Of a stretch of 64,000 bases of DNA, positions 1-64,000 are shown piece by piece. The stretch's first letter is position 1; each line of letters begins with the position of its first letter. Origin of the DNA: an uncultured Eubacteriales bacterium (GTDB taxonomy: Bacteria > Bacillota > Clostridia > Oscillospirales > Acutalibacteraceae); assembly GCA_949292775.1 (NCBI GenBank), contig CASFBL010000010.1:26129-90128 (forward strand). Direction: 5' to 3'. The notes under the pieces were generated by a model, which ran no database searches, was not told where the DNA came from, and worked only from the letters and a program-made list of their open reading frames with translations. The position numbers and the translations under genes were made by a program.

Positions 1-220
1 AAACAACATCGCGTGCGATTTTTTCAATGTCTACTTTTGCTGTCGTTGTAATTTCACCCATAACCATAATGCGGTCGGTTATGCAGGTTGTCTCACATGC
101 AACACGCCCGTCCGGGTCCTGTGCTAAAATTGCGTCGAGAACGGCATCGGAAATATTGTCACAGATTTTGTCGGGGTGCCCCTCTGTAACGGATTCAGAT
201 GTGAAAAGATGTTTTGCCAT
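1..220 (-). CDS. metK: S-adenosylmethionine synthetase, N-terminal part (cut by window edge)
   Basis: Methionine adenosyltransferase makes S-adenosylmethionine from methionine and ATP in the cytosol. Only the first 73 residues are present. They begin [18 protein letters not shown], the family's hallmark N terminus with the conserved HPDK motif, and continue through [10 protein letters not shown] and the [10 protein letters not shown]-like segment typical of MetK. The ATG at 218-220 has a GGAG ribosome binding site just upstream. The gene lies directly behind a SAM-I riboswitch, as expected for a SAM biosynthesis gene under feedback control. The remainder lies beyond the left edge. Confidence 0.96.
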
Positions 221-247
221 AAGTATCTCCTTTTTTGCATCAGACCA

Positions 248-283
248 TAAAAAAAGCACCCGGGGACAAGCCAAGGTGCTTTT
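248..283 (-). terminator. Intrinsic terminator of the SAM riboswitch
   Basis: On the minus strand an AGCACC/GGTGCT stem (255-260 with 275-280) is followed by a run of seven T. It sits between the SAM-I aptamer and metK, so it is the expression platform: SAM binding should favour this terminator and switch metK off. Confidence 0.85.
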
Positions 284-285
284 GC

Positions 286-388
286 CACCTTATCTTTCAG
301 CATTAAAGCTGTGGGAATTGGCACCTTGCAAAACTTGCAGGTTGCCGGACTTCATAGGGCCTGTCCCTCCGTCACTCTTCATAAGGAA
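286..388 (-). promoter_or_regulatory. SAM-I (S-box) riboswitch aptamer
   Basis: The minus strand carries the conserved S-box elements in order: CTTATGAAGAGTGACGGAGG, a GGGACAGGCCCTATGAAGTCC segment, CGGCAACCTGC, GGTGCCAATTCC, a CAGC stem and the closing GAAAGATAAG. CTTAT at the 5' end pairs with ATAAG at the 3' end to form P1. It precedes metK and a terminator, which fits transcription attenuation by S-adenosylmethionine. Confidence 0.95.
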
Positions 389-416
389 TGAAATCATTAT
401 GCATTTTTCGTGCTAT

Positions 417-445
417 ATTGTATACCGTTTCTCAACAAAAGTCAA
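417..445 (-). promoter_or_regulatory. Sigma-A-type promoter for the SAM riboswitch/metK
   Basis: Minus-strand TTGACT (440-445) and TACAAT (417-422) are separated by 17 nt. The start would fall just ahead of the S-box aptamer. Confidence 0.7.
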
Positions 446-471
446 CAAGAATACACAAAGTTTCCGGTGTA

Positions 472-1101
472 TTAGTTTCTGCCTTTCAAAATCGGGGAAA
501 GGCGCTTGTAAAGAACGAAAGTAATCAGTGAGCACAGAAGCCCTTTAACAAAGGTAAAGGGAACATTGAAAATTAAAAGTGCCTGCCAAAGTTTTGTAAC
601 GCTCGGTAAAATGGTGTTATATGCCTGAATAATCATTTCCATCGGCATGAAGTTGGTGTAAACCGGATAAACCAAATACATGTTGGAGAAAAAGCTGACA
701 GCAGCCATGCAGAATGCGCCGACCAGTGCGCCGATAAAAGCGCCGACGCGCGTCTTTTTATGTTTGTAGATAAGGCCTGCCGGAATAACCAGCATACAAC
801 CCAAAATAAAGTTAGACAGTTCGCCAACACCGCCGGTAGAGGTCGTCATTAAATTGATTAGATTTTTAATAAGACATACCAATACGCCGCTGACAGGTCC
901 CAAGGCAAAAGAAGCAATCAGCGCAGGGAAGTCGGAAACATCCATTTTAATGAAGCTCGGCATCAGCGGTGTGCTGAAGTCCAAGAACATTAAAAGAGCG
1001 GCAACAGCTGATAAAATCGCCGTAACGGTGAGTTTGCGAATGTTTTGCCGGGAAAAGGGTTTGCTTTTTTTTGTTGGTGTGGTTTTGATTGCTTTTTCCA
1101 T
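472..1101 (-). CDS. ribU: Riboflavin ECF transporter substrate-binding (S) component RibU
   Basis: This integral membrane S component should capture riboflavin for an energy-coupling factor transporter; the shared A, A' and T subunits are not in the window. The 209-residue protein has about six hydrophobic segments after a basic N terminus and the family-like run FIKMDVSDFPALIASF followed by GPVSGVLVCLIKNLINL. The FMN riboswitch directly upstream strongly supports the riboflavin assignment. I chose the ATG at 1099-1101 because AAAGG lies 10 nt upstream; an in-frame TTG three codons earlier sits too close to that site. Confidence 0.92.
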   Translation of the reverse strand: MEKAIKTTPTKKSKPFSRQNIRKLTVTAILSAVAALLMFLDFSTPLMPSFIKMDVSDFPALIASFALGPVSGVLVCLIKNLINLMTTSTGGVGELSNFILGCMLVIPAGLIYKHKKTRVGAFIGALVGAFCMAAVSFFSNMYLVYPVYTNFMPMEMIIQAYNTILPSVTKLWQALLIFNVPFTFVKGLLCSLITFVLYKRLSPILKGRN

Positions 1102-1149
1102 TTGAATCAAGCCTTTCTAAAAAAATTGCAAATGCGGCTGTCGTCAAAC

Positions 1150-1180
1150 AAAAAACCCGCAAGAAATCTATCTTGCGGGC
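1150..1180 (-). terminator. Terminator of the FMN riboswitch
   Basis: A perfect CCCGCAAGA/TCTTGCGGG stem (1156-1164 with 1171-1179) is followed on the minus strand by a T-rich run. It lies between the FMN aptamer and ribU and is the likely expression platform. Confidence 0.85.
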
Positions 1181-1196
1181 GCAGGTGTAAGGTTTA

Positions 1197-1304
1197 CATC
1201 TTCTTTCATCCGGACTATACCGTCGGTTCGGGAATTTCACCCGATCAGCGAAAGCTTGTGGACTTTAACCACCGGTGGGGACTTGCACCCCGCCTTGAAG
1301 ACAG
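1197..1304 (-). promoter_or_regulatory. FMN riboswitch (RFN element)
   Basis: The minus strand shows the RFN hallmarks: GGCGGGGTGCAAGTCCCC, ACCGGTGG, AAAGTCCAC, the CGGGTGAAATTCCCG hairpin, CCGACGGTATAGTCCGGATG and a closing GAAAGAAGAT. FMN binding should promote the adjacent terminator and reduce ribU expression. The aptamer begins only a few bases after the stop codon of the upstream MFS gene. Confidence 0.95.
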
Positions 1305-1307
1305 CTG

Positions 1308-2558
1308 TTAATTTGTACTGTTATTATATGCCGGTTTTTCTTTTGTGTCAACTGCCTTTTTTTTGAGAAGCGGCAGCAACAGCAAACTGAGAATGATAAG
1401 AACAGGGAAAAGATTGCCGAAAGCAAGGCCTGCTTTTAAAGCCCCGCCGTCGGAAATTGCAGGATTTGTGTTTTGCGCCGCCGTAGAAATCTTGCTGACA
1501 AGCCACGGTCCAACCGAGCAGCCAATATCGCCAAGAATGGCAAGCACGCCGAACATCGCAGCACCGCCGTTTGGATACATAGCGGAAAACATGCTGAAAG
1601 TACCGGGCCAAAAAAGGCTGATGGAAAAACCGGTCAAAGCGCAGCCGAAAAGGGAAAGCAGGGGGCTTGGTGAAAAAGCGGTGACGGAATAGCAGATGAT
1701 ACAAAGCGTTGCACAGAAAAATATAGCTTTTCTAAGATTGATTTTCTGCCCGAAAAGTCCAAACAGCAATCGTCCGCAGCCCATGAATACAGCGAAAAGA
1801 CATGGCCCCAGCAAATCTCCCATAAATTTGGAAACGCCTAAGCCAGCTTCCGCAAAGTAGGAAGACCACTGTGACATGGCAAGCTCTGACGCACCGGCGC
1901 ATAACATCAGCACCATGGCAATGATGAAAGGCTTGTCCGGCAGAAGCTTGCGAAGTGGGATTTTCTCTTCTTCTTTCAGTGTCGGCATAAAGGGAACTGA
2001 GGAAAAATTAATCAGATTGCACAGCGGTACCAACGCCCAAAGGAAAGGCAGAACGAACCAGTAACGATTGCCCGCAAAATGAATAAACAGGGTCGAAAGT
2101 GCAACTACAAGCATTTGCCCCCAACAGTAAAAAGAGTGCAAAAGGCTCATGTCCGCTTCTTTTTTGTTGCTTGGAATCGAGTCGATGATTGGGCTTATTG
2201 TTACCTCAATCATGCCGCTACCGATAGCAGAGAGAATAGTGGAGATTACAAGCCCCCAATAAGGTCTGTCCATGATTCGCGGCAGAATACCTAAAAGTAT
2301 AAGTCCGGCGGTTGCGAATGCATGTGAAGCTAAAATGATTCTTTTATAACCGCTACGGTCAACAATTTTTACGGACAGGATATCTACCGCAGTCTGTGAA
2401 AGAAAATTTACAAGAATCAGATTCCCGATAGCTCCTAAAGAAATTTGAAACTCCGAGCGGTAGACGATGAATAAAATGGGGGAGAGGTTGTTGATGATTG
2501 CCTGTACAAAATAGCCGATATAGCAGGCAACAGTGGTGCTTTTAAATGTGCGCTGCAA
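1308..2558 (-). CDS. Major facilitator superfamily transporter
   Basis: This 416-residue protein has about twelve hydrophobic segments, the usual MFS fold. A basic cytoplasmic loop near residues 66-74 (VKIVDRSGYKR) resembles the loop 2-3 signature. It resembles the sugar-permease branch (fucose permease-like), but the substrate cannot be read from sequence. The start is a TTG at 2556-2558, two bases after the stop of the SanA-like gene, with AAGGAG inside that gene's last codons. It is the third gene of a manA / SanA-like / MFS operon, so a hexose or hexose derivative is a plausible substrate (inference). Confidence 0.85.
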   Translation of the reverse strand: MQRTFKSTTVACYIGYFVQAIINNLSPILFIVYRSEFQISLGAIGNLILVNFLSQTAVDILSVKIVDRSGYKRIILASHAFATAGLILLGILPRIMDRPYWGLVISTILSAIGSGMIEVTISPIIDSIPSNKKEADMSLLHSFYCWGQMLVVALSTLFIHFAGNRYWFVLPFLWALVPLCNLINFSSVPFMPTLKEEEKIPLRKLLPDKPFIIAMVLMLCAGASELAMSQWSSYFAEAGLGVSKFMGDLLGPCLFAVFMGCGRLLFGLFGQKINLRKAIFFCATLCIICYSVTAFSPSPLLSLFGCALTGFSISLFWPGTFSMFSAMYPNGGAAMFGVLAILGDIGCSVGPWLVSKISTAAQNTNPAISDGGALKAGLAFGNLFPVLIILSLLLLPLLKKKAVDTKEKPAYNNSTN

Positions 2559-2560
2559 GT

Positions 2561-3328
2561 TTAAACATACTCCTTATCGTCAGAAAGTTGTGCAGAGCCG
2601 CTAATGGGAATCGGCTCGCCGAGAACCGTCGGCTCCACATGAAACGCGCAGGAAAAGTAATCTTTCACACGCGCCACAGTTTCGCGCAAGTTCGTTATTA
2701 GGCTGGTTGCAGCTTGTTGCTGTGCAGCAACGCCGTATGCTTCTATGCCAAGTTCATTGGCAATGTAAACCGCGCGGTATAAATGATATTCCTGTGAAAC
2801 AATGACCATTTTCTGAACACCGAAAATTGCCTTTGCACGATAGATGGAATCATAGGTGGAAAAGCCGGCGTGGTCCAAAAAAATAATGTCCGGGTCAACG
2901 CCTTTGTCCACGCAATACTGCTTCATTGCATTTACTTCATCATAGTTGACTCTGCCGTGGTCGCCGCTCATTAGAAGGCGGTCAGAAACACCGTTTTCAT
3001 AAAGTGCAAGCGCGGTGTCTACTCTTTCCTGCACAACGCGGTTTAAGGTACCGTTTGGCTGTACGGAACTGCCAAGCACTAAAATACAGTCAACATCCTC
3101 TAAGGGTTGAGAAGCGTCAGCAGAAATGATGCGGGGTGAAGCGGTGCGTATAACCCGTGCGTTAATTGCAACGAAAAGAACTATGACCGCAAGGCAAATT
3201 ATAGCAAGACAGAGTAAAAATTTTTTAAAGCTGAAATGCTTTTTCTTTGCTTTTTTTGCCTTGTTATCGCCAATTTCGTTTTTAGCGCGGAGTTTTTTTA
3301 ATAACCCGGGGTTACCTTTCATAGTCAT
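2561..3328 (-). CDS. SanA/YdcF-like DUF218 membrane-anchored protein
   Basis: The 255-residue protein has a lysine-rich N terminus (about residues 10-35), one transmembrane helix (about 36-56) and a DUF218 domain. That domain shows the family's DCILVLGSSV start, the SGDHGR loop and the later IVSQEYHLYRA motif. Relatives such as E. coli SanA affect envelope permeability, but the reaction is not established. The ATG overlaps the manA stop by four bases (ATGA), so translation is probably coupled; a second ATG lies two codons in. Confidence 0.85.
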   Translation of the reverse strand: MTMKGNPGLLKKLRAKNEIGDNKAKKAKKKHFSFKKFLLCLAIICLAVIVLFVAINARVIRTASPRIISADASQPLEDVDCILVLGSSVQPNGTLNRVVQERVDTALALYENGVSDRLLMSGDHGRVNYDEVNAMKQYCVDKGVDPDIIFLDHAGFSTYDSIYRAKAIFGVQKMVIVSQEYHLYRAVYIANELGIEAYGVAAQQQAATSLITNLRETVARVKDYFSCAFHVEPTVLGEPIPISGSAQLSDDKEYV

Positions 3329-4284
3329 ACCCTCGTTTCGATAACTTGCATGTCTCCTTGCAATGTGAATTGCCCAGCGTTTGCAGGCAGGAAGAAGCTG
3401 TCACCTTTTTTGGCAGGCAGGGTATCCTTGCCGCAGGTGATTTTACCACAGCCGTCCGCGACGACCAGCGAAACAAACGAATCCTCATCCGCTACAGCCG
3501 CATATTCATTTTGTACGGATATATTCCATACGGTAAATAAATCACAGGAAGTGAGAAGTTGTTTTGTATAGCTGCCGTGATTTATCGGTTCACCCTCTGG
3601 ATTTGCGCTGCGAGTCGGCGGCACACAGTTTGTAACGGCAATCGCTTTTTCCGTGTGGAGTTGGCGAGGCTTACCGTCGGCGCCGAGTCTGCCGTAATCA
3701 TATACACGGTAGGTTACATTGGAATTTTGCTGGATTTCTGCTAAAAGAATACCTTTGCCAATCGCGTGCAGCGTGCCGGATTCAATAAAGAACAAATCCC
3801 CTTTGTGTACCTTTACCTTGTTGACTACATCTAAAAAAGTGTTGTCTTCCACGCGCTGGCGGAATTCCTCTTTAGAAATTTCTTTTTTAAAGCCGAAAAT
3901 CAGTTCAGCTCCCGGTTCACAGTCAAGAATATACCAGCATTCGGTTTTTCCGTATTCGTTTTCTACGCGCTGTGCATACTCGTTATCGGGGTGAACCTGT
4001 ACAGACAAATCATTTTTCGCATCAATCAACTTAATGAGAATCGGAAAGCGGTCAAATTTCTGCCCGTTTGTTCCAAGTGTTTCTTTTCCAAGTTTATGTA
4101 TGACTTCTGAAAGTGTCGACCCGGCAAATTCACCGTTTTCTACAATGTTTTCACCGTCTTTATGGCAAGAGAGCATCCAGCCTTCGGCGACAATATCCAA
4201 ATCACTCTGAAAGCCGAAATCGGTTTTAAGCTTTTGACCGCCCCAAATGTAATCTTTTAATGCAGGTTTCAATTTTAAAATCAT
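3325..4284 (-). CDS. manA: Mannose-6-phosphate isomerase, class I
   Basis: This cytosolic zinc enzyme interconverts mannose 6-phosphate and fructose 6-phosphate. The 319-residue protein is the short Firmicutes form. It contains the metal-site motif VQVHPDNEYA, a downstream glutamate in the KTECWY segment and the GTLHAIGKG motif that supplies a further histidine ligand. A GAGG site lies 8 nt before the ATG, and a good promoter is present upstream. It heads an operon with the SanA-like protein and the MFS transporter. Confidence 0.93.
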   Translation of the reverse strand: MILKLKPALKDYIWGGQKLKTDFGFQSDLDIVAEGWMLSCHKDGENIVENGEFAGSTLSEVIHKLGKETLGTNGQKFDRFPILIKLIDAKNDLSVQVHPDNEYAQRVENEYGKTECWYILDCEPGAELIFGFKKEISKEEFRQRVEDNTFLDVVNKVKVHKGDLFFIESGTLHAIGKGILLAEIQQNSNVTYRVYDYGRLGADGKPRQLHTEKAIAVTNCVPPTRSANPEGEPINHGSYTKQLLTSCDLFTVWNISVQNEYAAVADEDSFVSLVVADGCGKITCGKDTLPAKKGDSFFLPANAGQFTLQGDMQVIETRV

Positions 4285-4318
4285 ACTAAAGACCTCGATT
4301 GAAAAAATTTACAGACTC

Positions 4319-4347
4319 ATATTAACAGAATTGGTTGTCGAATTCAA
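4319..4347 (-). promoter_or_regulatory. Promoter for the manA operon
   Basis: Minus-strand TTGAAT (4342-4347) and TAATAT (4319-4324) are 17 nt apart, about 35 nt before manA. Confidence 0.6.
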
Positions 4348-4380
4348 CTAAAAACAAGGATTTTGTTGCTTTTTTAAGGC

Positions 4381-4409
4381 TTGAATCATAATGCGAAAGA
4401 TGCTATACT
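4381..4409 (+). promoter_or_regulatory. Promoter for the sulfatase gene
   Basis: TTGAAT (4381-4386), a 17-nt spacer and TATACT (4404-4409) lie about 35 nt before the sulfatase start. It is divergent from the manA promoter. Confidence 0.65.
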
Positions 4410-4445
4410 CTTGCTGTATTTATCTAACAGGAAAGGAAGAGTGCT

Positions 4446-5768
4446 TTGCGCCCAAACATTGTTTTTTATTTCAGTGACCAACAGCGCAGTGACACAGTGA
4501 CCCCGGATATTATGCCGACGCTTTGCGAGCTGGCAGAAGAAGGAATGCAGTTTGAAAATTCCTTTACCTGTCAGCCGGTTTGCGGACCGGCGCGCGCCTG
4601 TTTGCAAACGGGTGTATATGCGACACAGTGCGGCTGTTTTAAAAACGGTATAGCCTTACCGCAGAATACGAAAACGCTTGCAGATTATTTTAATGATGCC
4701 GGGTATGAGACCGCTTATGTCGGCAAATGGCATCTTGCTTCCGACCCGGTGCCCGGTGTTGGCGTGCATTGTGAAAAGACCGCTGTTCCGAAAGACAGAC
4801 AAGGCAACTACCGTGACTGGTGGCGTGCTTCCGATGTTTTGGAATTTACCTCGCACGGCTATGATGGTTATGTTTTTGATGCGGAAGGCAATCAGATTGA
4901 TTTTAAGGGTTACCGTGCGGATTGTATTACAGATTTTGCGCTGGAGTATCTTGACCAAAAAACTTCTGACAAGCCCTTCTTCTTGTTCCTTTCCCATATT
5001 GAGCCGCACCACCAAAATGACCACGGTTGCTTTGAAGGCCCGAAAGAACTTGTGCCGGAATTTCAAGACTATCCAATTCCGGAAGATTTATCTTTTTTAC
5101 GCGGCGACTATCAGAAAATGTATCCGGATTACCTCGCCTGCATCCATAGCTTAGATGCAAATTTAAAACGACTTTTGGATAAGTTAAAGGAAAAAGGGTT
5201 ATACGAAAATACAGTTGTGGTTTATACAAGCGACCACGGGTGTCATTTTAAGACGCGGAATCTCGAATATAAGCGCTGCTGCCACGACAGTGCGATTCAT
5301 ACGCCGTTGGTGATTGCCGGCGGACCGTTTTGCGGCGGTAAGCTTCAGTCGAGACTTGTCAGTTTGATTGATTTGCCGCCAACGCTTTTGGATATTGCCG
5401 GAATACCTGTGCCGGAAAGCTACATGGGAAAATCTCTGCTAAAAGAACTTGAAAGCGGTGAAGAGCGCGACTGCGTTTTCCTGCAAATCAGCGAAAGTCA
5501 GTGCGGCAGAGCTATCCGGACAAATAAATATACATATTCTGTTCGCTCGGCTGCGTTGACAGGTTATGTAAAATCTTCTGCCAAGGTGTATTTTGAAGAC
5601 TATCTTTACGATAATGAAAAAGATCCGGCACAAAAGCAGAACCTGATTCGGGATAGAAATTATAAAGAAGTACGCGCAGAATTAAGGCGGATGCTTTTAC
5701 GAGAAATCACTGCAGCCGGGGAGAAAACGCCTAAGATTTTGCCGGCGGTTGTAGTACGAAAAAAGTAA
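4446..5768 (+). CDS. Type I sulfatase (formylglycine-dependent), cytosolic
   Basis: Arylsulfatase-type enzymes hydrolyse sulfate esters. The 440-residue protein starts with the metal-site segment PNIVFYFSDQQ (Asp11). It carries the CxPxR maturation motif as C46-G-P-A-R50, so Cys46 should be oxidised to formylglycine, and it has GKWH near residue 95 and VVYTSDHGCH for the second metal site. No signal peptide is present, so it should act inside the cell on imported substrates. The TTG start at 4446 follows AAAGGAAGAG closely. No maturase gene is in the window. The substrate is unknown. Confidence 0.88.
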   Translation: MRPNIVFYFSDQQRSDTVTPDIMPTLCELAEEGMQFENSFTCQPVCGPARACLQTGVYATQCGCFKNGIALPQNTKTLADYFNDAGYETAYVGKWHLASDPVPGVGVHCEKTAVPKDRQGNYRDWWRASDVLEFTSHGYDGYVFDAEGNQIDFKGYRADCITDFALEYLDQKTSDKPFFLFLSHIEPHHQNDHGCFEGPKELVPEFQDYPIPEDLSFLRGDYQKMYPDYLACIHSLDANLKRLLDKLKEKGLYENTVVVYTSDHGCHFKTRNLEYKRCCHDSAIHTPLVIAGGPFCGGKLQSRLVSLIDLPPTLLDIAGIPVPESYMGKSLLKELESGEERDCVFLQISESQCGRAIRTNKYTYSVRSAALTGYVKSSAKVYFEDYLYDNEKDPAQKQNLIRDRNYKEVRAELRRMLLREITAAGEKTPKILPAVVVRKK

Positions 5769-5798
5769 TTTTGACAATTTCTTTATACGAATTATACG

Positions 5799-5836
5799 AA
5801 AAGACAAGACAAAAATGGTTTGCCTTGTCTTTTTTA
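5799..5836 (+). terminator. Terminator after the sulfatase gene
   Basis: AAGACAAG pairs with CTTGTCTT and is followed by six T, about 35 nt after the stop codon. Confidence 0.7.
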
Positions 5837-5866
5837 TGGAATTTTTGCAAGAATTGAAAACAAATA

Positions 5867-5895
5867 TTGCAAAACGGAATAAAATGTACTAAAAT
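5867..5895 (+). promoter_or_regulatory. Promoter for the aminotransferase gene
   Basis: TTGCAA (5867-5872), a 17-nt spacer and TAAAAT (5890-5895), about 44 nt before the start codon. Confidence 0.6.
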
Positions 5896-5938
5896 TTATG
5901 AGCATTCAACAATAACATGAAATTCGGAGGCTTTGAAA

Positions 5939-7207
5939 ATGCAGTATTCGCAAATGTCAAAAGCAGATTTGCTAGCAAAGAAACAAGAGCTTGACAAATC
6001 CTTTGCCGAACTCAAGGAAATGAATTTGAAACTGGATATGTCCCGCGGCAAACCGGGTTCTGACCAGTTGGCTTTGTCCATGGATATGCTCACCGCAATC
6101 AAGACCCCGGACGATTGCATGGCTTCCAATGGCTTTGACTGCCGCAATTACGGTGAACTCGGCGGCCTGCCGGAGTGTAAGGCGCTTTTCTCGGAAGTGC
6201 TTGGTGTACCGGCAAGCAATATCGTTGTCGGCGGCAACTCCAGCTTAAATCTGATGTTTGACTATGTTGCACAGTGCATGACCAAAGGTGTCGGCGGGCA
6301 TACGCCTTGGATGTTGCAAGATGGTGTGAAGTTTATCTGCAATGTACCCGGTTATGACCGTCACTTTACCATTTGTGAGCATTTTGGCATTGAAATGATT
6401 AATGTTGAAATGACAGAGAACGGCCCCGATGTAGAAAAAATCCGTGAGCTTGTGAAAGACCCAAAAGTTAAAGGTATGTTCTGCGTGCCGAAATATTCCA
6501 ATCCCGACGGCATCACTTATTCTGATGATACGGTGCGTGCATTGGCGGCATTACAGCCGGCGGCTGAAGATTTTCGCGTGATTTGGGACAATGCTTATGT
6601 TGTGCATGACCTTAACGACACGCCTGATAAACTTCTGAACATTTTTGAAGTTTGCAAGGAATATGGCACGGAAGACAATTTTATAGAGTTCACTTCCACT
6701 TCTAAAATCAGCTTCCCGGGCGCAGGTGTTTCGGTGCTTGCGGCTTCTGACAACAACATGCGCGAGATTATGAAACGGCTTGCCATGCAGACAATCAGCT
6801 ATGACAAGCTCAATCAGCTTCGCCATGTAAAGTATTTTAAAAACCTGGAAGGTATTCGTGCGCACATGAAAAAGCACGCGGCAATTATCGCGCCGAAGTT
6901 CCAAATTGTTTTGGATGCTTTAGAAAGCGAACTGAAAGAGGACGGCCTTGCGCAGTGGACGCGTCCGAACGGCGGCTATTTCATCAGCCTGAACACGACC
7001 GGTTGCAGTGCAAAGCGCGTGGGTGAGCTGTGCAAGGAGCTGGGCGTCACGCTGACAAGTGTTGGTGCTACCTATCCTTATGGCAACGACCCGGCAGACC
7101 GCAATATCCGCATTGCACCGACTTATCCTTCGGTCGCTGAACTTAAAAAAGCGGCAGAAGTGCTTTGCTTGTGTGTTAAGCTTGCGACTCTTGAAAATTT
7201 GCTGTAA
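5939..7207 (+). CDS. PLP-dependent aminotransferase, class I/II (aspartate aminotransferase type 1c-like)
   Basis: This fold-type I PLP enzyme probably transfers amino groups between an amino acid and a 2-oxoacid. The 422-residue protein shows the LDMSRGKPG N-terminal substrate segment, GGNSSLNLM in the cofactor-phosphate region, PKYSNPDG, IWDNAYVVHDL for the PLP-ring aspartate/tyrosine, the FTSTSKISFPG segment with the Schiff-base lysine, and the terminal RIAPTYP arginine that grips the substrate carboxylate. This motif set matches the aspartate aminotransferase-like family Pfam PF12897. GGAGG lies 8 nt before the ATG at 5939; an in-frame TTG two codons earlier is less likely. The exact substrate is uncertain. 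Confidence 0.85.
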   Translation: MQYSQMSKADLLAKKQELDKSFAELKEMNLKLDMSRGKPGSDQLALSMDMLTAIKTPDDCMASNGFDCRNYGELGGLPECKALFSEVLGVPASNIVVGGNSSLNLMFDYVAQCMTKGVGGHTPWMLQDGVKFICNVPGYDRHFTICEHFGIEMINVEMTENGPDVEKIRELVKDPKVKGMFCVPKYSNPDGITYSDDTVRALAALQPAAEDFRVIWDNAYVVHDLNDTPDKLLNIFEVCKEYGTEDNFIEFTSTSKISFPGAGVSVLAASDNNMREIMKRLAMQTISYDKLNQLRHVKYFKNLEGIRAHMKKHAAIIAPKFQIVLDALESELKEDGLAQWTRPNGGYFISLNTTGCSAKRVGELCKELGVTLTSVGATYPYGNDPADRNIRIAPTYPSVAELKKAAEVLCLCVKLATLENLL

Positions 7208-7219
7208 GTAGTATATAAT
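7191..7219 (+). promoter_or_regulatory. Promoter for the ispD operon
   Basis: TTGAAA (7191-7196), a 17-nt spacer and TATAAT (7214-7219). The -35 lies inside the last codons of the aminotransferase gene. Confidence 0.7.
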
Positions 7220-7272
7220 ACGCATATCTGAACATTCCCCAAAAACCAAAATTTCGGAGCAGGGGTGATGAT

Positions 7273-8010
7273 ATGTGTGCATATGACCAACAATTTCATA
7301 CAAAACTTCCTTCGTCAGAAGCACCGTTTGTTACAGCGGTGATTGTGGCGGCTGGAAATTCAACACGAATGGGCGGCGTCAATAAGCAGTTTTTGCTGAT
7401 TGACGGCGTCCCTGTGCTTATTCGGACACTTTTAGCATTTTCCCGCTCTCCGCTGATTGGGGAAATTGTAGTTGCGGCACGGGAACAAGATATAGAGCAA
7501 ATTTATGATTGCCTAAAGCAATACAGGGTGGAAAAAGTATCGGCCGTTGTCCCGGGCGGAGAAACCAGGCAAAAAAGCGTGTATGCTGCTATTCGCAGCA
7601 GTTCGCCGTTTGCTGAGTACTTTGCCATTCACGATGGCGCACGGCCTTTGGTTACGCAAGAAATTATAGAAGCAACCATAGAGAAAGCCTTTGAATGCCG
7701 AGCAGCTGCTACCGGCGTTCGGGTGAAGGATACCATAAAAGTCGTAGACAGTGAGAACCGTATTACGGACACACCGGACAGAAGTACGCTTTGGGCTGTG
7801 CACACACCGCAGGTTTTTGAACGCAGATTGTATTTAAACGCTGTAGACAGTGTGGAAAACAGCAGTAGTTTTACAGATGATTGTAAACTGATTGAAGCTG
7901 CCGGTGCGCCGGTATTTATGGTGGAGGGCAGCTATGAGAATTTAAAAATCACAACGCCGGAGGATATTCCTTTTGCGGAAGCGGTGTTGAAAGGGAGGGC
8001 AAAGGAATGA
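7273..8010 (+). CDS. ispD: 2-C-methyl-D-erythritol 4-phosphate cytidylyltransferase
   Basis: IspD joins CTP to methylerythritol 4-phosphate in the MEP isoprenoid pathway. The 245-residue protein contains the nucleotide-binding signature [13 protein letters not shown] followed by NKQF, the [12 protein letters not shown] segment, the HDGARPLV motif and the VKDTIKVV lysine region. A roughly 20-residue extension precedes the usual start of the fold. The stop overlaps the ispF start by four bases (ATGA), so the two steps are translationally coupled. Confidence 0.95.
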
Positions 8011-8504
8011 TTCGTATTGGGAATGGATACGATGTGCATAAGCTTGTAAAGGATAGAAAATTGATTTTAGGCGGCGTGGAAATTCCGAATGATGGCGTTG
8101 GGCTGCTGGGACATTCCGACGCGGATGTTTTGCTGCATGCTATCAGTGATGCACTTTTGGGTGCGGCCGCACTCGGCGACATCGGCAAACATTTTCCGGA
8201 TACGGACCCTGCCTATGAAAATGCAGACAGCCTGATGCTTCTGTCCCGTGTTGAAGCGTTATTGAAAAAACAGGGCTATAAAGTGGGCAATATTGACGCG
8301 ACTGTTCTTGCACAAGCGCCGAAACTGGCGCCGTATATTTTAGATATGCGTAAAAACATTGCAAATGCTTGCAAACTGCCTTTAGATTGTGTCAGCGTGA
8401 AAGCTACGACCGAAGAAGGTCTTGGTTTTACCGGAAGTAAAGAGGGAATAGCCGCCCACGCGGTTTGTCTTTTGGAAAAAGAAAATCAAATACGCTTTAT
8501 ATGA
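8007..8504 (+). CDS. ispF: 2-C-methyl-D-erythritol 2,4-cyclodiphosphate synthase
   Basis: IspF cyclises the CDP-methylerythritol 2-phosphate intermediate and releases CMP. The 165-residue protein has the zinc-site motif GNGYDVHKL, the [19 protein letters not shown] block with the second histidine, [10 protein letters not shown], and the C-terminal [11 protein letters not shown] loop. Length and motifs are typical. It is fused in transcription to ispD through an ATGA overlap. Confidence 0.96.
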
Positions 8505-8533
8505 CGGTTTTCATCGAAAGGGGGAGCAGAATC

Positions 8534-10009
8534 ATGCGCACCACACAATCGGGACAGCAAACGGACAAAAAAACACCGCGCTGGTGGATTTTTAGTAAGT
8601 ACGCCGAAGAGGGCTATGTTCCAAACCGCGAGCTTTTTGCTTATGCAACGGCATTAACCGGGCAAAATATGGCGTATCTTATTGTGTCGCAGTGGCTGTT
8701 TTATTTTTGCACGGATGTTTTGAGCATTCCGGCGACAAAAGTCGGTTTTTTGACAGGTTTTACCCGGATTTGGGACGCTGTTAACGACCCGGTAGTCGGA
8801 ACGCTTATTGACCGGCGCAAATGTCAGCCGGGCAGAAAACTACATCCGTATCTCGGTAAGTTGCCGATATTTATCGGTGTTTTGACTGCCTTGATGTTTA
8901 TGGATTTCGGCGTAACGGAAACGGCGGCCATTGTTATTTTGCTTTGCGTATACATCGCATGGGATTTTACTTATTCATTTCAGGATGTTGCGCTGTGGGG
9001 TATGATGTCTTTAATTTCGCCGCATCCGCATGAGCGTTCCCGTGTTTCGCAATGGCTCAACATCGGTGTTGGTGCAGCATGGGGGCTTATCAGTCTTGTC
9101 CCGCTGATTATGGGTAAGAGAGAAGCCCTCGGAATCAGTGAAAAGCTGCTGTTTTTGTGCTTCGGCATTGTCTTTGGTTTCGGCGGGGAAATGCTTTCTA
9201 TACTTGCATACAAAACAAAAGAGCGCGTCACCTTCACAGCTCCAAAACAGGAACCGTTTTTTAAGCAGCTTGCCGAACTGCGGCACAATAAAATGCTGCT
9301 TTTGCTCTTACTCGCGCAGATACTTAACTTCTTAAACGGTGCGATTGCACCGATTTATTTCTTCAAATACTGCGTAACTTTGGAAATCAGCGGAAAAGTA
9401 TATAACGGTGAAACCGTCCAGTTTTATTATGGCATTTTCACGAGCGTGCTTTCTACGGTCAGCATGTTTTTTGCCGTGAAGCTGGCGGACAAAATCGGCG
9501 GTATGCGCAATGTGGTCGTGATTGCTCAACTAATGAACATCGGATGCCGGTTGGCTGCTTATTTTGTCGGCTTTGATACGCTCCCGCAAATGATCGCTGT
9601 GATTTTGATAATTTCTATTTCGTCTGTGCCGGTGAATATGGTTGGCATTGCACAGCGTGCGCTTTTGTGTGATGCGATTGATTATGCCGAATGGAGAACC
9701 GGAAAACGCACGGAAGGCATCAGCAATTCTTTGCAAAACCTTACAAATAAGCTGACAGACGCATTGAAGCTCATTACAAGCGGTTTGGTACTTGGGTGGC
9801 TTGCTTATGATGATACATTAGGTCTTACCGGGCAGACGCAGGCGTTTTACGACGCGCAATGGCCGTTGTTTATGCTGCTGCCCGCACTCGGTTCGCTGCT
9901 TTATTTGATTCCGTTTCTGTGCATTCGTTACACAAAGGCGCAAAAGGCACAAGTGGAAAAGGATTTGCAAGAACGGCATGCACAGAAAAACGAAGAAAAG
10001 GAAGCTTAA
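8534..10009 (+). CDS. GPH-family sugar:cation symporter (MFS superfamily)
   Basis: The 491-residue protein has about twelve transmembrane segments and motifs of the glycoside-pentoside-hexuronide family: an aspartate-containing first half (FTRIWDAVNDPVVGTLIDRR), the RSRVSQW region, and the later CDAIDYAEWRTGKRTEG block before helix 11. Transporters of this family move sugars with Na+ or H+. I chose the ATG at 8534 because a strong AAGGGGGAG lies 7 nt upstream; the longer frame would overlap ispF. Its sugar is not predictable. Confidence 0.88.
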   Translation: MRTTQSGQQTDKKTPRWWIFSKYAEEGYVPNRELFAYATALTGQNMAYLIVSQWLFYFCTDVLSIPATKVGFLTGFTRIWDAVNDPVVGTLIDRRKCQPGRKLHPYLGKLPIFIGVLTALMFMDFGVTETAAIVILLCVYIAWDFTYSFQDVALWGMMSLISPHPHERSRVSQWLNIGVGAAWGLISLVPLIMGKREALGISEKLLFLCFGIVFGFGGEMLSILAYKTKERVTFTAPKQEPFFKQLAELRHNKMLLLLLLAQILNFLNGAIAPIYFFKYCVTLEISGKVYNGETVQFYYGIFTSVLSTVSMFFAVKLADKIGGMRNVVVIAQLMNIGCRLAAYFVGFDTLPQMIAVILIISISSVPVNMVGIAQRALLCDAIDYAEWRTGKRTEGISNSLQNLTNKLTDALKLITSGLVLGWLAYDDTLGLTGQTQAFYDAQWPLFMLLPALGSLLYLIPFLCIRYTKAQKAQVEKDLQERHAQKNEEKEA

Positions 10010-10015
10010 TCTTTA

Positions 10016-10474
10016 ATGAAGAAACTACTTAAAAAATATAAAGAAGTGATTCTTTATATAATTTTCGGTGCTTTGACCACATTGGTCAACTTCATCGTGT
10101 ATTTCGGCTGCAAAGCGGTGCATGTTCCATATCAGCCGGCTACGGTTGTCGCTTGGATCGCTGCGGTTACATTTGCCTATGTTACGAATCGTATTTGGGT
10201 TTTTGAAAGTAAAAACCGTGGAGCGAAAGCTGTTTTTAAAGAGGTTGTGCTGTTTGTCGGCGCACGGCTGTTTTCACTTGTTTTAGAGTTAATTATTATG
10301 TACATTGGCATGGATTTGCTCTCGGCAGGCGAGCACACAATTGATTTGCTGGGCAAAACGCTGCCGTTGGGCGAGTTTATTACCAAAACGGTTGCACAGA
10401 TCGTGATCATTATATCCAACTATATTTTCAGCAAGTTGATTATTTTTCGCAAAAAAAGAGAAAAAGACGAATAA
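10016..10474 (+). CDS. GtrA-family membrane protein
   Basis: The 152-residue protein has four hydrophobic helices and the GtrA hallmarks: FGALTTLVNFIVYF in helix 1, FAYVTNRIWVF at the end of helix 2 and the C-terminal ISNYIFSKLIIFRKK. GtrA proteins are thought to assist translocation of undecaprenyl-linked sugars for cell-surface glycosylation. It follows the sugar symporter by six bases and probably shares its transcript. Confidence 0.85.
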   Translation: MKKLLKKYKEVILYIIFGALTTLVNFIVYFGCKAVHVPYQPATVVAWIAAVTFAYVTNRIWVFESKNRGAKAVFKEVVLFVGARLFSLVLELIIMYIGMDLLSAGEHTIDLLGKTLPLGEFITKTVAQIVIIISNYIFSKLIIFRKKREKDE

Positions 10475-10487
10475 ACTTGCAAAACCC

Positions 10488-10516
10488 TTGCATTTATATG
10501 CATTCGGGTGTATAAT
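10488..10516 (+). promoter_or_regulatory. Promoter for the amino-acid ABC transporter operon
   Basis: TTGCAT (10488-10493), a 17-nt spacer and a consensus TATAAT (10511-10516), about 32 nt before the binding-protein start. Confidence 0.75.
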
Positions 10517-10548
10517 GTTGGCATATTTTCAGAAAAGGGGAACTTATT

Positions 10549-11427
10549 ATGAAAAAATCAGTTAAAGTTTTAGCGCTGGTTATGGCATTGGTTTTGATGG
10601 TTTCCGCTTTTGCCGCCTGCGGTGGCAATACGGACTCTGGTGATGATGCTGCAAAAACAGCGGCTGTTAAGGTTATCAATGTCAATCTGACCGAAGAAGA
10701 ATATGCATTCGGTGTTGACAAAAATCAGCCGGAACTGCTCGAGCAGGTCAATGCATTTATTGCGGAAATCCGCGAGAACGGCAAGCTGGAGGAAATCTTC
10801 AATAAATATTTTAACAACGGGACACCGACTCCGGTAACCTCTGCGGCTTTGGATGAGACTAAAGATCAGCTGGTCGTTGCTACAAATGCGGAATTCCCGC
10901 CGTTTGAATACACCGAAGGTGATCAGTATCTTGGCGTTGACATGGAAATCGCCTACTTGCTCGCGCAGAAACTTGGTAAAGAGCTTGTTATTCAGAACAT
11001 GGATTTCGATGCAGTTTGCCTTTCTGTTGGCAGCCACAAATGCGACATCGCCATGGCAGGCCTTACCATCAATGAAGAACGCAAAGAGTCTGTTACATTT
11101 ACCGATTCTTATTATCAGGCTTCTCAGAAGCTGATTGTCAAAGCAGATGACACCACCTTTGATGACTACACCACTGCGGATCAAATCGTTGCAAAGCTTC
11201 AGGGCATGGACGCTTCTGTGAAAATCGGTTTCCAGAACGGCACAACCGGTCAGTCCTATACTGAATCCACCGGCGATTTTGAATCCAATGCTTTCAAAGT
11301 AACGCCCGTTGGATATCAGAATGGCGCTTTGGCTGTTCAGGATATGGTAAACGGCAACTTGAACTATGTCATCATCGATGCGGAGCCTGCACAGGCGATT
11401 GCTGATTCCGTCAACGCTGCTGCGTAA
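10549..11427 (+). CDS. Amino-acid ABC transporter binding lipoprotein with permuted domain order
   Basis: This is the extracytoplasmic receptor for the permease and ATPase that follow. Residues 1-23 are a lipoprotein signal with Cys24 as the lipidation site. Residues 108-292 match the usual SBP_bac_3 start and core (LVVATNAEFPPFEY, then MAGLTINEERK and GFQNGTTG) but stop right after IIDAEPAQAI. The missing C-terminal part (NLTEEEYAFGVDKNQPELL, then VNAFIAEI and a KYF end) is found at residues 44-88, before the core. The protein therefore reads as a circular permutation of the normal fold rather than a truncation. The substrate is probably a polar amino acid. Confidence 0.9.
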   Translation: MKKSVKVLALVMALVLMVSAFAACGGNTDSGDDAAKTAAVKVINVNLTEEEYAFGVDKNQPELLEQVNAFIAEIRENGKLEEIFNKYFNNGTPTPVTSAALDETKDQLVVATNAEFPPFEYTEGDQYLGVDMEIAYLLAQKLGKELVIQNMDFDAVCLSVGSHKCDIAMAGLTINEERKESVTFTDSYYQASQKLIVKADDTTFDDYTTADQIVAKLQGMDASVKIGFQNGTTGQSYTESTGDFESNAFKVTPVGYQNGALAVQDMVNGNLNYVIIDAEPAQAIADSVNAAA

Positions 11428-11462
11428 TCTGAACGGAAAAGATAGTCAAAATATGAATTAAG

Positions 11463-11500
11463 CGCAATACCCTCACCCTTGTGGTGAGGATATTGCGTTT
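11463..11500 (+). terminator. Hairpin between binding protein and permease genes
   Basis: CGCAATA pairs with TATTGCG and CCTCACC with GGTGAGG around a short loop, followed by only three T. It lies between the first and second genes of one ABC operon. It could be a partial terminator or a 3' stabiliser that raises binding-protein output relative to the membrane parts. Confidence 0.6.
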
Positions 11501-11523
11501 CTGTGTGAAATAAGGATTTTATT

Positions 11524-12243
11524 ATGGGTGACTTTGAACGCAAATTTTGGAAATTTGTTGAGTTGTTTCAGGGCAGTAGCGCTGATTCTTATCTCGCTGA
11601 AATTTCCACCGGCCTGCAGAATACGATTAAAATTGCTGTAATCGGTCTGTTGCTCGGTATTGTGATTGGTACATTGATAGCGACCGTGCGTGTGCTGCCG
11701 AAATATAAGCGCTTGCCGCGCGTTTTAAACGCGATTTGCAGTGTGTATGTCAGCTTTTTCCGTGGTACGCCTATGGTCGTTCAGCTTTTGCTGTTTTATT
11801 ATGTGGCATTGCCGCTGATGGGTGTTAATTTGCCTTCTGTTACGGTATCCTGTATTGTATTCGGCTTGAATTCCGGTGCTTATGTTTCAGAAATCATGCG
11901 CAGCGGTATTCAGTCGGTTGACCCCGGCCAGATGGAAGGCGGCCGCGCGGTTGGTTTGAGCTTTGCGACCACCATGCGCCGCATTGTGATTCCGCAGGCG
12001 GTTAAAAATATTTTACCGACGCTTGGCAATGAGTTTATCTCTTTGATTAAAGAAACCTCGGTTGTCAGCTTTATCGGCGCTACGGATTTGTATGTTGCAT
12101 TCCGCAAAATCGGTACTTCAACCTATGAATTCATGATTCCGTATCTTGTCATGGCAATCATTTACATTGCTATGGTGCTGTTGATTAGCGGTTTGATTAA
12201 GTGGATGGAAAGGAGCCTGAGAAAAAGTGATAGAAGTTGTTAA
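11524..12243 (+). CDS. Polar amino-acid ABC transporter permease (HisM/GlnP type)
   Basis: The 239-residue integral membrane subunit has about five helices and the classic family segments [13 protein letters not shown] and [27 protein letters not shown], the latter holding the EAA loop that docks onto the ATPase, followed by [13 protein letters not shown]. It forms the translocation channel with the ATPase encoded next; the reading frames overlap by 17 bases. The ATG lies behind an AAGGATTT-type site. Confidence 0.93.
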
Positions 12244-13045
12244 CTTAACCAAAAGCTTCGGCGACCTGCAAGTGCTCAAAGGCATTAACCTGACCATCGA
12301 AAAAGGGGAGAAGGTTGTTATTATCGGACCGTCCGGCTCCGGTAAAAGTACTTTTCTGCGGTGCTTAAACTGCATGGAAGACCCAACCTCCGGCAGTGTT
12401 CTGTTTCATGGTGTGGATCTCACCGACATGAAAGTAGACATCAATGTTCAGCGTCAGCACATGGGCATGGTGTTTCAGCATTTTAACCTTTTCAATAATA
12501 AAACGGTTTTGGAAAACATAACCCTTTCACCGATTTTGACCCAAAAAAAGGCAATGTCTAAGCTTCGGCGTCAAAACGCAAAATACAAATTGCGCGGTGA
12601 AAAAGACAAACACATTCCTGCTTCGGAAATCAAATCCAATACGCAAATCAAAGCAGAGGCAAAAGAAAATGCCATGGCGCTTTTAGAGCGCATTGGGCTT
12701 GCTGATAAAGCGGATGCTTACCCGGCAATGCTTTCCGGCGGTCAGAAGCAGCGTGTTGCTATTGTGCGTTCGCTTGCGATGAATCCGGAAGTCATGTTGT
12801 TTGATGAGCCGACTTCTGCACTTGACCCGGAAATGGTCGGTGAGGTTTTGGATGTTATGAAAGACCTTGCTAAAAGCGGCATGACTATGGTGGTCGTAAC
12901 GCACGAAATGGGCTTTGCAAGAGAAGTTGGTGACCGTGTGTTATTTATGGATGATGGGAAAATTTTGGAAGAAAATACACCGGACGGCATTTTCAATCAT
13001 CCGCAAAACCCGCGTTTGCAGGAATTCCTTTCCAAAGTATTATAA
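12227..13045 (+). CDS. Polar amino-acid ABC transporter ATP-binding protein (GlnQ type)
   Basis: The 272-residue cytosolic ATPase powers the adjacent permease. It has Walker [10 protein letters not shown] (about residues 37-45), a Q-loop in MVFQHFNLF, the signature [11 protein letters not shown], Walker [13 protein letters not shown] and the switch histidine in VVTHEMG. The start is GTG at 12227, inside the permease gene. A basic insertion of about 30 residues (roughly 110-140) sits in the helical subdomain before the ERIGL segment; usual GlnQ proteins of about 240 residues lack it. Confidence 0.93.
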
Positions 13046-13059
13046 TTCTAAAAATAAAA

Positions 13060-13086
13060 GGGTACGGCTTTTGCCGTACCCTTTTT
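13060..13086 (+). terminator. Bidirectional terminator between ABC operon and ilvA-ridA
   Basis: A perfect GGGTACGGC/GCCGTACCC stem with a TTTT loop is flanked by A-rich and T-rich runs, so it can stop transcription from both converging units. Confidence 0.85.
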
Positions 13087-13098
13087 CTATATAGTAGT

Positions 13099-13473
13099 TT
13101 AGACTTCTGCAATGACTTCTACTTCTACTAAAACATCCTTTGGCAATGCAGCTGCTGCAACGCAGGAGCGAGCAGGTTTGCTGACAAAATATGTGCCGTA
13201 AACGGTGTTGAACGCGCCAAAATCAGACATGTTTTTTAAGAAACATGTGGTTTTAATGACTTTAGAGAAATCAGAACCGGCGGCTTCCAAGATTGCGCCG
13301 ATATTTTGGCAGACCTGTTCGGTTTGTTCTTCAATAGTCGTTGCTTCCACTTCACTGGTGGCAGGGTTGATAGCAATCTGACCGGAGGCGAATAAAAGTC
13401 CATTGACAATTTTTGCCTGAGAATACGGTCCGATTGCTTCCGGTGCATTTTCGGTGTGTAGAGTTTCAATCAT
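13099..13473 (-). CDS. ridA: RidA-family enamine/imine deaminase
   Basis: RidA hydrolyses the reactive 2-aminoacrylate/enamine products released by PLP dehydratases. The 124-residue protein has the family start with AIGPYSQAK, the SGQI segment, the conserved arginine in KPARSCV and the C-terminal VEVEVIAEV strand. AAGGAGG lies upstream of the ATG at 13473; an upstream in-frame extension into ilvA is not needed. It follows ilvA by 13 bases, so producer and detoxifier of the same intermediate are co-transcribed. Confidence 0.94.
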   Translation of the reverse strand: MIETLHTENAPEAIGPYSQAKIVNGLLFASGQIAINPATSEVEATTIEEQTEQVCQNIGAILEAAGSDFSKVIKTTCFLKNMSDFGAFNTVYGTYFVSKPARSCVAAAALPKDVLVEVEVIAEV

Positions 13474-13486
13474 TTTGATTTCCTCC

Positions 13487-14686
13487 TTAATAAGATTTAA
13501 TAAGATAGCCGCGCGCAACTAAAGCGTTCTTAATGGCTTCGATATGTTCAAAGTTTCTGGTTTCCAATACCAGACGCAAATAGCAGCCGTTGATATCGGA
13601 GCCCTCCGATGCTCTTTCATGATGTACAGAAATGATGTTGCCGCCCTGTTCAGCAATGGTTTCAGAAACACCTTTAAGCTGGCCGGGCTTGTCAAGCAAT
13701 TCGATGGTCATCGAGAAAGTGCGGCCGGATTTTAAAAGACCGCGCTTAATGACACGGGAGAGAATGGTAACATCAATGTTACCGCCGGAAACTAAGCAGC
13801 ACACCTTTTTGCCTTTCAAATCCACTTTGTTGAACATAGCAGCTGCCACAGAGACAGCACCTGCGCCCTCAGCAATCAGCTTTTGCTGTTCAATCAACGC
13901 CAAAATTGCCGCAGCAATTTCATCTTCAGAAACGGTAACGATACCGTCTACATATTTTTGGCACATGTCAAAGGTGATGTCACCGGGTTCCTTTACGGCA
14001 ATACCGTCGGCAATGGTAGAAACCTCGGCGAGTGTTTCAATTTTGCCGTCAGCAATAGAGCGTTCCATGCTCGGTGCACCGGCAGCCTGCACGCCGTAAA
14101 CTTTTACATTTGGTTTTAAGGCTTTAATTGCAAAAGCTACACCGGAAATCAGTCCGCCGCCGCCGACCGGGACAATGACTACATCTACATCCGGGAGCTG
14201 TTCTAAAATTTCCAAGCCGATTGTGCCCTGACCTGCAATTACATCCTCATCATTAAACGGGTGAATAAAGGTATAGCCTTTTTCCTCTTTTAACTGCAAC
14301 GCGCGATTGTAGGCATCATCATAAACACCTTCAACAAGGCAAATGTCTGCACCATATTTTCTGGTAGCTTCAACCTTCGAAATCGGCGCGCCGTCCGGCA
14401 GGCAAATCAAAGACTTAATGCCGTTTTTGGTCGCGGCAAGCGCAACGCCCTGTGCATGGTTCCCTGCGGAACAGGCAATAACACCTTTTTTCTTTTCTTC
14501 TTCTGAAAGCTGTGAAATTTTATAAGCGGCACCGCGGACTTTGAAAGAACCGGTAACCTGTAAGTTTTCCGTCTTTAAATGCACTTCACAGTCGGGATTG
14601 ATTTTCGGTGCCATGATCATGTCTGTTCTGCGGATAACATCTTTCAACTGAAAAGATGCGTGATACACCTTGTCGAGTGTTAACAT
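13487..14686 (-). CDS. ilvA: Threonine ammonia-lyase (threonine dehydratase) with C-terminal ACT domain
   Basis: This PLP enzyme deaminates threonine to 2-oxobutyrate and ammonia. The 399-residue protein has the PLP-lysine motif TGSFKVRGA, the SAGNHAQGVA motif, the glycine-rich phosphate loop VPVGGGGLISG and one C-terminal ACT-like domain (about residues 325-399). The single short regulatory domain resembles the roughly 400-residue TdcB-like/clostridial form rather than the longer biosynthetic IlvA. I start at the ATG at 14686, which has a purine-rich AAGAGAT upstream; the longer frame adds an unlikely extension. Confidence 0.9.
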   Translation of the reverse strand: MLTLDKVYHASFQLKDVIRRTDMIMAPKINPDCEVHLKTENLQVTGSFKVRGAAYKISQLSEEEKKKGVIACSAGNHAQGVALAATKNGIKSLICLPDGAPISKVEATRKYGADICLVEGVYDDAYNRALQLKEEKGYTFIHPFNDEDVIAGQGTIGLEILEQLPDVDVVIVPVGGGGLISGVAFAIKALKPNVKVYGVQAAGAPSMERSIADGKIETLAEVSTIADGIAVKEPGDITFDMCQKYVDGIVTVSEDEIAAAILALIEQQKLIAEGAGAVSVAAAMFNKVDLKGKKVCCLVSGGNIDVTILSRVIKRGLLKSGRTFSMTIELLDKPGQLKGVSETIAEQGGNIISVHHERASEGSDINGCYLRLVLETRNFEHIEAIKNALVARGYLIKSY

Positions 14687-14722
14687 GGATAATCTCTTCT
14701 TTCCCAATAGTATATGCAAATA

Positions 14723-14752
14723 ATTATATACCACTTTACTGTGAAAAAGCAA
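14723..14752 (-). promoter_or_regulatory. Promoter for ilvA-ridA
   Basis: Minus-strand TTGCTT (14747-14752) and TATAAT (14723-14728) are 18 nt apart. Confidence 0.6.
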
Positions 14753-14793
14753 TAAGAAATCTGACAAACTCTTACAGGATTTTCGTATTTTTA

Positions 14794-14822
14794 TTGATAA
14801 ATTGAAAAGTAACTGCTATAAT
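14794..14822 (+). promoter_or_regulatory. Promoter for trpS-ybaK
   Basis: TTGATA (14794-14799), a 17-nt spacer and TATAAT (14817-14822). The leader before trpS is only about 42 nt, too short for a T-box. Confidence 0.7.
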
Positions 14823-14870
14823 ATCGTTTAAAGCCTAAGGCAAGGCAGATTATTTACGGGAGATTTTAAA

Positions 14871-15875
14871 ATGGAAACCAATGAAAAGAAAAAAGTCGTT
14901 TTAAGCGCAATTCAGCCGACCGGCACTCCAACGCTCGGCAATTATCTTGGTGCGCTGAAAAACTGGAAAAATATGGCGGACGATTATGACTGCTTTTATG
15001 CTGTTGCGGATCTGCATTCCATTACCGTGCGCCCGGAGCCTGCACAGCTTCGCCGCAGAACCTTGGAAATGTATGCGCTTTTGCTTGCAATCGGTCTTGA
15101 CCCGGAGAAAAACACCGTGTTTGTGCAAAGCCATGTTAACGCCCATGCGCAGCTGGCGTGGATTCTCAACTGCTACACGCAGTTCGGTGAGGCGGCACGC
15201 ATGACCCAGTTTAAAGACAAGAGCGAAAAGCATCCTGAAAATGTGAATGTCGGGTTGTTTGCCTATCCCACGCTTATGGCAGCGGATATTTTGCTTTATC
15301 AGGCGGATTTTGTGCCGATTGGTGTTGACCAAAAACAGCACCTGGAAATCACGCGCAATATAGCGGAACGCTTTAACGGCCTTTATGGCGATACTTTTAC
15401 CATTCCGGAGCCTTTTATCGGCAAAGCCGGTGCAAAGATTATGTCTTTGCAGGAGCCGACCAAAAAAATGAGCAAGTCCGACACCAATGTTAAGGCTTTT
15501 ATTTCTGTGCTTGATGACACGGATACCATCGTGCGCAAGATTAAAAGCGCGGTCACCGATTCCGAAGCGCGTGTGTATTACGCCGAAGGAAAAGACGGTG
15601 TGAACAATCTGATGGGGATTTATAGCTGCTGTACGGGTAAGAGCTTTGAGGAAATTGAGCAGGAATTTGAAGGCAAAGGTTACGGTGACTTTAAAGCCGC
15701 GGTTGCCGAAGCTGTTGCGGCAGAACTTGCGCCCGTGCGCGATGAATTTAACCGCCTGATTGCAGATAAATCCTATCTCAACGCCTGCATGGAAGCCGGT
15801 GCGCAGAAAGCTGCACGCGTGGCGAACCGCACACTGCGAAAAGCAATGAAAAAAGTCGGCTTTTATCAGCTGTAA
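14871..15875 (+). CDS. trpS: Tryptophanyl-tRNA synthetase
   Basis: This class I synthetase charges tRNA-Trp. The 334-residue protein has the HIGH-equivalent in PTGTPTLGNYLG, the ADLHSIT segment and the KMSKS-type loop KKMSKSDTN (about residues 200-208). Length is typical of bacterial TrpS. A GGGAG site lies upstream of the ATG. Its stop codon shares a base with the next ATG (TAATG), so the deacylase gene is probably translationally coupled. Confidence 0.96.
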   Translation: METNEKKKVVLSAIQPTGTPTLGNYLGALKNWKNMADDYDCFYAVADLHSITVRPEPAQLRRRTLEMYALLLAIGLDPEKNTVFVQSHVNAHAQLAWILNCYTQFGEAARMTQFKDKSEKHPENVNVGLFAYPTLMAADILLYQADFVPIGVDQKQHLEITRNIAERFNGLYGDTFTIPEPFIGKAGAKIMSLQEPTKKMSKSDTNVKAFISVLDDTDTIVRKIKSAVTDSEARVYYAEGKDGVNNLMGIYSCCTGKSFEEIEQEFEGKGYGDFKAAVAEAVAAELAPVRDEFNRLIADKSYLNACMEAGAQKAARVANRTLRKAMKKVGFYQL

Positions 15876-16357
15876 TGGTGAAAAACATGGCGATTGAAAA
15901 AGTAAAAGCTTTTTTTAAACAGTTCGATTTGGACAATAAGATTTTGGAATTCCCGGTTTCAAGCGCCACTGTCGCGCTTGCAGCACAAGCTTTAGGGTGC
16001 GAAGAAAAGCAAATTGCAAAAACGCTTTCTTTTCTTGTGAACGAAGTGCCGGTGCTGATTGTTGCGGCCGGAGACACCAAAATTGACAACCCGAAGTTTA
16101 AAGCACAGTTTCATCAAAAGGCAGCAATGATTCCGGCGGACCGCGTTGAGGGCTTGGTCGGGCACGCGGTCGGTGGTGTTTGCCCATTTGCGATACGAGA
16201 CGGCGTGCAAGTATATCTTGACAAATCTCTCAAGCGTTTTCAAACCGTGTTTCCTGCCTGCGGCAGCGCCAATAGTGCGATTGAGTTAACCATACCGGAA
16301 CTGGAGAAATTTTCAAACTATTGCGCTTGGGTGGATGTGTGCAAGGGCTGGGAATAA
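15875..16357 (+). CDS. YbaK/EbsC-family aminoacyl-tRNA deacylase
   Basis: Proteins of this family clear mischarged tRNAs, typically Cys-tRNA-Pro. The 160-residue protein shows the YbaK/ProX fold with the conserved lysine segment AKTLSFLV, VAAGDTKIDNPKF and the glycine-rich GHAVGGVCPFAI loop. The first ATG overlaps the trpS stop by one base; a second ATG four codons later (15887) is also possible. Pairing with trpS suggests a shared role in translation quality control. Confidence 0.88.
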   Translation: MVKNMAIEKVKAFFKQFDLDNKILEFPVSSATVALAAQALGCEEKQIAKTLSFLVNEVPVLIVAAGDTKIDNPKFKAQFHQKAAMIPADRVEGLVGHAVGGVCPFAIRDGVQVYLDKSLKRFQTVFPACGSANSAIELTIPELEKFSNYCAWVDVCKGWE

Positions 16358-16378
16358 ACCATATAGAAAATATTGACA

Positions 16379-16406
16379 AAGCCGGAGTTTTCCTCCGGCT
16401 TTTTTT
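16379..16406 (+). terminator. Terminator after ybaK
   Basis: GCCGGAG pairs with CTCCGGC (16381-16387 with 16393-16399) and is followed by seven T. Confidence 0.85.
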
Positions 16407-16441
16407 CTATCAAAATATCAATGTAAATTTTCGTAAAATTA

Positions 16442-16470
16442 TTGACTTTTTTGCGTTTTTTCTCTATATT
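16442..16470 (+). promoter_or_regulatory. Promoter for potABCD
   Basis: TTGACT (16442-16447), a 17-nt spacer and TATATT (16465-16470). Transcription should start about where the leader structure begins. Confidence 0.65.
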
Positions 16471-16480
16471 TGTAATCATA

Positions 16481-16528
16481 CCAAATAGGGGTGCACACGG
16501 TGCATACCCAACTATACCTATCGGTTGG
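16481..16528 (+). promoter_or_regulatory. Structured 5' leader of potABCD
   Basis: Nested inverted repeats occupy most of the short leader: CCAA (16481-16484) with TTGG (16525-16528), ATAGG (16485-16489) with CCTAT (16517-16521), and an inner GCAC/GTGC hairpin (16493-16496 with 16500-16503) extended by G-C pairs. The structure ends directly at the AAAGGGG ribosome binding site of potA, so it could affect translation. It does not match a riboswitch class I recognise. Confidence 0.45.
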
Positions 16529-16543
16529 AAAGGGGCTGCATAA

Positions 16544-17692
16544 TTGGAAAAAGACGCAGTGATTATTGATTTGAAAAACATCTCCGTCAGCTTTGACGGC
16601 CAGCCAATTTTACGCAATATTGACCTTTACATTCGTGACGGTGAATTCGTAACTTTGCTTGGACCTTCCGGCTGCGGAAAAACAACCACGCTTCGCATTA
16701 TTGCCGGTTTCTTGGAACCCGACAGCGGAGAAGTTATTTTTGAGGGAAAATTAATCAATGGTGTGCCTGCACATAAACGGCAGGTTAACACCATTTTTCA
16801 GCGTTATGCTCTCTTTCCGCATTTGAATGTTTATGAAAACATCGCTTTCGGTTTGAAGCTGCAGAAGAAGTCGAAAGATGAAATTCGCAGCACGGCGGAA
16901 GAAATGCTTGCGCTTGTCAATCTTAAAGGATTTGAAAAGCGTAATATTGCATCTCTTTCCGGCGGCCAGCAGCAGCGCGTGGCAATTGCGCGTGCACTTG
17001 CTGTAAAGCCTCGTGTTTTGCTTTTGGATGAGCCGCTTGGCGCGCTTGATTTGAAGCTGCGCAAGGACATGCAGGTGGAACTGAAAAACATTCAGCAGAG
17101 ACTGGGCATAACCTTTATTTATGTTACGCACGACCAGGAGGAAGCGCTTTCTATGTCGGACACCATCGTCGTTATGGATAACGGCGAGATTCAGCAAATC
17201 GGTACGCCGACAGACATTTACAATGAACCGAAAAATGCATTTGTTGCCGACTTTATCGGGGAAAGCAATATTTTGGACGGCATTATGCACGCTGACTTTT
17301 CGGTGGAATTTCACGGCATCAAGTTCCAGTGCGTAGACAAGGGCTTCGGCAAAGATGAGCCGGTCGATGTCGTTGTGCGCCCGGAGGATGTGGATATTGT
17401 CCCGGTTGAAGAGGGCATGCTCAAAGGCACCGTAACTTCTGTGACTTTCAAAGGCGTGCACTATGAAATCATTGTGGATGTGGACGGCTTTAAGTGGATG
17501 ATTCAAACCACCGATTTTACAGAAGTGGGTTCAGTCATTGGCATATCCATAAAGCCGGATGAGATTCAGGTCATGAAAAAGAGCGAGTATTCCGGCCTTT
17601 ATGGCGACTATAGCTCGTTCAGTGAGGAGTTCGATGAATTGTCTGACCCGGAAGCAACGCCGGAGGACGAGGAAGAACCGGTGGAGGCGTAA
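16544..17692 (+). CDS. potA: Spermidine/putrescine ABC transporter ATP-binding protein
   Basis: PotA is the cytosolic ATPase of the polyamine importer. The 382-residue protein has Walker [10 protein letters not shown], the Q-loop in [21 protein letters not shown], the signature [15 protein letters not shown], Walker [13 protein letters not shown] and a C-terminal TOBE-type regulatory domain (about 245-345). An acidic tail of about 30 residues ([18 protein letters not shown]) follows. The start is TTG at 16544, 8 nt after AAAGGGG. It heads potABCD. Confidence 0.95.
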
Positions 17693-17693
17693 G

Positions 17694-18518
17694 ATGAACA
17701 AGCAATCCCTAACCTCCAAACTCATCAATGCACCTTACATTATCTGGTCGGTGCTCTTTATTTTGGCGCCTTTGGTGATGGTTGTTTATTACGCCTTTAC
17801 CGACCGCAGCGGCAACTTCACATGGGATAATATTACAGCGTTAACAGCTTATAAAGAAACTTTCGGCCGTTCGATTTGGTATGCTGTTTTAGCAACGCTA
17901 ATTTGTCTTTTGCTTTCTTATCCGCTTGCCTACATCATGTCGCGTTCCAGTGCGTCCAAGCAGCGCACGCTTATGATGCTGATCATGCTGCCTATGTGGA
18001 TGAACTTCTTAATTCGCACATACAGCTGGATTACCATTCTTGCCAATACCGGCATATTGAACACCATTTTTAAGGCAATCGGTATCGGGCAGGTGCAAAT
18101 GATCAACACGCCCGGCGCAGTTATTCTCGGTATGGTATACAATTTCCTGCCGTATATGGTTTTACCGATTTATTCTGTGATGTCGAAACTCGATTACAGC
18201 TTGGTAGAAGCAGCGCAGGATCTTGGCTGCAACAGCCGCGGTGTTTTGAGAAAAGTGATTTTCCCAATGAGCCTGCCCGGCGTTATTTCGGGCATCACCA
18301 TGGTGTTTGTTCCGTCTGTCAGCACCTTTTACATCAGCCAAAAACTCGGCGGCGGCAAATTTTTGCTTGTGGGTGACTCAATTGAAATGCAGTTCCAATC
18401 TGCATACAATTACAATCTCGGTGCATCGCTGTCCCTTGTGCTTATGCTGATGATCATTGTTTGTATGCTGGTGATGAACCGCTTTGCCGATAAAGAAGAG
18501 GGGGCGATGATCATATGA
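17694..18518 (+). CDS. potB: Spermidine/putrescine ABC transporter permease PotB
   Basis: This is one of the two channel subunits of the polyamine importer. The 274-residue protein has six hydrophobic helices and an EAA loop at LVEAAQDLGCNSRGVLRKVIFPMSLPG that contacts PotA, with MPMWMNFLIRTYSWI in the middle, a PotB-typical block. The ATG follows the potA stop after one base. The potC start overlaps its stop (ATGA). Confidence 0.94.
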   Translation: MNKQSLTSKLINAPYIIWSVLFILAPLVMVVYYAFTDRSGNFTWDNITALTAYKETFGRSIWYAVLATLICLLLSYPLAYIMSRSSASKQRTLMMLIMLPMWMNFLIRTYSWITILANTGILNTIFKAIGIGQVQMINTPGAVILGMVYNFLPYMVLPIYSVMSKLDYSLVEAAQDLGCNSRGVLRKVIFPMSLPGVISGITMVFVPSVSTFYISQKLGGGKFLLVGDSIEMQFQSAYNYNLGASLSLVLMLMIIVCMLVMNRFADKEEGAMII

Positions 18519-19336
18519 AGAAAAAAGCCCTCCCAAATCTCTATATTGCGCTCATCATGCTGTTTTTATATGCGCCGATGGCTGTAATGATTGTGATGTC
18601 CTTTAATGGCACCAGTAGCACAAGCGTGCTTTCCGGTTTTTCGCTGAAATGGTACGGTGAGCTGCTCAATGACCGTGTTACCTTGCAGGCGCTGTCTAAC
18701 ACGCTGATTTTGGCGATTACTTCGTCTATCCTTGCGCTGATTATTGGTACGCTTGCCGCAGTGGGAATCAATGCCATGCGGAAAAAATGGGTGAAAAATG
18801 CTGTTCTGACGGTTACCAATATTCCTATGATGAATCCGGAAATCGTGACCGGTGTTTCCATGATGCTTTTGTTTGTTTTTGTGGGTCACATGGTAAGTTC
18901 AAGAGATGTTTTGGGATTTCCGACGCTTTTGATTGCGCATGTTACTTTTAACTTGCCTTATGTAATTTTGTCTGTTTTGCCGAAGCTTAAACAGACTGAC
19001 AAGCATCTTGGAGAAGCTGCGCAGGATCTTGGCTGTACGCCGCTTTCCGCCTTTTTTAAGGTGATTTTGCCCAATATATCTTCCGGCATCATAACCGGCT
19101 TTATTATGGCGTTTACGCTGTCCTTGGACGATTTTATTATTAGCTATTTTGTCAGCGGGCCCAAATTCCAAACATTGCCGATTGTTATTTTTTCCATGAC
19201 AAAGAAAAAAGTAAAGCCGGATATGTATGCGCTTTCTACTTTGATTTTTGTAACGGTACTTGTGCTGTTGATCATTATGAATGTGATGCAGGCGCGTGCT
19301 GAAAAAAAGCAAAAAGCGATTAAACAGGTAAAGTAA
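18515..19336 (+). CDS. potC: Spermidine/putrescine ABC transporter permease PotC
   Basis: This second channel subunit has 273 residues and six helices, with YAPMAVMIVMSFN near the N terminus and an EAA loop GEAAQDLGCTPLSAFFKVILP. The PotC-typical FTLSLDDFIISYFVSGP precedes the last helices. The ATGA overlap with potB and the downstream potD complete a canonical operon. Confidence 0.94.
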   Translation: MKKKALPNLYIALIMLFLYAPMAVMIVMSFNGTSSTSVLSGFSLKWYGELLNDRVTLQALSNTLILAITSSILALIIGTLAAVGINAMRKKWVKNAVLTVTNIPMMNPEIVTGVSMMLLFVFVGHMVSSRDVLGFPTLLIAHVTFNLPYVILSVLPKLKQTDKHLGEAAQDLGCTPLSAFFKVILPNISSGIITGFIMAFTLSLDDFIISYFVSGPKFQTLPIVIFSMTKKKVKPDMYALSTLIFVTVLVLLIIMNVMQARAEKKQKAIKQVK

Positions 19337-19354
19337 ATTTTCAGGAGGATTGAA

Positions 19355-20470
19355 ATGAAAAAAGTTTTAGCAGTTGTACTTTCTCTTGTAATGTTGATTG
19401 GTATTATTGGCCTTTCAGGCTGTACGACTTCCGGCAGCACCACGCTGGATACTTCCAAGCTGGTTGGCGATTATAATGTTGAAGAGCTGAAAGGCACAGA
19501 AATCAATGTTTATAACTGGGGCGAATATATTTCTGACGGCGCCGAAGGGACTTTGGATGTTGTCACAGAGTTTGAAAACCTGACTGGTATTACAGTCAAT
19601 TATACCATGTTTGACTCTAACGAAGACCTGTATTCCAAACTGAAAAGCGGCGGCGTCAGCTATGATGTAATTATCCCGTCCGACTACATGATTGAACGCA
19701 TGATCAAAGAGGGGATGCTGCAGAAGCTGGATTTCAGCAATATTCCGAACTATTCCTATATTGCCGATGATTACAAAAACCTGTATTTTGATGAAAACAA
19801 TGAATACAGCGTACCTTACACCGGCGGCATGGTAGGTCTTATCTATAACACGACTATGGTGACAGAAGCACCGGACAGTTGGAGCGTTATGTGGGATGAA
19901 AAGTACAGCGGTCAGATCTTGACTTTCAACAACTCCCGAGATGCATTTGGTGTTGCACAGTATCTGCTCGGTCAATCAGTCAATACAACAAATTCCGACG
20001 ACTGGCGTGCTGCAGCGGATAAGCTTATTGAGCAAAAGCCGCTGATTCAGTCTTATGTTATGGATGAAGTGTTCATCAAAATGGAAGATGGTGAAGCCGC
20101 AATTGCGCCGTATTACGGTGGCGACTACCTGACCATGGCAGATGTCAACCCGGATCTTGCGTTTGTATATCCGAAAGAGGGCACCAACATTTTTGTTGAC
20201 TCCATGTGCATTCCGGCAAATGCAAAGAATAAAGCGGCCGCAGAGCTGTTTATCAATTTCATGTGCGAACCTGAAATTGCGCTCGCTAATGCTGAGTATC
20301 TCTGCTATCTTTGCCCGAACACCGCCGTACTTGCAGATGAGCGCTACACGCTGAAAGATAATGAAGTGCTTTATCCGAAAGAAGAAGTGAAAACACAGTA
20401 TTTCCACAATCTTGATCAGGAAACGCTGGATTTGCTTGCTAAGCTGTGGGAAGAAGTCAAGCTTGCTTAA
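19355..20470 (+). CDS. potD: Spermidine/putrescine-binding lipoprotein
   Basis: PotD captures polyamines outside the membrane. The 371-residue protein starts with a lipoprotein signal ending in the lipobox LSGC (Cys23), then the PotD-type strand INVYNWGEYISDG, YDVIIPSDYMIERM, VPYTGGMVGLIYN and VDSMCIPANAKNK. These are family-typical ligand-cleft segments. AGGAGG lies upstream of the ATG. Confidence 0.95.
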   Translation: MKKVLAVVLSLVMLIGIIGLSGCTTSGSTTLDTSKLVGDYNVEELKGTEINVYNWGEYISDGAEGTLDVVTEFENLTGITVNYTMFDSNEDLYSKLKSGGVSYDVIIPSDYMIERMIKEGMLQKLDFSNIPNYSYIADDYKNLYFDENNEYSVPYTGGMVGLIYNTTMVTEAPDSWSVMWDEKYSGQILTFNNSRDAFGVAQYLLGQSVNTTNSDDWRAAADKLIEQKPLIQSYVMDEVFIKMEDGEAAIAPYYGGDYLTMADVNPDLAFVYPKEGTNIFVDSMCIPANAKNKAAAELFINFMCEPEIALANAEYLCYLCPNTAVLADERYTLKDNEVLYPKEEVKTQYFHNLDQETLDLLAKLWEEVKLA

Positions 20471-20491
20471 CCGATTAACAAGTCAATAAAA

Positions 20492-20524
20492 AACGCCTCG
20501 TCTTTTAGACGGGGCATTTTTTAT
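20492..20524 (+). terminator. Terminator after potD
   Basis: GCCTCGTCT (20495-20503) pairs with AGACGGGGC (20507-20515) over a TTT loop, flanked by A- and T-runs. Confidence 0.85.
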
Positions 20525-20705
20525 GTGGAAAAAGAATGCAAAAATGCGTGTTATAGTTATAAGAATTTAAAGAGCGAGGAGATAAATAAACTGCTTAATA
20601 ATGCAATATGCCGAAATATGCAATATAAAGCCAAATAAAAACCTTTTCTGACGACTAAGTAATCATATAAATTTTTACGAAAAACATTATATGTAGGCAA
20701 ATAAA
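20525..20705. other. AT-rich convergent intergenic spacer
   Basis: This stretch between the potD and oadB terminators has no ORF with a credible ribosome binding site. It holds a GAGGAG not followed by a start codon, and a 9-base direct repeat ATGCAATAT (20601-20609 and 20618-20626). I see no recognised RNA family. Confidence 0.5.
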
Positions 20706-20741
20706 GCAAAAATACAGGCTCTGCATTTTTGCAGAGCCTGT
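20706..20741 (-). terminator. Terminator of the decarboxylase operon
   Basis: A perfect 11-bp stem ACAGGCTCTGC/GCAGAGCCTGT (20714-20724 with 20731-20741) is followed on the minus strand by a T-rich run, 19 nt after the oadB stop. Confidence 0.88.
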
Positions 20742-20759
20742 AAAGCTTAAATGTTCGGT

Positions 20760-21953
20760 TTATTCAAAGGTCAGAAGCAGGAAACCTGCGGCAACCGCGG
20801 AACCGATAACACCCGCCACATTCGGACCCATAGCGTGCATCAACAGGAAGTTAGAGGCATTGTATTTTCTGCCTTCCACCTGAGAAACGCGTGCAGCCAT
20901 CGGAACAGCGGAAACGCCTGCGGAACCAATCAACGGGTTGATTTTGCCTTTTGTGATGAAATTCAAAAGCTTTGCAAACAAAACACCGCCAACAGTGGAG
21001 AAAGCAAAAGCAATTAAACCAATGATAATAATGGCGATGGTCTTGAAATCCAAGAAAGTTTTGCCTTCTGCAGTTGCGCCAACGGTAACGCCTAGCAAAA
21101 TGGTCACAATATTGCAAAGTGCATTTTGCGCGGTGTCGCTTAAACGGTCGGTAACACCGCTTTCTTTAAACAGGTTGCCAAGCATCAGCATGCCAAGCAG
21201 GGGAGCGACAGACGGCAAAATCAAGACGCAGATAACCGTAACAACAATCGGGAAAATAATTTTTTCTGCTTTGCTGACAGTGCGAAGCTGGTCCATTTTG
21301 ATTTCGCGCTCTTTTTTGGTGGTCAGCGCGCGCATGATCGGTGGCTGAATCAGCGGAATCAAAGCCATGTAAGAGTATGCTGCAACAGCAATAGGCCCAA
21401 GCAAATGCGGTGCGAGCTTTGAGGTCAAATAAATGGCTGTCGGACCGTCTGCACCGCCGATAATGGCGATAGAAGCTGCTTCTTTTGGGTCAAATCCTTC
21501 AAAGCCCGGGATGTTGCCGCTCAAGATTGCTACAATGAATGCAACATAAATACCAAACTGTGCGGCCGCGCCGAGCATCAAGCTGGAAGGGTTCGCAAGC
21601 AACGGACCGAAGTCGGTCATAGCACCGATAGCAAGGAAAATAAGGCAGGGGAAGATACTGGATTTTACACCGGAGTAAATGAGACGCAGAACACCTGTGT
21701 CATACCAGTGCGCGCCTGCAACAACTTCTCCGTCATAGGACGAGAGCATCAGCGGGTCGTACATGATATCCGGGTAAATGTTGACAAGCAACATACCAAA
21801 TGCAATCGGCAACAAAAGCAGAGGCTCATATTTTTTAACAATGGCAAAATACAGAAGCAGGAAAGATACTGCAATCATAACCCAGTTTTGCCAAGATAGA
21901 GAAACAAAACCAGAGGTTTGGAAAATTTCAACAATAGCGTTGACAACTGACAT
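20760..21953 (-). CDS. oadB: Na+-translocating decarboxylase beta subunit
   Basis: The beta subunit decarboxylates carboxybiotin and exports Na+ across the membrane. The 397-residue protein is highly hydrophobic (about nine or more helices) and has the family motifs [19 protein letters not shown], with the Na+-site aspartate, the [13 protein letters not shown] segment and [14 protein letters not shown] near the C terminus. It is the last gene of a four-gene operon. The family also serves glutaconyl- and methylmalonyl-CoA decarboxylases; the alpha subunit here points to oxaloacetate. Confidence 0.93.
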
Positions 21954-21967
21954 AAAGCTGCGCCTCC

Positions 21968-22717
21968 TTAACCAATATAGGCGAGCGCTTCGTCTGTGGC
22001 AACGGTGCTACCTTTAGTAGCCAGTACTTTTGTAATTGTGCCGCTGGTCGGTGCAACAATTTCGTTTTCCATTTTCATGGCTTCCAAAATGAACAAAACA
22101 TCGCCTTCGTTGACGCTCTGTCCTTCTTTTACCTGTACATCAAGAATCGTACCGGGCATAGGCGCGCTAATTGCTGTTCCGCCAGCCGGGGCAGAAGCTA
22201 CAGGGGCCGGAGCCGGTGCTGCAGGTGCAACGGGAGTGGGTGCGGGAGCCGCAGGTGCAGCCACAGGTGCAGGAGCGGGAGCTGCAACCGGAGCAGGTGC
22301 TGCGACAGTTGCCGTGCCGCCGATAACTGCAAGAACGGCATCGGTTGCAACAGTGCTGCCTTTTGTCGTCATAACAGCACTGATTTTGCCGTCGCAGGGT
22401 GCAACAATTTCATTTTCCATTTTCATGGCTTCCAAAATAAATAACACGTCGCCGGCTTTTACATCCTGACCGACGCTTACCTGCACATCAAGAACAGTGC
22501 CGGGCATCGGAGCCTTAATGTCAGTTCCGCCGGTGGTTGTAACTGCCGCCGGTGCGGGAGCTGCTGCGGGCGCAACAGGTGCGGTAGGCGCCGCGGCAAC
22601 AGGCGCAGCAACCGGTGCGACAGGCGCAGCTGCTGGCGCTACATTTGTTACAACTGCTTCACTTTCGGAAACTTCAACTTCGTAATCCATTCCGTTTAAA
22701 GTTACAATATATTTCAT
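21968..22717 (-). CDS. Biotin carrier protein with two tandem biotinyl domains
   Basis: This 249-residue carrier should shuttle the carboxyl group between the alpha subunit and OadB. It has a short N-terminal strand (residues 1-17), an Ala/Pro linker, a biotinyl domain (about 68-136) with EAMKMEN, a second Ala/Pro linker (about 137-180) and a second biotinyl domain (about 180-249) with another EAMKMEN. The lysine in each EAMKMEN is the expected biotin site. Related carriers usually have one domain. The two domains are similar but not identical, so this is an intragenic duplication that has diverged. Confidence 0.93.
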
Positions 22718-22729
22718 TTCTTTTACCCC

Positions 22730-23131
22730 TTATTTTCGAATTTTCTTAATAGACTTAAACTGCAAACGATTCAGCGGGATACCGCTTTCGTTGCTGATAA
22801 TCGCCATGATCACTGCGGCGGTCTTTTCGTCTACATCATATAAATCCACAGAAGCGGGTACCGCTACAGGTGCCGCAGCAACGGGCGCGGGAGTTGCTGC
22901 CGGTGCTGCAACAGGCGCTGCTTTTTTGGGGGCAGGAGCGGCTGCTTTTTCCGGCTTCGCTTTCTTTGCTTTTGCGCCGCCTTCTACAGAGCGGACCGCT
23001 TTGGAAAGCAGAAGAACAAGCACAGAAAGGAGTGCCAAAATCAACAGAACAACGACCATGCCGGTAACAGAAACATTTAAGGCTTCCCCGATGCTGATGC
23101 CGTTTTCATAAGAAAGTGTAAACAAGTTCAT
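22730..23131 (-). CDS. oadG: Na+-translocating decarboxylase gamma subunit (OadG-like)
   Basis: The gamma subunit anchors and assembles the complex. The 133-residue protein has one transmembrane helix (about residues 22-45), a lysine-rich stretch, an Ala/Pro-rich linker (about 60-90) and a short C-terminal domain resembling the tail seen in OadG/GcdD-type subunits. Its position between the alpha subunit and the biotin carrier, with 12-base gaps on both sides, supports the call better than its sequence does. Confidence 0.82.
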   Translation of the reverse strand: MNLFTLSYENGISIGEALNVSVTGMVVVLLILALLSVLVLLLSKAVRSVEGGAKAKKAKPEKAAAPAPKKAAPVAAPAATPAPVAAAPVAVPASVDLYDVDEKTAAVIMAIISNESGIPLNRLQFKSIKKIRK

Positions 23132-23143
23132 AAAACGACCCCC

Positions 23144-24523
23144 TTAGTCAACTTTGCGGATCGCATAGGTGAAGGTATTTTTCTTAACTTCATCGCGCTT
23201 GTCAAAGAAAGCTTCCGCTTGTGCCGGGAATGCAATATAGGAGAGCACATCTTCATCACAGTGCGCTTTGTCGCCGATTTCTTTCTTAGCTTTTTCGAAA
23301 CCGGGCTCCAAGGTGTCTGCAAAACGGCAGGTAATCGGTTTTTCATCCCCAAGAACTTTCTTCTGAAGATCCGGGTCGATTTCGCCGGGGGCTTTACCAT
23401 ATTCGCCGCGAATATAAGCTTTGACTTCTTTGGAAATGTTTTTGTAGCGCTCGCCAAGCAAAACATTGGTGGCAGCCTGAACACCAACCATTTGGCTCAT
23501 AGGTGTGACCAGCGGCGGATAACCAAGGTCTTTGCGCACACGCGGTGTTTCAGCAAGAACTTCGTCGAATTTGTCCATTTTGTTTTGCGCGGTAAGCTGT
23601 GCTACCAAATTAGAAAGCATGCCGCCGGGAACCTGATAGTTGAGCGCGTCGGTGTCTGTCGAAAGCACAACGGGATTCAGCTTGCCTTCTTTTAAGAATT
23701 TCGCTTTAATAGGCTTAAAGAAATCGTTGATTTCCTTGAGTGCCTGCATGTCAAGGTCAACTGTGTAGCCTTCCTGCTGTAAAGCGTAGGCCATTGTTTC
23801 GGTCGGCGCCTGAGAGGTACCGCCGGAGAAGCTGGAAATTGCAGTATCAATGATGTCGCAGCCGGCTTCCACAGCTTTTTGCAGGGTAAGCATGCCGAGA
23901 CCGGTTGTGGAATGCGTATGCAGAATGATCGGCGCTTTAACATTTTCTTTCAGCGCTTTTACAGTGTCATAAGCTTCCTGCGGACCCATGATGCCGGCCA
24001 TATCTTTAATGCAAATGGTCTGGCAGCCCATGTTTTCCATGTCTTTTGCAAGTTTCACATAGGCTTCCAAATTGTGAATGGGGCTCTTTGTGTAACTGAT
24101 TGCGCCGGAAGCGATTGCACCGTTTTTCAGCGTTTCATCTACAGCTACCTGAATGTTGCGCACATCGTTCAGCGCATCGAAAATACGAATGATATCGATG
24201 CCGTTTTCTACCGATTTTTTAACAAACATACGAACGACATCATCGGGATAATGCTTGTAACCCAACAGGTTCTGACCGCGAAGCAGCATTTGCAGTTTGA
24301 CATCCGGGCATTTCGCACGGATTTTGCGAAGGCGTTCCCACGGATCTTCATTGAGGTAGCGCAGGCAAGAGTCAAAAGTTGCACCGCCCCAGCACTCCAG
24401 TGAGTAATAGCCAGCTTTGTTCATTGTTTCCAGGATTCCCTCAAAATCTTCAAAGGGAAGCCGTGTTGCAATGAGGGACTGATTCGCATCACGAAGCACA
24501 GTCTCTGTAAATTGGACTTTCAT
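23144..24523 (-). CDS. oadA: Oxaloacetate decarboxylase alpha subunit (carboxyltransferase, no biotin domain)
   Basis: This cytosolic subunit transfers the carboxyl group of oxaloacetate to biotin and releases pyruvate. The 459-residue protein has the carboxyltransferase TIM barrel with LRDANQSLIATR, the ECWGGATFDSCLRYL and RGQNLLGY motifs, the FDALNDVRN segment, the biotin-site lysine motif CIKDMAGI and the metal histidines in LHTHSTTG. It ends after the conserved domain, so biotin is supplied by the separate carrier two genes downstream. GGAGG lies 8 nt before the ATG at 24523. It is also called pyruvate carboxylase subunit B. Confidence 0.92.
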   Translation of the reverse strand: MKVQFTETVLRDANQSLIATRLPFEDFEGILETMNKAGYYSLECWGGATFDSCLRYLNEDPWERLRKIRAKCPDVKLQMLLRGQNLLGYKHYPDDVVRMFVKKSVENGIDIIRIFDALNDVRNIQVAVDETLKNGAIASGAISYTKSPIHNLEAYVKLAKDMENMGCQTICIKDMAGIMGPQEAYDTVKALKENVKAPIILHTHSTTGLGMLTLQKAVEAGCDIIDTAISSFSGGTSQAPTETMAYALQQEGYTVDLDMQALKEINDFFKPIKAKFLKEGKLNPVVLSTDTDALNYQVPGGMLSNLVAQLTAQNKMDKFDEVLAETPRVRKDLGYPPLVTPMSQMVGVQAATNVLLGERYKNISKEVKAYIRGEYGKAPGEIDPDLQKKVLGDEKPITCRFADTLEPGFEKAKKEIGDKAHCDEDVLSYIAFPAQAEAFFDKRDEVKKNTFTYAIRKVD

Positions 24524-24584
24524 ACACATAGCCTCCAAAAAATAGTATTAAAATTAAAACCAAATCTACGCCAGTTTAAAATAA

Positions 24585-24613
24585 ATTATACAATATATAG
24601 TTTTTGGATTCAA
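24585..24613 (-). promoter_or_regulatory. Promoter for the oad operon
   Basis: Minus-strand TTGAAT (24608-24613) and consensus TATAAT (24585-24590) are 17 nt apart. Confidence 0.72.
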
Positions 24614-24691
24614 TAGAAAAAACATAAGTTGTGAATTTTTGGAAAAAAGCAAAAAAAAACGACGAAACAAGTATGCGTTTTTGTTAAACAT

Positions 24692-25279
24692 TTAACGAAT
24701 GTCGCGCGCAAGCAGAAAACTACGCTTGTTACGGCGAAATTCCAAAGCAATCCAAACGAAAGAAAAAGCCCATGCCAATAAAACGGCAAGAAAAAAGTCG
24801 AACCTGCCATAAGGAAACAAAGCTACAAACTGAAAAAATCGATTTGCAGGAATTTTGCTGATTAACAAAATCCATTCCACCACAACAAATAGGCGGGAAA
24901 AGGGGAGTGCAACTGAAACACTCCAGCATAAGCAGGCAATTTGCGGCGCCCATTTTTTCGGCCATTTCCACATGCCGAAACTGACTTTGGTTGGATCGCC
25001 ATAAGTGATGTCAGCAAGATATCGGCGTAACGAATGGATTTCAGAAGATAAGGTCGGCTGATAGCGTATGAAAGCATACCAGCACATGAGAATGTAGAGA
25101 AGTAAAGAAATGAGATTTATCACTATCAATTCAATCCAACCAAAATGGAGCCGGAGGACAAGCGGGTTGCCCTCCAGCTTTAAATTTGGGGTTGCAATAT
25201 ATGTAAGCAATAGGTCGAAAAAACTGATACAGAAATATGCCAGAATACAAGCGCAGCAAAGAGTTTTGTTTCTGCGCAT
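24692..25279 (-). CDS. Hypothetical membrane protein
   Basis: I do not recognise this 195-residue protein. It has about four to five hydrophobic segments (roughly residues 10-30, 48-72, 115-140 and 155-180) with a polar loop between the second and third, and a basic C terminus. The first helix and following loop (FFDLLLTYIATPNLKLEGNP) loosely recall small DUF5658-type membrane proteins, but this is weak. Its ATG shares a base with the stop of the upstream reductase (TAATG), so the two are probably translated together. A weak A/T-rich terminator may lie at 24650-24690. Confidence 0.65.
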   Translation of the reverse strand: MRRNKTLCCACILAYFCISFFDLLLTYIATPNLKLEGNPLVLRLHFGWIELIVINLISLLLYILMCWYAFIRYQPTLSSEIHSLRRYLADITYGDPTKVSFGMWKWPKKWAPQIACLCWSVSVALPFSRLFVVVEWILLISKIPANRFFQFVALFPYGRFDFFLAVLLAWAFSFVWIALEFRRNKRSFLLARDIR

Positions 25280-27354
25280 TACCGTAATTCCTTTCCAACC
25301 TTATATCCAGCGGCAGTGGCATCAGCAATTCTGCCTGTTTTTTCTGCGTCACCAATGACATAAACGCGTGAAAATTTATCTTTAATGCTCTCATAAAGCG
25401 CGTTATCGGAACGCACGCCGAGAGAAAGAACAACATAATCAGCGTCAACAAGCCGAAGATTTTCTGTGCCGGTTTTGTTTAACTCGATCTTTCCGGGCGT
25501 GATGGCGGATAAGCGATGACCGGTAATGATTTCCGTTCCCGCAGCCTTCAGCCTGGGCATACAGTCGTCTACATGCTGCATCCAAGTACCGGGGGCAACT
25601 GTGTCAGCCATTTCCACAAGGATAACATGATTTTTCTGTTCACAGAGCATTTCGGCGGTTTCAAGCCCGGTCATGCCGGAGCCAATGACAGCAACTCTTT
25701 TGCCGTTGAGTTTTATGCTGCCATCTAAAATTTCAGTTGTCGTGCAAACCGTTGGTAAATCCGTACCCGGAATGGAGCGCGGCTTAACTGCAAGACCGCC
25801 GGTTGCAACAATAACTGCGTAAGGCGCGAGGTCGGCAATCGTTTTTTCGTCGGCTGTAGTGTTGTATCGGATTTCCGCGCCATTTTTTTCAGCGGCATGC
25901 ACTAAATCTTCAATACACCAGCTGATTTTGTCTTTTAGCGGCGGCTTATTGGCAAGCTGTAACTGACCACCGGCCTGTGCCTGCTTTTCAAGGACGATTG
26001 GCTTAAATCCGCGTTTACCGAGGATTTCTGCGGCGGTCAGTCCGGCGGCGCCTGCGCCAACAATGACGACAGTTCTGCCATCGCCGTCTTTTGTCAGCCG
26101 GTCTTTTTCGTGACCGAGCATGGGGTTGACAGAGCAGTTGCCGTGCGTGCCGCAGTAAGCGTTATGCTGCATGCTTTCCATACAATACAAACAGCAAATG
26201 CAGCGTTTGATTTCGTCTTCCCGTCCTTCTTTGACTTTATTCGCCCAATGCGGGTCTGCAATGTGCGGGCGGCCGAGGCTCACAAAATCCTGAATGCCGT
26301 CCTCAAGTTGTTCTTCTGCTTGTTTAGCGGAACGAATCAGATTTGCAGCAAGCACCGGGACGGATACTTCTTTTTTGACAGCTGCGGCCATATATTTTCG
26401 CCAGCCGGGTTCAAACGAGGTCGGCTCCAGCCAATAGTTATAGGTGTCATAGCCTGCGCTGGAAACATCAATGGCGTCAACGCCGGCTTCATCAAGCATT
26501 TTTGCCATTTTTACGCCGTCTTTAAGCGTGTAACCAATACCTTCGCGGCCGATTTCTTTATAGCATTCGTCAACCGTCAGCCGAACAATCACAGGGTAGT
26601 CTTTTCCACAGGCATTTTTAATGCCTTGCAGAATTTCCAGCAAAAACCGCATGCGGTTTTCGAGACTGCCGCCGTATTCGTCTGTGCGTTGGTTCGTGTA
26701 GGGGCTTAAAAATTGCTGAATCAAATAGCCATGCGCCGCATGAAGTTCAACACCGTCCGCACCGGCCTTTTTCGCGCGCACGGCGCCGTCCACAAACTGC
26801 TGAATGATTTTTTTGATTTCGTGTACCGACATTTCCCGGTTCAAGCTCTCAGCAGAATAGGCACGCGGTGATTTGGAAGGTGCTACTGTTTTGAGTACCA
26901 AGTCCTTTTCCATCAATTTTTTTCCGATGGGCGCAATTTTATAAAACATCCGATCATAGGCTTTGCCCATGATGCGTTCCATGGCGACAGAAACGGGGAC
27001 TGTGCCCATCATCAGCCCTAAATTTTGGCGGCCGGGATGGTGCAGCTGTACAAATAGCTTAGTGCCATGTCGGTGAATGCGGTCAATCATTTCTTTTAAA
27101 GGAGCAATATGATAGTCATGGCTGATTGCGAGCTGTGCAAAGGCTGAGGCACCGCTAAAATCATTGACGCGTGTAATCTCCGTTATAATCAGCCCAGCCC
27201 CGCCGATTGCGCGTTCCTCATAATAGTCCATCATCTCTTCGGTCGGAGTACCGTCAAACTGTCCGAATCCAAGCATCATCGGCGGCATAACGATTCTGTT
27301 TTTCAGCTCAACATTACCAATTTTTCCGGGTGTAAAAAGCTTTTCGTATTTCAT
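25279..27354 (-). CDS. NADH:flavin oxidoreductase / 2-enoate reductase family (old yellow enzyme fused to FAD domain)
   Basis: Enzymes of this class reduce activated C=C bonds using FMN, a [4Fe-4S] cluster and FAD. The 691-residue protein has an N-terminal OYE barrel (about 1-370) with VELHAAHGYLIQQFLSP and NQRTDEYGG, a cysteine cluster (C385, C387, C388, C391, C401, C407), then an FAD domain starting VVIVGAGAAGLTAA (about 429) and an NAD domain at VAVIGSGMTGLETAE. Relatives include 2,4-dienoyl-CoA reductase and bile-acid BaiCD/BaiH, so the substrate is open. GGAGA precedes the ATG. It follows the glycoside hydrolase by 12 bases. Confidence 0.9.
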   Translation of the reverse strand: MKYEKLFTPGKIGNVELKNRIVMPPMMLGFGQFDGTPTEEMMDYYEERAIGGAGLIITEITRVNDFSGASAFAQLAISHDYHIAPLKEMIDRIHRHGTKLFVQLHHPGRQNLGLMMGTVPVSVAMERIMGKAYDRMFYKIAPIGKKLMEKDLVLKTVAPSKSPRAYSAESLNREMSVHEIKKIIQQFVDGAVRAKKAGADGVELHAAHGYLIQQFLSPYTNQRTDEYGGSLENRMRFLLEILQGIKNACGKDYPVIVRLTVDECYKEIGREGIGYTLKDGVKMAKMLDEAGVDAIDVSSAGYDTYNYWLEPTSFEPGWRKYMAAAVKKEVSVPVLAANLIRSAKQAEEQLEDGIQDFVSLGRPHIADPHWANKVKEGREDEIKRCICCLYCMESMQHNAYCGTHGNCSVNPMLGHEKDRLTKDGDGRTVVIVGAGAAGLTAAEILGKRGFKPIVLEKQAQAGGQLQLANKPPLKDKISWCIEDLVHAAEKNGAEIRYNTTADEKTIADLAPYAVIVATGGLAVKPRSIPGTDLPTVCTTTEILDGSIKLNGKRVAVIGSGMTGLETAEMLCEQKNHVILVEMADTVAPGTWMQHVDDCMPRLKAAGTEIITGHRLSAITPGKIELNKTGTENLRLVDADYVVLSLGVRSDNALYESIKDKFSRVYVIGDAEKTGRIADATAAGYKVGKELR

Positions 27355-27366
27355 TTTGAGTCTCCT

Positions 27367-29976
27367 TTATGATTCTGCAGATTGCAGCGGGGCAATGTGA
27401 ACTGCTCCGATGTCTGGTGCATAGGTTTCCTTGTCATTAAACTGATAACTGCCGTCATTTAGCAAAACGATGCTGTTTTCTCCTTGTTCAAACGGCAGGA
27501 GAATGGTTTTTGTCTTATAGGTGTCTGTACTATAGGTGCTTCTGAAATAGGTGTTGCCAAAGCTTTGACCATTGACTTTTATGGTGGCATATCGTTCAAC
27601 GAGATCTACATTGTAATCATGCACGCCGCCTTCTTCGTTGTTGCTGTAAAGGAAGGTTACTTGATAGTATCCGGCATTTGGTGCATTAAATTTGATTTCC
27701 GCCGAAGACGCCTGTGCAGAAGAAATTCCGGTTAAACAAGATTTGGGTGAAGAAATCAAATTATCATAGCTTGCAGCAGACGAACATGTGTTGACACAGG
27801 CTGTTCCGGTAAGCGTAAATTGCTCCGGCGTAATTGCTGTAATCTTGTCCGTATCGACCGAAAGTGCTGAGACAGGGGAAAGATCAGCGGCGTCGAAGGT
27901 CAAATAGTTGATTCCTCTGCGCAAATAGAGCGTGCAGGAATATGTTTTTTCATTGTTCACCAGCGGAAGTTTAGCATCTGTTTCAGAATTCAGCAGCAGG
28001 GAATTCGGCGCATTCTCACCGGACACAGAAACTGTGTAATACCCATCCTGCGGCGCAACTGCAAGAAATGCTGTGCTTTCGCTGCTTGATTGCTTGGTAT
28101 CCTTTTCAAAATAAATTGAAGCATTTGCAGCGGAGTCGATTTTTGTTACATCCAGGAAATCAAACGAAAGGGTATTGCCTGCTTGCAAATTCTCCGGCAG
28201 TGTAATGCGAATTGTATGTGTACCGGCGGTAAGTTCCTGCGTGAAAGAGCAGCAATCGGTAAAATCATCTTTTATTGTAGAAAAAAGCAAAGCATTTTCC
28301 TTTTGCACGGTGCCGTCAATTTCAATTTGAACTTCTAAATTGGAGCGAGTACCTTTTTCGCTTACGGAGCCATCGTCAGCATATTTTGTACCGTTTGCGC
28401 CGTTTCCATAAATCAAATCCAATTGATAGAGACCATCCGCAGCAATTTCAACTTCAAATTCAACACCGCTTGCCTTTGTGGAGTCTGCTTTCACCATTTC
28501 TTTTTGAGAGGCGGCATAGGCGATGTCTGTTGTTTTATATGCTGTACCAAATAATTCTGCATCTTCTGCTTCATAGCGCTGCATATTTGGCGTTTCATCC
28601 GAAAGCTGCACAGCGTCATTTTGCGGTGTGATTGTAAAATGTAAGCACTGCGTATAAAGCAGGTTGCTTAATTCAATGGTTAGGGTTCCGTTTTCAACGG
28701 GCAGATTTTTTACAAATTTGGTTTTCGGCGCATTGACAACGCCGGAAAGACCTTTATAGTCCACATACTCTGCCGTGACTGTTACGGAAGTTACCCCGGA
28801 AAAAGCTGAAGTCTTGTCTAAATTTTCCAGCGTAATAACAGAATCTCTGTCTGTTCCTCCGGCAAGAATCTGAATTTCTTTTGCGTCTTCATCGATCGTT
28901 GCAAGACCTGAAAACCCTTTGTATTTCAGTTCTTTGGATTCACGAATCAGAAACTTTCCCATGTTGCTTTGAAACAAGTCTTTTGATTCGCCTGCAACGG
29001 TTTCACCGGTCATTTGTGAGTACCAGCGGTAAGCCCACCAGTTGCTGTTCGGTGCGACATCGTCGGCGACAACATCAGAAAGATTGTTGGCAAGCCGCCA
29101 ATAGGCAACACAGGCTTCTGTTTTAGTTGCTTCAATGCGGCTGATCCATTTTACAGATTCACCGGGTATTCCGTTGGTTTCCATCAGACCGTATTCAGTG
29201 ATGCAAACCGGGATTTTTTCAACGCCGACTTTGGCACAAACGGCGTCATAGTCACTGAAGTGGTCTTCCCACATATAAAGCGAGTTCCCGCCGAGTTCGT
29301 GCCAAATCATAATATCAGGCAAACAGTTTTCAGTTTTGCAGAATTCTAAAAATTCTTGTATGTATTCGGAATTGTATTGGCAATATCCGGGTCCACCGAT
29401 GCGCGCGTCAGGGTTAATGGATTTTACGAGCAGATAGGTTTCTTTCCATGCATCATAGGTTTTAACCCGGTTTTCATATTTGCTGAAATCGCCAAACCAC
29501 GCGCCGTTGTCCATTTCATTGTAGATGCAATATACGACGCGATCGGCGTAATCCTGCTGTTCAGTAGCGGTAACTGTGTTTTTGACGCGTTTCAAATATG
29601 CCTCCATGCTGTCAAATTCGTAATACCAGGTGTCATACATATCCTGCGTATATACAATAATGTCTTTACCGCCGGCTGCAATAAAAGTATCAGCAACCTG
29701 GTTGACATCGCCGATGGGGTGCTGCAGCCCGCCGAGTGTTTTGGTGGAAAGTGTGGAAATGCCTACGCTTTTCGCAGCTTCTATGCTTGGAATATCCGGC
29801 TCTGCCAGACCATATAAAAAGCCGGACGCCCCGGTGGTGATTTCTCCGCCCTTTTGCGCAAAGTCAAAGGTCAAAGAAGGCTTGTTTGTTGCGTACAGAC
29901 AGCCAACAGTGACGCCGGAGACAACGCCGACACACAGCAGAGCAATGCAAATGGAAAGCAAAACCTTTTTAAACAT
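27367..29976 (-). CDS. Exported glycoside hydrolase, clan GH-A (GH39-like), with carbohydrate-binding modules
   Basis: The 869-residue protein begins with an N-terminal signal/anchor helix (about 4-25). The catalytic barrel (about 50-330) has YNEMDNG with the acid/base pair N153-E154 and ITEYG with nucleophile E261, as in GH39-type enzymes. A beta-rich domain follows (about 355-450). Then come a CBM6/35-like module starting YEAEDAELFG (468) and a second beta-sandwich module in the last 120 residues. It probably acts on an exported polysaccharide or glycoconjugate at the cell surface. GAGGTGG precedes the ATG at 29976; an in-frame upstream ATG overlaps that site. Confidence 0.82.
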   Translation of the reverse strand: MFKKVLLSICIALLCVGVVSGVTVGCLYATNKPSLTFDFAQKGGEITTGASGFLYGLAEPDIPSIEAAKSVGISTLSTKTLGGLQHPIGDVNQVADTFIAAGGKDIIVYTQDMYDTWYYEFDSMEAYLKRVKNTVTATEQQDYADRVVYCIYNEMDNGAWFGDFSKYENRVKTYDAWKETYLLVKSINPDARIGGPGYCQYNSEYIQEFLEFCKTENCLPDIMIWHELGGNSLYMWEDHFSDYDAVCAKVGVEKIPVCITEYGLMETNGIPGESVKWISRIEATKTEACVAYWRLANNLSDVVADDVAPNSNWWAYRWYSQMTGETVAGESKDLFQSNMGKFLIRESKELKYKGFSGLATIDEDAKEIQILAGGTDRDSVITLENLDKTSAFSGVTSVTVTAEYVDYKGLSGVVNAPKTKFVKNLPVENGTLTIELSNLLYTQCLHFTITPQNDAVQLSDETPNMQRYEAEDAELFGTAYKTTDIAYAASQKEMVKADSTKASGVEFEVEIAADGLYQLDLIYGNGANGTKYADDGSVSEKGTRSNLEVQIEIDGTVQKENALLFSTIKDDFTDCCSFTQELTAGTHTIRITLPENLQAGNTLSFDFLDVTKIDSAANASIYFEKDTKQSSSESTAFLAVAPQDGYYTVSVSGENAPNSLLLNSETDAKLPLVNNEKTYSCTLYLRRGINYLTFDAADLSPVSALSVDTDKITAITPEQFTLTGTACVNTCSSAASYDNLISSPKSCLTGISSAQASSAEIKFNAPNAGYYQVTFLYSNNEEGGVHDYNVDLVERYATIKVNGQSFGNTYFRSTYSTDTYKTKTILLPFEQGENSIVLLNDGSYQFNDKETYAPDIGAVHIAPLQSAES

Positions 29977-30001
29977 ATTCCACCTCATAAAATTTTTTAC
30001 T

Positions 30002-30030
30002 ATTTTAACATATTTTTTAGGTGGGAACAA
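30002..30030 (-). promoter_or_regulatory. Promoter for the glycoside hydrolase operon
   Basis: Minus-strand TTGTTC (30025-30030) and TAAAAT (30002-30007) are 17 nt apart, 25 nt before the start codon. Confidence 0.55.
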
Positions 30031-30036
30031 TATAAT

Positions 30037-30405
30037 TTATTCTTTTTTATCCTTTTGAAAAAAGGTAATGATACCAATCGTGAGTAAAAAGATTGCAAAA
30101 AGCAAGCGTAGATATTTTGTGTTGAAAATTTCCAAAAACTGCATGCCGATGCCAACCCCAAAAATTCCTCCGAAAACAAGGGGTAGCCAATATTGTTTGC
30201 ACAACAAGTTTTGTTTCTTGTAAATACACACAGCTGTAAGCGCACAGGGCAAGAAAAACAGTAGATTTACACCCTGCGCATTGACTTGCTGCACATCACA
30301 AAATAATGTTAAATAAAGAATCAAAACACTGCCGCCGCCAAGACCCATTGCGCCTACTGCTGCGGACAGAATAACAGCGAAAATGTTGATAAGATTGAAA
30401 TTCAT
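30037..30405 (-). CDS. TSUP (TauE/SafE)-family half transporter, second half
   Basis: This 122-residue protein has four hydrophobic helices and the TSUP repeat motif with a glycine patch (AVGAMGLGGGSVLILYL) and NAQGVNLLFFLPCALTA. A standard TSUP transporter has about 250 residues with two such repeats in one chain. The start overlaps the preceding half gene by four bases (ATGA), so the two polypeptides are made together and probably pair in the membrane. TSUP members often export sulfite or organosulfonates, but this substrate is unknown. Confidence 0.8.
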   Translation of the reverse strand: MNFNLINIFAVILSAAVGAMGLGGGSVLILYLTLFCDVQQVNAQGVNLLFFLPCALTAVCIYKKQNLLCKQYWLPLVFGGIFGVGIGMQFLEIFNTKYLRLLFAIFLLTIGIITFFQKDKKE

Positions 30406-30755
30406 AATTTTAACAGCATCCTAACGCCTGCCCAAATCATAAAAACGGCAAAAATTTTTTTTAGAATAGGTGCTGACAGTTTTTGTAATATAAAGGCGCC
30501 AAGCAGCGCTCCGGCAGCGGCAAAGGGCAATATCCACAACGAATCAAAGAAATTGACATATTCTTTTTTTGTGTATATAATTAAACTTATTATAGAAAGC
30601 GGAAGCATAACGGCAACGGCATTTGCCTGTGCCTGCTTTTGATTTAGGCCACATTTTTTTAACGCCGGAACTGCTAAAAGTCCGCCGCCGGCACCCAATA
30701 AGATGTTTACTGCTCCAATGGGAATACCCAGTAAAAAAACTGAACTTTTTTTCAT
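30402..30755 (-). CDS. TSUP (TauE/SafE)-family half transporter, first half
   Basis: The 117-residue protein has four hydrophobic helices and the equivalent repeat (GAVNILLGAGGGLLAVPAL and QANAVAVMLPLSIISL). It is the first gene of the pair and ends in the ATGA overlap with the second half. The reading frames are clean and each has its own start, so this is a true split rather than a frameshifted pseudogene. The promoter should lie in the 45-base gap to the divergent PH-domain gene. Confidence 0.8.
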   Translation of the reverse strand: MKKSSVFLLGIPIGAVNILLGAGGGLLAVPALKKCGLNQKQAQANAVAVMLPLSIISLIIYTKKEYVNFFDSLWILPFAAAGALLGAFILQKLSAPILKKIFAVFMIWAGVRMLLKL

Positions 30756-30800
30756 ATTATCACCGATTTTATAGTTTGAAAACGGGAGTTGATTTATTCT

Positions 30801-31454
30801 ATGCAGACAAAATTTAAATCTGGTTTAAATTTATTTTTTGTGTTGTTTCTTTCCGTTTTTCAAATTGTTATTCTCTTACTCTTGACTTCTCCGATTTTTT
30901 CTGAGTCGAAAACCGGATTAAAATTTGGTGCTTTATTACTGATAATTGATTTGATCATTTTTGTGCCTATGCTTGTTTTTACAAGATATGAAGTGGGTGA
31001 CGAATGTCTTGTCATTCAGGACTGGCCTCTGCGTCGCTATAAGATTCCGTACGGTGATATTATTTCGGTTGAGGACGGCGATTTTGAAGCGAAGAACAAA
31101 AGAATTGTTGCGCTTTCCATGAAACGCATAGCAATTGGTTTTAGAAAGGAAAGCGTCGACAAAAACGGAAAATCCAGAACACAAGAAATATATATATACA
31201 TTTCTCCGGCAGATATTGATGCTTTTTTGCTGCGGTTAAGCGGTAAAATGAAAATCGGTGAGGAGCAAGCGAAAGAAAAAGCTGCTGAACTTTCTAAGAA
31301 GCAGGAAGAACACCTGAAAAAGAAAAAACAGTGGCAAAAGGAGAAAGCGCGGCGTAAAGCGGAGCAAGCGCCGGAAATTATTGAAATGTCCGGTAATGTT
31401 AAATTTTCGAATTTCACGGAAGTTACACAGCAAGAACCGGGTGAAGACAAATAA
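30801..31454 (+). CDS. Membrane protein with bacterial PH-like domain
   Basis: The 217-residue protein has two transmembrane helices (about 10-30 and 40-62), a small PH-like beta domain (about 65-150; YEVGDECLVIQDWPLRRYKIPYGDI fits the bPH/DUF1200 strand pattern) and a highly charged coiled-coil stretch (about 155-195; KKQEEHLKKKKQWQKEKARR). The function is unknown; such domains are common in envelope proteins of Firmicutes. I start at the ATG at 30801, 12 nt after GGGAG, because the in-frame TTG at 30789 touches that site. Confidence 0.7.
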   Translation: MQTKFKSGLNLFFVLFLSVFQIVILLLLTSPIFSESKTGLKFGALLLIIDLIIFVPMLVFTRYEVGDECLVIQDWPLRRYKIPYGDIISVEDGDFEAKNKRIVALSMKRIAIGFRKESVDKNGKSRTQEIYIYISPADIDAFLLRLSGKMKIGEEQAKEKAAELSKKQEEHLKKKKQWQKEKARRKAEQAPEIIEMSGNVKFSNFTEVTQQEPGEDK

Positions 31455-31462
31455 AATACTTA

Positions 31463-31498
31463 AATTGGGTCGTTCGTTTGAACCGCCCAATTTTTTTG
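31463..31498 (+). terminator. Terminator between PH-domain and exonuclease genes
   Basis: AATTGGG pairs with CCCAATT, with an inner CG/CG and a loop, followed by seven T. It lies only 9 nt after the upstream stop, so the exonuclease may rely on read-through or a weak promoter. Confidence 0.7.
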
Positions 31499-31519
31499 AG
31501 AATAGAGGATATATATAGC

Positions 31520-32416
31520 ATGCAGTATATTGTAATGGATATGGAGTGGAACAATGCATACAGCAAAAAGCTGGGCGCGTTTGTAAACGAAATTATTGAG
31601 ATTGGTGCTGTAAAGCTGGACGATGCACTTCACGAAATCGATTCATTTTCCGTCATTGTGAAATCCAAAATTGGGAAAAAGCTGCGCAGCCGTGTGAAAA
31701 CGCTGACACATCTGACGAATGAAGATATTTTAAATGGTATCTCTTTTGAAGAGGCTTTTGCTCAATTTGAAACCTGGGTCGGTCCACAGGAAAATATTTT
31801 TCTGACTTGGGGCGACGGGGACATTCGCACACTTGTCAAAAACTGCGAATATTTTTTAAATGGCAAAAAACCGTGGTTTATTCGAAATTTTGCGGATTTG
31901 CAGAAATATTGCCAGGCGCACACAGACGCCTCAGGCAGCGGGCAGCAGCTCGGCCTTTCGGCAGCTGCCGAAAAGCTTGGAATCGACCCGGAAGCCTTTC
32001 CGCATCACCGCGCTTTAGATGACAGTAAACTGGCGGCTGTTTGCCTGAAAACCGTTTTTTCTGCTGAAAAACTAGCACTCTTCGCTACCCCTTGTGACAA
32101 AGTTTTTTATGAAAAGCTTGCGTTTAAACCTTTTTATATCAGCGACCTGCATTCTGCAAGCCTTGACCCCAAATGGTTTGACTGCGTTTGTGATATTTGC
32201 GGGGGAAAGGTGAAGCGGGAAAAGAAATGGAAAAGCGTCAATCGATCTTTTCGCGGTGATTTTTACTGTAAAAATTGTGACCGGCATTTTCGGGTAACAT
32301 TGCGCTGCAAGCAGATGTACGACAGGCTCGATGTGCGCAAAACCTTTAAAGAAATTTTGCCGGAGGAGCAAAAGCCCGTTCCCATTAAAGCAAAAACAGA
32401 AAAAAGCGAAGCATAA
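31520..32416 (+). CDS. DEDDh-type 3'-5' exonuclease with C-terminal zinc ribbon
   Basis: This 298-residue protein resembles KapD/ERI-1-like exonucleases. The first catalytic acids are in YIVMDMEWN, the second aspartate in LTWGDGDIRTL, and the final histidine/aspartate in HHRALDDSKL, completing DEDDh. The C-terminal third has two CxxC pairs (CDICGGK and CKNCDRHF) that form a likely zinc ribbon. The ATG at 31520 follows AGAGGA by 10 nt; the longer frame would begin inside the terminator. It may act on RNA or DNA ends. Confidence 0.83.
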   Translation: MQYIVMDMEWNNAYSKKLGAFVNEIIEIGAVKLDDALHEIDSFSVIVKSKIGKKLRSRVKTLTHLTNEDILNGISFEEAFAQFETWVGPQENIFLTWGDGDIRTLVKNCEYFLNGKKPWFIRNFADLQKYCQAHTDASGSGQQLGLSAAAEKLGIDPEAFPHHRALDDSKLAAVCLKTVFSAEKLALFATPCDKVFYEKLAFKPFYISDLHSASLDPKWFDCVCDICGGKVKREKKWKSVNRSFRGDFYCKNCDRHFRVTLRCKQMYDRLDVRKTFKEILPEEQKPVPIKAKTEKSEA

Positions 32417-32434
32417 AAATGCTTCGCTTTTTTT
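32403..32434 (+). terminator. Terminator after the exonuclease gene
   Basis: AAAGCGAAGC pairs with GCTTCGCTTT, starting inside the last codons, followed by further T. It also faces the convergent serA gene. Confidence 0.85.
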
Positions 32435-32454
32435 ACTTTGTTTATCTAAAAAAA

Positions 32455-33615
32455 TTAGATTACGCGGACTTTGACGGTTTCTTCCAGCTGGGTAATTGCT
32501 GCAATTGCTTCTTCAGAAACATCAGCATCGGTGTCGAGCATCGTATATGCATATTCACCGCGGGATTTGTTGACCATGTTGTCAATGTTGATGTTTTCAT
32601 TTGCAACCGTCGTTGTGATTTTGCTGATCACATTCGGTACATTTTTATGAATGATTGTGATTCTGGAACGGCCTGTGCGCGGAACAGAGACATCCGGCAA
32701 GTTGACCGAGTGGACAATGTTGCCGTTCTCTAAGAAGTCACGAACTTCAGAAACAGCCATGACGGCACAGTTGTCTTCAGATTCAGGGGTAGATGCGCCG
32801 AGATGCGGGAGAATGATAACGCCGGGCGCGCCGATAAGCTCATCACTTGCGAAGTCAGTTGCATATGCAGCCACTTTGCTTTCGTTAAGTGCTTCTAAAA
32901 TGTCGGCATTGTTTACAAGATCGCCGCGCGCAAAATTCAAAATCCGAACATTGTCTTTCATCATGGCGATGTTCTTTTTGCAAATTACTTCCTTGGTGTC
33001 CGGTGTCAGCGGAACATGCAGGGTGATGTAATCGCAGTTGGTGAAAATCTCATCCAAAGATGCTGCGTGATGAATTGTGCGGGAAAGAGACCAAGCTGCG
33101 TCCACGGACAGGAAGGGGTCATAGCCGTAAACTTCCATACCAAGCGCGTCCGCCGCGTTAGCAACCAACACACCGATTGCGCCAAGACCAATGACGCCAA
33201 GTTTTTTTCCTTTGATTTCAGGGCCAGCAAAAGCAGACTTGCCTTTTTCAACCATTTTGGAAACTTCAGCGCCGTTGCCTTTCAGCGTTTTGACCCAATC
33301 GAGTGCGGAAACGATTTTTCTGGAACTCATCAGCATAGCGCAAAGAACAAGTTCTTTAACTGCATTTGCATTTGCACCGGGGGTGTTGAAAACAACAATG
33401 CCTTTTTCGCTGCAGCGGTCAAGCGGAATGTTGTTGACACCTGCACCGGCACGCGCGATTGCTTTTGTGTTTTCAGCGAATTCCATGTCGTGCATGGAAG
33501 CAGAACGAACTAAAATGGCATCCGGCTGTGTTTCTTCAGCAGAATAGGTATAGGTGTCTGGGAAGTTTTTCAGCCCGTTTTCGGAAATTTTGTTTAAGGT
33601 TAAAATCTTATACAT
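32455..33615 (-). CDS. serA: D-3-phosphoglycerate dehydrogenase
   Basis: SerA oxidises 3-phosphoglycerate to 3-phosphohydroxypyruvate, the first step of serine synthesis. The 386-residue protein has the NAD loop VIGLGAIGVLVAN, the catalytic arginine in NFARGDLV, the glutamate region and HLGASTPESEDN with the active histidine. It ends in an ACT domain (about 315-386; SRITIIHKNVPNVISKI), a likely serine-sensing module. It follows serC by 16 bases and is transcribed with it. Confidence 0.95.
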   Translation of the reverse strand: MYKILTLNKISENGLKNFPDTYTYSAEETQPDAILVRSASMHDMEFAENTKAIARAGAGVNNIPLDRCSEKGIVVFNTPGANANAVKELVLCAMLMSSRKIVSALDWVKTLKGNGAEVSKMVEKGKSAFAGPEIKGKKLGVIGLGAIGVLVANAADALGMEVYGYDPFLSVDAAWSLSRTIHHAASLDEIFTNCDYITLHVPLTPDTKEVICKKNIAMMKDNVRILNFARGDLVNNADILEALNESKVAAYATDFASDELIGAPGVIILPHLGASTPESEDNCAVMAVSEVRDFLENGNIVHSVNLPDVSVPRTGRSRITIIHKNVPNVISKITTTVANENINIDNMVNKSRGEYAYTMLDTDADVSEEAIAAITQLEETVKVRVI

Positions 33616-33631
33616 GGTTTTGCCTCAGCTT

Positions 33632-34714
33632 TCAGGAATTTTCTTTCTCAAATTTTTCCATAAATTTGACGAGTGCTTTTACACCCTCATACGGCATTGC
33701 GTTGTAAATGGAAGCGCGCATGCCGCCGACCGTGCGGTGACCCTTCAGATTGACAAGACCGGCTGCTTCAGCTTCTTTTACAAACTTTGCGTTCAGTTCG
33801 TCGCTGTCCGTTACAAAGGGAACATTCATAAGCGAGCGATCCTCAGGAACAACCGTACCGTGGAACATTTTGCTGTTGTCCAAATAATCATACAAGAGCT
33901 TTGCCTTTTTAACATTGCGCTCCTGCATTGCTTTCAGCCCACCGTTTTCTTTCAGCCATTCGAGCACCAGTTTGCAGATATAAATGGTGTAGCAGGGGGG
34001 CGTGTTGTAAAGCGAGTTGTTGTCTGCCTGAATCTGATAATTGAGCATGGCTGGTGTGATGTCACGAGCCTTGCCAAGCAGGTCTTCACGAATAATGCAG
34101 ATAGTAAGACCGGCAGGCGCAACATTTTTCTGTGCTCCGCCATATACCATGCCGAACTTGGAAACATCCAACGGCTCAGACAGGAAGCAAGAGGAAATAT
34201 CTGCAATCAGCGGTACATCGCCGGTGTCGGGCAGCTCGTGGTAAACGGTGCCGTAAATGGTGTTGTTCATGCAGATATAAAAGTAATCCGCGTCCGGTGT
34301 AAAGGTGGATTTATCAAGCTTTGGAATGTAAGAGAAAGTTTTGTCGGCAGAAGAGGCAACAATATTTACTTCACCGTATTTCTGTGCTTCAGCACAGGCC
34401 TTTTTTGCCCATTGGCCGGTAATTACATAATCCGCTTTGCCGCTGCCGTTCATAAAGTTCAGCGGGATTGCGGCGAACTGCGTGGAAGCACCGCCCTGCA
34501 AAAACAAAACTTTGTAGTTATCCGGTATGTTCATCAGCTCGCGAAGCAGGGCTTCTGCACCCTTAATGATAGAATCATAAATCTTGGAGCGATGGCTCAT
34601 TTCCATAACGGACTGGCCGCAGCCTTGATAATCAAGCATTTCATCAGCGGCTTTTTTCAGCACTTCTTCCGGCAGCATGGAAGGACCGGCGGAAAAGTTG
34701 TAGACTCTGGACAT
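33632..34714 (-). CDS. serC: Phosphoserine aminotransferase
   Basis: SerC converts 3-phosphohydroxypyruvate to phosphoserine with glutamate. The 360-residue PLP protein starts with YNFSAGPSMLPEEVL, has FLQGGASTQFA, the PLP-lysine region GAQKNVAPAGLTI (about 190-202) and the C-terminal GGMRASIYNAMP. It is first in the serC-serA operon. The third enzyme, SerB, is not in the window. Confidence 0.96.
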   Translation of the reverse strand: MSRVYNFSAGPSMLPEEVLKKAADEMLDYQGCGQSVMEMSHRSKIYDSIIKGAEALLRELMNIPDNYKVLFLQGGASTQFAAIPLNFMNGSGKADYVITGQWAKKACAEAQKYGEVNIVASSADKTFSYIPKLDKSTFTPDADYFYICMNNTIYGTVYHELPDTGDVPLIADISSCFLSEPLDVSKFGMVYGGAQKNVAPAGLTICIIREDLLGKARDITPAMLNYQIQADNNSLYNTPPCYTIYICKLVLEWLKENGGLKAMQERNVKKAKLLYDYLDNSKMFHGTVVPEDRSLMNVPFVTDSDELNAKFVKEAEAAGLVNLKGHRTVGGMRASIYNAMPYEGVKALVKFMEKFEKENS

Positions 34715-34755
34715 TCAAAAGACCTCCAAAAATTGATTTTTTCGCTTTGAGTAGC

Positions 34756-34785
34756 ATTATAGCAAAGCGATATAGCAAAAGTCAA
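34756..34785 (-). promoter_or_regulatory. Promoter for serC-serA
   Basis: Minus-strand TTGACT (34780-34785), an 18-nt spacer and consensus TATAAT (34756-34761). A 9-base direct repeat CAACAAATT (34783-34791 and 34794-34802) overlaps and flanks the -35. Confidence 0.7.
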
Positions 34786-34802
34786 CAAATTGACAACAAA
34801 TT

Positions 34803-34929
34803 AACAATCTTTTTCTTGAAAATTTTGATTTTTCGAAAAATTTGTTTATTTTTTTAACAAGCCTGTCCGTAAAGTGTTTATGAATTCTGTCTTCGTCTGC
34901 CGAATAAAAGCACATTTTTCAGTTTTCTG
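34803..34929. other. Divergent serC/lon regulatory spacer
   Basis: This gene-free AT-rich stretch contains a perfect 14-base palindrome, ATTTTTCGAAAAAT (34828-34841), midway between two divergent promoters. It could be a regulator binding site; I cannot name the regulator. No small ORF here has a ribosome binding site. Confidence 0.45.
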
Positions 34930-34969
34930 TTGCAGTATCTAAAAAAATCATATATAATTTTATACTGCA
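34930..34969 (+). promoter_or_regulatory. Promoter for lon with flanking inverted repeat
   Basis: TTGCAG (34930-34935), a 17-nt spacer and TATAAT (34953-34958). A perfect inverted repeat TGCAGTAT (34931-34938) / ATACTGCA (34962-34969) brackets the -10. It matches neither the CIRCE nor the CtsR heptad operators known for heat-shock genes. Confidence 0.6.
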
Positions 34970-35000
34970 TTATGATTGTTTTTTTCTTGGAGGCACTAAA

Positions 35001-37421
35001 ATGGCACCAATTATTCAAGATACATTTTCCATTTCCATGGTTGCCTTGCGCGGCTTGGTGGTATTTCCTGAAATGACGCTGCATTTTGACATCGGCAGAA
35101 AAAAATCTGTTTCTGCTGTGAAAAATGCAATGCTCGCAAAGCAGCGCATTTTTCTGCTTGCGCAAACGGACCTTTCTGAAGAGGTAAAAGGTGTAGATAA
35201 TCTTTACCGCATGGGTGTTGTCTGTGATATTAAACAGCTTGTGCGGCTTCCCTCCGGCGAATATTACCGCGTGGTTGTTGAGGGCAAGTATCGTGCAAGA
35301 CTCATAGACCTTGTGGAGACAACGCCGCATTTTGTTGCCGAAGTTCGTGCTGTTTCAACGCGTGAACCGCGCAATACAACAATTTTAGAAGCTGACGCGC
35401 TGATGCGCTATGCAAAAAGCCTGTTTGAGGATTATGCTATGCTCAATCAGAAGTTGCCGCAGGATATAGCGCTTGGCGTTGCGTCTTTGCACTCGGCAGG
35501 AAAACTTGCAGATTATATCGCATCCAATGCACCGCTGGAGTATACAGACAAGCAAACCATTTTATCAGAACTCAACGCTTACAAGCGTTTGGAAAAGCTG
35601 TGTCTGATTCTCACGAAAGAAGTGCAGATGCTTGAAGCCGCGGCTGTTATTGATGAACGAGTGCAGGAGCAGATGGATGAAAACCAGCGCGAGTATTATT
35701 TGCGTGAACAAATGAAGGCTATTGCACAGGAGCTGGGGGAAGGGGAGTCCTCTCTTTCTGACGCGCAAAAATACCGTGAAAAGATTTTAAAACTGCATTT
35801 AGATAAGGAAAGTGAAGAAAAGCTATTACAGGAGTGCGACCGTTTGGCACATATGCAGCCGACAAGCCCCGAAAGCACGGTTTCACGCACTTATTTAGAT
35901 ACGGTATTAAGTTTGCCGTTCGGCAAATTTACAAAAGATAATTTGAATTTAGAGAATGCGCGTAAAATTTTGGACCACGACCATTTTGGGTTGGAAGCGG
36001 TTAAAGACCGAATTATTGAATTTTTAGCGGTTCGAAAGCTTTCTCCTGACATTAAAGGTCAAATCATTTGTCTTGTCGGCCCGCCCGGCGTTGGTAAGAC
36101 CTCTATTGCAAAATCCTTGGCGCGTGCTATAAACCGGAAATACACCCGCATTTCTTTAGGCGGTGTTGGTGATGAAGCGGAAATTCGCGGACACAGAAAA
36201 ACATACATCGGCTCTATGCCGGGCAGCATTATTGCCGCCGTTACCCGTGCAGGCAGCGCAAATCCGCTAATTCTTTTGGATGAAATCGACAAGCTTTCCA
36301 AAGACTATAAGGGTGACCCGGCTTCTGCTTTGCTGGAAGCGCTCGACCCGGAACAAAACAATACATTCCGCGACCACTACATCGAAATTCCTTTCGATTT
36401 AAGCCGTGTTTTGTTTATCACCACGGCTAACGATGCATCCACCATTCCCGCACCGCTTCTTGACAGAATGGAACTGATTGAGCTTTACAGCTATACGGCG
36501 GAAGAAAAATTCCAAATCGCAAAACGCCACCTTGTTAAAAAGCAGTTGCAGGCAAGCGGCATCAAACCTGTGCAGCTGCGCATCACAGACGATGCTCTTC
36601 GTTTAATGATTGATGGTTATACACGAGAGGCTGGTGTGCGAAAATTAGAGCGAACCATTGCGAAAACCATTCGAAAAGAAGCGGTCAAAATCGCCTCCGG
36701 GTATGATAAGAAGATCACCGTCCGCGCGTCGGATTTAGAGGAACTTTTAGGCCCACGCAAATTTAAACCCGAGAATCTTTCCGGCAAAAACGAGATTGGC
36801 GTCGTCAACGGCCTTGCCTGGACTTCTGTCGGCGGTGAGCTTTTAAAAGTGGAAGCCGCTGTTATGGACGGAACCGGCAAATTGGAGCTCACAGGTTCAC
36901 TCGGTGATGTGATGAAAGAATCTGCAAAGGCTGCTTACACCTATGTGCGTGCACATGCTGCTGAATGGAATATTGACCCCGATTTCTATAAAAATAAAGA
37001 TGTTCATATCCATTTTCCGGAAGGTGCTGTTCCGAAAGATGGTCCGTCCGCTGGAGTTACAGTGACTACGGCGCTGGTGTCTGCTTTGTCCAATACCCCG
37101 GTTCGTGCGGATGTTGCCATGACCGGCGAGGTGACAGTGACGGGAAGAGTTTTGCCCATAGGCGGGCTTCGTGAAAAAACCATGGCGGCTTATAAAAACG
37201 GAATACATACCGTGCTTTTACCGGATGAAAACCTGCCCGATTTACGGGAAGCAGACAAAACCGTTTTAGAAGCGTTGGATTTTGTTTCGGTTTCTGATGT
37301 GCGTGAGATTTTAACAAATGCACTTGTGAAAACAGAGCAATCAGAATCCGGCAATGAAAAATCTATGCCGGTAATTCCGCAAAATCGAAAAGGTAAGCCC
37401 GAACTTTGGCGGCAGAATTGA
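35001..37421 (+). CDS. lon: ATP-dependent protease La (LonA)
   Basis: Lon degrades damaged and regulatory proteins in the cytosol. The 806-residue protein has the N-terminal LON domain (about 10-200), a helical linker, the AAA+ module with Walker A GPPGVGKTS (about 357) and Walker B PLILLDEIDK, and the C-terminal serine protease domain with KDGPSAGVT carrying the catalytic serine and the paired lysine in GGLREKTMAAYK. It is full length. GGAGG precedes the ATG. yihA, lysA and dnaE follow closely, so this is probably one long transcript. Confidence 0.96.
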   Translation: MAPIIQDTFSISMVALRGLVVFPEMTLHFDIGRKKSVSAVKNAMLAKQRIFLLAQTDLSEEVKGVDNLYRMGVVCDIKQLVRLPSGEYYRVVVEGKYRARLIDLVETTPHFVAEVRAVSTREPRNTTILEADALMRYAKSLFEDYAMLNQKLPQDIALGVASLHSAGKLADYIASNAPLEYTDKQTILSELNAYKRLEKLCLILTKEVQMLEAAAVIDERVQEQMDENQREYYLREQMKAIAQELGEGESSLSDAQKYREKILKLHLDKESEEKLLQECDRLAHMQPTSPESTVSRTYLDTVLSLPFGKFTKDNLNLENARKILDHDHFGLEAVKDRIIEFLAVRKLSPDIKGQIICLVGPPGVGKTSIAKSLARAINRKYTRISLGGVGDEAEIRGHRKTYIGSMPGSIIAAVTRAGSANPLILLDEIDKLSKDYKGDPASALLEALDPEQNNTFRDHYIEIPFDLSRVLFITTANDASTIPAPLLDRMELIELYSYTAEEKFQIAKRHLVKKQLQASGIKPVQLRITDDALRLMIDGYTREAGVRKLERTIAKTIRKEAVKIASGYDKKITVRASDLEELLGPRKFKPENLSGKNEIGVVNGLAWTSVGGELLKVEAAVMDGTGKLELTGSLGDVMKESAKAAYTYVRAHAAEWNIDPDFYKNKDVHIHFPEGAVPKDGPSAGVTVTTALVSALSNTPVRADVAMTGEVTVTGRVLPIGGLREKTMAAYKNGIHTVLLPDENLPDLREADKTVLEALDFVSVSDVREILTNALVKTEQSESGNEKSMPVIPQNRKGKPELWRQN

Positions 37422-37430
37422 GGCGTGTTT

Positions 37431-38036
37431 ATGAATTTTCAGTCTGTTGAATTTGAAGCAGCGTTCGGAACGCTGGAACAGCTTCCGGCTTCTGACTTGC
37501 CGGAAATTGCGTTTTCAGGGCGTTCCAATGTCGGCAAATCTTCGCTTCTGAACCGTCTATTTAACCGAAAATCGCTTGCGCGTGTTAGCTCTGTTCCCGG
37601 AAAGACTATTACAGTCAATTTCTTTAAAGTGCAGAACGCTCGCATGGTGGATTTGCCCGGTTACGGATATGCAAAAGTTCCCAAATCGGAAAAAGCACGC
37701 TGGGCAAAGTTAATGGAAGGGTATTTCGGCTCTGGCAGAAATATTCGTTTGGTTGTTCAGCTTGTGGATATGCGCCATCCGCCGAGTGCAGATGACTTGC
37801 AGATGCTGGAATTTTTAAAGGCAAACGGGTTTTCGTTTGTCGTGGCGCTTACAAAGTGCGATAAGCTTAACAAAACGCAATATGCACAGCGGCTGGAAGA
37901 CATAAAAAAAGAACTTGCTTTCGTGCCCGAAACACACTTGATTCCTTTTTCTGCTGTTACCGGAGAGGGCACACAAGCCTTGCAATCTGTTATTGAAAAT
38001 TTTTTAGAAACCCCTGCGGAGGATACAAATGATTAA
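37431..38036 (+). CDS. engB: Ribosome-biogenesis GTP-binding protein YihA/YsxC (EngB)
   Basis: This small GTPase helps assemble the 50S subunit. The 201-residue protein has the P-loop GRSNVGKSSLLN, the G2/switch region with GKTITVNFF, G3 DLPGYGYAKV, the EngB-typical ARWAKLMEGYF, and G4 TKCDKL. The ATG at 37431 is 7 nt after GAGG; an in-frame GTG two codons earlier is possible. The lon-engB order is common in Firmicutes. Confidence 0.95.
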   Translation: MNFQSVEFEAAFGTLEQLPASDLPEIAFSGRSNVGKSSLLNRLFNRKSLARVSSVPGKTITVNFFKVQNARMVDLPGYGYAKVPKSEKARWAKLMEGYFGSGRNIRLVVQLVDMRHPPSADDLQMLEFLKANGFSFVVALTKCDKLNKTQYAQRLEDIKKELAFVPETHLIPFSAVTGEGTQALQSVIENFLETPAEDTND

Positions 38037-39303
38037 AAAGCCTTTTACAACCAAAGAAAAACTGGAAGAAATTGCAGCGCAATACCCAACACCGTTTCAC
38101 CTCTATGATGAAGCGGGCATCCGCAAAAACGCTGAAGCTTTGAAACAGGCGTTTTCCTGGAACAAAGGGTATAAAGAATATTTTGCGGTTAAAGCCACGC
38201 CGAATCCGTTTTTGATTGAGATTTTGCGCGAATACGGCTGCGGCTGTGACTGCTCTTCAAAAACCGAACTGATGCTTTCCAAGGCAATCGGTGCAGTCGG
38301 GGACGATATTATGTTTTCCTCAAATGATACACCGGCTGAAGAATTCAAATATGCAGATTCCCTTGGCGCAACAATCAATTTAGATGATATTACGCACATT
38401 GAGATTTTGGAAAAAACGCTTGGCAAACTGCCGAAGCGCCTTTCCTGCCGGTATAATCCGGGCGGGTATTTCCAAATTTCCAACAGCATTATGGACAACC
38501 CTGGTGATGCGAAATATGGCATGACCACCGAACAGCTTTTTGAAGCCTATCGAATAATGAAGGAAAAGGGCGTTGAAGAATTTGGTCTGCACGCATTTCT
38601 CGCGAGCAACACAGTAACAAACGATTATTATCCGACACTTGCGCGTGTGTTGTTTGAAGTTGCAGTTCGTCTCAAAAAGGAGACCGGTGCGAATATCCGT
38701 TTCATCAATCTTTCCGGCGGTATCGGTATTCCGTATAAACCTGATCAGGAACCGAATGATATTCTGAAAATCGGTGCAGGTGTCAAAGCTGTGTATGACG
38801 AAGTTCTTGTGCCGGCAGGTATGGGCGATGTTGCCATTTATACCGAGCTTGGTCGGTTTATGATGGGACCTTACGGCGCGCTTGTTACAAGAGCTATTAA
38901 CGAAAAACACACCCACAAGGAATATATCGGTGTTGACGCTTGTGCTGTTAACCTGATGCGCCCGGCAATGTACGGCGCCTATCATCACATTACTGTTATG
39001 GGCAAGGAGAATGCGCCTTGCGACCATAAGTATGATGTGACCGGCTCACTTTGCGAAAATAACGATAAGTTTGCCGTTGACCGTATGCTTCCCGAAATTG
39101 AGCGCGGCGATCTGCTTTATATCCACGATACCGGTGCACACGGATTTGCAATGGGTTATAACTACAACGGCAAACTGAAATCGGCTGAAATTTTACTAAA
39201 AAAAGACGGCAGCTTCAAGCTAATCCGCCGTGCGGAAACCCCGAAAGATTATTTTGCCACTTTTGATTGCTTTGATTTTTATAACAAGGTGCTTTCCGAA
39301 TAA
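38029..39303 (+). CDS. lysA: Diaminopimelate decarboxylase
   Basis: LysA decarboxylates meso-diaminopimelate to lysine. The 424-residue fold-type III PLP enzyme has the Schiff-base lysine in EYFAVKATPNP (about residue 53), the NLSGGIGIPY glycine loop and a C-terminal barrel with the DTGAHGFAMGYNYNG motif that closes the active site. The ATG overlaps the engB stop by eight bases and follows GGAGG. The second-half motifs favour a LysA/PLP decarboxylase clade common in Clostridia; ornithine-type activity is less likely. Confidence 0.88.
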   Translation: MIKKPFTTKEKLEEIAAQYPTPFHLYDEAGIRKNAEALKQAFSWNKGYKEYFAVKATPNPFLIEILREYGCGCDCSSKTELMLSKAIGAVGDDIMFSSNDTPAEEFKYADSLGATINLDDITHIEILEKTLGKLPKRLSCRYNPGGYFQISNSIMDNPGDAKYGMTTEQLFEAYRIMKEKGVEEFGLHAFLASNTVTNDYYPTLARVLFEVAVRLKKETGANIRFINLSGGIGIPYKPDQEPNDILKIGAGVKAVYDEVLVPAGMGDVAIYTELGRFMMGPYGALVTRAINEKHTHKEYIGVDACAVNLMRPAMYGAYHHITVMGKENAPCDHKYDVTGSLCENNDKFAVDRMLPEIERGDLLYIHDTGAHGFAMGYNYNGKLKSAEILLKKDGSFKLIRRAETPKDYFATFDCFDFYNKVLSE

Positions 39304-39321
39304 AGAACGGAGATAAATAGT

Positions 39322-42300
39322 ATGGCGTTTACCCATTTACATTTGCACACAGAATACAGCCTTCTGGACGGCGCTTGCCGTCTGGAAAGCCTTTGCTCTG
39401 CTGCAAAAGAACTTGGGCAAACTTCGCTTGCGATTACCGACCATGGCAATATGTTCGGCGCTGTGGACTTTTATAAGACTGCAAAGGCGCATGGAATCAA
39501 GCCAATTATTGGCTGTGAAGTGTATGTGGCGGAACGCGGACTTACGGATAAAGTACACGGGCTTGATTCCACACGCTATCACCTTGTTTTGCTTTGTAAG
39601 AACGAAGTGGGTTATAAAAACCTGATTCACATGGTTTCCGAATCTTGGGTTAACGGCTTTTATGTGCGCCCGCGTGTCGACAAAGCGTTGCTTGAAGCGC
39701 ACCACGAGGGAATTATTGCACTTTCCGCTTGTCTTGCAGGCGAAATACCGCGCAAGCTTTTAGCGCATGATTTTGAAGGCGCCAAAGAAACTGCGCTGTG
39801 GTATAACCGTGTGTTCGGTCAGGGGAATTATTATCTTGAACTGCAAAATCATGGTATTCCCGAGCAGCAGGAAATCATTCCGGAAATGCTTCGGCTCTCT
39901 AAAGAAACGGGAATTCCGCTGGTTGCTACAAACGATGTGCATTATGTCCGTAAGCAGGACGCCAAAACACAAAAAGTTTTGATTTGCATTCAAACAAACC
40001 ACACAATCGATGAAGACACCGGCTTGGAATTCGGCACGGATGAATTCTATTTAAAGTCGGAAGAGGAAATGCGCGAGCTGTTTTCTTATGCGCCGCAGGC
40101 AATCGATAACACAGAGATTATTGCGGACGCTTGCAATGTAGAATTCGAATTCGGCAAAACCAAATTGCCCCATTTCGATGTGCCGGATAACCAAGACCAT
40201 TTTACTTACTTCCAAAATAAGTGTTTGGATGGCTTGAAAAAGCACTGCGGTGAACAAGTGCCGCAAGCTTACCTTGACCGGCTGAAACATGAATTGTCTG
40301 TTATCCGGGAAATGGGATATGTGGATTATTTCCTGATTGTTGCCGACTTTATAGCTTATGCCAAAAGTCAAGGCATCCCGGTCGGCCCCGGCAGAGGTTC
40401 GGGGGCGGGGAGTCTTGCGGCATACTGTATGGGCATTACCGGAATCGACCCCATGCAGTATGGCTTGATTTTTGAGCGTTTCTTAAATCCGGAGCGCGTG
40501 AGCATGCCGGATATTGATGTTGACTTTTGCTATGAGCGGCGCGAAGAAGTGATTGCTTATGTAATCCGAAAGTATGGCGCTGACCATGTTGCGCAGATTG
40601 TAACTTTTGGTACTATGGCAGCGCGTGCTGCGGTTCGCGATGTTGGGCGCGCACTCGGTTTGCCTTATGGTACTGTCGATTCTGTTTCCAAGCAGATTCC
40701 CCGCGAACTCGGTATTACGATTGAAAAGGCTTTGCAGAAAAACAGCGAACTGCATGCACTTTATGAAAAAGATGAAAAGATTCGAGAACTTATTGATACC
40801 GCGAAAAGTGTGGAGGGGATGCCGCGGCACGCATCCACGCACGCAGCAGGGGTTGTTATAACCGACAAGCCGGTCAGCGAATATGTTCCGTTAGCGCGAA
40901 ACGATGAAAGCATCGTGACGCAATTCACGATGACGACCATCGAAGAGCTTGGCCTTTTGAAAATGGACTTTTTGGGACTGCGTACGCTGACGGTTATTCA
41001 CGACGCGGAAGAGGAAATCCGAAAAACGGTACCCGATTTTGATATTGAAAAGATTCCGCTGGATGATCGCGAAACCTATGAAATGTTTTCCAAAGGTCAA
41101 ACCTATGGCGTTTTTCAATGCGAATCCGCAGGACTCCGAAGCGTACTGATTCGATTGAAACCGCGGAATTTGGAAGATATTATTGCGGTCATTTCGCTTT
41201 ATCGACCGGGGCCTATGGACTCCATTGATGATTATATAGAAAACCGGCATCATCCAAATCAAATTCAATATAAAACACCGCTTTTAAAGCCTATTTTGGA
41301 TGTAACCTACGGCTGCATGGTGTATCAGGAACAAGTTATGGAAATTTTCCGTTCGCTTGCCGGATACTCTTTTGGCCGTGCTGACATCGTGCGGCGCGCC
41401 ATGTCCAAAAAGAAACACAAGGTCATGGAACAGGAGCGGGAATACTTTGTAAACGGGCTTCAAAACGAGGATGGGACGGTGGCTTGCTGCGGCTGTGTGG
41501 CAAACGGGATTCCGGCAGAAGTTGCAAACAGTATTTTTGATGATATGTCCTCGTTTGCATCCTACGCGTTCAATAAATCCCACTCCGCGGCTTATGCTGT
41601 TGTGGCTTATAGAACCGCATATTTGAAATGCCATTATCCGACCGCATTTATGGCGGCGCTTTTAACAAGCATTTTGGATGACACTGCAAAGGTTTCAGCT
41701 TATATTGCAGATTGCACGCGATTGGGTATAACGGTTTTGCCGCCGCATGTCAACAAAAGCGCTTCGGCTTTCTTGCCGGAAAGTGCGAATGAAATTCGTT
41801 TCGGCCTTTTGGCCATTAAAAATCTCGGGCGGAATTTCATTGCCGAAATTGTTTCAGAACGCGAAAAAAGTGGCGCTTTTTTAAGCTTTTATGATTTTTG
41901 CAAACGCCTTTACGGCAAAGACTTTAACAAACGCGCTGTGGAATGTATGATAAAAAGCGGCGCGCTTGACGGCTTAGGCCTGAACCGCCGGGAAATGATT
42001 ATGAATCTGCCTGAGGTGTTATCCTCTCTGGAGGCGGAAAATCGACGAAATGTGGACGGTCAGATTGATTTTTTCTCGCTGTCGCAGTCCCCGCAGGTGT
42101 CAGCCTCTCCGGAGCTGAAATCCAGCCCGGATTATTCTGTGCATGAGCGCTTACAGTTGGAAAAAGAGGCGACCGGGCTCTATCTTTCCGGTCATCCCAT
42201 GGCGCAGTATGTTGCACTTTCTGAAAAATTACACGCAACACGCATTTCAGACATATCGGAAGCGGATAACGACCCAATGAGCCGTTTGCGTGACGGCAGC

Positions 42301-42843
42301 GTTGTGCGCTTGCTTTCAATTGTTACGGCTATCAAGAAGAAAACGACTAAAAATGATACGACGATGGCGTTTGTCACCGTTGAAGATATGTATGGCAGTG
42401 TGGAATTGCTGGTTTTCCCGAAAGTTTATGCACAATATTCGCATTTGCTTATGCCTGGGACCGTTCTGTATTTGGAAGGGCGTTTGTCGCTTCGTGAAGA
42501 TGAAAATGCAAAGGTGATTCCGGATCGCATTTCACCTTGCCCGGATGAATCAGCACTCTCAAAGCAAGTTCCGCGGCAAAAGACGGCGTCCGTTTCGGAT
42601 TCATCCGACACTTTCCCGCCGGATATTCAGAAAGGTGTATTTCTTCTGATTGACAAGCTTGGCAGCGAACAGGATAAACTGGTTAAAAACCTACTTTCTA
42701 TTTTTGAGGGTTCAATTCCTGTTTATTTGTGTTATAATGATACAAAACAGAAATATATTTCCTCCAAGGGCATTGAACTGAACAAACCTTTAGTTTCTGA
42801 ACTAAAGCGGCTGGTTGGCGAAAAAGGTGTTTTGTTCAAATAA
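39322..42843 (+). CDS. dnaE: DNA polymerase III alpha subunit
   Basis: DnaE is a C-family replicative polymerase. The 1173-residue protein has the PHP domain from the N terminus (HLHTEYSLLDG, then TDHGNMFG), the palm with PGRGSGAGSLAAYC and the catalytic aspartates in MPDIDVDFCYERR, VAQIVTFGTMAA, fingers with YRPGPMDSI, a helix-hairpin-helix region, and a C-terminal OB-fold (about 990-1080). It is full length. Firmicutes often also use PolC, which is not in the window. The ATG lies 18 bases after lysA. Confidence 0.96.
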   Translation: MAFTHLHLHTEYSLLDGACRLESLCSAAKELGQTSLAITDHGNMFGAVDFYKTAKAHGIKPIIGCEVYVAERGLTDKVHGLDSTRYHLVLLCKNEVGYKNLIHMVSESWVNGFYVRPRVDKALLEAHHEGIIALSACLAGEIPRKLLAHDFEGAKETALWYNRVFGQGNYYLELQNHGIPEQQEIIPEMLRLSKETGIPLVATNDVHYVRKQDAKTQKVLICIQTNHTIDEDTGLEFGTDEFYLKSEEEMRELFSYAPQAIDNTEIIADACNVEFEFGKTKLPHFDVPDNQDHFTYFQNKCLDGLKKHCGEQVPQAYLDRLKHELSVIREMGYVDYFLIVADFIAYAKSQGIPVGPGRGSGAGSLAAYCMGITGIDPMQYGLIFERFLNPERVSMPDIDVDFCYERREEVIAYVIRKYGADHVAQIVTFGTMAARAAVRDVGRALGLPYGTVDSVSKQIPRELGITIEKALQKNSELHALYEKDEKIRELIDTAKSVEGMPRHASTHAAGVVITDKPVSEYVPLARNDESIVTQFTMTTIEELGLLKMDFLGLRTLTVIHDAEEEIRKTVPDFDIEKIPLDDRETYEMFSKGQTYGVFQCESAGLRSVLIRLKPRNLEDIIAVISLYRPGPMDSIDDYIENRHHPNQIQYKTPLLKPILDVTYGCMVYQEQVMEIFRSLAGYSFGRADIVRRAMSKKKHKVMEQEREYFVNGLQNEDGTVACCGCVANGIPAEVANSIFDDMSSFASYAFNKSHSAAYAVVAYRTAYLKCHYPTAFMAALLTSILDDTAKVSAYIADCTRLGITVLPPHVNKSASAFLPESANEIRFGLLAIKNLGRNFIAEIVSEREKSGAFLSFYDFCKRLYGKDFNKRAVECMIKSGALDGLGLNRREMIMNLPEVLSSLEAENRRNVDGQIDFFSLSQSPQVSASPELKSSPDYSVHERLQLEKEATGLYLSGHPMAQYVALSEKLHATRISDISEADNDPMSRLRDGSVVRLLSIVTAIKKKTTKNDTTMAFVTVEDMYGSVELLVFPKVYAQYSHLLMPGTVLYLEGRLSLREDENAKVIPDRISPCPDESALSKQVPRQKTASVSDSSDTFPPDIQKGVFLLIDKLGSEQDKLVKNLLSIFEGSIPVYLCYNDTKQKYISSKGIELNKPLVSELKRLVGEKGVLFK

Positions 42844-42876
42844 ATCTGTTTTTTTGTTAGAAAATCCGTGCCGCTC

Positions 42877-42904
42877 TTGACATCGGCATAGATTTGTGTA
42901 TTAT
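42877..42904 (+). promoter_or_regulatory. Promoter for pfkA-aroK
   Basis: A consensus TTGACA (42877-42882), a 16-nt spacer and TATTAT (42899-42904); an overlapping TATATT gives an alternative -10. Confidence 0.65.
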
Positions 42905-42935
42905 ATTGTCTAAATAAATTTTTGAGGTGAAAAAA

Positions 42936-43898
42936 ATGAAAACGATCGGTGTTCTGACAAGCGGCGGCGACGCGCCGGGCATGAACGCAGCTATTCGCGC
43001 GGTGGTTCGCGCCGGTTGCGAAAACGGTTTTCGTGTAATGGGCATTCGCCGAGGCTATAATGGTCTTATGTATGGCGATATGTATGAAATGAATCTCAGA
43101 AGCGTGTCTAACATTATTAACCGCGGCGGTACAATTCTTTATTCCGCAAGAAGTCCTGAATTCAAAACAGAAGAGGGCATGCAGAAAGCCATTGATGTTT
43201 GCAAGGAAATGGATATGCAGGGTGTTGTTGTAATCGGCGGCGACGGCTCGTTCCGCGGCGCGCGTGACCTTTCTCTGCGCGGCGTTCCCTGCGTCGGCGT
43301 TCCCGGTACGATTGACAATGATATTGCCTGCTCTGACTACACGATTGGTTATGACACAGCAATGAATACCGTTATGGAAATGGTTGACCGTCTGCGTGAC
43401 ACTTCAGAGTCGCACGACCGCTGCTCCGTCGTGGAAGTTATGGGCAGACGCGCAGGCTATATTGCACTCAATTCCGGTATCGCTTGCGGTGCGACCACGA
43501 TTCTGATTCCGGAAGTTGAATTTGATTTTGAAAAAGATGTTGTCGAAAGAATGCGCAGAACGCAGAAAACCGGCAAGCGTCATTTCATTATTATTGTTGC
43601 TGAAGGTATCGGCGGCGTTGACGAAATGGCAAAACGCATTCAAGAGGAAACCGGTGTTGAATCCAGAGCAACTGTTCTCGGCCATGTCCAGCGCGGTGGT
43701 TCACCGACAGTCCGTGACCGTGTTGCCGGCAGCAAAATGGGCTATAAAGCAGTTGAGCTTTTGAAGGCCGGAATCGGCAATCGAGTTGTAGCTATGCAGA
43801 AAGATGCATTGGTGGATTATGATATTTTTGAGGCACTCAATATGAAGAAATCCATCGATTTAGACCTTTACAAGCTGGCGCACGAGATTTCTATCTGA
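42936..43898 (+). CDS. pfkA: ATP-dependent 6-phosphofructokinase
   Basis: PfkA phosphorylates fructose 6-phosphate in glycolysis. The 320-residue protein has GVLTSGGDAPGMNAAIRA, the GGDGSFRGA motif whose glycine at the 104-equivalent favours ATP over pyrophosphate, the catalytic GTIDNDIA, MGRRAGYIAL and LGHVQRGGSPT. GAGGTG lies 8 nt before the ATG at 42936; the in-frame GTG at 42927 is part of that site. The stop shares a base with aroK. Confidence 0.96.
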   Translation: MKTIGVLTSGGDAPGMNAAIRAVVRAGCENGFRVMGIRRGYNGLMYGDMYEMNLRSVSNIINRGGTILYSARSPEFKTEEGMQKAIDVCKEMDMQGVVVIGGDGSFRGARDLSLRGVPCVGVPGTIDNDIACSDYTIGYDTAMNTVMEMVDRLRDTSESHDRCSVVEVMGRRAGYIALNSGIACGATTILIPEVEFDFEKDVVERMRRTQKTGKRHFIIIVAEGIGGVDEMAKRIQEETGVESRATVLGHVQRGGSPTVRDRVAGSKMGYKAVELLKAGIGNRVVAMQKDALVDYDIFEALNMKKSIDLDLYKLAHEISI

Positions 43899-44392
43899 TG
43901 AATAATCTTGTTTTGATCGGCATGCCTTCCTCCGGCAAAAGCACAGTCGGCGTTATTTTGGCAAAAACGCTCGGCGTTGGTTTTACTGACACAGACTTGT
44001 TTATCCAGCAAAGAGAAGGCCGCTTGCTTCAGCAGATTATTGATGCAGACGGTATTGAGACATTTCTGGACTGTGAACGAGATGCGGTTTTGTCTTTAAA
44101 CTGTGAAAACACTGTGATTGCGACCGGTGGTAGTGTTGTTTTTCGAGATACGGCTATGCAAAAGCTTCGCAAAAACGGCACAATTGTCTTTTTGGATGTT
44201 TCGCTGCAAACGGTTTTGGAGCGGTTAAATAATATCCAAACGCGCGGTGTTGCGGCGCCAAAGGGGCAAACGATTGAAGACATTTTCACGGCGCGATTAC
44301 CGCTGTATCAGAAATATGCTGATATTACGATAAAAGCAGACGGGCTCTCGACCGAAGAAACTGTCAGTGCCATTTTAAAAGCAGTAAAATAA
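43898..44392 (+). CDS. aroK: Shikimate kinase
   Basis: This enzyme phosphorylates shikimate in aromatic amino-acid synthesis. The 164-residue protein has the P-loop GMPSSGKSTVG, the shikimate-binding FTDTDLFI, and the VIATGGSVVFR motif, and a lid around residues 108-118. Its ATG shares one base with the pfkA stop (TGATG), so expression is coupled to glycolysis. Confidence 0.92.
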   Translation: MNNLVLIGMPSSGKSTVGVILAKTLGVGFTDTDLFIQQREGRLLQQIIDADGIETFLDCERDAVLSLNCENTVIATGGSVVFRDTAMQKLRKNGTIVFLDVSLQTVLERLNNIQTRGVAAPKGQTIEDIFTARLPLYQKYADITIKADGLSTEETVSAILKAVK

Positions 44393-44411
44393 ATAAAAAT
44401 CTTGTTTTTTC

Positions 44412-44477
44412 AAGACTTTACGGTATTTTTTGGGAATACTATTTCCTGTTAAATGTGACCGTAAAGTCTTATTTTTT
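44412..44477 (+). terminator. Long hairpin between aroK and spoIVB
   Basis: AAGACTTTACGGT (44412-44424) pairs perfectly with ACCGTAAAGTCTT (44458-44470) around a 33-nt interior that itself contains a GGAA/TTCC hairpin, and a T-rich run follows. It probably terminates pfkA-aroK, but the loop is longer than usual. A TATAAT follows at 44483-44488 without a clear sigma-A -35. Confidence 0.65.
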
Positions 44478-44544
44478 CCGTTTATAATTAGCCCTGAAAA
44501 GCAAAAAGTAATCTTGCGGTCAAAAACCGCGTGCGGAGGTAAAA

Positions 44545-45795
44545 ATGAAAAATCTTTTTAGAATTTTCAGCATTTTGAGTTTGCTGTTTGCCTCTGTCAT
44601 TTTTGCTTTCGTGTTTTTAGGCGAAAAAACCATACCGGACAGCATTTATCTTGTGGAGAATGAAGAGCTGCATGTCAACGGCATTTTCTCGTTAGAGAGT
44701 TCGCAAGCGGAAGCAGATACAGTGCTTTCTGCGAATTCCAAGAATTCGGTGGCTTCTGATGACACAAGCAAAAGCTATACGGTTGACATTTCCGTTTTGA
44801 ACACGATTCCCGTAAAGTCTTCAACCGTGACGGTCAGCAAAAGGCAATATGTCGTGCCCAGTGGGGATATTTTCGGCATCAAGATTTTTGCAGACGGTGT
44901 TTTGATTGTCGGAATGGACGATGTGTTTACTGCTAATGGCGCCGTGAATCCGGCGAAGGACACGGGCTTAAAAATCGGCGACCTGATTTTATCTGTTGAC
45001 GGCAACAAAGTGGATAAAACAGACGCATTGTGTGAAGCTTTGCAAAATGGCTGTGACAGTGTAAAACTAAAGGTAGAACGCGATGGTGAAACTTTTGAAA
45101 CAACACTGAATCTTGCCTTGTCGGCGAACGACAATAAAAAGAAGGCAGGGCTTTGGGTCAGAGACAGCACCGCAGGTGTCGGTACTTTGACCTTTTATGA
45201 CCCGCAAACAGGTGTTTTTGGCGGCTTGGGGCATGCGATTTGCGATGTGGATACCGGCACAGAAGTTCCGTTTAAAGAAGGGTATGCAGTTGAAACGGTA
45301 ATCAGCGGCTGCTATAAAGGCGGCCCCGGTGTAACCGGGGAACTGTGCGGTGTGTTTCAAGACAAAACAATAGGTGTGCTCTATAAAAATAATTCTGCCG
45401 GGGTTTACGGCCGTTTGCAGGAATTTGATAAAAACGCTGTGTCTATTCCGGTTGCCACCAGCAAGGAAGTCAAGACCGGTGCGGCACAAATTATTTCCAC
45501 AATCGACGACACAGGCCCGCATTACTATGACATTCAAATTGTGAAGATTTACCCAAATTCTGATGAGAATGGTAAAAATATGATCATTGAAGTCACAGAC
45601 AACGACCTGATCCAAAAAACAGGCGGTATTATTCAGGGCATGAGCGGTAGTCCGATTATTCAAAACGGCATGCTCGTCGGTGCGGTAACACATGTGTTTG
45701 TCAACAATGCTTTGCAGGGGTATGGCATATTCGCCGATACGATGCTGAATCAGTCAAAAACAGTTGAAACCGAAACGCTAAAGCAAGCATCCTGA
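44545..45795 (+). CDS. spoIVB: SpoIVB serine peptidase (stage IV sporulation protein B)
   Basis: SpoIVB is secreted from the forespore and triggers pro-sigma-K processing. The 416-residue protein has an N-terminal membrane anchor (about 5-25), a PDZ domain (about 105-190; GLKIGDLILSVDGN) and an S55 peptidase domain with the histidine motif GGLGHAI (His230) and the serine motif GMSGSPI (365-371). It marks the organism as a spore former. It sits immediately before spo0A, as in many Clostridia and Bacilli. Confidence 0.95.
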   Translation: MKNLFRIFSILSLLFASVIFAFVFLGEKTIPDSIYLVENEELHVNGIFSLESSQAEADTVLSANSKNSVASDDTSKSYTVDISVLNTIPVKSSTVTVSKRQYVVPSGDIFGIKIFADGVLIVGMDDVFTANGAVNPAKDTGLKIGDLILSVDGNKVDKTDALCEALQNGCDSVKLKVERDGETFETTLNLALSANDNKKKAGLWVRDSTAGVGTLTFYDPQTGVFGGLGHAICDVDTGTEVPFKEGYAVETVISGCYKGGPGVTGELCGVFQDKTIGVLYKNNSAGVYGRLQEFDKNAVSIPVATSKEVKTGAAQIISTIDDTGPHYYDIQIVKIYPNSDENGKNMIIEVTDNDLIQKTGGIIQGMSGSPIIQNGMLVGAVTHVFVNNALQGYGIFADTMLNQSKTVETETLKQAS

Positions 45796-45799
45796 AAAA

Positions 45800-45843
45800 A
45801 GAAGATGTATAAACAGTTTTGTTTATACATCTTCTGCTTTTTT
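45800..45843 (+). terminator. Terminator after spoIVB
   Basis: A perfect 15-bp stem (45800-45814 with 45821-45835) with a six-base loop, followed by GC and a T run. Confidence 0.92.
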
Positions 45844-45905
45844 AAGCGGTTTCGGAACTTATTTGTACTATTTTGAAAAAATTTCTAAAAATTAAGAAAA
45901 AAGGA

Positions 45906-45934
45906 TTGCCAAATAATAACTGATATGGTAAAAT
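45906..45934 (+). promoter_or_regulatory. Promoter for spo0A
   Basis: TTGCCA (45906-45911), a 17-nt spacer and TAAAAT (45929-45934), about 32 nt before the start. Confidence 0.6.
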
Positions 45935-45965
45935 ATGGCAGAAACAAAAATTGGAGGTTGTTTTT

Positions 45966-46742
45966 ATGGAGAAAACACAAAAAATTCTGCTGACTGAGGA
46001 AAGAAGCGCGTTTGATCAGGAATGCGTTAAAGTGCTCAAAACCTATGGATTTGAGGTGCAGCTGGTTGCCAAGGACGGTGCAGAGGTCCTTAAAAAGCTG
46101 GAAACTGAAAAGCCCGATGTAGTTTTAATGGATGCAATTATGGCGTCTGTTGATGCACTGGGTGTTTTGCGTGAATTGAAAACGATGAAGCTTAGTAAAA
46201 AGCCGATTGTTATGGTTATGTCGTCTGTGGACAATACCCGGTTCGAAAGTGAGATTCTGTCAGAAGGCGCCGATTACTATTTCTTAAAGCCGTTTGATTT
46301 GAATATGATGGCGGAACGCATTCGGCAAATGATGACCTGGCAGCAGGGCGGCACATCAAAAAATACATATAATACGGCTGCGAATATGGCGGATTTGGAA
46401 ATGCTGATCAGCGATATTATGCGGCAAATCGGCGTTCCCGCACACATTAAGGGATATCAATATTTGCGCAAAGCCATTATTTTGTGTGTCCGCGATTCTG
46501 AAATGATGAATTCGGTGACAAAGTTGTTATATCCCACTGTGGCGAAAGAGTTTGCTACCACACCGTCTCGTGTGGAGCGAGCAATCCGCCATGCTATTGA
46601 GGTGGCGTGGGACAGAGGCGATGTTGAAGTGCTGAGCGAATATTTTGGTTATACCATTCAAAACACGCGCGGAAAACCCACAAATTCGGAATTCATCGCC
46701 ATGATCAGTGACAAACTTCGTTTGCAGCTGAAAATTTCATAA
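45966..46742 (+). CDS. spo0A: Sporulation master response regulator Spo0A
   Basis: Spo0A controls entry into sporulation when phosphorylated. The 258-residue protein has a receiver domain with Asp56 in VVLMDAIM, the same number as in B. subtilis, and the conserved lysine in FLKPFD. The acidic pocket that is usually Asp-Asp is Glu11-Glu12 here. The C-terminal domain shows the Spo0A-specific [12 protein letters not shown] and the recognition-helix block [26 protein letters not shown] lies 8 nt before the ATG at 45966; an in-frame TTG upstream overlaps that site. Confidence 0.95.
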
Positions 46743-46748
46743 AACATA

Positions 46749-46784
46749 AAAACCGGCAAGGATGAACCTTTGCCGGTTTTTTTA
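46749..46784 (+). terminator. Terminator between spo0A and dusB
   Basis: ACCGGCAAGG pairs with CCTTTGCCGG (one bulged T), followed by a long T run. The A run on the other side lets it serve the convergent dusB as well. Confidence 0.85.
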
Positions 46785-47750
46785 TGTATTTTCTTTTGTA
46801 ATTTTAAAAGCGAGTTCCTCAAGCTGTTCTACACTTTCGAGCATACTTAAATCTTTGCGGTATTTTGCCGCACCGCGAATGCCCTTTGCGTACCATGCCG
46901 CATGTTTTCTTGCTTCACGAATACCGATTCGCTCACCTTTGTATTCGCATATTTTGCGCACATGCTCAACCATAACCCGCATGCGCTCGCTGACCGGCGG
47001 CTCCGGTAAAATAATGCCATGCTGCAAATAGGCATTGATTTGTGAAAACACCCACGGTCTGCCGAGTGCACCACGCCCAACCATTAAAAAGTCGCAGTTT
47101 GTGTCTTCCAGCATTTGAGCAGCCGAAGGACCGTCCACAATATCGCCGTTGCCGATAACCGGAATCGACACATTTTTTTTGACCTCAGCAATAATCTGGT
47201 GATTCACCGGCGGCGCATACATTTGCTGGCGGGTTCTGCCGTGAACTGTAACGGCCAATGCGCCTGCTTCTTGTGCGTTTTTTGCCATTTCAACGGCATT
47301 TAAGCTGTCAAAATCCCAGCCGCTTCGTATCTTTACGGTTACCGGAACATTTCCGCAAGCGTCAACAACAGATTGCACAATATCTTTAGCAAGCTGCGGA
47401 TGCCGCATTAGTGACGCGCCGCCGCCGTTCCCGGCAATTTTCGGAGCAGGGCAGCCCATGTTGATGTCTACAAAATCCGGCGAAACGCGCAACACGGTTT
47501 TAACGGATTCTGCCATGATTTCAGGCTCGCTTCCGAAAATTTGCACACCGGCCGGACGCTCGCTTTCGGAAAGCTGCATGAGCGCCTTGGATTTTCGGTC
47601 GCCCATGGAAACGCCTTTGGAGCTAATCATTTCTGACACAACATACGCTGCGCCATAAGAAACACATAACTCCCGAAAGGCCCGGTCGGCAACACCGGCC
47701 ATGGGGGCAAGTGCGGCGCAGCCTTGAATTTTTAAATTACCGATTTGCAT
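46782..47750 (-). CDS. dusB: tRNA-dihydrouridine synthase
   Basis: This FMN enzyme reduces uridines in tRNA D-loops with NADPH. The 322-residue protein has APMAGVADRAFRELC, the catalytic cysteine in DINMGCPAPKI, KIRSGWD, the VHGRTRQQMY segment, the GNGDIVDGPSA motif and DFLMVGRGALGRPW. Features match the DusB branch of Firmicutes. Alone on the minus strand between spo0A and polA. Confidence 0.94.
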   Translation of the reverse strand: MQIGNLKIQGCAALAPMAGVADRAFRELCVSYGAAYVVSEMISSKGVSMGDRKSKALMQLSESERPAGVQIFGSEPEIMAESVKTVLRVSPDFVDINMGCPAPKIAGNGGGASLMRHPQLAKDIVQSVVDACGNVPVTVKIRSGWDFDSLNAVEMAKNAQEAGALAVTVHGRTRQQMYAPPVNHQIIAEVKKNVSIPVIGNGDIVDGPSAAQMLEDTNCDFLMVGRGALGRPWVFSQINAYLQHGIILPEPPVSERMRVMVEHVRKICEYKGERIGIREARKHAAWYAKGIRGAAKYRKDLSMLESVEQLEELAFKITKENT

Positions 47751-47779
47751 ATAAACACCTAAAATTCAGAATTGCAGAC

Positions 47780-47808
47780 AGTATAGCACATTTTAGACCT
47801 TAAAACAA
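47780..47808 (-). promoter_or_regulatory. Promoter for dusB
   Basis: Minus-strand TTGTTT (47803-47808), 17-nt spacer, TATACT (47780-47785). Confidence 0.6.
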
Positions 47809-47821
47809 CTTAAAAAATCTC

Positions 47822-47850
47822 GTGCAATCTGTGCAGTTTTGTGGTATTCT
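47822..47850 (+). promoter_or_regulatory. Weak promoter candidate for polA
   Basis: GTGCAA (47822-47827), a 17-nt spacer and TATTCT (47845-47850). The match is modest. Confidence 0.35.
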
Positions 47851-47882
47851 AAAATAAATAAACTGTTTTTTGGAGATTTGTT

Positions 47883-50456
47883 ATGAAATTGCTGGTTTTA
47901 GACGGAAACAGTATTTTAAACCGTGCGTTTTACGGTATAAAGCTGTTGACCACCAAAGACGGACGATACACAAACGCCATTTATGGCTTTATGAATATTC
48001 TTTTGAAGCTGGAGGAAGATGTTTCGCCGGACACAGTCGCGGTGACCTTTGATTTAAAAGCCCCGACCTTCCGCCACAAAATGTATGACGGTTATAAAGC
48101 GAACCGCAAGGGGATGCCGGCGGAGCTTGCCGAACAGATGCCTGTGCTCAAGGAATTGCTTTCTGCGCTCGGTTATCAGATTGTAACCAAAGAAGGTTAT
48201 GAGGCAGATGACATCATCGGAACACTTTCGGCGCACATTGGTTCTTCCGACGAGTGCTATATTGCAACCGGTGACCGTGACAGCTTACAGCTCATCAGAG
48301 AAAATGTGCGCGTTTTGCTTGCTGCAACGAAAATGGGCAGACCGGAAACCAATGTTTACGATGAAGCACGCATTTTAGAAGAATATGGCGTTACACCAAA
48401 GCAAATGATTGACATTAAAGCTTTAATGGGGGACAGCTCTGACAATATTCCGGGTGTTGCAGGTATCGGGAAGAAAACCGCAGAAGATTTGATAGTTCGG
48501 TTTCAATCCATTGAAAATATTTATGCGCATTTAGATGATATTGATATTAAACCGGGTGTTCGCCAGAAGCTTGCGGCAGACAAAGATATGGCATTTTTAA
48601 GCTATAAGCTTGGCACAATCGATTTGAATGCTCCGGTTGAAACGGATTTAAAGCATTATATTCCCCAAGAGCCAAATACGCAGGAGGCGACAAGTCTGCT
48701 TGTGTCTTTGGAAATGTTTAAGATTTTGGAAAAGCTGCATTTGGACGGTGACACCGCCCCAACGCAGCAAAAGCAAACAGAAGACAAAAAGGTCCCTGTG
48801 CTTGAAGGTCTTACAAAGGAAGCACTTGATAAGCTGTCCGCTGAAAAATGTGTTTATTTCCTTTTGGATGCAAAAGCCGGCGTTTGGTTTTCGTCAGAAA
48901 GTTTTGTGTGCTGTGCCGAATTAAAAAGCAAGGAGGAACAAGCACGGTTTTTAGCGCTTTTATCTGACGAAACGCTTGAGAAAAAAGTGTTTTCCTCGAA
49001 AGAAGTTTTTGCATATGCCATGGAAAACGGGGCAAACGCACAAAACATCACCTGTGATGTTACACTTGGCGCTTACCTTTTAAATCCATCCGCCAAGGAT
49101 TACGATTTGCATCGACTTATACAGGAGTATTGCCCGGCAATAGTTTCGGCCGAGAGCGATTTGCCGTTAGCGTCGGACTGCGCTAATTTGCGGACACTTG
49201 CCAAGAAAATTGAAGTGAAACTCGAAGGCTTTGAGCAGCTTGAGCTGCTTCGGACAATTGAAATCCCATTGGCAGAGGTGCTTGCTTCCATGGAGCGTGT
49301 CGGGGTTTTGGTGGACAAAGAGGGGATTGTTCGCTTTTCTGAAATGCTTACCGGTCGTATCGACGCATTGCAATCTCAAATTTATGCTCTGGCCGGTGAA
49401 ACATTCAATATTAACTCGCCCAAACAGCTTGGCGTGATTTTATTTGAAAAACTGGAAATCCCGGCCAAAAAGAAAACCAAAACCGGCTATTCTACAAACG
49501 CCGAAGTATTAGAGGGCCTCGCGGATGAATACGAAATCGTGCGCGATATTTTGGAATATCGCACACTGGCTAAATTAAAATCTACCTATTGTGACGGACT
49601 TTTGAAAGTAATTGGCGAAGACGGACGAATCCATTCGAGCTTCAACCAAACGGAAACACGCACAGGCAGAATTTCTTCTACGGAGCCGAACTTGCAAAAT
49701 ATTCCTGTGCGGCAGGATTTGGGGCGCGAAATGCGCAAATTCTTCCTTGCGGGTGAGGGTAACTTGCTGGTAGACGCAGATTACTCCCAAATCGAATTGC
49801 GCGTTCTTGCCGATATTGCCGACGATCAAGCAATGATTGATGCTTTTAATGCGGATGCAGATATTCACACAATTACAGCTTCGCAGGTGTTCCATATGCC
49901 GCCTGAAATGGTTACGCCTTTAATGCGCAGCCGTGCGAAAGCTGTAAACTTTGGTATCGTTTACGGCATCGGGGCCTTTTCATTAAGCAAAGATATCGGC
50001 GTTACGAGAGCAGAAGCGGACAAATATATCAAAGATTATCTCCACCATTATGCAGGCGTTAACAGCTATATGGAAAAGGTAGTGGAACAGGCAAAAAAAG
50101 ACGGTTATGTCAAAACCTTGTTCTCTCGCCGGCGGTATTTGCCGGAGCTCGCTTCTTCCAATGGCATGCTTCGTGCGTTCGGTGAGCGTGTTGCGCGCAA
50201 TATGCCGATTCAAGGCACGGCAGCAGATATTATTAAAATCGCCATGATTCGTGTCTATAACCGCCTGAAAGCAGAAAAAATGCAGGCAAAGCTGATTTTG
50301 CAGGTGCACGATGAGTTGATTGTTGAAGCGCCCGAGTCGGAAGCCCAAAGAGTGGCACAGATTGTATCTGAAGAAATGGAAAATGCCTGCAAAATGAAAG
50401 TCCGTTTGAAGAGCGACGCAAATATCGGAAAAACTTGGTATGACGCAAAGGGGTAA
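47883..50456 (+). CDS. polA: DNA polymerase I
   Basis: PolA fills gaps in repair and Okazaki-fragment maturation. The 857-residue protein has the 5'-3' nuclease domain (1-290; DGNSILNRAFYG, EADDIIGTL, MGDSSDNIPGV), a degenerate proofreading domain (about 300-465) and the polymerase with motif A VDADYSQIELRVLA, the finger helix RSRAKAVNFGIVYG and motif C LQVHDELIVEA. Where active enzymes carry DxE, this one reads FLLDAKAGVW, so 3'-5' exonuclease activity is probably lost, as in Bacillus PolA. A TTGGAG-type site precedes the ATG. Confidence 0.95.
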   Translation: MKLLVLDGNSILNRAFYGIKLLTTKDGRYTNAIYGFMNILLKLEEDVSPDTVAVTFDLKAPTFRHKMYDGYKANRKGMPAELAEQMPVLKELLSALGYQIVTKEGYEADDIIGTLSAHIGSSDECYIATGDRDSLQLIRENVRVLLAATKMGRPETNVYDEARILEEYGVTPKQMIDIKALMGDSSDNIPGVAGIGKKTAEDLIVRFQSIENIYAHLDDIDIKPGVRQKLAADKDMAFLSYKLGTIDLNAPVETDLKHYIPQEPNTQEATSLLVSLEMFKILEKLHLDGDTAPTQQKQTEDKKVPVLEGLTKEALDKLSAEKCVYFLLDAKAGVWFSSESFVCCAELKSKEEQARFLALLSDETLEKKVFSSKEVFAYAMENGANAQNITCDVTLGAYLLNPSAKDYDLHRLIQEYCPAIVSAESDLPLASDCANLRTLAKKIEVKLEGFEQLELLRTIEIPLAEVLASMERVGVLVDKEGIVRFSEMLTGRIDALQSQIYALAGETFNINSPKQLGVILFEKLEIPAKKKTKTGYSTNAEVLEGLADEYEIVRDILEYRTLAKLKSTYCDGLLKVIGEDGRIHSSFNQTETRTGRISSTEPNLQNIPVRQDLGREMRKFFLAGEGNLLVDADYSQIELRVLADIADDQAMIDAFNADADIHTITASQVFHMPPEMVTPLMRSRAKAVNFGIVYGIGAFSLSKDIGVTRAEADKYIKDYLHHYAGVNSYMEKVVEQAKKDGYVKTLFSRRRYLPELASSNGMLRAFGERVARNMPIQGTAADIIKIAMIRVYNRLKAEKMQAKLILQVHDELIVEAPESEAQRVAQIVSEEMENACKMKVRLKSDANIGKTWYDAKG

Positions 50457-50466
50457 ACGGCCGTTC

Positions 50467-51345
50467 ATGAAAAATATATATTTTATTTGCACAGGCAACA
50501 CCTGTCGCAGTCCTATGGCAGAAGGGCTGTTCTGTGCAGAACTAAAAAAACAGGGTCTTTCTTCCCTTTGCAATGTAAAAAGTGCAGGTCTTGCAGCTTC
50601 TGTCGGCTCACCGCCGAGCGACTATGCGGTTTTAGCGGCGAAACATTACGGAGCTGATATGTCAGCGCACCGTTCCAATGCGCTGACACAATACGATTTA
50701 AGCGAGGAAAATTACTATATCTGTATGTCGCCCTCCCATGAAGCGATATTGCGGCAGTATATTCCGAATGCGCACTTCTTAGCCCTTCAAATTTCCGACC
50801 CGTTTGGCGGCGACCAGGCGTGTTATGCTGCTTGCTGTGCAGAAATTCATGCGAATTTGCCGCGTGTTTTCCGCTTCGTTTTTGGTTTTGACGAGATTCG
50901 TCCGATGGCAGAAAAGGATGTTCCGGCGATTGCTGCAATAGAAAACGAGTGCTTTGTACACCCTTGGAGCGCACTCTCTATTGAAGAAGAATTGAATAAT
51001 GAAACTGCACGGTTTTTTGTGGCTGAGCTCGACGGCACAGCAGTCGGTTATGTTGGCGCAAACAACATTTCGGGGGAAGTTTATATTACTAATGTCGCTG
51101 TGCTGCCAAGGTATCGAAAAAACGGAATTGCAAAAGCCTTACTGACAAAGCTGATTGCCCGGTGTAAAACAGAAAATGCCGAATTTCTGACTTTGGAGGT
51201 GCGTGAAAGCAACGAACCTGCCAAAGCGCTGTATCAATCCTTTGGTTTTACAGAGCGCGGGCGACGCAAACGGTTTTACACAGACCCGACGGAAGATGCG
51301 CTGATATATACATTGGATTTTACAAAGACAGAAGAAAGATTCTAA
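50467..51345 (+). CDS. Fusion of YwlE-type low-molecular-weight phosphatase and RimI acetyltransferase
   Basis: This 292-residue protein combines two enzymes. Residues 1-140 form a low-molecular-weight phosphatase with the P-loop C8-TGNTC-R14 and the general-acid motif SDPFGGD. Thr12 in CTGNTCRS equals the threonine that makes B. subtilis YwlE prefer phosphoarginine. Residues from about 143 form a GNAT domain with the acetyl-CoA loop RYRKNGIAKALL and the RimI hallmarks LEVRESNEPAKALY and FGFTERGRRKRFY, so it should acetylate the N-terminal alanine of ribosomal protein S18. I use the ATG at 50467, after AAAGGGG; an ATG at 50440 inside polA is possible. The frame is continuous with no internal stop. 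Confidence 0.88.
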   Translation: MKNIYFICTGNTCRSPMAEGLFCAELKKQGLSSLCNVKSAGLAASVGSPPSDYAVLAAKHYGADMSAHRSNALTQYDLSEENYYICMSPSHEAILRQYIPNAHFLALQISDPFGGDQACYAACCAEIHANLPRVFRFVFGFDEIRPMAEKDVPAIAAIENECFVHPWSALSIEEELNNETARFFVAELDGTAVGYVGANNISGEVYITNVAVLPRYRKNGIAKALLTKLIARCKTENAEFLTLEVRESNEPAKALYQSFGFTERGRRKRFYTDPTEDALIYTLDFTKTEERF

Positions 51346-51375
51346 AAGAGTAACTTGTATCTTGGAGGAATGAAA

Positions 51376-52899
51376 ATGCGTAAAAAACTTCTCGCGATGA
51401 CCTTCCTGTTTGTTTTCCTGTTTTCTTGCAGCGCCTGCACGGGGCGTGCTACACAGGTGATTCAAATCCCAAACGGCCCGGAAATCCGCTTATATGGTGA
51501 TGATGTTTCTGCCTCGTTTGAAAATGATGTTTTACAAATCACAAAAGCCGATAACAGCTATATATCAGACATTACGGTAGACGGGGAGCGCGTTTGGGCT
51601 GTCAACGATAGCTGCAAAATTGACAATTACTCGTCAGAAACAGAAATTTGTGTTACTGCCGAAACACTTGCCGAAAAGCCCAATCAGGAAATTACAAGTC
51701 TTTTGCTGTCTATGTATGATACCAGCCGTAACGCTTACAGCTTAACTTGGCACAGTGAAAAACAAGATGCCTTTTCTGTCGTGTTTACTGAAACCGCAAC
51801 AGGCACAGCATATGAGGTTGCTGCATACAGCGACAAGGCTTCGGAAGATTATGTTAACCGTGCGGTCATTTATGATTTGAAAGCGGGAACAGAATATTCT
51901 TATACGATTTTCAATTCCTCCGGTGAAGCAAAATACAGTGCCGCATTTACAACAGCAGAGGAATCGCCTGAGTCTGTAACATTTTTACATATGAGTGACA
52001 CGCAGGATGAAGAATACAATGGTGCGGTTTGGGAAAAGCTGTTGGCGAACGCTCAAACACATACAGATAAAGCAGATTTCATTCTGCATACCGGCGATAT
52101 GGTGCAATACGGCAACCAAGAGGCGCTTTGGGCACAAATGTTGTCCCATGTGCGCAGCTATGTGTCAACCATGCCGCTTATGTTGGTTTCCGGCAACCAT
52201 TCTTATTGGGAAGATTACACAGACAAAACCACAGACATTGAATATAATCACACCACTGTTAAGCTTCCAGAGCAGGATACAGCCAACGGGCAGTACTATT
52301 CATTCGATTATGGTGACATTCATTTTGTCGTGCTTTCCTCTGGTGATTCGAGCAAAAAAGGTGTAGGGAAAGAGCAAGTTTCGTGGCTTGAAAGCGATCT
52401 TGCCTCTACAACTAAATCTTGGATTATTGTTTCAATTCACAATCCGTTGTATTCCCCGGGAAAATATGGCTCTTCTGAAGACAGAAATCAGGTTGCACTT
52501 GCTTTGCGTGAATCCTTGGCACCGATTTTCAACCAATATGGTGTGGATTTGGTGCTGCAGGGACACGACCATGTGTTTGCGCTGACATATCCGATGAATA
52601 CGAATAGCGAGCCTTTACAAGCCAAAACGGTTGAAGAAAACGGCTGTACTTATTTTGAAGCACCGTCAGCTCCGGTGTATTTGATGTCCGGTGCGGCCGG
52701 AAATCAAAACCGTGGCGTTGTAGACGAATACAATCCGGCGTTTTTTGCAAAAACAAATCCGCTTGAAGACAACACCGCCGGCTATTCTGTTATTACCGTT
52801 ACGAAAGAAAAACTGACAGCGACATATTACGAATATGATTATGCAAACGATAAGACGGTTTCGGAATATAGTTGGGGAATTTTAAAAGAAGCGGCGTAA
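51376..52899 (+). CDS. Exported metallophosphoesterase (purple-acid-phosphatase-like lipoprotein)
   Basis: The 507-residue protein has a signal peptide ending near two cysteines (Cys18 and Cys21), so it is probably a surface lipoprotein. A fibronectin-like domain (about 75-195) precedes a calcineurin-type catalytic domain with the metal ligands in HMSDTQD, HTGDMVQ, SGNHSYW, SIHNPLYS and QGHDHVF. This order matches purple acid phosphatase-like enzymes that cleave phosphate esters outside the cell. GGAGG lies 7 nt before the ATG at 51376. It ends at a terminator shared with the convergent DUF4091 gene. Confidence 0.87.
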   Translation: MRKKLLAMTFLFVFLFSCSACTGRATQVIQIPNGPEIRLYGDDVSASFENDVLQITKADNSYISDITVDGERVWAVNDSCKIDNYSSETEICVTAETLAEKPNQEITSLLLSMYDTSRNAYSLTWHSEKQDAFSVVFTETATGTAYEVAAYSDKASEDYVNRAVIYDLKAGTEYSYTIFNSSGEAKYSAAFTTAEESPESVTFLHMSDTQDEEYNGAVWEKLLANAQTHTDKADFILHTGDMVQYGNQEALWAQMLSHVRSYVSTMPLMLVSGNHSYWEDYTDKTTDIEYNHTTVKLPEQDTANGQYYSFDYGDIHFVVLSSGDSSKKGVGKEQVSWLESDLASTTKSWIIVSIHNPLYSPGKYGSSEDRNQVALALRESLAPIFNQYGVDLVLQGHDHVFALTYPMNTNSEPLQAKTVEENGCTYFEAPSAPVYLMSGAAGNQNRGVVDEYNPAFFAKTNPLEDNTAGYSVITVTKEKLTATYYEYDYANDKTVSEYSWGILKEAA

Positions 52900-52912
52900 A
52901 AAATGAAATATA

Positions 52913-52952
52913 AAAAGCAGTGCAGTTCTTTTTAAACTGCACTGCTTTTCTC
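52913..52952. terminator. Bidirectional terminator
   Basis: AAGCAGTGCAGT pairs with ACTGCACTGCTT around a 9-nt loop, with A and T runs on its flanks. It separates two convergent genes. Confidence 0.85.
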
Positions 52953-52960
52953 TTATTAGA

Positions 52961-54601
52961 TTAAATATTTTCAGCGATTGCACGGTTGATGCGCTCACGG
53001 GTTTCTAAAAGCCAGTCAGCACTGTGCGGATAATCCCGGAAAGTAAGCGGCTTATCAAGCCTGGATTCAAGCAACTCTATCGTATTTTTTCTGCCAAGCT
53101 TGGATTCCAAAAGCTGTAATGCCAGCATGTCCTCAAAGCCATTGTAAAATACATGCAGTCGCAGAGAATCCAGCGGTTCGCCGTTTTCACCCGGATAGAC
53201 TACAAAGCTGTCACCGGAAGAAAATCCGCCGCCTGCATCCGTGACCTTATAGGGGTCAATAAGACCTTTAGAGTACTGCCGGAAATAGAAGTTATAGCCC
53301 CAATGCAAAAAGCCGCGGACATCAAATTTATAAAGCTGCAGTCCTAAAACGCGATTTCGCTCAGACGGCATAGAGAAAAAGCGGTTAGAAACATAATGAT
53401 CTGCCTGCACACAGCAATAATAAGTCCACAACTCTTTTACTTTGCCGATGAAAGGCTCAATGTGGTCATTGGCCGGTACTGGCGTTTTGATTAAGCCTTT
53501 TGCATACAGCTTATAGTCGGAAAGCGCGTCAATAATTTTGAAATCCGGGAAGCACTCGTGAACGATTCGGCTCGCTTTTCGGTAGGAGAAAATCATTAAC
53601 CCGTTTGGTTCATCAGAAACATGAAAAAGGCATTTCTCACGAATCCCTTTTTGGTCAATATATTGGGTGAACGCCTGGGCAAACTGATACAGGAAAACAC
53701 GGTATTTCTTTCCTGCTGCGCGTGTTTTCCACCCAAAGATTTGCTGAATAGATCCGTTGACCTCTGCCACAATCTTCGGCGCATGTTTTGCACCCCATTG
53801 TGTAAAGAGATGGCTCATTTCGTAATAAGCAATTCCGCAGCGTTCGCACATTTCTATCCAGCGATCCAGTTTATCAAATCCAAAAGAATATTGATTTTTA
53901 CCGGTGACTTTTACATCAACCAACTGCACAGTCGGGCGCTCTTTGCCAACCTGTGTGTCCAAAGGGGGCGTAAACAACGGGGTCAGAACACAATTCATGC
54001 CAAATTCCTGAGCGCGCCTGAGAAAGTTTTCTGTAATGCTCCAGTATTCATCAGAAAATGCCGGAATTTTGTAATACTCCATCAAGCAGTCCGTATGAAA
54101 CCAATTCGTGTAAATCAACGTCTGTTTCGGCAACTCGGCGTCAATGACTTCAACCGTAATCGCGCAATTTGCCGCGTTGGCTTCACCCACTCGAATTTCA
54201 AATTCAATTGCATGCTTGCCGACAGGAAGCAGGGGTGTCGGAGTAATCTCACACCAAACAGTGTTTACGCCGTCATATTCTGCTGTAAATTTGTCTTCTA
54301 TCGGCCAAAGCACTTCGGGATATTCGGTTTTGCTTTTGGAAATAAAATAATCGTCTGATTTAGCAGGGGCATTTAAGCCGGCAGGAATCATGCGTACGGC
54401 AAAAAAACGGAACTGCTCTTTGAGCGCACCTGTGACAAAGAATGAAATTTCATCGCCTTTTTTTGCCTGTATAGCGACTTGAAAAGCTGCTCTTTCGTTT
54501 TTTAATATGGAAAAGCCGGTAAAAGCTTTAGAAGGCATAGGCTCGTTTGGAAAAATCTTTTCAAGTGAAGAAAAAATTTGCGCTTGTGCAGTTGTAGACA
54601 T
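52961..54601 (-). CDS. DUF4091 / GH123-like protein, cytosolic
   Basis: The 546-residue protein has an N-terminal beta-sandwich (about 1-155) and a (beta/alpha) barrel with the DUF4091 signature; the barrel belongs to the GH123-related group. An adjacent Asp-Glu pair in the LFHVSDEPNG motif fits the substrate-assisted catalytic pair of GH123 N-acetylgalactosaminidases. Later WGYNFYFRQYSKG and YNGFEDMLALQLLE are DUF4091-typical. There is no signal peptide, so it should act inside the cell. The hydrolase activity is inferred, not established. Confidence 0.75.
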   Translation of the reverse strand: MSTTAQAQIFSSLEKIFPNEPMPSKAFTGFSILKNERAAFQVAIQAKKGDEISFFVTGALKEQFRFFAVRMIPAGLNAPAKSDDYFISKSKTEYPEVLWPIEDKFTAEYDGVNTVWCEITPTPLLPVGKHAIEFEIRVGEANAANCAITVEVIDAELPKQTLIYTNWFHTDCLMEYYKIPAFSDEYWSITENFLRRAQEFGMNCVLTPLFTPPLDTQVGKERPTVQLVDVKVTGKNQYSFGFDKLDRWIEMCERCGIAYYEMSHLFTQWGAKHAPKIVAEVNGSIQQIFGWKTRAAGKKYRVFLYQFAQAFTQYIDQKGIREKCLFHVSDEPNGLMIFSYRKASRIVHECFPDFKIIDALSDYKLYAKGLIKTPVPANDHIEPFIGKVKELWTYYCCVQADHYVSNRFFSMPSERNRVLGLQLYKFDVRGFLHWGYNFYFRQYSKGLIDPYKVTDAGGGFSSGDSFVVYPGENGEPLDSLRLHVFYNGFEDMLALQLLESKLGRKNTIELLESRLDKPLTFRDYPHSADWLLETRERINRAIAENI

Positions 54602-54680
54602 GCGTTCACCTCAACTAACAATTTTAGAATATTCTACAAAAAATAATCGGATTTGTAAAGGCTTGTGTCAGATTGTATGC

Positions 54681-54709
54681 TTGTCAACTGGCAAAGAAAG
54701 TGGTAAAAT
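54681..54709 (+). promoter_or_regulatory. Promoter for typA
   Basis: TTGTCA (54681-54686), a 17-nt spacer and TAAAAT (54704-54709), about 36 nt before the TTG start. Confidence 0.65.
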
Positions 54710-54744
54710 ACCAAACTGTGAATTTATGTGTGAAGGTGAATCTT

Positions 54745-56565
54745 TTGAAGTGCAGAGAGAATTTGAGAAATATTGCAATCATCGCCCATGTTGACCATGG
54801 TAAAACCACGCTGGTGGACGAGCTGTTAAAGCAAAGCGGTATTTTCCGGCAGAATGAAGTTGTGCAGGACCGTGTTATGGACTCCAATGACTTGGAACGC
54901 GAACGCGGCATCACGATTTTATCTAAAAATACTTCCGTACACTATAACGGTGTAAAAATCAATATTGTTGACACGCCCGGTCACGCAGACTTCGGCGGCG
55001 AAGTGGAGCGTATTTTGACAATGGTTGATGGCGTGCTTCTGTTGGTTGACGCTTTCGAAGGCTGCATGCCGCAGACGCGTTTCGTTTTGCGCAAAGCACT
55101 TGCTCTCGAAAAGAAAGTAATTGTTGTTGTCAACAAAATCGATCGCCCCGGCGCAAGACCTGCTGAAGTGGTTGACGAAGTTTTGGATTTGTTTATTGAA
55201 CTGGGTGCAAATGAAGACCAAATTGATTTTCCGGTTGTTTATGCTTCTGCGCGTGATGGATATGCTTCGCTTGACCCCAATGTTCGTGAAGGGGATATGC
55301 GTCCGCTGTTTGATTCTATCCTTGAAAACATTGAATCCCCGGAAGGCGACATCGACGCACCGCTGCAGGTGCTTTTCTCGAGCCTTGACTACGATGATTA
55401 TATCGGCCGTATTGGTGTCGGTCGTGTCGAACGCGGCAGAATCAAACGCAATGAATCCGTTGTGCTTTGCAAAACCGACGGAACGCGCGAAAATGTAAAA
55501 ATCTCCCGGCTTTATCAGTTTGAGGGTTTGAAGCGTGTGGAAGTGGAAGAGGCAGCTGTCGGGGACTTAATCTGTGTTTCCGGTATTGCCGATTTGAACA
55601 TCGGCGAAACCATCTGTGACCCGGAATGCGTTGAGCCGCTGCCGTTCGTCAAAATTGATGAGCCGACCATTTCCATGAACTTTATGGTCAACGACAGTCC
55701 GTTTGCCGGTCAGGACGGTAAATATGTTACCTCCCGCAATATTCGCGACCGCCTTTTCAAAGAGGTTGAGACAAATGTGAGCATGCGCGTTGAAGAAACG
55801 GAATCTACTGACTGCTTTAAGGTTTCCGGCCGCGGCGAGTTGCACTTGTCTATCCTTATCGAAACCATGCGCCGTGAAAATTATGAATTTCAGGTTTCCC
55901 GGCCGCAGGTCATTACGAAAATGGAAAATGGACAGCTTTTAGAACCGATTGAACTGTTAATTGTTGAAGTGCCGGAGGAATATGTCGGTGCTGTTATGCA
56001 GAAAATAGGTTCAAGACGCGGTGAACTTGAAAACATGGGCACGCGAGAAGGCGGCGCAACACATTTGGAATTCAAAATTCCGGCGCGTGGTCTTATCGGT
56101 TACCGTTCCGAATTTATGACAGATACCAACGGCAATGGTATTATGAACAACCTGTTTGACGGATATGAGCCTTACAAAGGGGATATTCAAACCCGCGAAC
56201 GCGGTTCGATTATTGCCCATGAAACCGGCGAAACTTCTGCTTACGGTCTGTTTAACACCCAAGACAGAGGTCGTTTATTTGTCGGCCCCGGTGTTCCGGT
56301 GTATGAAGGCATGATCGTCGGCGAGTGCTCGAAAAATGAAGATATCGTTTGCAATGTCTGCAAGCAAAAACACTTGACAAACACCCGTGCTTCCGGTTCT
56401 GATGATGCGCTCCGTCTGGTGCCGCACACAGTCTTGAGCCTGGAACAGTCTATGGAGTTTATCAAAGATGATGAGCTTGTTGAGGTTACGCCGCATTCTA
56501 TCCGGCTTCGCAAACGCATCCTTTCCAAAGAACAAAGAATGAAGGAGCAGGCAAAAAGGAAATAA
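54745..56565 (+). CDS. typA: Translational GTPase TypA/BipA
   Basis: TypA is a ribosome-associated GTPase of stress response and 50S assembly. The 606-residue protein has the G1 motif AHVDHGKTT, the RERGITIL switch, [18 protein letters not shown] and the TypA-type C terminus with [13 protein letters not shown] and the [17 protein letters not shown] segment. The start is TTG at 54745, 5 nt after AAGGTGA; it gives an N terminus matching known TypA. The longer frame adds 24 residues that the family lacks. Confidence 0.95.
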
Positions 56566-56574
56566 GGTGAAAGC

Positions 56575-57369
56575 TTGATTATTGATTTTCATGTGCATGC
56601 TTTTCCCGATGTACTGGCAGAAAAAGCGCTGCCGCTGCTTTCCAAATGCTCGGGGGGCATAGAACCCCACTACGATGCTACAATCAACGGTTTAGAGCGC
56701 TATCTTTCAGGAAATCATGTGGATTGTGCTGTGGTGCTTAACATTGCTACAAATCCGCATCAGGAAAAAAAGGTGAACGATTTTGCCATTTCTCTGTTGG
56801 AAAAGAAAAATATAATTCCGTTTGGCAGCGTGCATCCGGACAGCCCGAATTCACTTTCTGAACTTGAGAGATTGGCAAAAGCAGGGATTCGAGGTGTAAA
56901 GTTACACCCGGATTATCAGCATTTCTTTGTTGATGATGAAAAAATGTTCCCAATCTATCAAAAAATTGCAGAACTCGGTCTGATTACCGTATTCCACGCC
57001 GGTGTAGATATTGGTTATCCGACGCCGGTACATTGCACACCTGAGCGGTTGCTTCGCGTGCTTGATTTGTTCGGCGACACACCGGTCGTTGCTGCACATT
57101 TTGGTGGTTGGTTGCTTTGGGAGAGCGTTTTGGAAGTCCTTTGCGGCACAAAAGTGTATTTGGACACGGCTTTTTCCAGCGGGAAAATGCCGCCGGATTA
57201 TGCAAAGCAAATTATTAAGGTACACGGCGCTGACAGAATTTTGCTTGGCAGCGATATGCCTTGGAGCAGCACACAAGATGAAGTACGGTTTATTCAAAGT
57301 TTAGACCTGCCGGCAGATGAAGAAATGAAAATTCTGTCAATTAACGCTAAAAGATTGCTGAATATTTAG
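56575..57369 (+). CDS. Amidohydrolase-family (TIM-barrel) metallohydrolase
   Basis: The 264-residue protein has the amidohydrolase-2 pattern: DFHVHAF (HxH), GVKLHPDY, the histidine of VFHAG, AAHFGG and the aspartate of LGSDMPW, all metal or catalytic positions. Relatives include ACMSD-like decarboxylases and lactonases. The reaction is unknown. The TTG start at 56575 follows AAGGTGA, 9 bases after typA, so they probably share a transcript. Confidence 0.82.
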   Translation: MIIDFHVHAFPDVLAEKALPLLSKCSGGIEPHYDATINGLERYLSGNHVDCAVVLNIATNPHQEKKVNDFAISLLEKKNIIPFGSVHPDSPNSLSELERLAKAGIRGVKLHPDYQHFFVDDEKMFPIYQKIAELGLITVFHAGVDIGYPTPVHCTPERLLRVLDLFGDTPVVAAHFGGWLLWESVLEVLCGTKVYLDTAFSSGKMPPDYAKQIIKVHGADRILLGSDMPWSSTQDEVRFIQSLDLPADEEMKILSINAKRLLNI

Positions 57370-57378
57370 GCGAATTTG

Positions 57379-57452
57379 CCCTCTTGACGGTTTTACTTCA
57401 AGAGGGTATACTTATACCCGGTCGCTTTAACAGACAAAAGCTTTAAAGCGAC
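57379..57452 (+). promoter_or_regulatory. Symporter promoter with three inverted repeats
   Basis: TTGACG (57384-57389), a 17-nt spacer and TATACT (57407-57412) form a strong promoter. Three inverted repeats cover it: CCCTCTTGA/TCAAGAGGG (57379-57387 with 57398-57406) over the -35 and spacer, GGGTATA/TATACCC (57404-57410 with 57413-57419) over the -10, and GTCGCTTTAA/TTAAAGCGAC (57421-57430 with 57443-57452) just downstream of the start. These look like operators or leader hairpins. No T-tract follows, so a simple terminator is unlikely. Confidence 0.65.
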
Positions 57453-57482
57453 AAACTAATAAAGCGTGCGGGTGGGAGTTTT

Positions 57483-58994
57483 TTGAAAGAGATTATCATT
57501 TGGACCACGATTGCTGTTTATATTCTCGGACTTGTTGCAGTTGGCATTGTAACCGGCAAAAAATCGAAAAATGTTGCTGATTTTACAGTCGGTGGCAGAA
57601 ACGCCGGCGCTTGGCTTTCAGCTCTGTCTTATGGAACAGCCTATTTTTCGGCGGTAATGTTTGTGGGCTACGCCGGGAAAACAGGATTAAGCTTTGGCCT
57701 TTGGGGTGTTTTTGCCGGAATCGGCAACGCCATATTTGGCTCTCTGCTTGCGTGGCTGTTGCTTGCCCGAAAAACGCGTGATGTTTCAAGCCGCCTGAAA
57801 TTAAAGACCATGCCGGAATTTTTTGAAAAACGCTACGGCAGTAAAGCAATGCGTACATTTTCGGCGATAATTATTTTTATATTTTTAGTGCCGTATTCAG
57901 CTTCCGTATACAGTGGGCTTGCAAGCGTTGCGCAGGTGCTTCTCGGTATCAACGATACGGTCTTTCTCATCATTATTGCTGTCCTTGCGATTCTTCTTAT
58001 TACCTTTGGTGGTTATCTTGTGCAGGCGCGGGCTGATTTTGTGCAGGGAATCATCATGATGGTCGGTGTTGTACTATTGTTGGTCTTCGTTGTCCGCAGT
58101 GATAAGGTCGGCGGCCTTGCCGGGCTTGCCGAATATGCGAAGACTGAGGCCGGGCTGCCCACAATGAACGGCTCACAGTGGGTTTCGCTGATGGCTACGG
58201 TTTTAATGACCAGTTTCGGCACATGGGGGCTGCCGCAAATGGTGCAAAAATATTTCGGTATTAAAAATGATGAACAGGCAAAACGCGGTATCATCATTTC
58301 TACTGTGTTTGCACTCTTGATTGCGGGTGGCGGCTATTTTATTGGTTCGCTTTGTCACCGTTATTATACTGTGGGGGTTGATATGCCGCAAGCTGACTAC
58401 ATCGTTCCGCACATGCTCGAGGATTCCAATCTTCCGAACATTCTGCTTGGTGTAATTATTGTGCTTTTGTTATCGGCTTCTGTCTCCACGCTTTGCTCTG
58501 TTACGCTTTCAGCGGGCAGCGCGTTAAGTATCGACCTTGTGAAATCTAAAATCCGCCCGAATATGAGCGACAAAAAAAGCGGCGTGCTTACCAAAATCTT
58601 CTGCATTTTGTTTATTATCCTTTCTTACTTTGTTGCAACGACCAAAACGCCGATACTTGATATGATGAGTTACTCTTGGGGGATTATTTCCGGTTCCTTC
58701 TTAGCGCCTTTTGTGCTCGCCCTGTATTGCAAGAAGCTAAACAAAATCGGCGCGTGGGCGGGTATCTTTACTGGGTTTTGTATCGCAATTATCCCGGCTG
58801 CATGCAAACTTTTGGAGCTGTGCGGCGTAACCGGTGCGTTGGTAGTAAAATTGCTTGCTCAAGGCCCTCTGTTTGCCTGCATGGCTATGGTCGCATCAAT
58901 TTTTGTCTGCCTTTTTGTCAGCGCTGTTACACAAAGAAAATCGCAAAAAGAAGTTTCTGATTTCTTCTATAATGGTGTTGTCGAAACGGAATAA
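57483..58994 (+). CDS. Sodium:solute symporter (SSS family)
   Basis: The 503-residue protein has about thirteen hydrophobic helices. Its N-terminal half follows the SSS pattern, with KKSKNVADFTVGGRNAG, LSYGTAYFSAVMFVGYAG and FEKRYGSKAMRTF, and TFGGYLVQARADFVQG further on. It should use the Na+ gradient to import an organic solute, probably an amino acid or carboxylate. The start is TTG at 57483, only four bases after GGGAG. Its proximity to the aryl-acid cluster suggests a link, but that is inference. Confidence 0.87.
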   Translation: MKEIIIWTTIAVYILGLVAVGIVTGKKSKNVADFTVGGRNAGAWLSALSYGTAYFSAVMFVGYAGKTGLSFGLWGVFAGIGNAIFGSLLAWLLLARKTRDVSSRLKLKTMPEFFEKRYGSKAMRTFSAIIIFIFLVPYSASVYSGLASVAQVLLGINDTVFLIIIAVLAILLITFGGYLVQARADFVQGIIMMVGVVLLLVFVVRSDKVGGLAGLAEYAKTEAGLPTMNGSQWVSLMATVLMTSFGTWGLPQMVQKYFGIKNDEQAKRGIIISTVFALLIAGGGYFIGSLCHRYYTVGVDMPQADYIVPHMLEDSNLPNILLGVIIVLLLSASVSTLCSVTLSAGSALSIDLVKSKIRPNMSDKKSGVLTKIFCILFIILSYFVATTKTPILDMMSYSWGIISGSFLAPFVLALYCKKLNKIGAWAGIFTGFCIAIIPAACKLLELCGVTGALVVKLLAQGPLFACMAMVASIFVCLFVSAVTQRKSQKEVSDFFYNGVVETE

Positions 58995-59006
58995 ATATGT
59001 TATACT
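58978..59006 (+). promoter_or_regulatory. Promoter for the paaK-ior cluster
   Basis: TTGTCG (58978-58983), a 17-nt spacer and TATACT (59001-59006). It overlaps the symporter's last codons. Confidence 0.55.
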
Positions 59007-59024
59007 AAATTTGTTATTTATGCT

Positions 59025-59047
59025 CAGCCGCAGTTTTTCTGCGGCTG
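59025..59047 (+). promoter_or_regulatory. Leader hairpin upstream of paaK
   Basis: A perfect 9-bp stem CAGCCGCAG/CTGCGGCTG with a five-T loop lies just after the predicted start of transcription. There is no downstream T-run, so it may be a leader structure or the 3' end of the symporter transcript rather than a full terminator. Confidence 0.55.
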
Positions 59048-59104
59048 CTCAGCTGTCTAAAATAATGGCGAAGTTTACTTCGTGAAAAACGGAAAGGGAA
59101 AATT

Positions 59105-60403
59105 ATGTTTTTTCAAAAAGATCTCGAAACCATGTCTCGCAGTAAAATTGAAGAAGTCCAGCTTGAACGGCTGAAATATACGGTTCGATACTGCTACGAA
59201 CATGTTCCGTTTTATAAGAAAAAGCTTGATGATGCCGCTGTTACGCCTGATCAAATCAAAACACTGGCCGACATTCAGCGCATTCCTCCCACAACTAAGG
59301 CGGATTTGCGCGATAACTACCCGTTCGGGTTGTTTGCCGTGCCGATGAGAGATATTGTTCGTATTCATGCTTCCTCCGGCACAACCGGCAAGCCCACAGT
59401 TGTTGGGTATACAAAACACGATTTGGATATGTGGTCTGATTGTATGGCAAGACTTTGTGCCGCCGCAGGCGCTACCGCAGATGATATTGTGCAAATTTCC
59501 TTTGGCTACGGCATGTTTACTGGCGCTTTAGGACTGCATTACGGCCTTGAAAAATTGGGTTGTACTGTTGTGCCGAATTCCAGCGGCAACACGGAAAAAG
59601 CGCTGATGTTTATGCGAGATTTCAAAACAACCGCTTTGGTTGCCACGCCGTCTTACGCATTATATATGGGCGAAACTGCAAAAACCCTCGAGTACCCGAT
59701 GTCTGATTATCATCTGCGCCTCGGGCTTCTGGGGTCGGAAGGCTGCACGCCCGAAATGCGGACTCAAATTGAAAATGTTTGGGGGCTTTTTGCGACGGAC
59801 AACTACGGCATGAGTGAGCTTATGGGTCCCGGCGTTTCCGGTGAATGCGAGGAACGCTGCGGCTTACATATCAACGAAGACTATTTTCTGCCGGAAATTG
59901 TCGACCCGGATACGCTGGATACGCTCGGCGAAGGGGAGACCGGCGAACTGTTAATTACTACACTGACCAAAGAGGGGATTCCGCTTTTGCGTTATCGCAC
60001 CCGCGATATTACGCGAATTGTGTATGAACCCTGTAAATGCGGCAGAACTTTTGCGCGCATGGATAAAATCAAGGGAAGAAGTGACGATATGCTTAAAATT
60101 CGCGGCGTCAATGTGTTCCCGTCGCAAATCGAAAGTGTTCTTATCGGCATGGAAAATGTAAGTCCCCATTACCAGTTGATTGTCCGCCGCGAAGGCTACG
60201 CGGATACGCTGGAAATTCAGGTGGAGCTTACCGACACCTCTCTGCTTGAGAGCTTTGGTAAAATTCAGGAATTGCAAAACCGCATCAAGCACAATGTGCA
60301 TACGGTGCTCGGCATTCAGTGCAAAGTCAACATTGTAGAGCCGAACACGATAGAGCGTTTTGTCGGCAAGGCAAAACGAATTGTGGATTTGAGAAATCAA
60401 TAA
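59105..60403 (+). CDS. paaK: Phenylacetate-CoA ligase
   Basis: PaaK forms arylacetyl-CoA from arylacetate, ATP and CoA. The 432-residue adenylating enzyme has the P-loop HASSGTTGKPTVVGYT (about 98-113), FGYGMFTGALGLHYG, DNYGMSELMGPG, RYRTRDI and the C-terminal RSDDMLKIRGVNVFPSQIE hinge. Length is typical. It precedes iorA by 14 bases. A close paralogue lies after iorB. Confidence 0.92.
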   Translation: MFFQKDLETMSRSKIEEVQLERLKYTVRYCYEHVPFYKKKLDDAAVTPDQIKTLADIQRIPPTTKADLRDNYPFGLFAVPMRDIVRIHASSGTTGKPTVVGYTKHDLDMWSDCMARLCAAAGATADDIVQISFGYGMFTGALGLHYGLEKLGCTVVPNSSGNTEKALMFMRDFKTTALVATPSYALYMGETAKTLEYPMSDYHLRLGLLGSEGCTPEMRTQIENVWGLFATDNYGMSELMGPGVSGECEERCGLHINEDYFLPEIVDPDTLDTLGEGETGELLITTLTKEGIPLLRYRTRDITRIVYEPCKCGRTFARMDKIKGRSDDMLKIRGVNVFPSQIESVLIGMENVSPHYQLIVRREGYADTLEIQVELTDTSLLESFGKIQELQNRIKHNVHTVLGIQCKVNIVEPNTIERFVGKAKRIVDLRNQ

Positions 60404-60417
60404 TTTGAGGTGAAAAG

Positions 60418-62151
60418 ATGAGTAAACAACTGCTGATCGGTAACGAGGCGGTCGCACGGGGCCTGTATGAAGCAGGCTTGCGTGTAGCGTCAAGTTATCC
60501 CGGTACGCCCAGTACGGAAATTACGGAGTGCATCGCCAAATATGATGATGTATATAGTGAATGGGCGCCCAATGAAAAGGTCGCCATGGAAGTTGCCGCA
60601 GGTGCGGCTATCTCCGGTGCGCGTTCTTTCTGCGGCATGAAGCATGTCGGCTTAAATGTGGCGGCTGACCCGCTGTTCACAGCGTCTTACACCGGTATCA
60701 ACGCCGGTATGGTTATTGCTGTTGCGGACGACCCCGGCATGCATTCTTCTCAAAATGAGCAGGATTCCCGCCATTATGCAAAAGCTTCTAAAACAATGAT
60801 GCTGGAACCTTCCGATTCGGAAGAATGCCTTCAGTTTGCGAAGCTCGCTTTTACGCTTTCCGAGCAGTTTGACACGCCTGTGATTTTGCGTTTGAGCACG
60901 CGTGTTGCGCATTCCAGAGGACTTGTAGAAGTCGGTGAGCGCGTTGACAACGGCTTAAAAGAATACAAGAAAGACCCGATGAAATATGTTATGATGCCTG
61001 GTATGGCCATCAAAAAGCATGTTGTGGTTGAGCAGCGCGTTTTGGACCAAACTTCCTGGGCGGAAACTGCGCCGATTAACACAGTAGAAATGAATGACAC
61101 CAAAATCGGTGTGATTACCGCGGGTATTTCCTATACATATGCCAAAGAAGCACTTGGCGACAAAGCTTCTTATTTAAAACTTGGCTGTGTTTATCCGCTG
61201 CCGGTACAGTTGATTAAAGATTTTGCCGCCAAATGTGACAAGGTCTATGTCCTTGAAGAACTGGACCCGTTCATTGAAGAACACTGCCGTCAAAACGGTG
61301 TGGAAGTTATCGGCAAAGAAGCGTTTACTTTACAGGGTGAATATTCACAAAGCCTGATTGCCCGTGTGATTCTCGGCAAAGAAGACAAGAGCCTTGCTAC
61401 GGACTTGGAGATTCCCGCCCGCCCGCCGGTCCTTTGCGCAGGATGCCCGCACCGCGGCCTTTACTATGCGTTGAAAAAGCTGAATGTTATGGTCAGCGGT
61501 GACATCGGCTGTTACACCTTGGGTGCGCTTGCACCGATTGGCATGATGGATACCTGCATTTGCATGGGCGCTTCTGTTTCCGCACTGCACGGCCGTAACC
61601 AGGCGAATCCCGAAAACGCGAAAAAATCGGTTGCTGTTATTGGCGATTCTACCTTTATGCATTCCGGGGTTACCGGGCTTATTGACATTGCCTACAACCA
61701 AAGCAATTCCACAGTTATTATTTTGGACAACAGCATTACCGGCATGACCGGCCATCAGGACAATCCGACAACCGGCAAAACCATCAAGGGTGACCCGACA
61801 ACGGCCGTCAGCCTTGAGTTGCTTGCCAAAGCAGTCGGTATCGACCATGTTCGTGTGGTTGATCCTTATAATCTTGAAGAGTGCGAACGCGTGATTCGCG
61901 AAGAAGTGGAGCGTGATGCACCCTCTGTGGTCATTTCAAGAAGACCGTGCGCGCTGCTGAAATATGTTAAGCACAAGCCGCCGATGCATGTCAACACCGA
62001 CAAGTGCGTGGGCTGCAAGATGTGCATGAAGATTGGCTGCCCGGCTATCAGCATGAAAGATAAAAAATCTGTCATTGACTTCACACAGTGCGTCGGCTGC
62101 GCGGTTTGCAGTCAGCTTTGCAAGTTTGACGCGATAGAGGAGGGCGAATAA
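60418..62151 (+). CDS. iorA: Indolepyruvate:ferredoxin oxidoreductase, alpha subunit
   Basis: IorA is the thiamine-diphosphate subunit that oxidatively decarboxylates aromatic 2-oxoacids to arylacyl-CoA with ferredoxin as acceptor. The 577-residue protein has the N-terminal pyrimidine-binding domain (EVASSYPGTPSTEI-like), the TPP region with GDIGCYTLG and GDSTFMHSG, and two C-terminal [4Fe-4S] motifs (CVGCKMCMKIGCP and CVGCAVCSQLCK). GAGGTG precedes the ATG. The iorB gene follows after one base. Confidence 0.95.
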   Translation: MSKQLLIGNEAVARGLYEAGLRVASSYPGTPSTEITECIAKYDDVYSEWAPNEKVAMEVAAGAAISGARSFCGMKHVGLNVAADPLFTASYTGINAGMVIAVADDPGMHSSQNEQDSRHYAKASKTMMLEPSDSEECLQFAKLAFTLSEQFDTPVILRLSTRVAHSRGLVEVGERVDNGLKEYKKDPMKYVMMPGMAIKKHVVVEQRVLDQTSWAETAPINTVEMNDTKIGVITAGISYTYAKEALGDKASYLKLGCVYPLPVQLIKDFAAKCDKVYVLEELDPFIEEHCRQNGVEVIGKEAFTLQGEYSQSLIARVILGKEDKSLATDLEIPARPPVLCAGCPHRGLYYALKKLNVMVSGDIGCYTLGALAPIGMMDTCICMGASVSALHGRNQANPENAKKSVAVIGDSTFMHSGVTGLIDIAYNQSNSTVIILDNSITGMTGHQDNPTTGKTIKGDPTTAVSLELLAKAVGIDHVRVVDPYNLEECERVIREEVERDAPSVVISRRPCALLKYVKHKPPMHVNTDKCVGCKMCMKIGCPAISMKDKKSVIDFTQCVGCAVCSQLCKFDAIEEGE

Positions 62152-62152
62152 T

Positions 62153-62731
62153 ATGGAAACGAAAAGTATTATGATTGTCGGCGTTGGCGGGCAGGGCACA
62201 CTGCTTGCAAGCCGTTTGCTCGGTGCCGTTTTGCTCTCTCAAAACTACGATGTCAAAGTTTCAGAAGTGCACGGCATGAGCCAGCGCGGCGGCTCTGTTG
62301 TAACTTATGTTCGTTACGGTGAAAAAGTGCATTCGCCGATTATTCAGAAAGGCCAGGCTGACCTGATTTTGGCTTTTGAGCAGCTGGAAGCGGCAAGATG
62401 GCTTCCCTATTTAAAAGTCGGCGGCAAAATTATTGCGAACAATCAAAAAATAGACCCGATGCCTGTGATTACCGGCGCAGCAACTTATCCCGAAGGCGTG
62501 CTTGATGCCGTTCGCGGGACGGGTGCGGATTTGACAGAAATCGATGCATTATCTCTCGCTGTAAAAGCGGGTTCTGCCAAAGCGGTGAATGTTGTTCTGC
62601 TTGGTGTAATGGCGTCGCATATGGACATCGCTTATGATGTGTGGACGGATGCTATTCGTAAGACGGTTCCTGAGAAATTTTTGGAAATGAATTTGAAAGC
62701 CTTTAATTACGGCTATCATTATTCTAAATAA
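62153..62731 (+). CDS. iorB: Indolepyruvate:ferredoxin oxidoreductase, beta subunit
   Basis: This gamma-type subunit completes the oxidoreductase. The 192-residue protein has the GVGGQGTLLASRLLG CoA-side motif, KVSEVHGMSQRGGSV and a short C terminus, all typical of IorB. It follows iorA by one base after GGAGGG. Confidence 0.95.
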   Translation: METKSIMIVGVGGQGTLLASRLLGAVLLSQNYDVKVSEVHGMSQRGGSVVTYVRYGEKVHSPIIQKGQADLILAFEQLEAARWLPYLKVGGKIIANNQKIDPMPVITGAATYPEGVLDAVRGTGADLTEIDALSLAVKAGSAKAVNVVLLGVMASHMDIAYDVWTDAIRKTVPEKFLEMNLKAFNYGYHYSK

Positions 62732-62748
62732 TTATCGAGGTGCAATTT

Positions 62749-64000
62749 ATGACGCAAAACTATTTCGACCCTGCAATTGAGCTTGCTTCGCGTGATTATC
62801 TGCACGCGCTGCAATCTGCCCGCCTGATTAAAATGGTGGAGAATTGCTATAACAATGTCCCGTTTTATAAAAAGAAGTTTGATGAAATCGGGTTGCTGCC
62901 CGGGGACATTCACTCCATTGATGACATCACAAAATTACCGTTTACAATAAAACAGGATTTGCGCGATAATTATCCGTTCGGTCTGTTTGCCGTTCCGCGT
63001 GCAAAGCTTCAGCGTGTGCATGCATCTTCCGGCACAACCGGCAAGCAAACAGTTGTTGGCTACACCGCGCATGACATTGATGTTTGGGCACAGGGTGCTG
63101 CAAGAGCGATTGCAGCCGCGGGCGGTAAAAAAGAAGATTATATTCATGTGTCCTACGGCTACGGCCTGTTTACCGGCGGTCTCGGATTGCATTACGGCGC
63201 AGAAAAGCTCGGCGCGACGGTTATTCCGGTTTCTTCCGGTAACACAAAACGGCAGATGCAGATTTTGCAGGACTTCGGCTCCGACATTCTCTGCTGCACA
63301 CCTTCCTATGCCATGTATATCGGCGAATCGTTGAAAGAAGCTGGGATTGATTCCGCAACTTTGTCGCTTCGTGCCGGTATCTTCGGCGCGGAGGCTTGGA
63401 GCGAAAACATGCGTCGTGAAATTGAAAAATCCTTGAATATCAAGGCGTATGATATTTACGGTCTGTCTGAAATTGCCGGCCCGGGTGTTGCTTATGAATG
63501 CTCTGAGCAAACCGGCATGCACATCTGTGAGGATTTCTTCTACCCTGAAGTGGTTGACCCGAAGACTTTGCAGCCGCTGCCGGACGGTCAATTTGGCGAA
63601 CTGGTCTTCACCTGCATCGGTAAAGAAGCACTCCCGCTTGTGCGTTACAGAACGCGCGACATTACGGCGCTTTCGCATGAAAAATGTGCCTGCGGAAGAA
63701 CGCTTGTTAAAATGCTCAAACCTAAGGGACGCAGCGATGATATGCTGATTATCCGCGGCGTCAATGTGTTCCCGTCTCAAGTTGAACATGTCATTCTTTC
63801 TCTCGGTATGGAGCCGAATTATCAAATCGTTGTTGACCGCATCAACAATTTGGATGTTATGACTGTAAAAATCGAGATGTCCGAAAGCATGCTGTCTGAC
63901 TCTGTGCGTCGCGTGGAAGATCAGGAAAATAAACTCAAAGCAGCCATGCATGACACGCTTGGTATTTCTGCAAAAATCAAACTGGTCGAACCCCATTCGC
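62749..64000 (+). CDS. paaK: Phenylacetate-CoA ligase, second copy (cut by window edge)
   Basis: This second ligase is truncated by the right edge after about 417 residues; only the last few are missing. It has the same landmarks as the first copy: HASSGTTGKQTVVGYT, SYGYGLFTGGLGLHYG, IYGLSEIAGPG, RYRTRDI and RSDDMLIIRGVNVFPSQVE. The two copies are clear paralogues, with many substitutions outside the motifs, so a recent tandem duplication is unlikely. CGAGGTG precedes the ATG at 62749, 17 bases after iorB. Confidence 0.92.
   Translation, partial: MTQNYFDPAIELASRDYLHALQSARLIKMVENCYNNVPFYKKKFDEIGLLPGDIHSIDDITKLPFTIKQDLRDNYPFGLFAVPRAKLQRVHASSGTTGKQTVVGYTAHDIDVWAQGAARAIAAAGGKKEDYIHVSYGYGLFTGGLGLHYGAEKLGATVIPVSSGNTKRQMQILQDFGSDILCCTPSYAMYIGESLKEAGIDSATLSLRAGIFGAEAWSENMRREIEKSLNIKAYDIYGLSEIAGPGVAYECSEQTGMHICEDFFYPEVVDPKTLQPLPDGQFGELVFTCIGKEALPLVRYRTRDITALSHEKCACGRTLVKMLKPKGRSDDMLIIRGVNVFPSQVEHVILSLGMEPNYQIVVDRINNLDVMTVKIEMSESMLSDSVRRVEDQENKLKAAMHDTLGISAKIKLVEPHS

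Follow-up and report, generated by a model that had tools for sequence, protein, structure and literature searches.

Does an open reading frame that joins a protein-arginine phosphatase of the YwlE type to an acetyltransferase of the RimI type represent a genuine gene, and, if it does, what brings the two enzymes together? The question is raised by a locus in the window (the whole stretch of 64,000 nucleotides analysed here, from an uncultured Eubacteriales bacterium). A preliminary description, made from the letters alone, had proposed that the fusion links protein quality control to acetylation of a ribosomal protein, or at least co-regulates the two.

One reading frame, two enzyme families

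The features of the locus, all on the + strand of the window, are:

50467..51345, +, fused ywlE-rimI gene: a single ORF of 292 aa with start ATG at 50467; both halves are matched by Pfam/NCBIfam models, and homologous fusions exist
50467..50886, +, YwlE-type phosphatase half, residues 1-140 (fusion-half profile; Foldseek 4etn, 4egs, 4kk4, 4pic)
50887..51345, +, RimI-type GNAT half, residues 141-292 (TIGR01575 over cut-off; Foldseek best 9mto, 5isv, 2cnm)
50488..50511, +, P-loop CTGNTCRS (active site), residues 8-15; Thr12 is the PX5 specificity position
50797..50811, +, general-acid loop DPFGG, residues 111-115 (alignment of 28 fusions)
51196..51234, +, stretch from E244 to Y256, EVRESNEPAKALY; both residues are invariant in 28 aligned fusions
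47883..50456, +, polA, the 5′ neighbour: ORF named by eye, with its stop 10 bases ahead of the fusion ATG
51355..52899, +, metallophosphoesterase-like ORF, the 3′ neighbour: named by eye, sitting where most relatives read carry tsaD

Another in-frame ATG, at 50440, lies 5′ of the start ATG and, by ORF reading, falls inside the end of polA. The longer reading of the gene has 301 aa, and the residue numbers of profile matches below refer to it. The AlphaFold2 model of the fusion has a mean pLDDT of 96.1 and a pTM of 0.89; it contains no linker of low confidence, the final helix of the phosphatase (131-139) giving way to the opening GNAT strand at 143. The prediction is thus of two domains in a single, fixed orientation to each other. 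The top 12 Foldseek matches of the model include RimI (9mto, 5isv, 2cnm), YwlE (4etn, 4kk4, 4pic) and 4egs. Among the best 50 hits the longest alignment is at most 173 columns, so none of these solved structures spans both halves.

The phosphatase half has the LMW-PTP fold, the CX5R P-loop and the general-acid Asp-Pro, and matches Pfam LMWPc over residues 13-140 with 83.6 bits (cut-off 23.2). When it was used as a lone phmmer query, YwlE and tyrosine phosphatases were not separated, whereas a profile made from 28 fusion phosphatase halves separates them. Among solved chains this profile scores YwlE at 118–126 bits, 4egs at 132.5 and the best other LMW-PTP at 86.9; solved YwlE chains exceed all other LMW-PTP chains, 4egs excepted, by 31–39 bits. 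At position PX5 of the P-loop, according to the accessible part of a published study, Thr goes with phosphoarginine (pArg) specificity and Ile with tyrosine phosphatases (PMC8001253). The 83 genes of our family sample (150 genomes) that adjoin rimI carry T at this position in 77 cases, S in 2, V in 1 and I in 1, with 2 degenerate. Across the 28 aligned fusions C8, G10, N11, C13, R14 and S15 are invariant, as are D111 and P112, T12 is present in 27/28, and the GG of DPFGG is variable. Fusions L181 and L182, outside this alignment, keep both the P-loop and the Asp-Pro; L026, whose active-site Cys is replaced, was excluded from alignments A1 and A2 by the P-loop filter. Of the 31 complete fusions read, all but L026 retain their catalytic residues. 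Separate, weaker LMW-PTP paralogues hand-picked from the family sample have CxGNICRS and DPWY in 20/20 cases, with Ile at PX5. The fusion is the only LMW-PTP match in the window's genome, hence no such paralogue was found there.

Two other identities were considered for this half. The profile scores and motifs argue against a phosphotyrosine phosphatase, and arsenate reductase (ArsC) stays below the curated cut-offs (40.2 vs 215 and 37 vs 174.3 bits).

Several individual copies deserve mention. In L026 (1462-2349, G043), a fused copy, the P-loop reads GTGDTCRS and the acid loop with its DP motif has been lost from a domain that otherwise has its full length; an McsB match is still present in G043, and it is possible that this domain is a pseudophosphatase retained with RimI. 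L184 (G132), unfused and beside rimI, has a P-loop CTENKAR, and the McsB of G132 has diverged (27% identity); kinase and phosphatase may possibly have changed jointly. The PX5 residue is the tyrosine-type Ile in L180 (G105) and Val in L175 (G023). In L227 (G088) an open frame of 312 aa, not near rimI, carries a YwlE-type domain at residues 169-298, and the N-terminal part of that frame matches none of the query proteins used, TsaC included.

Turning to the GNAT half, the NCBIfam rimI model TIGR01575 matches residues 160-289 with 128.3 bits (cut-off 86.4); the narrower RimI model PRK09491 (NF007025) gives 76.6 bits and does not reach its cut-off of 173. The RimI profile has 10 matches in the window's genome, the fusion alone being over the cut-off and the other nine below it. 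We take E244 and Y256 to be the acid/base catalytic pair of RimI. The S18 ORF of the same genome begins MAYDKAQ (Met-Ala) from its first listed start, an unproven one, with a second Met 11 residues on; if the first start is the true one, it would suit an acceptor with alanine at the N terminus.

The preliminary description's central claim, a phosphatase and a RimI in one protein, thus holds: the 292-aa frame is single, both halves exceed their family cut-offs, and the motifs quoted, CTGNTCRS and DPFGG, are present at residues 8-15 and 111-115. Its naming of the two halves is probably also right. For a pArg phosphatase this is supported by the profile gap, Thr at PX5, the Asp-Pro loop, McsB in the genome and the co-occurrence given below; for RimI, by the sole gene over the RimI cut-off, the rimI-tsaD order in relatives and the kept E244 and Y256.

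Recurrence of the fusion and its operon

The same domain order was found repeatedly. In Candidatus Fimenecus excrementavium (DVGI01000015.1, L032; Clostridia per NCBI) the fusion is 77% identical to that of the window, with polA on its 5′ side and, on its 3′ side, the metallophosphoesterase-like ORF known from the window together with typA. In the family sample, where DNA was read for all full-length rows among the matches listed, complete one-ORF fusions occur in at least 24 of 150 genomes, the window's own counted (G041 and G045 are among them). In G058 and G065 the phosphatase frame continues into the GNAT domain until the contig edge ends it, which raises the total to at least 26/150. The order sample (295 genomes) added six further fusions (L048, L050, L055, L059, L064, L069), two from the window's family and four from two other families. 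In the phylum-wide sample (398 genomes) the window's own genome is the only full-length row among the matches listed, best-scoring first. Between the two closest fusion copies dN/dS (NG86) is low, 0.08 for the phosphatase half and 0.13 for the GNAT half, rough values as dS is above 1. The fusion is thus more than chance or assembly error: a sequencing error, named in the preliminary description as what would undo its claim, and a chimeric contig are both ruled out by the homologous fusions in relatives.

Related loci show where the two genes come from. Their usual order is polA-ywlE-rimI-tsaD: a polA relative lies 5′ on the same strand in 69/100 related loci, and tsaD lies 3′ of rimI on the same strand in 79/100, some flanks being short in both counts. 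Fusion of ywlE to rimI was seen in 31 of 97 loci read, of polA to ywlE in 0/67 and of rimI to tsaD in 0/78. The first of these values overstates the share of fusions, since loci L002-L031 were picked as best matches to the fusion and enrich the set for it; fairer figures are 24/83 neighbouring pairs or at least 24/150 genomes. The former comes from the 99 YwlE-type genes of the family sample, 83 of which adjoin rimI: 24 are fused to it, 10 are in the same frame with a stop between, and 49 are in another frame. Two further genes of the 99 are fusions cut at contig ends. For the remaining 14/99 no listed rimI match adjoins; five were re-read, including the two contig-cut fusions.

Where the neighbours are separate, ywlE and rimI overlap in 44/66 loci, polA and ywlE in 7/66, and rimI and tsaD in 22/78, the start codon being taken in all spacing counts as the one nearest to the upstream stop. 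A 4-base overlap is the commonest spacing of separate ywlE-rimI pairs (21/66). The same overlap is found between rimI and tsaD in 14 loci, and still these two are never fused among the loci read. The co-regulation that the preliminary description offered as its weaker alternative is well supported by these overlaps, given the start codons chosen.

On a tree of the 97 ywlE-rimI pairs fused and separate forms are intermixed, requiring at least 17 changes of state. The tree and spacing counts do not include the second copies L030 (G124) and L058 (G091), nor L054, in which the phosphatase lies over two frames. After collapsing branches with support below 80%, 90% and 95%, 14, 9 and 4 changes are left, respectively. 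The state thus changed at least four times, and probably many more. Shuffling the fused/separate labels at the 80 level gives a mean of 23.3 changes vs 14 observed; since shuffled labels need more changes, the state also follows kinship. The fusion probably derives from the coupled operon polA-ywlE-rimI-tsaD and would stem from joining of two genes and not from splitting of one; single changes of state on the tree may be joins or splits.

Two loci of this set are unusual. In L054 (G181) ywlE, 5′ of rimI, is broken across two frames, by either a sequencing error or gene decay. L057, from a genome of the same genus as the window (G098), reads polA-rimI-tsaD with no ywlE match between; no YwlE-type gene was found in that genome, and McsB is present.

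The kinase McsB and the t6A genes

We looked at the company of the phosphatase in whole genomes. The window's genome has a single McsB match (PF00217), within a ctsR-mcsA-mcsB-clpC run whose other genes were named by eye. As a search for McsB, PF00217 was silent in controls (0/14) that included B. subtilis, a species that has McsB; absences were therefore not trusted, and the McsB of the window's genome was used as the query. Of the 150 genomes of the family sample, 99 have a YwlE-type gene (threshold 96 bits, placed in a gap that reaches down to 76 bits) and 126 have McsB. Both are present in 95, the YwlE-type gene only in 4, McsB only in 31 and neither in 20 (Fisher P-value 8e-8, kinship ignored), four McsB-less genomes having been identified by elimination. 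Looking for mcsB alongside the fusion, part of a check proposed in the preliminary description, gave a positive answer. Among complete family-sample fusions, 23/24 are in genomes with McsB; the exception is G045, where McsB was not found in a genome 83% complete. Since 31 of the 126 McsB genomes, G098 of the window's genus among them, have no YwlE-type gene, the phosphatase is dispensable in the sampled group.

The second recurrent partner is t6A, an essential modification of tRNA. A search of a plasmid collection led to Monoglobus pectinilyticus, in which prfA is followed by a 508-aa TsaC-YwlE protein, rimI two bases on, and then tsaD. Fusions of TsaC to a YwlE-type domain are:

L208 4927-6453, Monoglobus WP_320690508.1: TsaC-YwlE one-ORF fusion with CTGNTCRS in the YwlE-type domain
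L223 and L224 (G655, G806), phylum sample: TsaC-YwlE one-ORF fusions, confirmed by reading the DNA, with no stop between the parts

In the 398 phylum genomes 33 rows among the matches listed for the TsaC-YwlE query cover both parts; such rows reveal only fusions and same-frame neighbours. Of these rows, the 12 loci fetched hold tsaC and ywlE as same-frame neighbours with a stop between, and the two rows with no stop are the fusions of G655 and G806. Altogether, ywlE stands behind tsaC or is fused to it in 15 loci outside the polA-ywlE-rimI-tsaD set. In Priestia the order is tsaC-mntP-ywlE-rpiB, and in Listeria rimI lies within tsaE-tsaB-rimI-tsaD. The arginine phosphatase thus accompanies the first or the last t6A step in many sampled Bacillota, and, with tsaD and tsaC close by, its recurrent neighbour is t6A modification no less than modification of the ribosome. 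This context fits the published control of TsaD by McsB and YwlE in B. subtilis, where TsaD carries pArg and its breakdown by ClpCP is governed through Arg282; many other proteins are pArg targets as well, and the main text of that paper mentions neither ywlC/TsaC nor RimI (PMC7546277). The accessible text of a study of M. tuberculosis RimI reports acetylation of several N termini in vitro, including the TsaD N-terminal peptide, and a RimI-TsaD interaction in a fragment-complementation assay; it describes RimI as relaxed in specificity and having other partners, and no contact with TsaB was seen there (PMC4926160). In the window's genome tsaD is on a different contig from the fusion. With tsaD moved elsewhere, any tie between fusion and TsaD in this genome must be one of protein contact.

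Why the two enzymes are joined

We consider it probable that the fusion is a bifunctional housekeeping protein, a predicted pArg phosphatase and a predicted RimI acetyltransferase that came from a coupled operon and keep independent active sites. The N-terminal half would be the cell's YwlE-type protein-arginine phosphatase, stripping the phosphoarginine marks set by McsB and sparing proteins from ClpC-ClpP. The C-terminal half would be the cell's RimI, the N-alpha-acetyltransferase of S18 and perhaps of other N termini. As neighbours in a translationally coupled operon, ywlE and rimI may have been joined by losing a short overlap or the intervening stop. Since the ORF is single, both halves are made together, and one protein would guarantee equal output of both enzymes; each active site would act separately, presumably with no cross-talk. 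Both halves are complete and above family cut-offs, and their nearest solved structures are YwlE and RimI. Counting against a bifunctional protein are the loss of the catalytic Cys and DP motif in L026, the 31/126 McsB genomes that do without the phosphatase, and the unreached cut-off of PRK09491. Equal production also leaves unexplained why, within the operon, ywlE and rimI alone fuse.

Part of the evidence could be read otherwise. Putative docking of the RimI half on TsaD or other t6A enzymes might bring the phosphatase along and shield TsaD from McsB/ClpCP, with the TsaC fusion as the equivalent elsewhere. This is unlikely, we think, for all that it agrees with control of TsaD degradation via Arg282 in B. 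subtilis (PMC7546277), with binding of TsaD and acetylation of its N-terminal peptide by M. tuberculosis RimI (PMC4926160), with tsaD on the 3′ side in 79/100 loci, and with the TsaC-YwlE fusions of Monoglobus, G655 and G806 and the 12 same-frame tsaC-ywlE pairs. Set against it are the distant tsaD of the window's genome, the absence of rimI-tsaD fusions (0/78 loci read), the many pArg targets besides TsaD (PMC7546277) and the lack of RimI-TsaB contact in the M. tuberculosis data available to us (PMC4926160). Carried further, the arginine phosphatase would be tethered to the t6A machinery, via RimI beside TsaD here and via TsaC in other lineages; McsB/ClpCP would set translational fidelity through the lifetime of TsaD, and the fusion would spare TsaD. 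Of the readings that the data allow, bodily transport of the phosphatase to TsaD would be the boldest, and we hold this wider scheme to be rather unlikely. A selectively neutral origin of the fusion, as a by-product, is improbable: coupled, overlapping neighbours may readily lose a stop or frame, some lineages may be shedding the phosphatase half, and the more frequent overlap of ywlE-rimI (44/66, against 7/66 and 22/78 for the flanking pairs) and the dead P-loop of L026 are in keeping with this, but rimI and tsaD have never fused among the loci read despite their 4-base overlap in 14, the catalytic residues are kept in 30/31 complete fusions, and dN/dS is low in both halves.

The link drawn in the preliminary description between quality control and S18 acetylation in particular is unsupported as stated, its tie to S18 consisting of family membership and the Met-Ala start, and the neighbouring genes (tsaD, tsaC) speak no less strongly for t6A. 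A mechanistic coupling of arginine dephosphorylation to S18 acetylation, as a single point at which ribosome quality is controlled, seems to us quite improbable. The GNAT half does belong to RimI, S18 begins Met-Ala at its first listed, unproven start, and in S. aureus, going by the portion of the report at hand, pArg was confirmed on ribosomal protein L17 and transcription/translation terms were enriched (PMC9112008). Nothing was found, however, that ties S18 itself to pArg, M. tuberculosis RimI is relaxed in specificity with other partners (PMC4926160), and the context genes are those of t6A and not ribosomal. Finally, a substrate other than phosphoarginine, phosphotyrosine or another, is very improbable for the phosphatase half. 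Its fold is common to tyrosine LMW-PTPs, the specificity call is a sequence-based one, and a single-sequence search fails to part the two groups; against these stand the profile gap, Thr at PX5, the co-occurrence with McsB, and the separate CxGNICRS/DPWY paralogues of the family sample (20/20 picked), though the window's genome has none.

Comparison with known systems

Both enzymes are already known, and the fused architecture was not found in the open-access literature searched: searches of one open-access library found no link of YwlE with RimI and no phosphatase-acetyltransferase fusion or bifunctional protein. Two well-known enzymes, for which the searches of that literature showed no connection, have been joined more than once, while equally close operon neighbours have not been joined in the loci read, and the same phosphatase has been joined to the first t6A enzyme, TsaC, in other lineages. 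Carrier genomes encode their predicted arginine phosphatase and an N-terminal acetyltransferase as one polypeptide. Taken with what is published on how McsB/YwlE control TsaD, the fusion makes a possible rule of arginine phosphorylation over t6A and translation directly and cheaply testable.

The phosphatase half resembles YwlE of B. subtilis (4kk3/1zgg) and Geobacillus (4pic) in fold, CTGNTCRS, DPFGG, profile score and the company of McsB/ClpC. Known YwlE is a stand-alone protein, encoded in Priestia two genes behind tsaC, whereas that of the window is fused to RimI and follows polA. The GNAT half resembles RimI, the S18-alanine N-acetyltransferase, of E. coli (5isv), Salmonella (2cnm) and Coxiella (9mto) in its TIGR01575 match and 31–34% Foldseek identity and, we assume, in the active-site E and Y; known RimI is stand-alone with S18 as acceptor, whereas for the fusion this acceptor is predicted. 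Other fusions are known or were found here. RimI is joined to TsaB in Bordetella and M. leprae, as reported in the accessible text, and thus likewise to a neighbour from the t6A cluster, but the partner is a t6A subunit and not a phosphatase (PMC4926160). The TsaC-YwlE proteins (Monoglobus WP_320690508.1, G655, G806) also join a YwlE-type CTGNTCRS domain to another protein, but there the phosphatase is C-terminal and its partner is the threonylcarbamoyl-AMP synthase. PDB 4egs (T. tengcongensis), labelled RpiB and LMW-PTP, is the best profile match among solved chains (33% identity), and the RpiB in its label suggests a natural YwlE-RpiB protein.

Some relatives carry extra ORFs between polA and ywlE: L005 at 888-1481, L012 at 475-1293 and L147 at 824-1801 (coding-strand coordinates). 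Judged by eye, there is among them an ORF resembling TIGR01440/UPF0340 and another resembling an rRNA methyltransferase (RlmA). In Priestia a TIGR01440 protein is annotated next to ywlE-rpiB.
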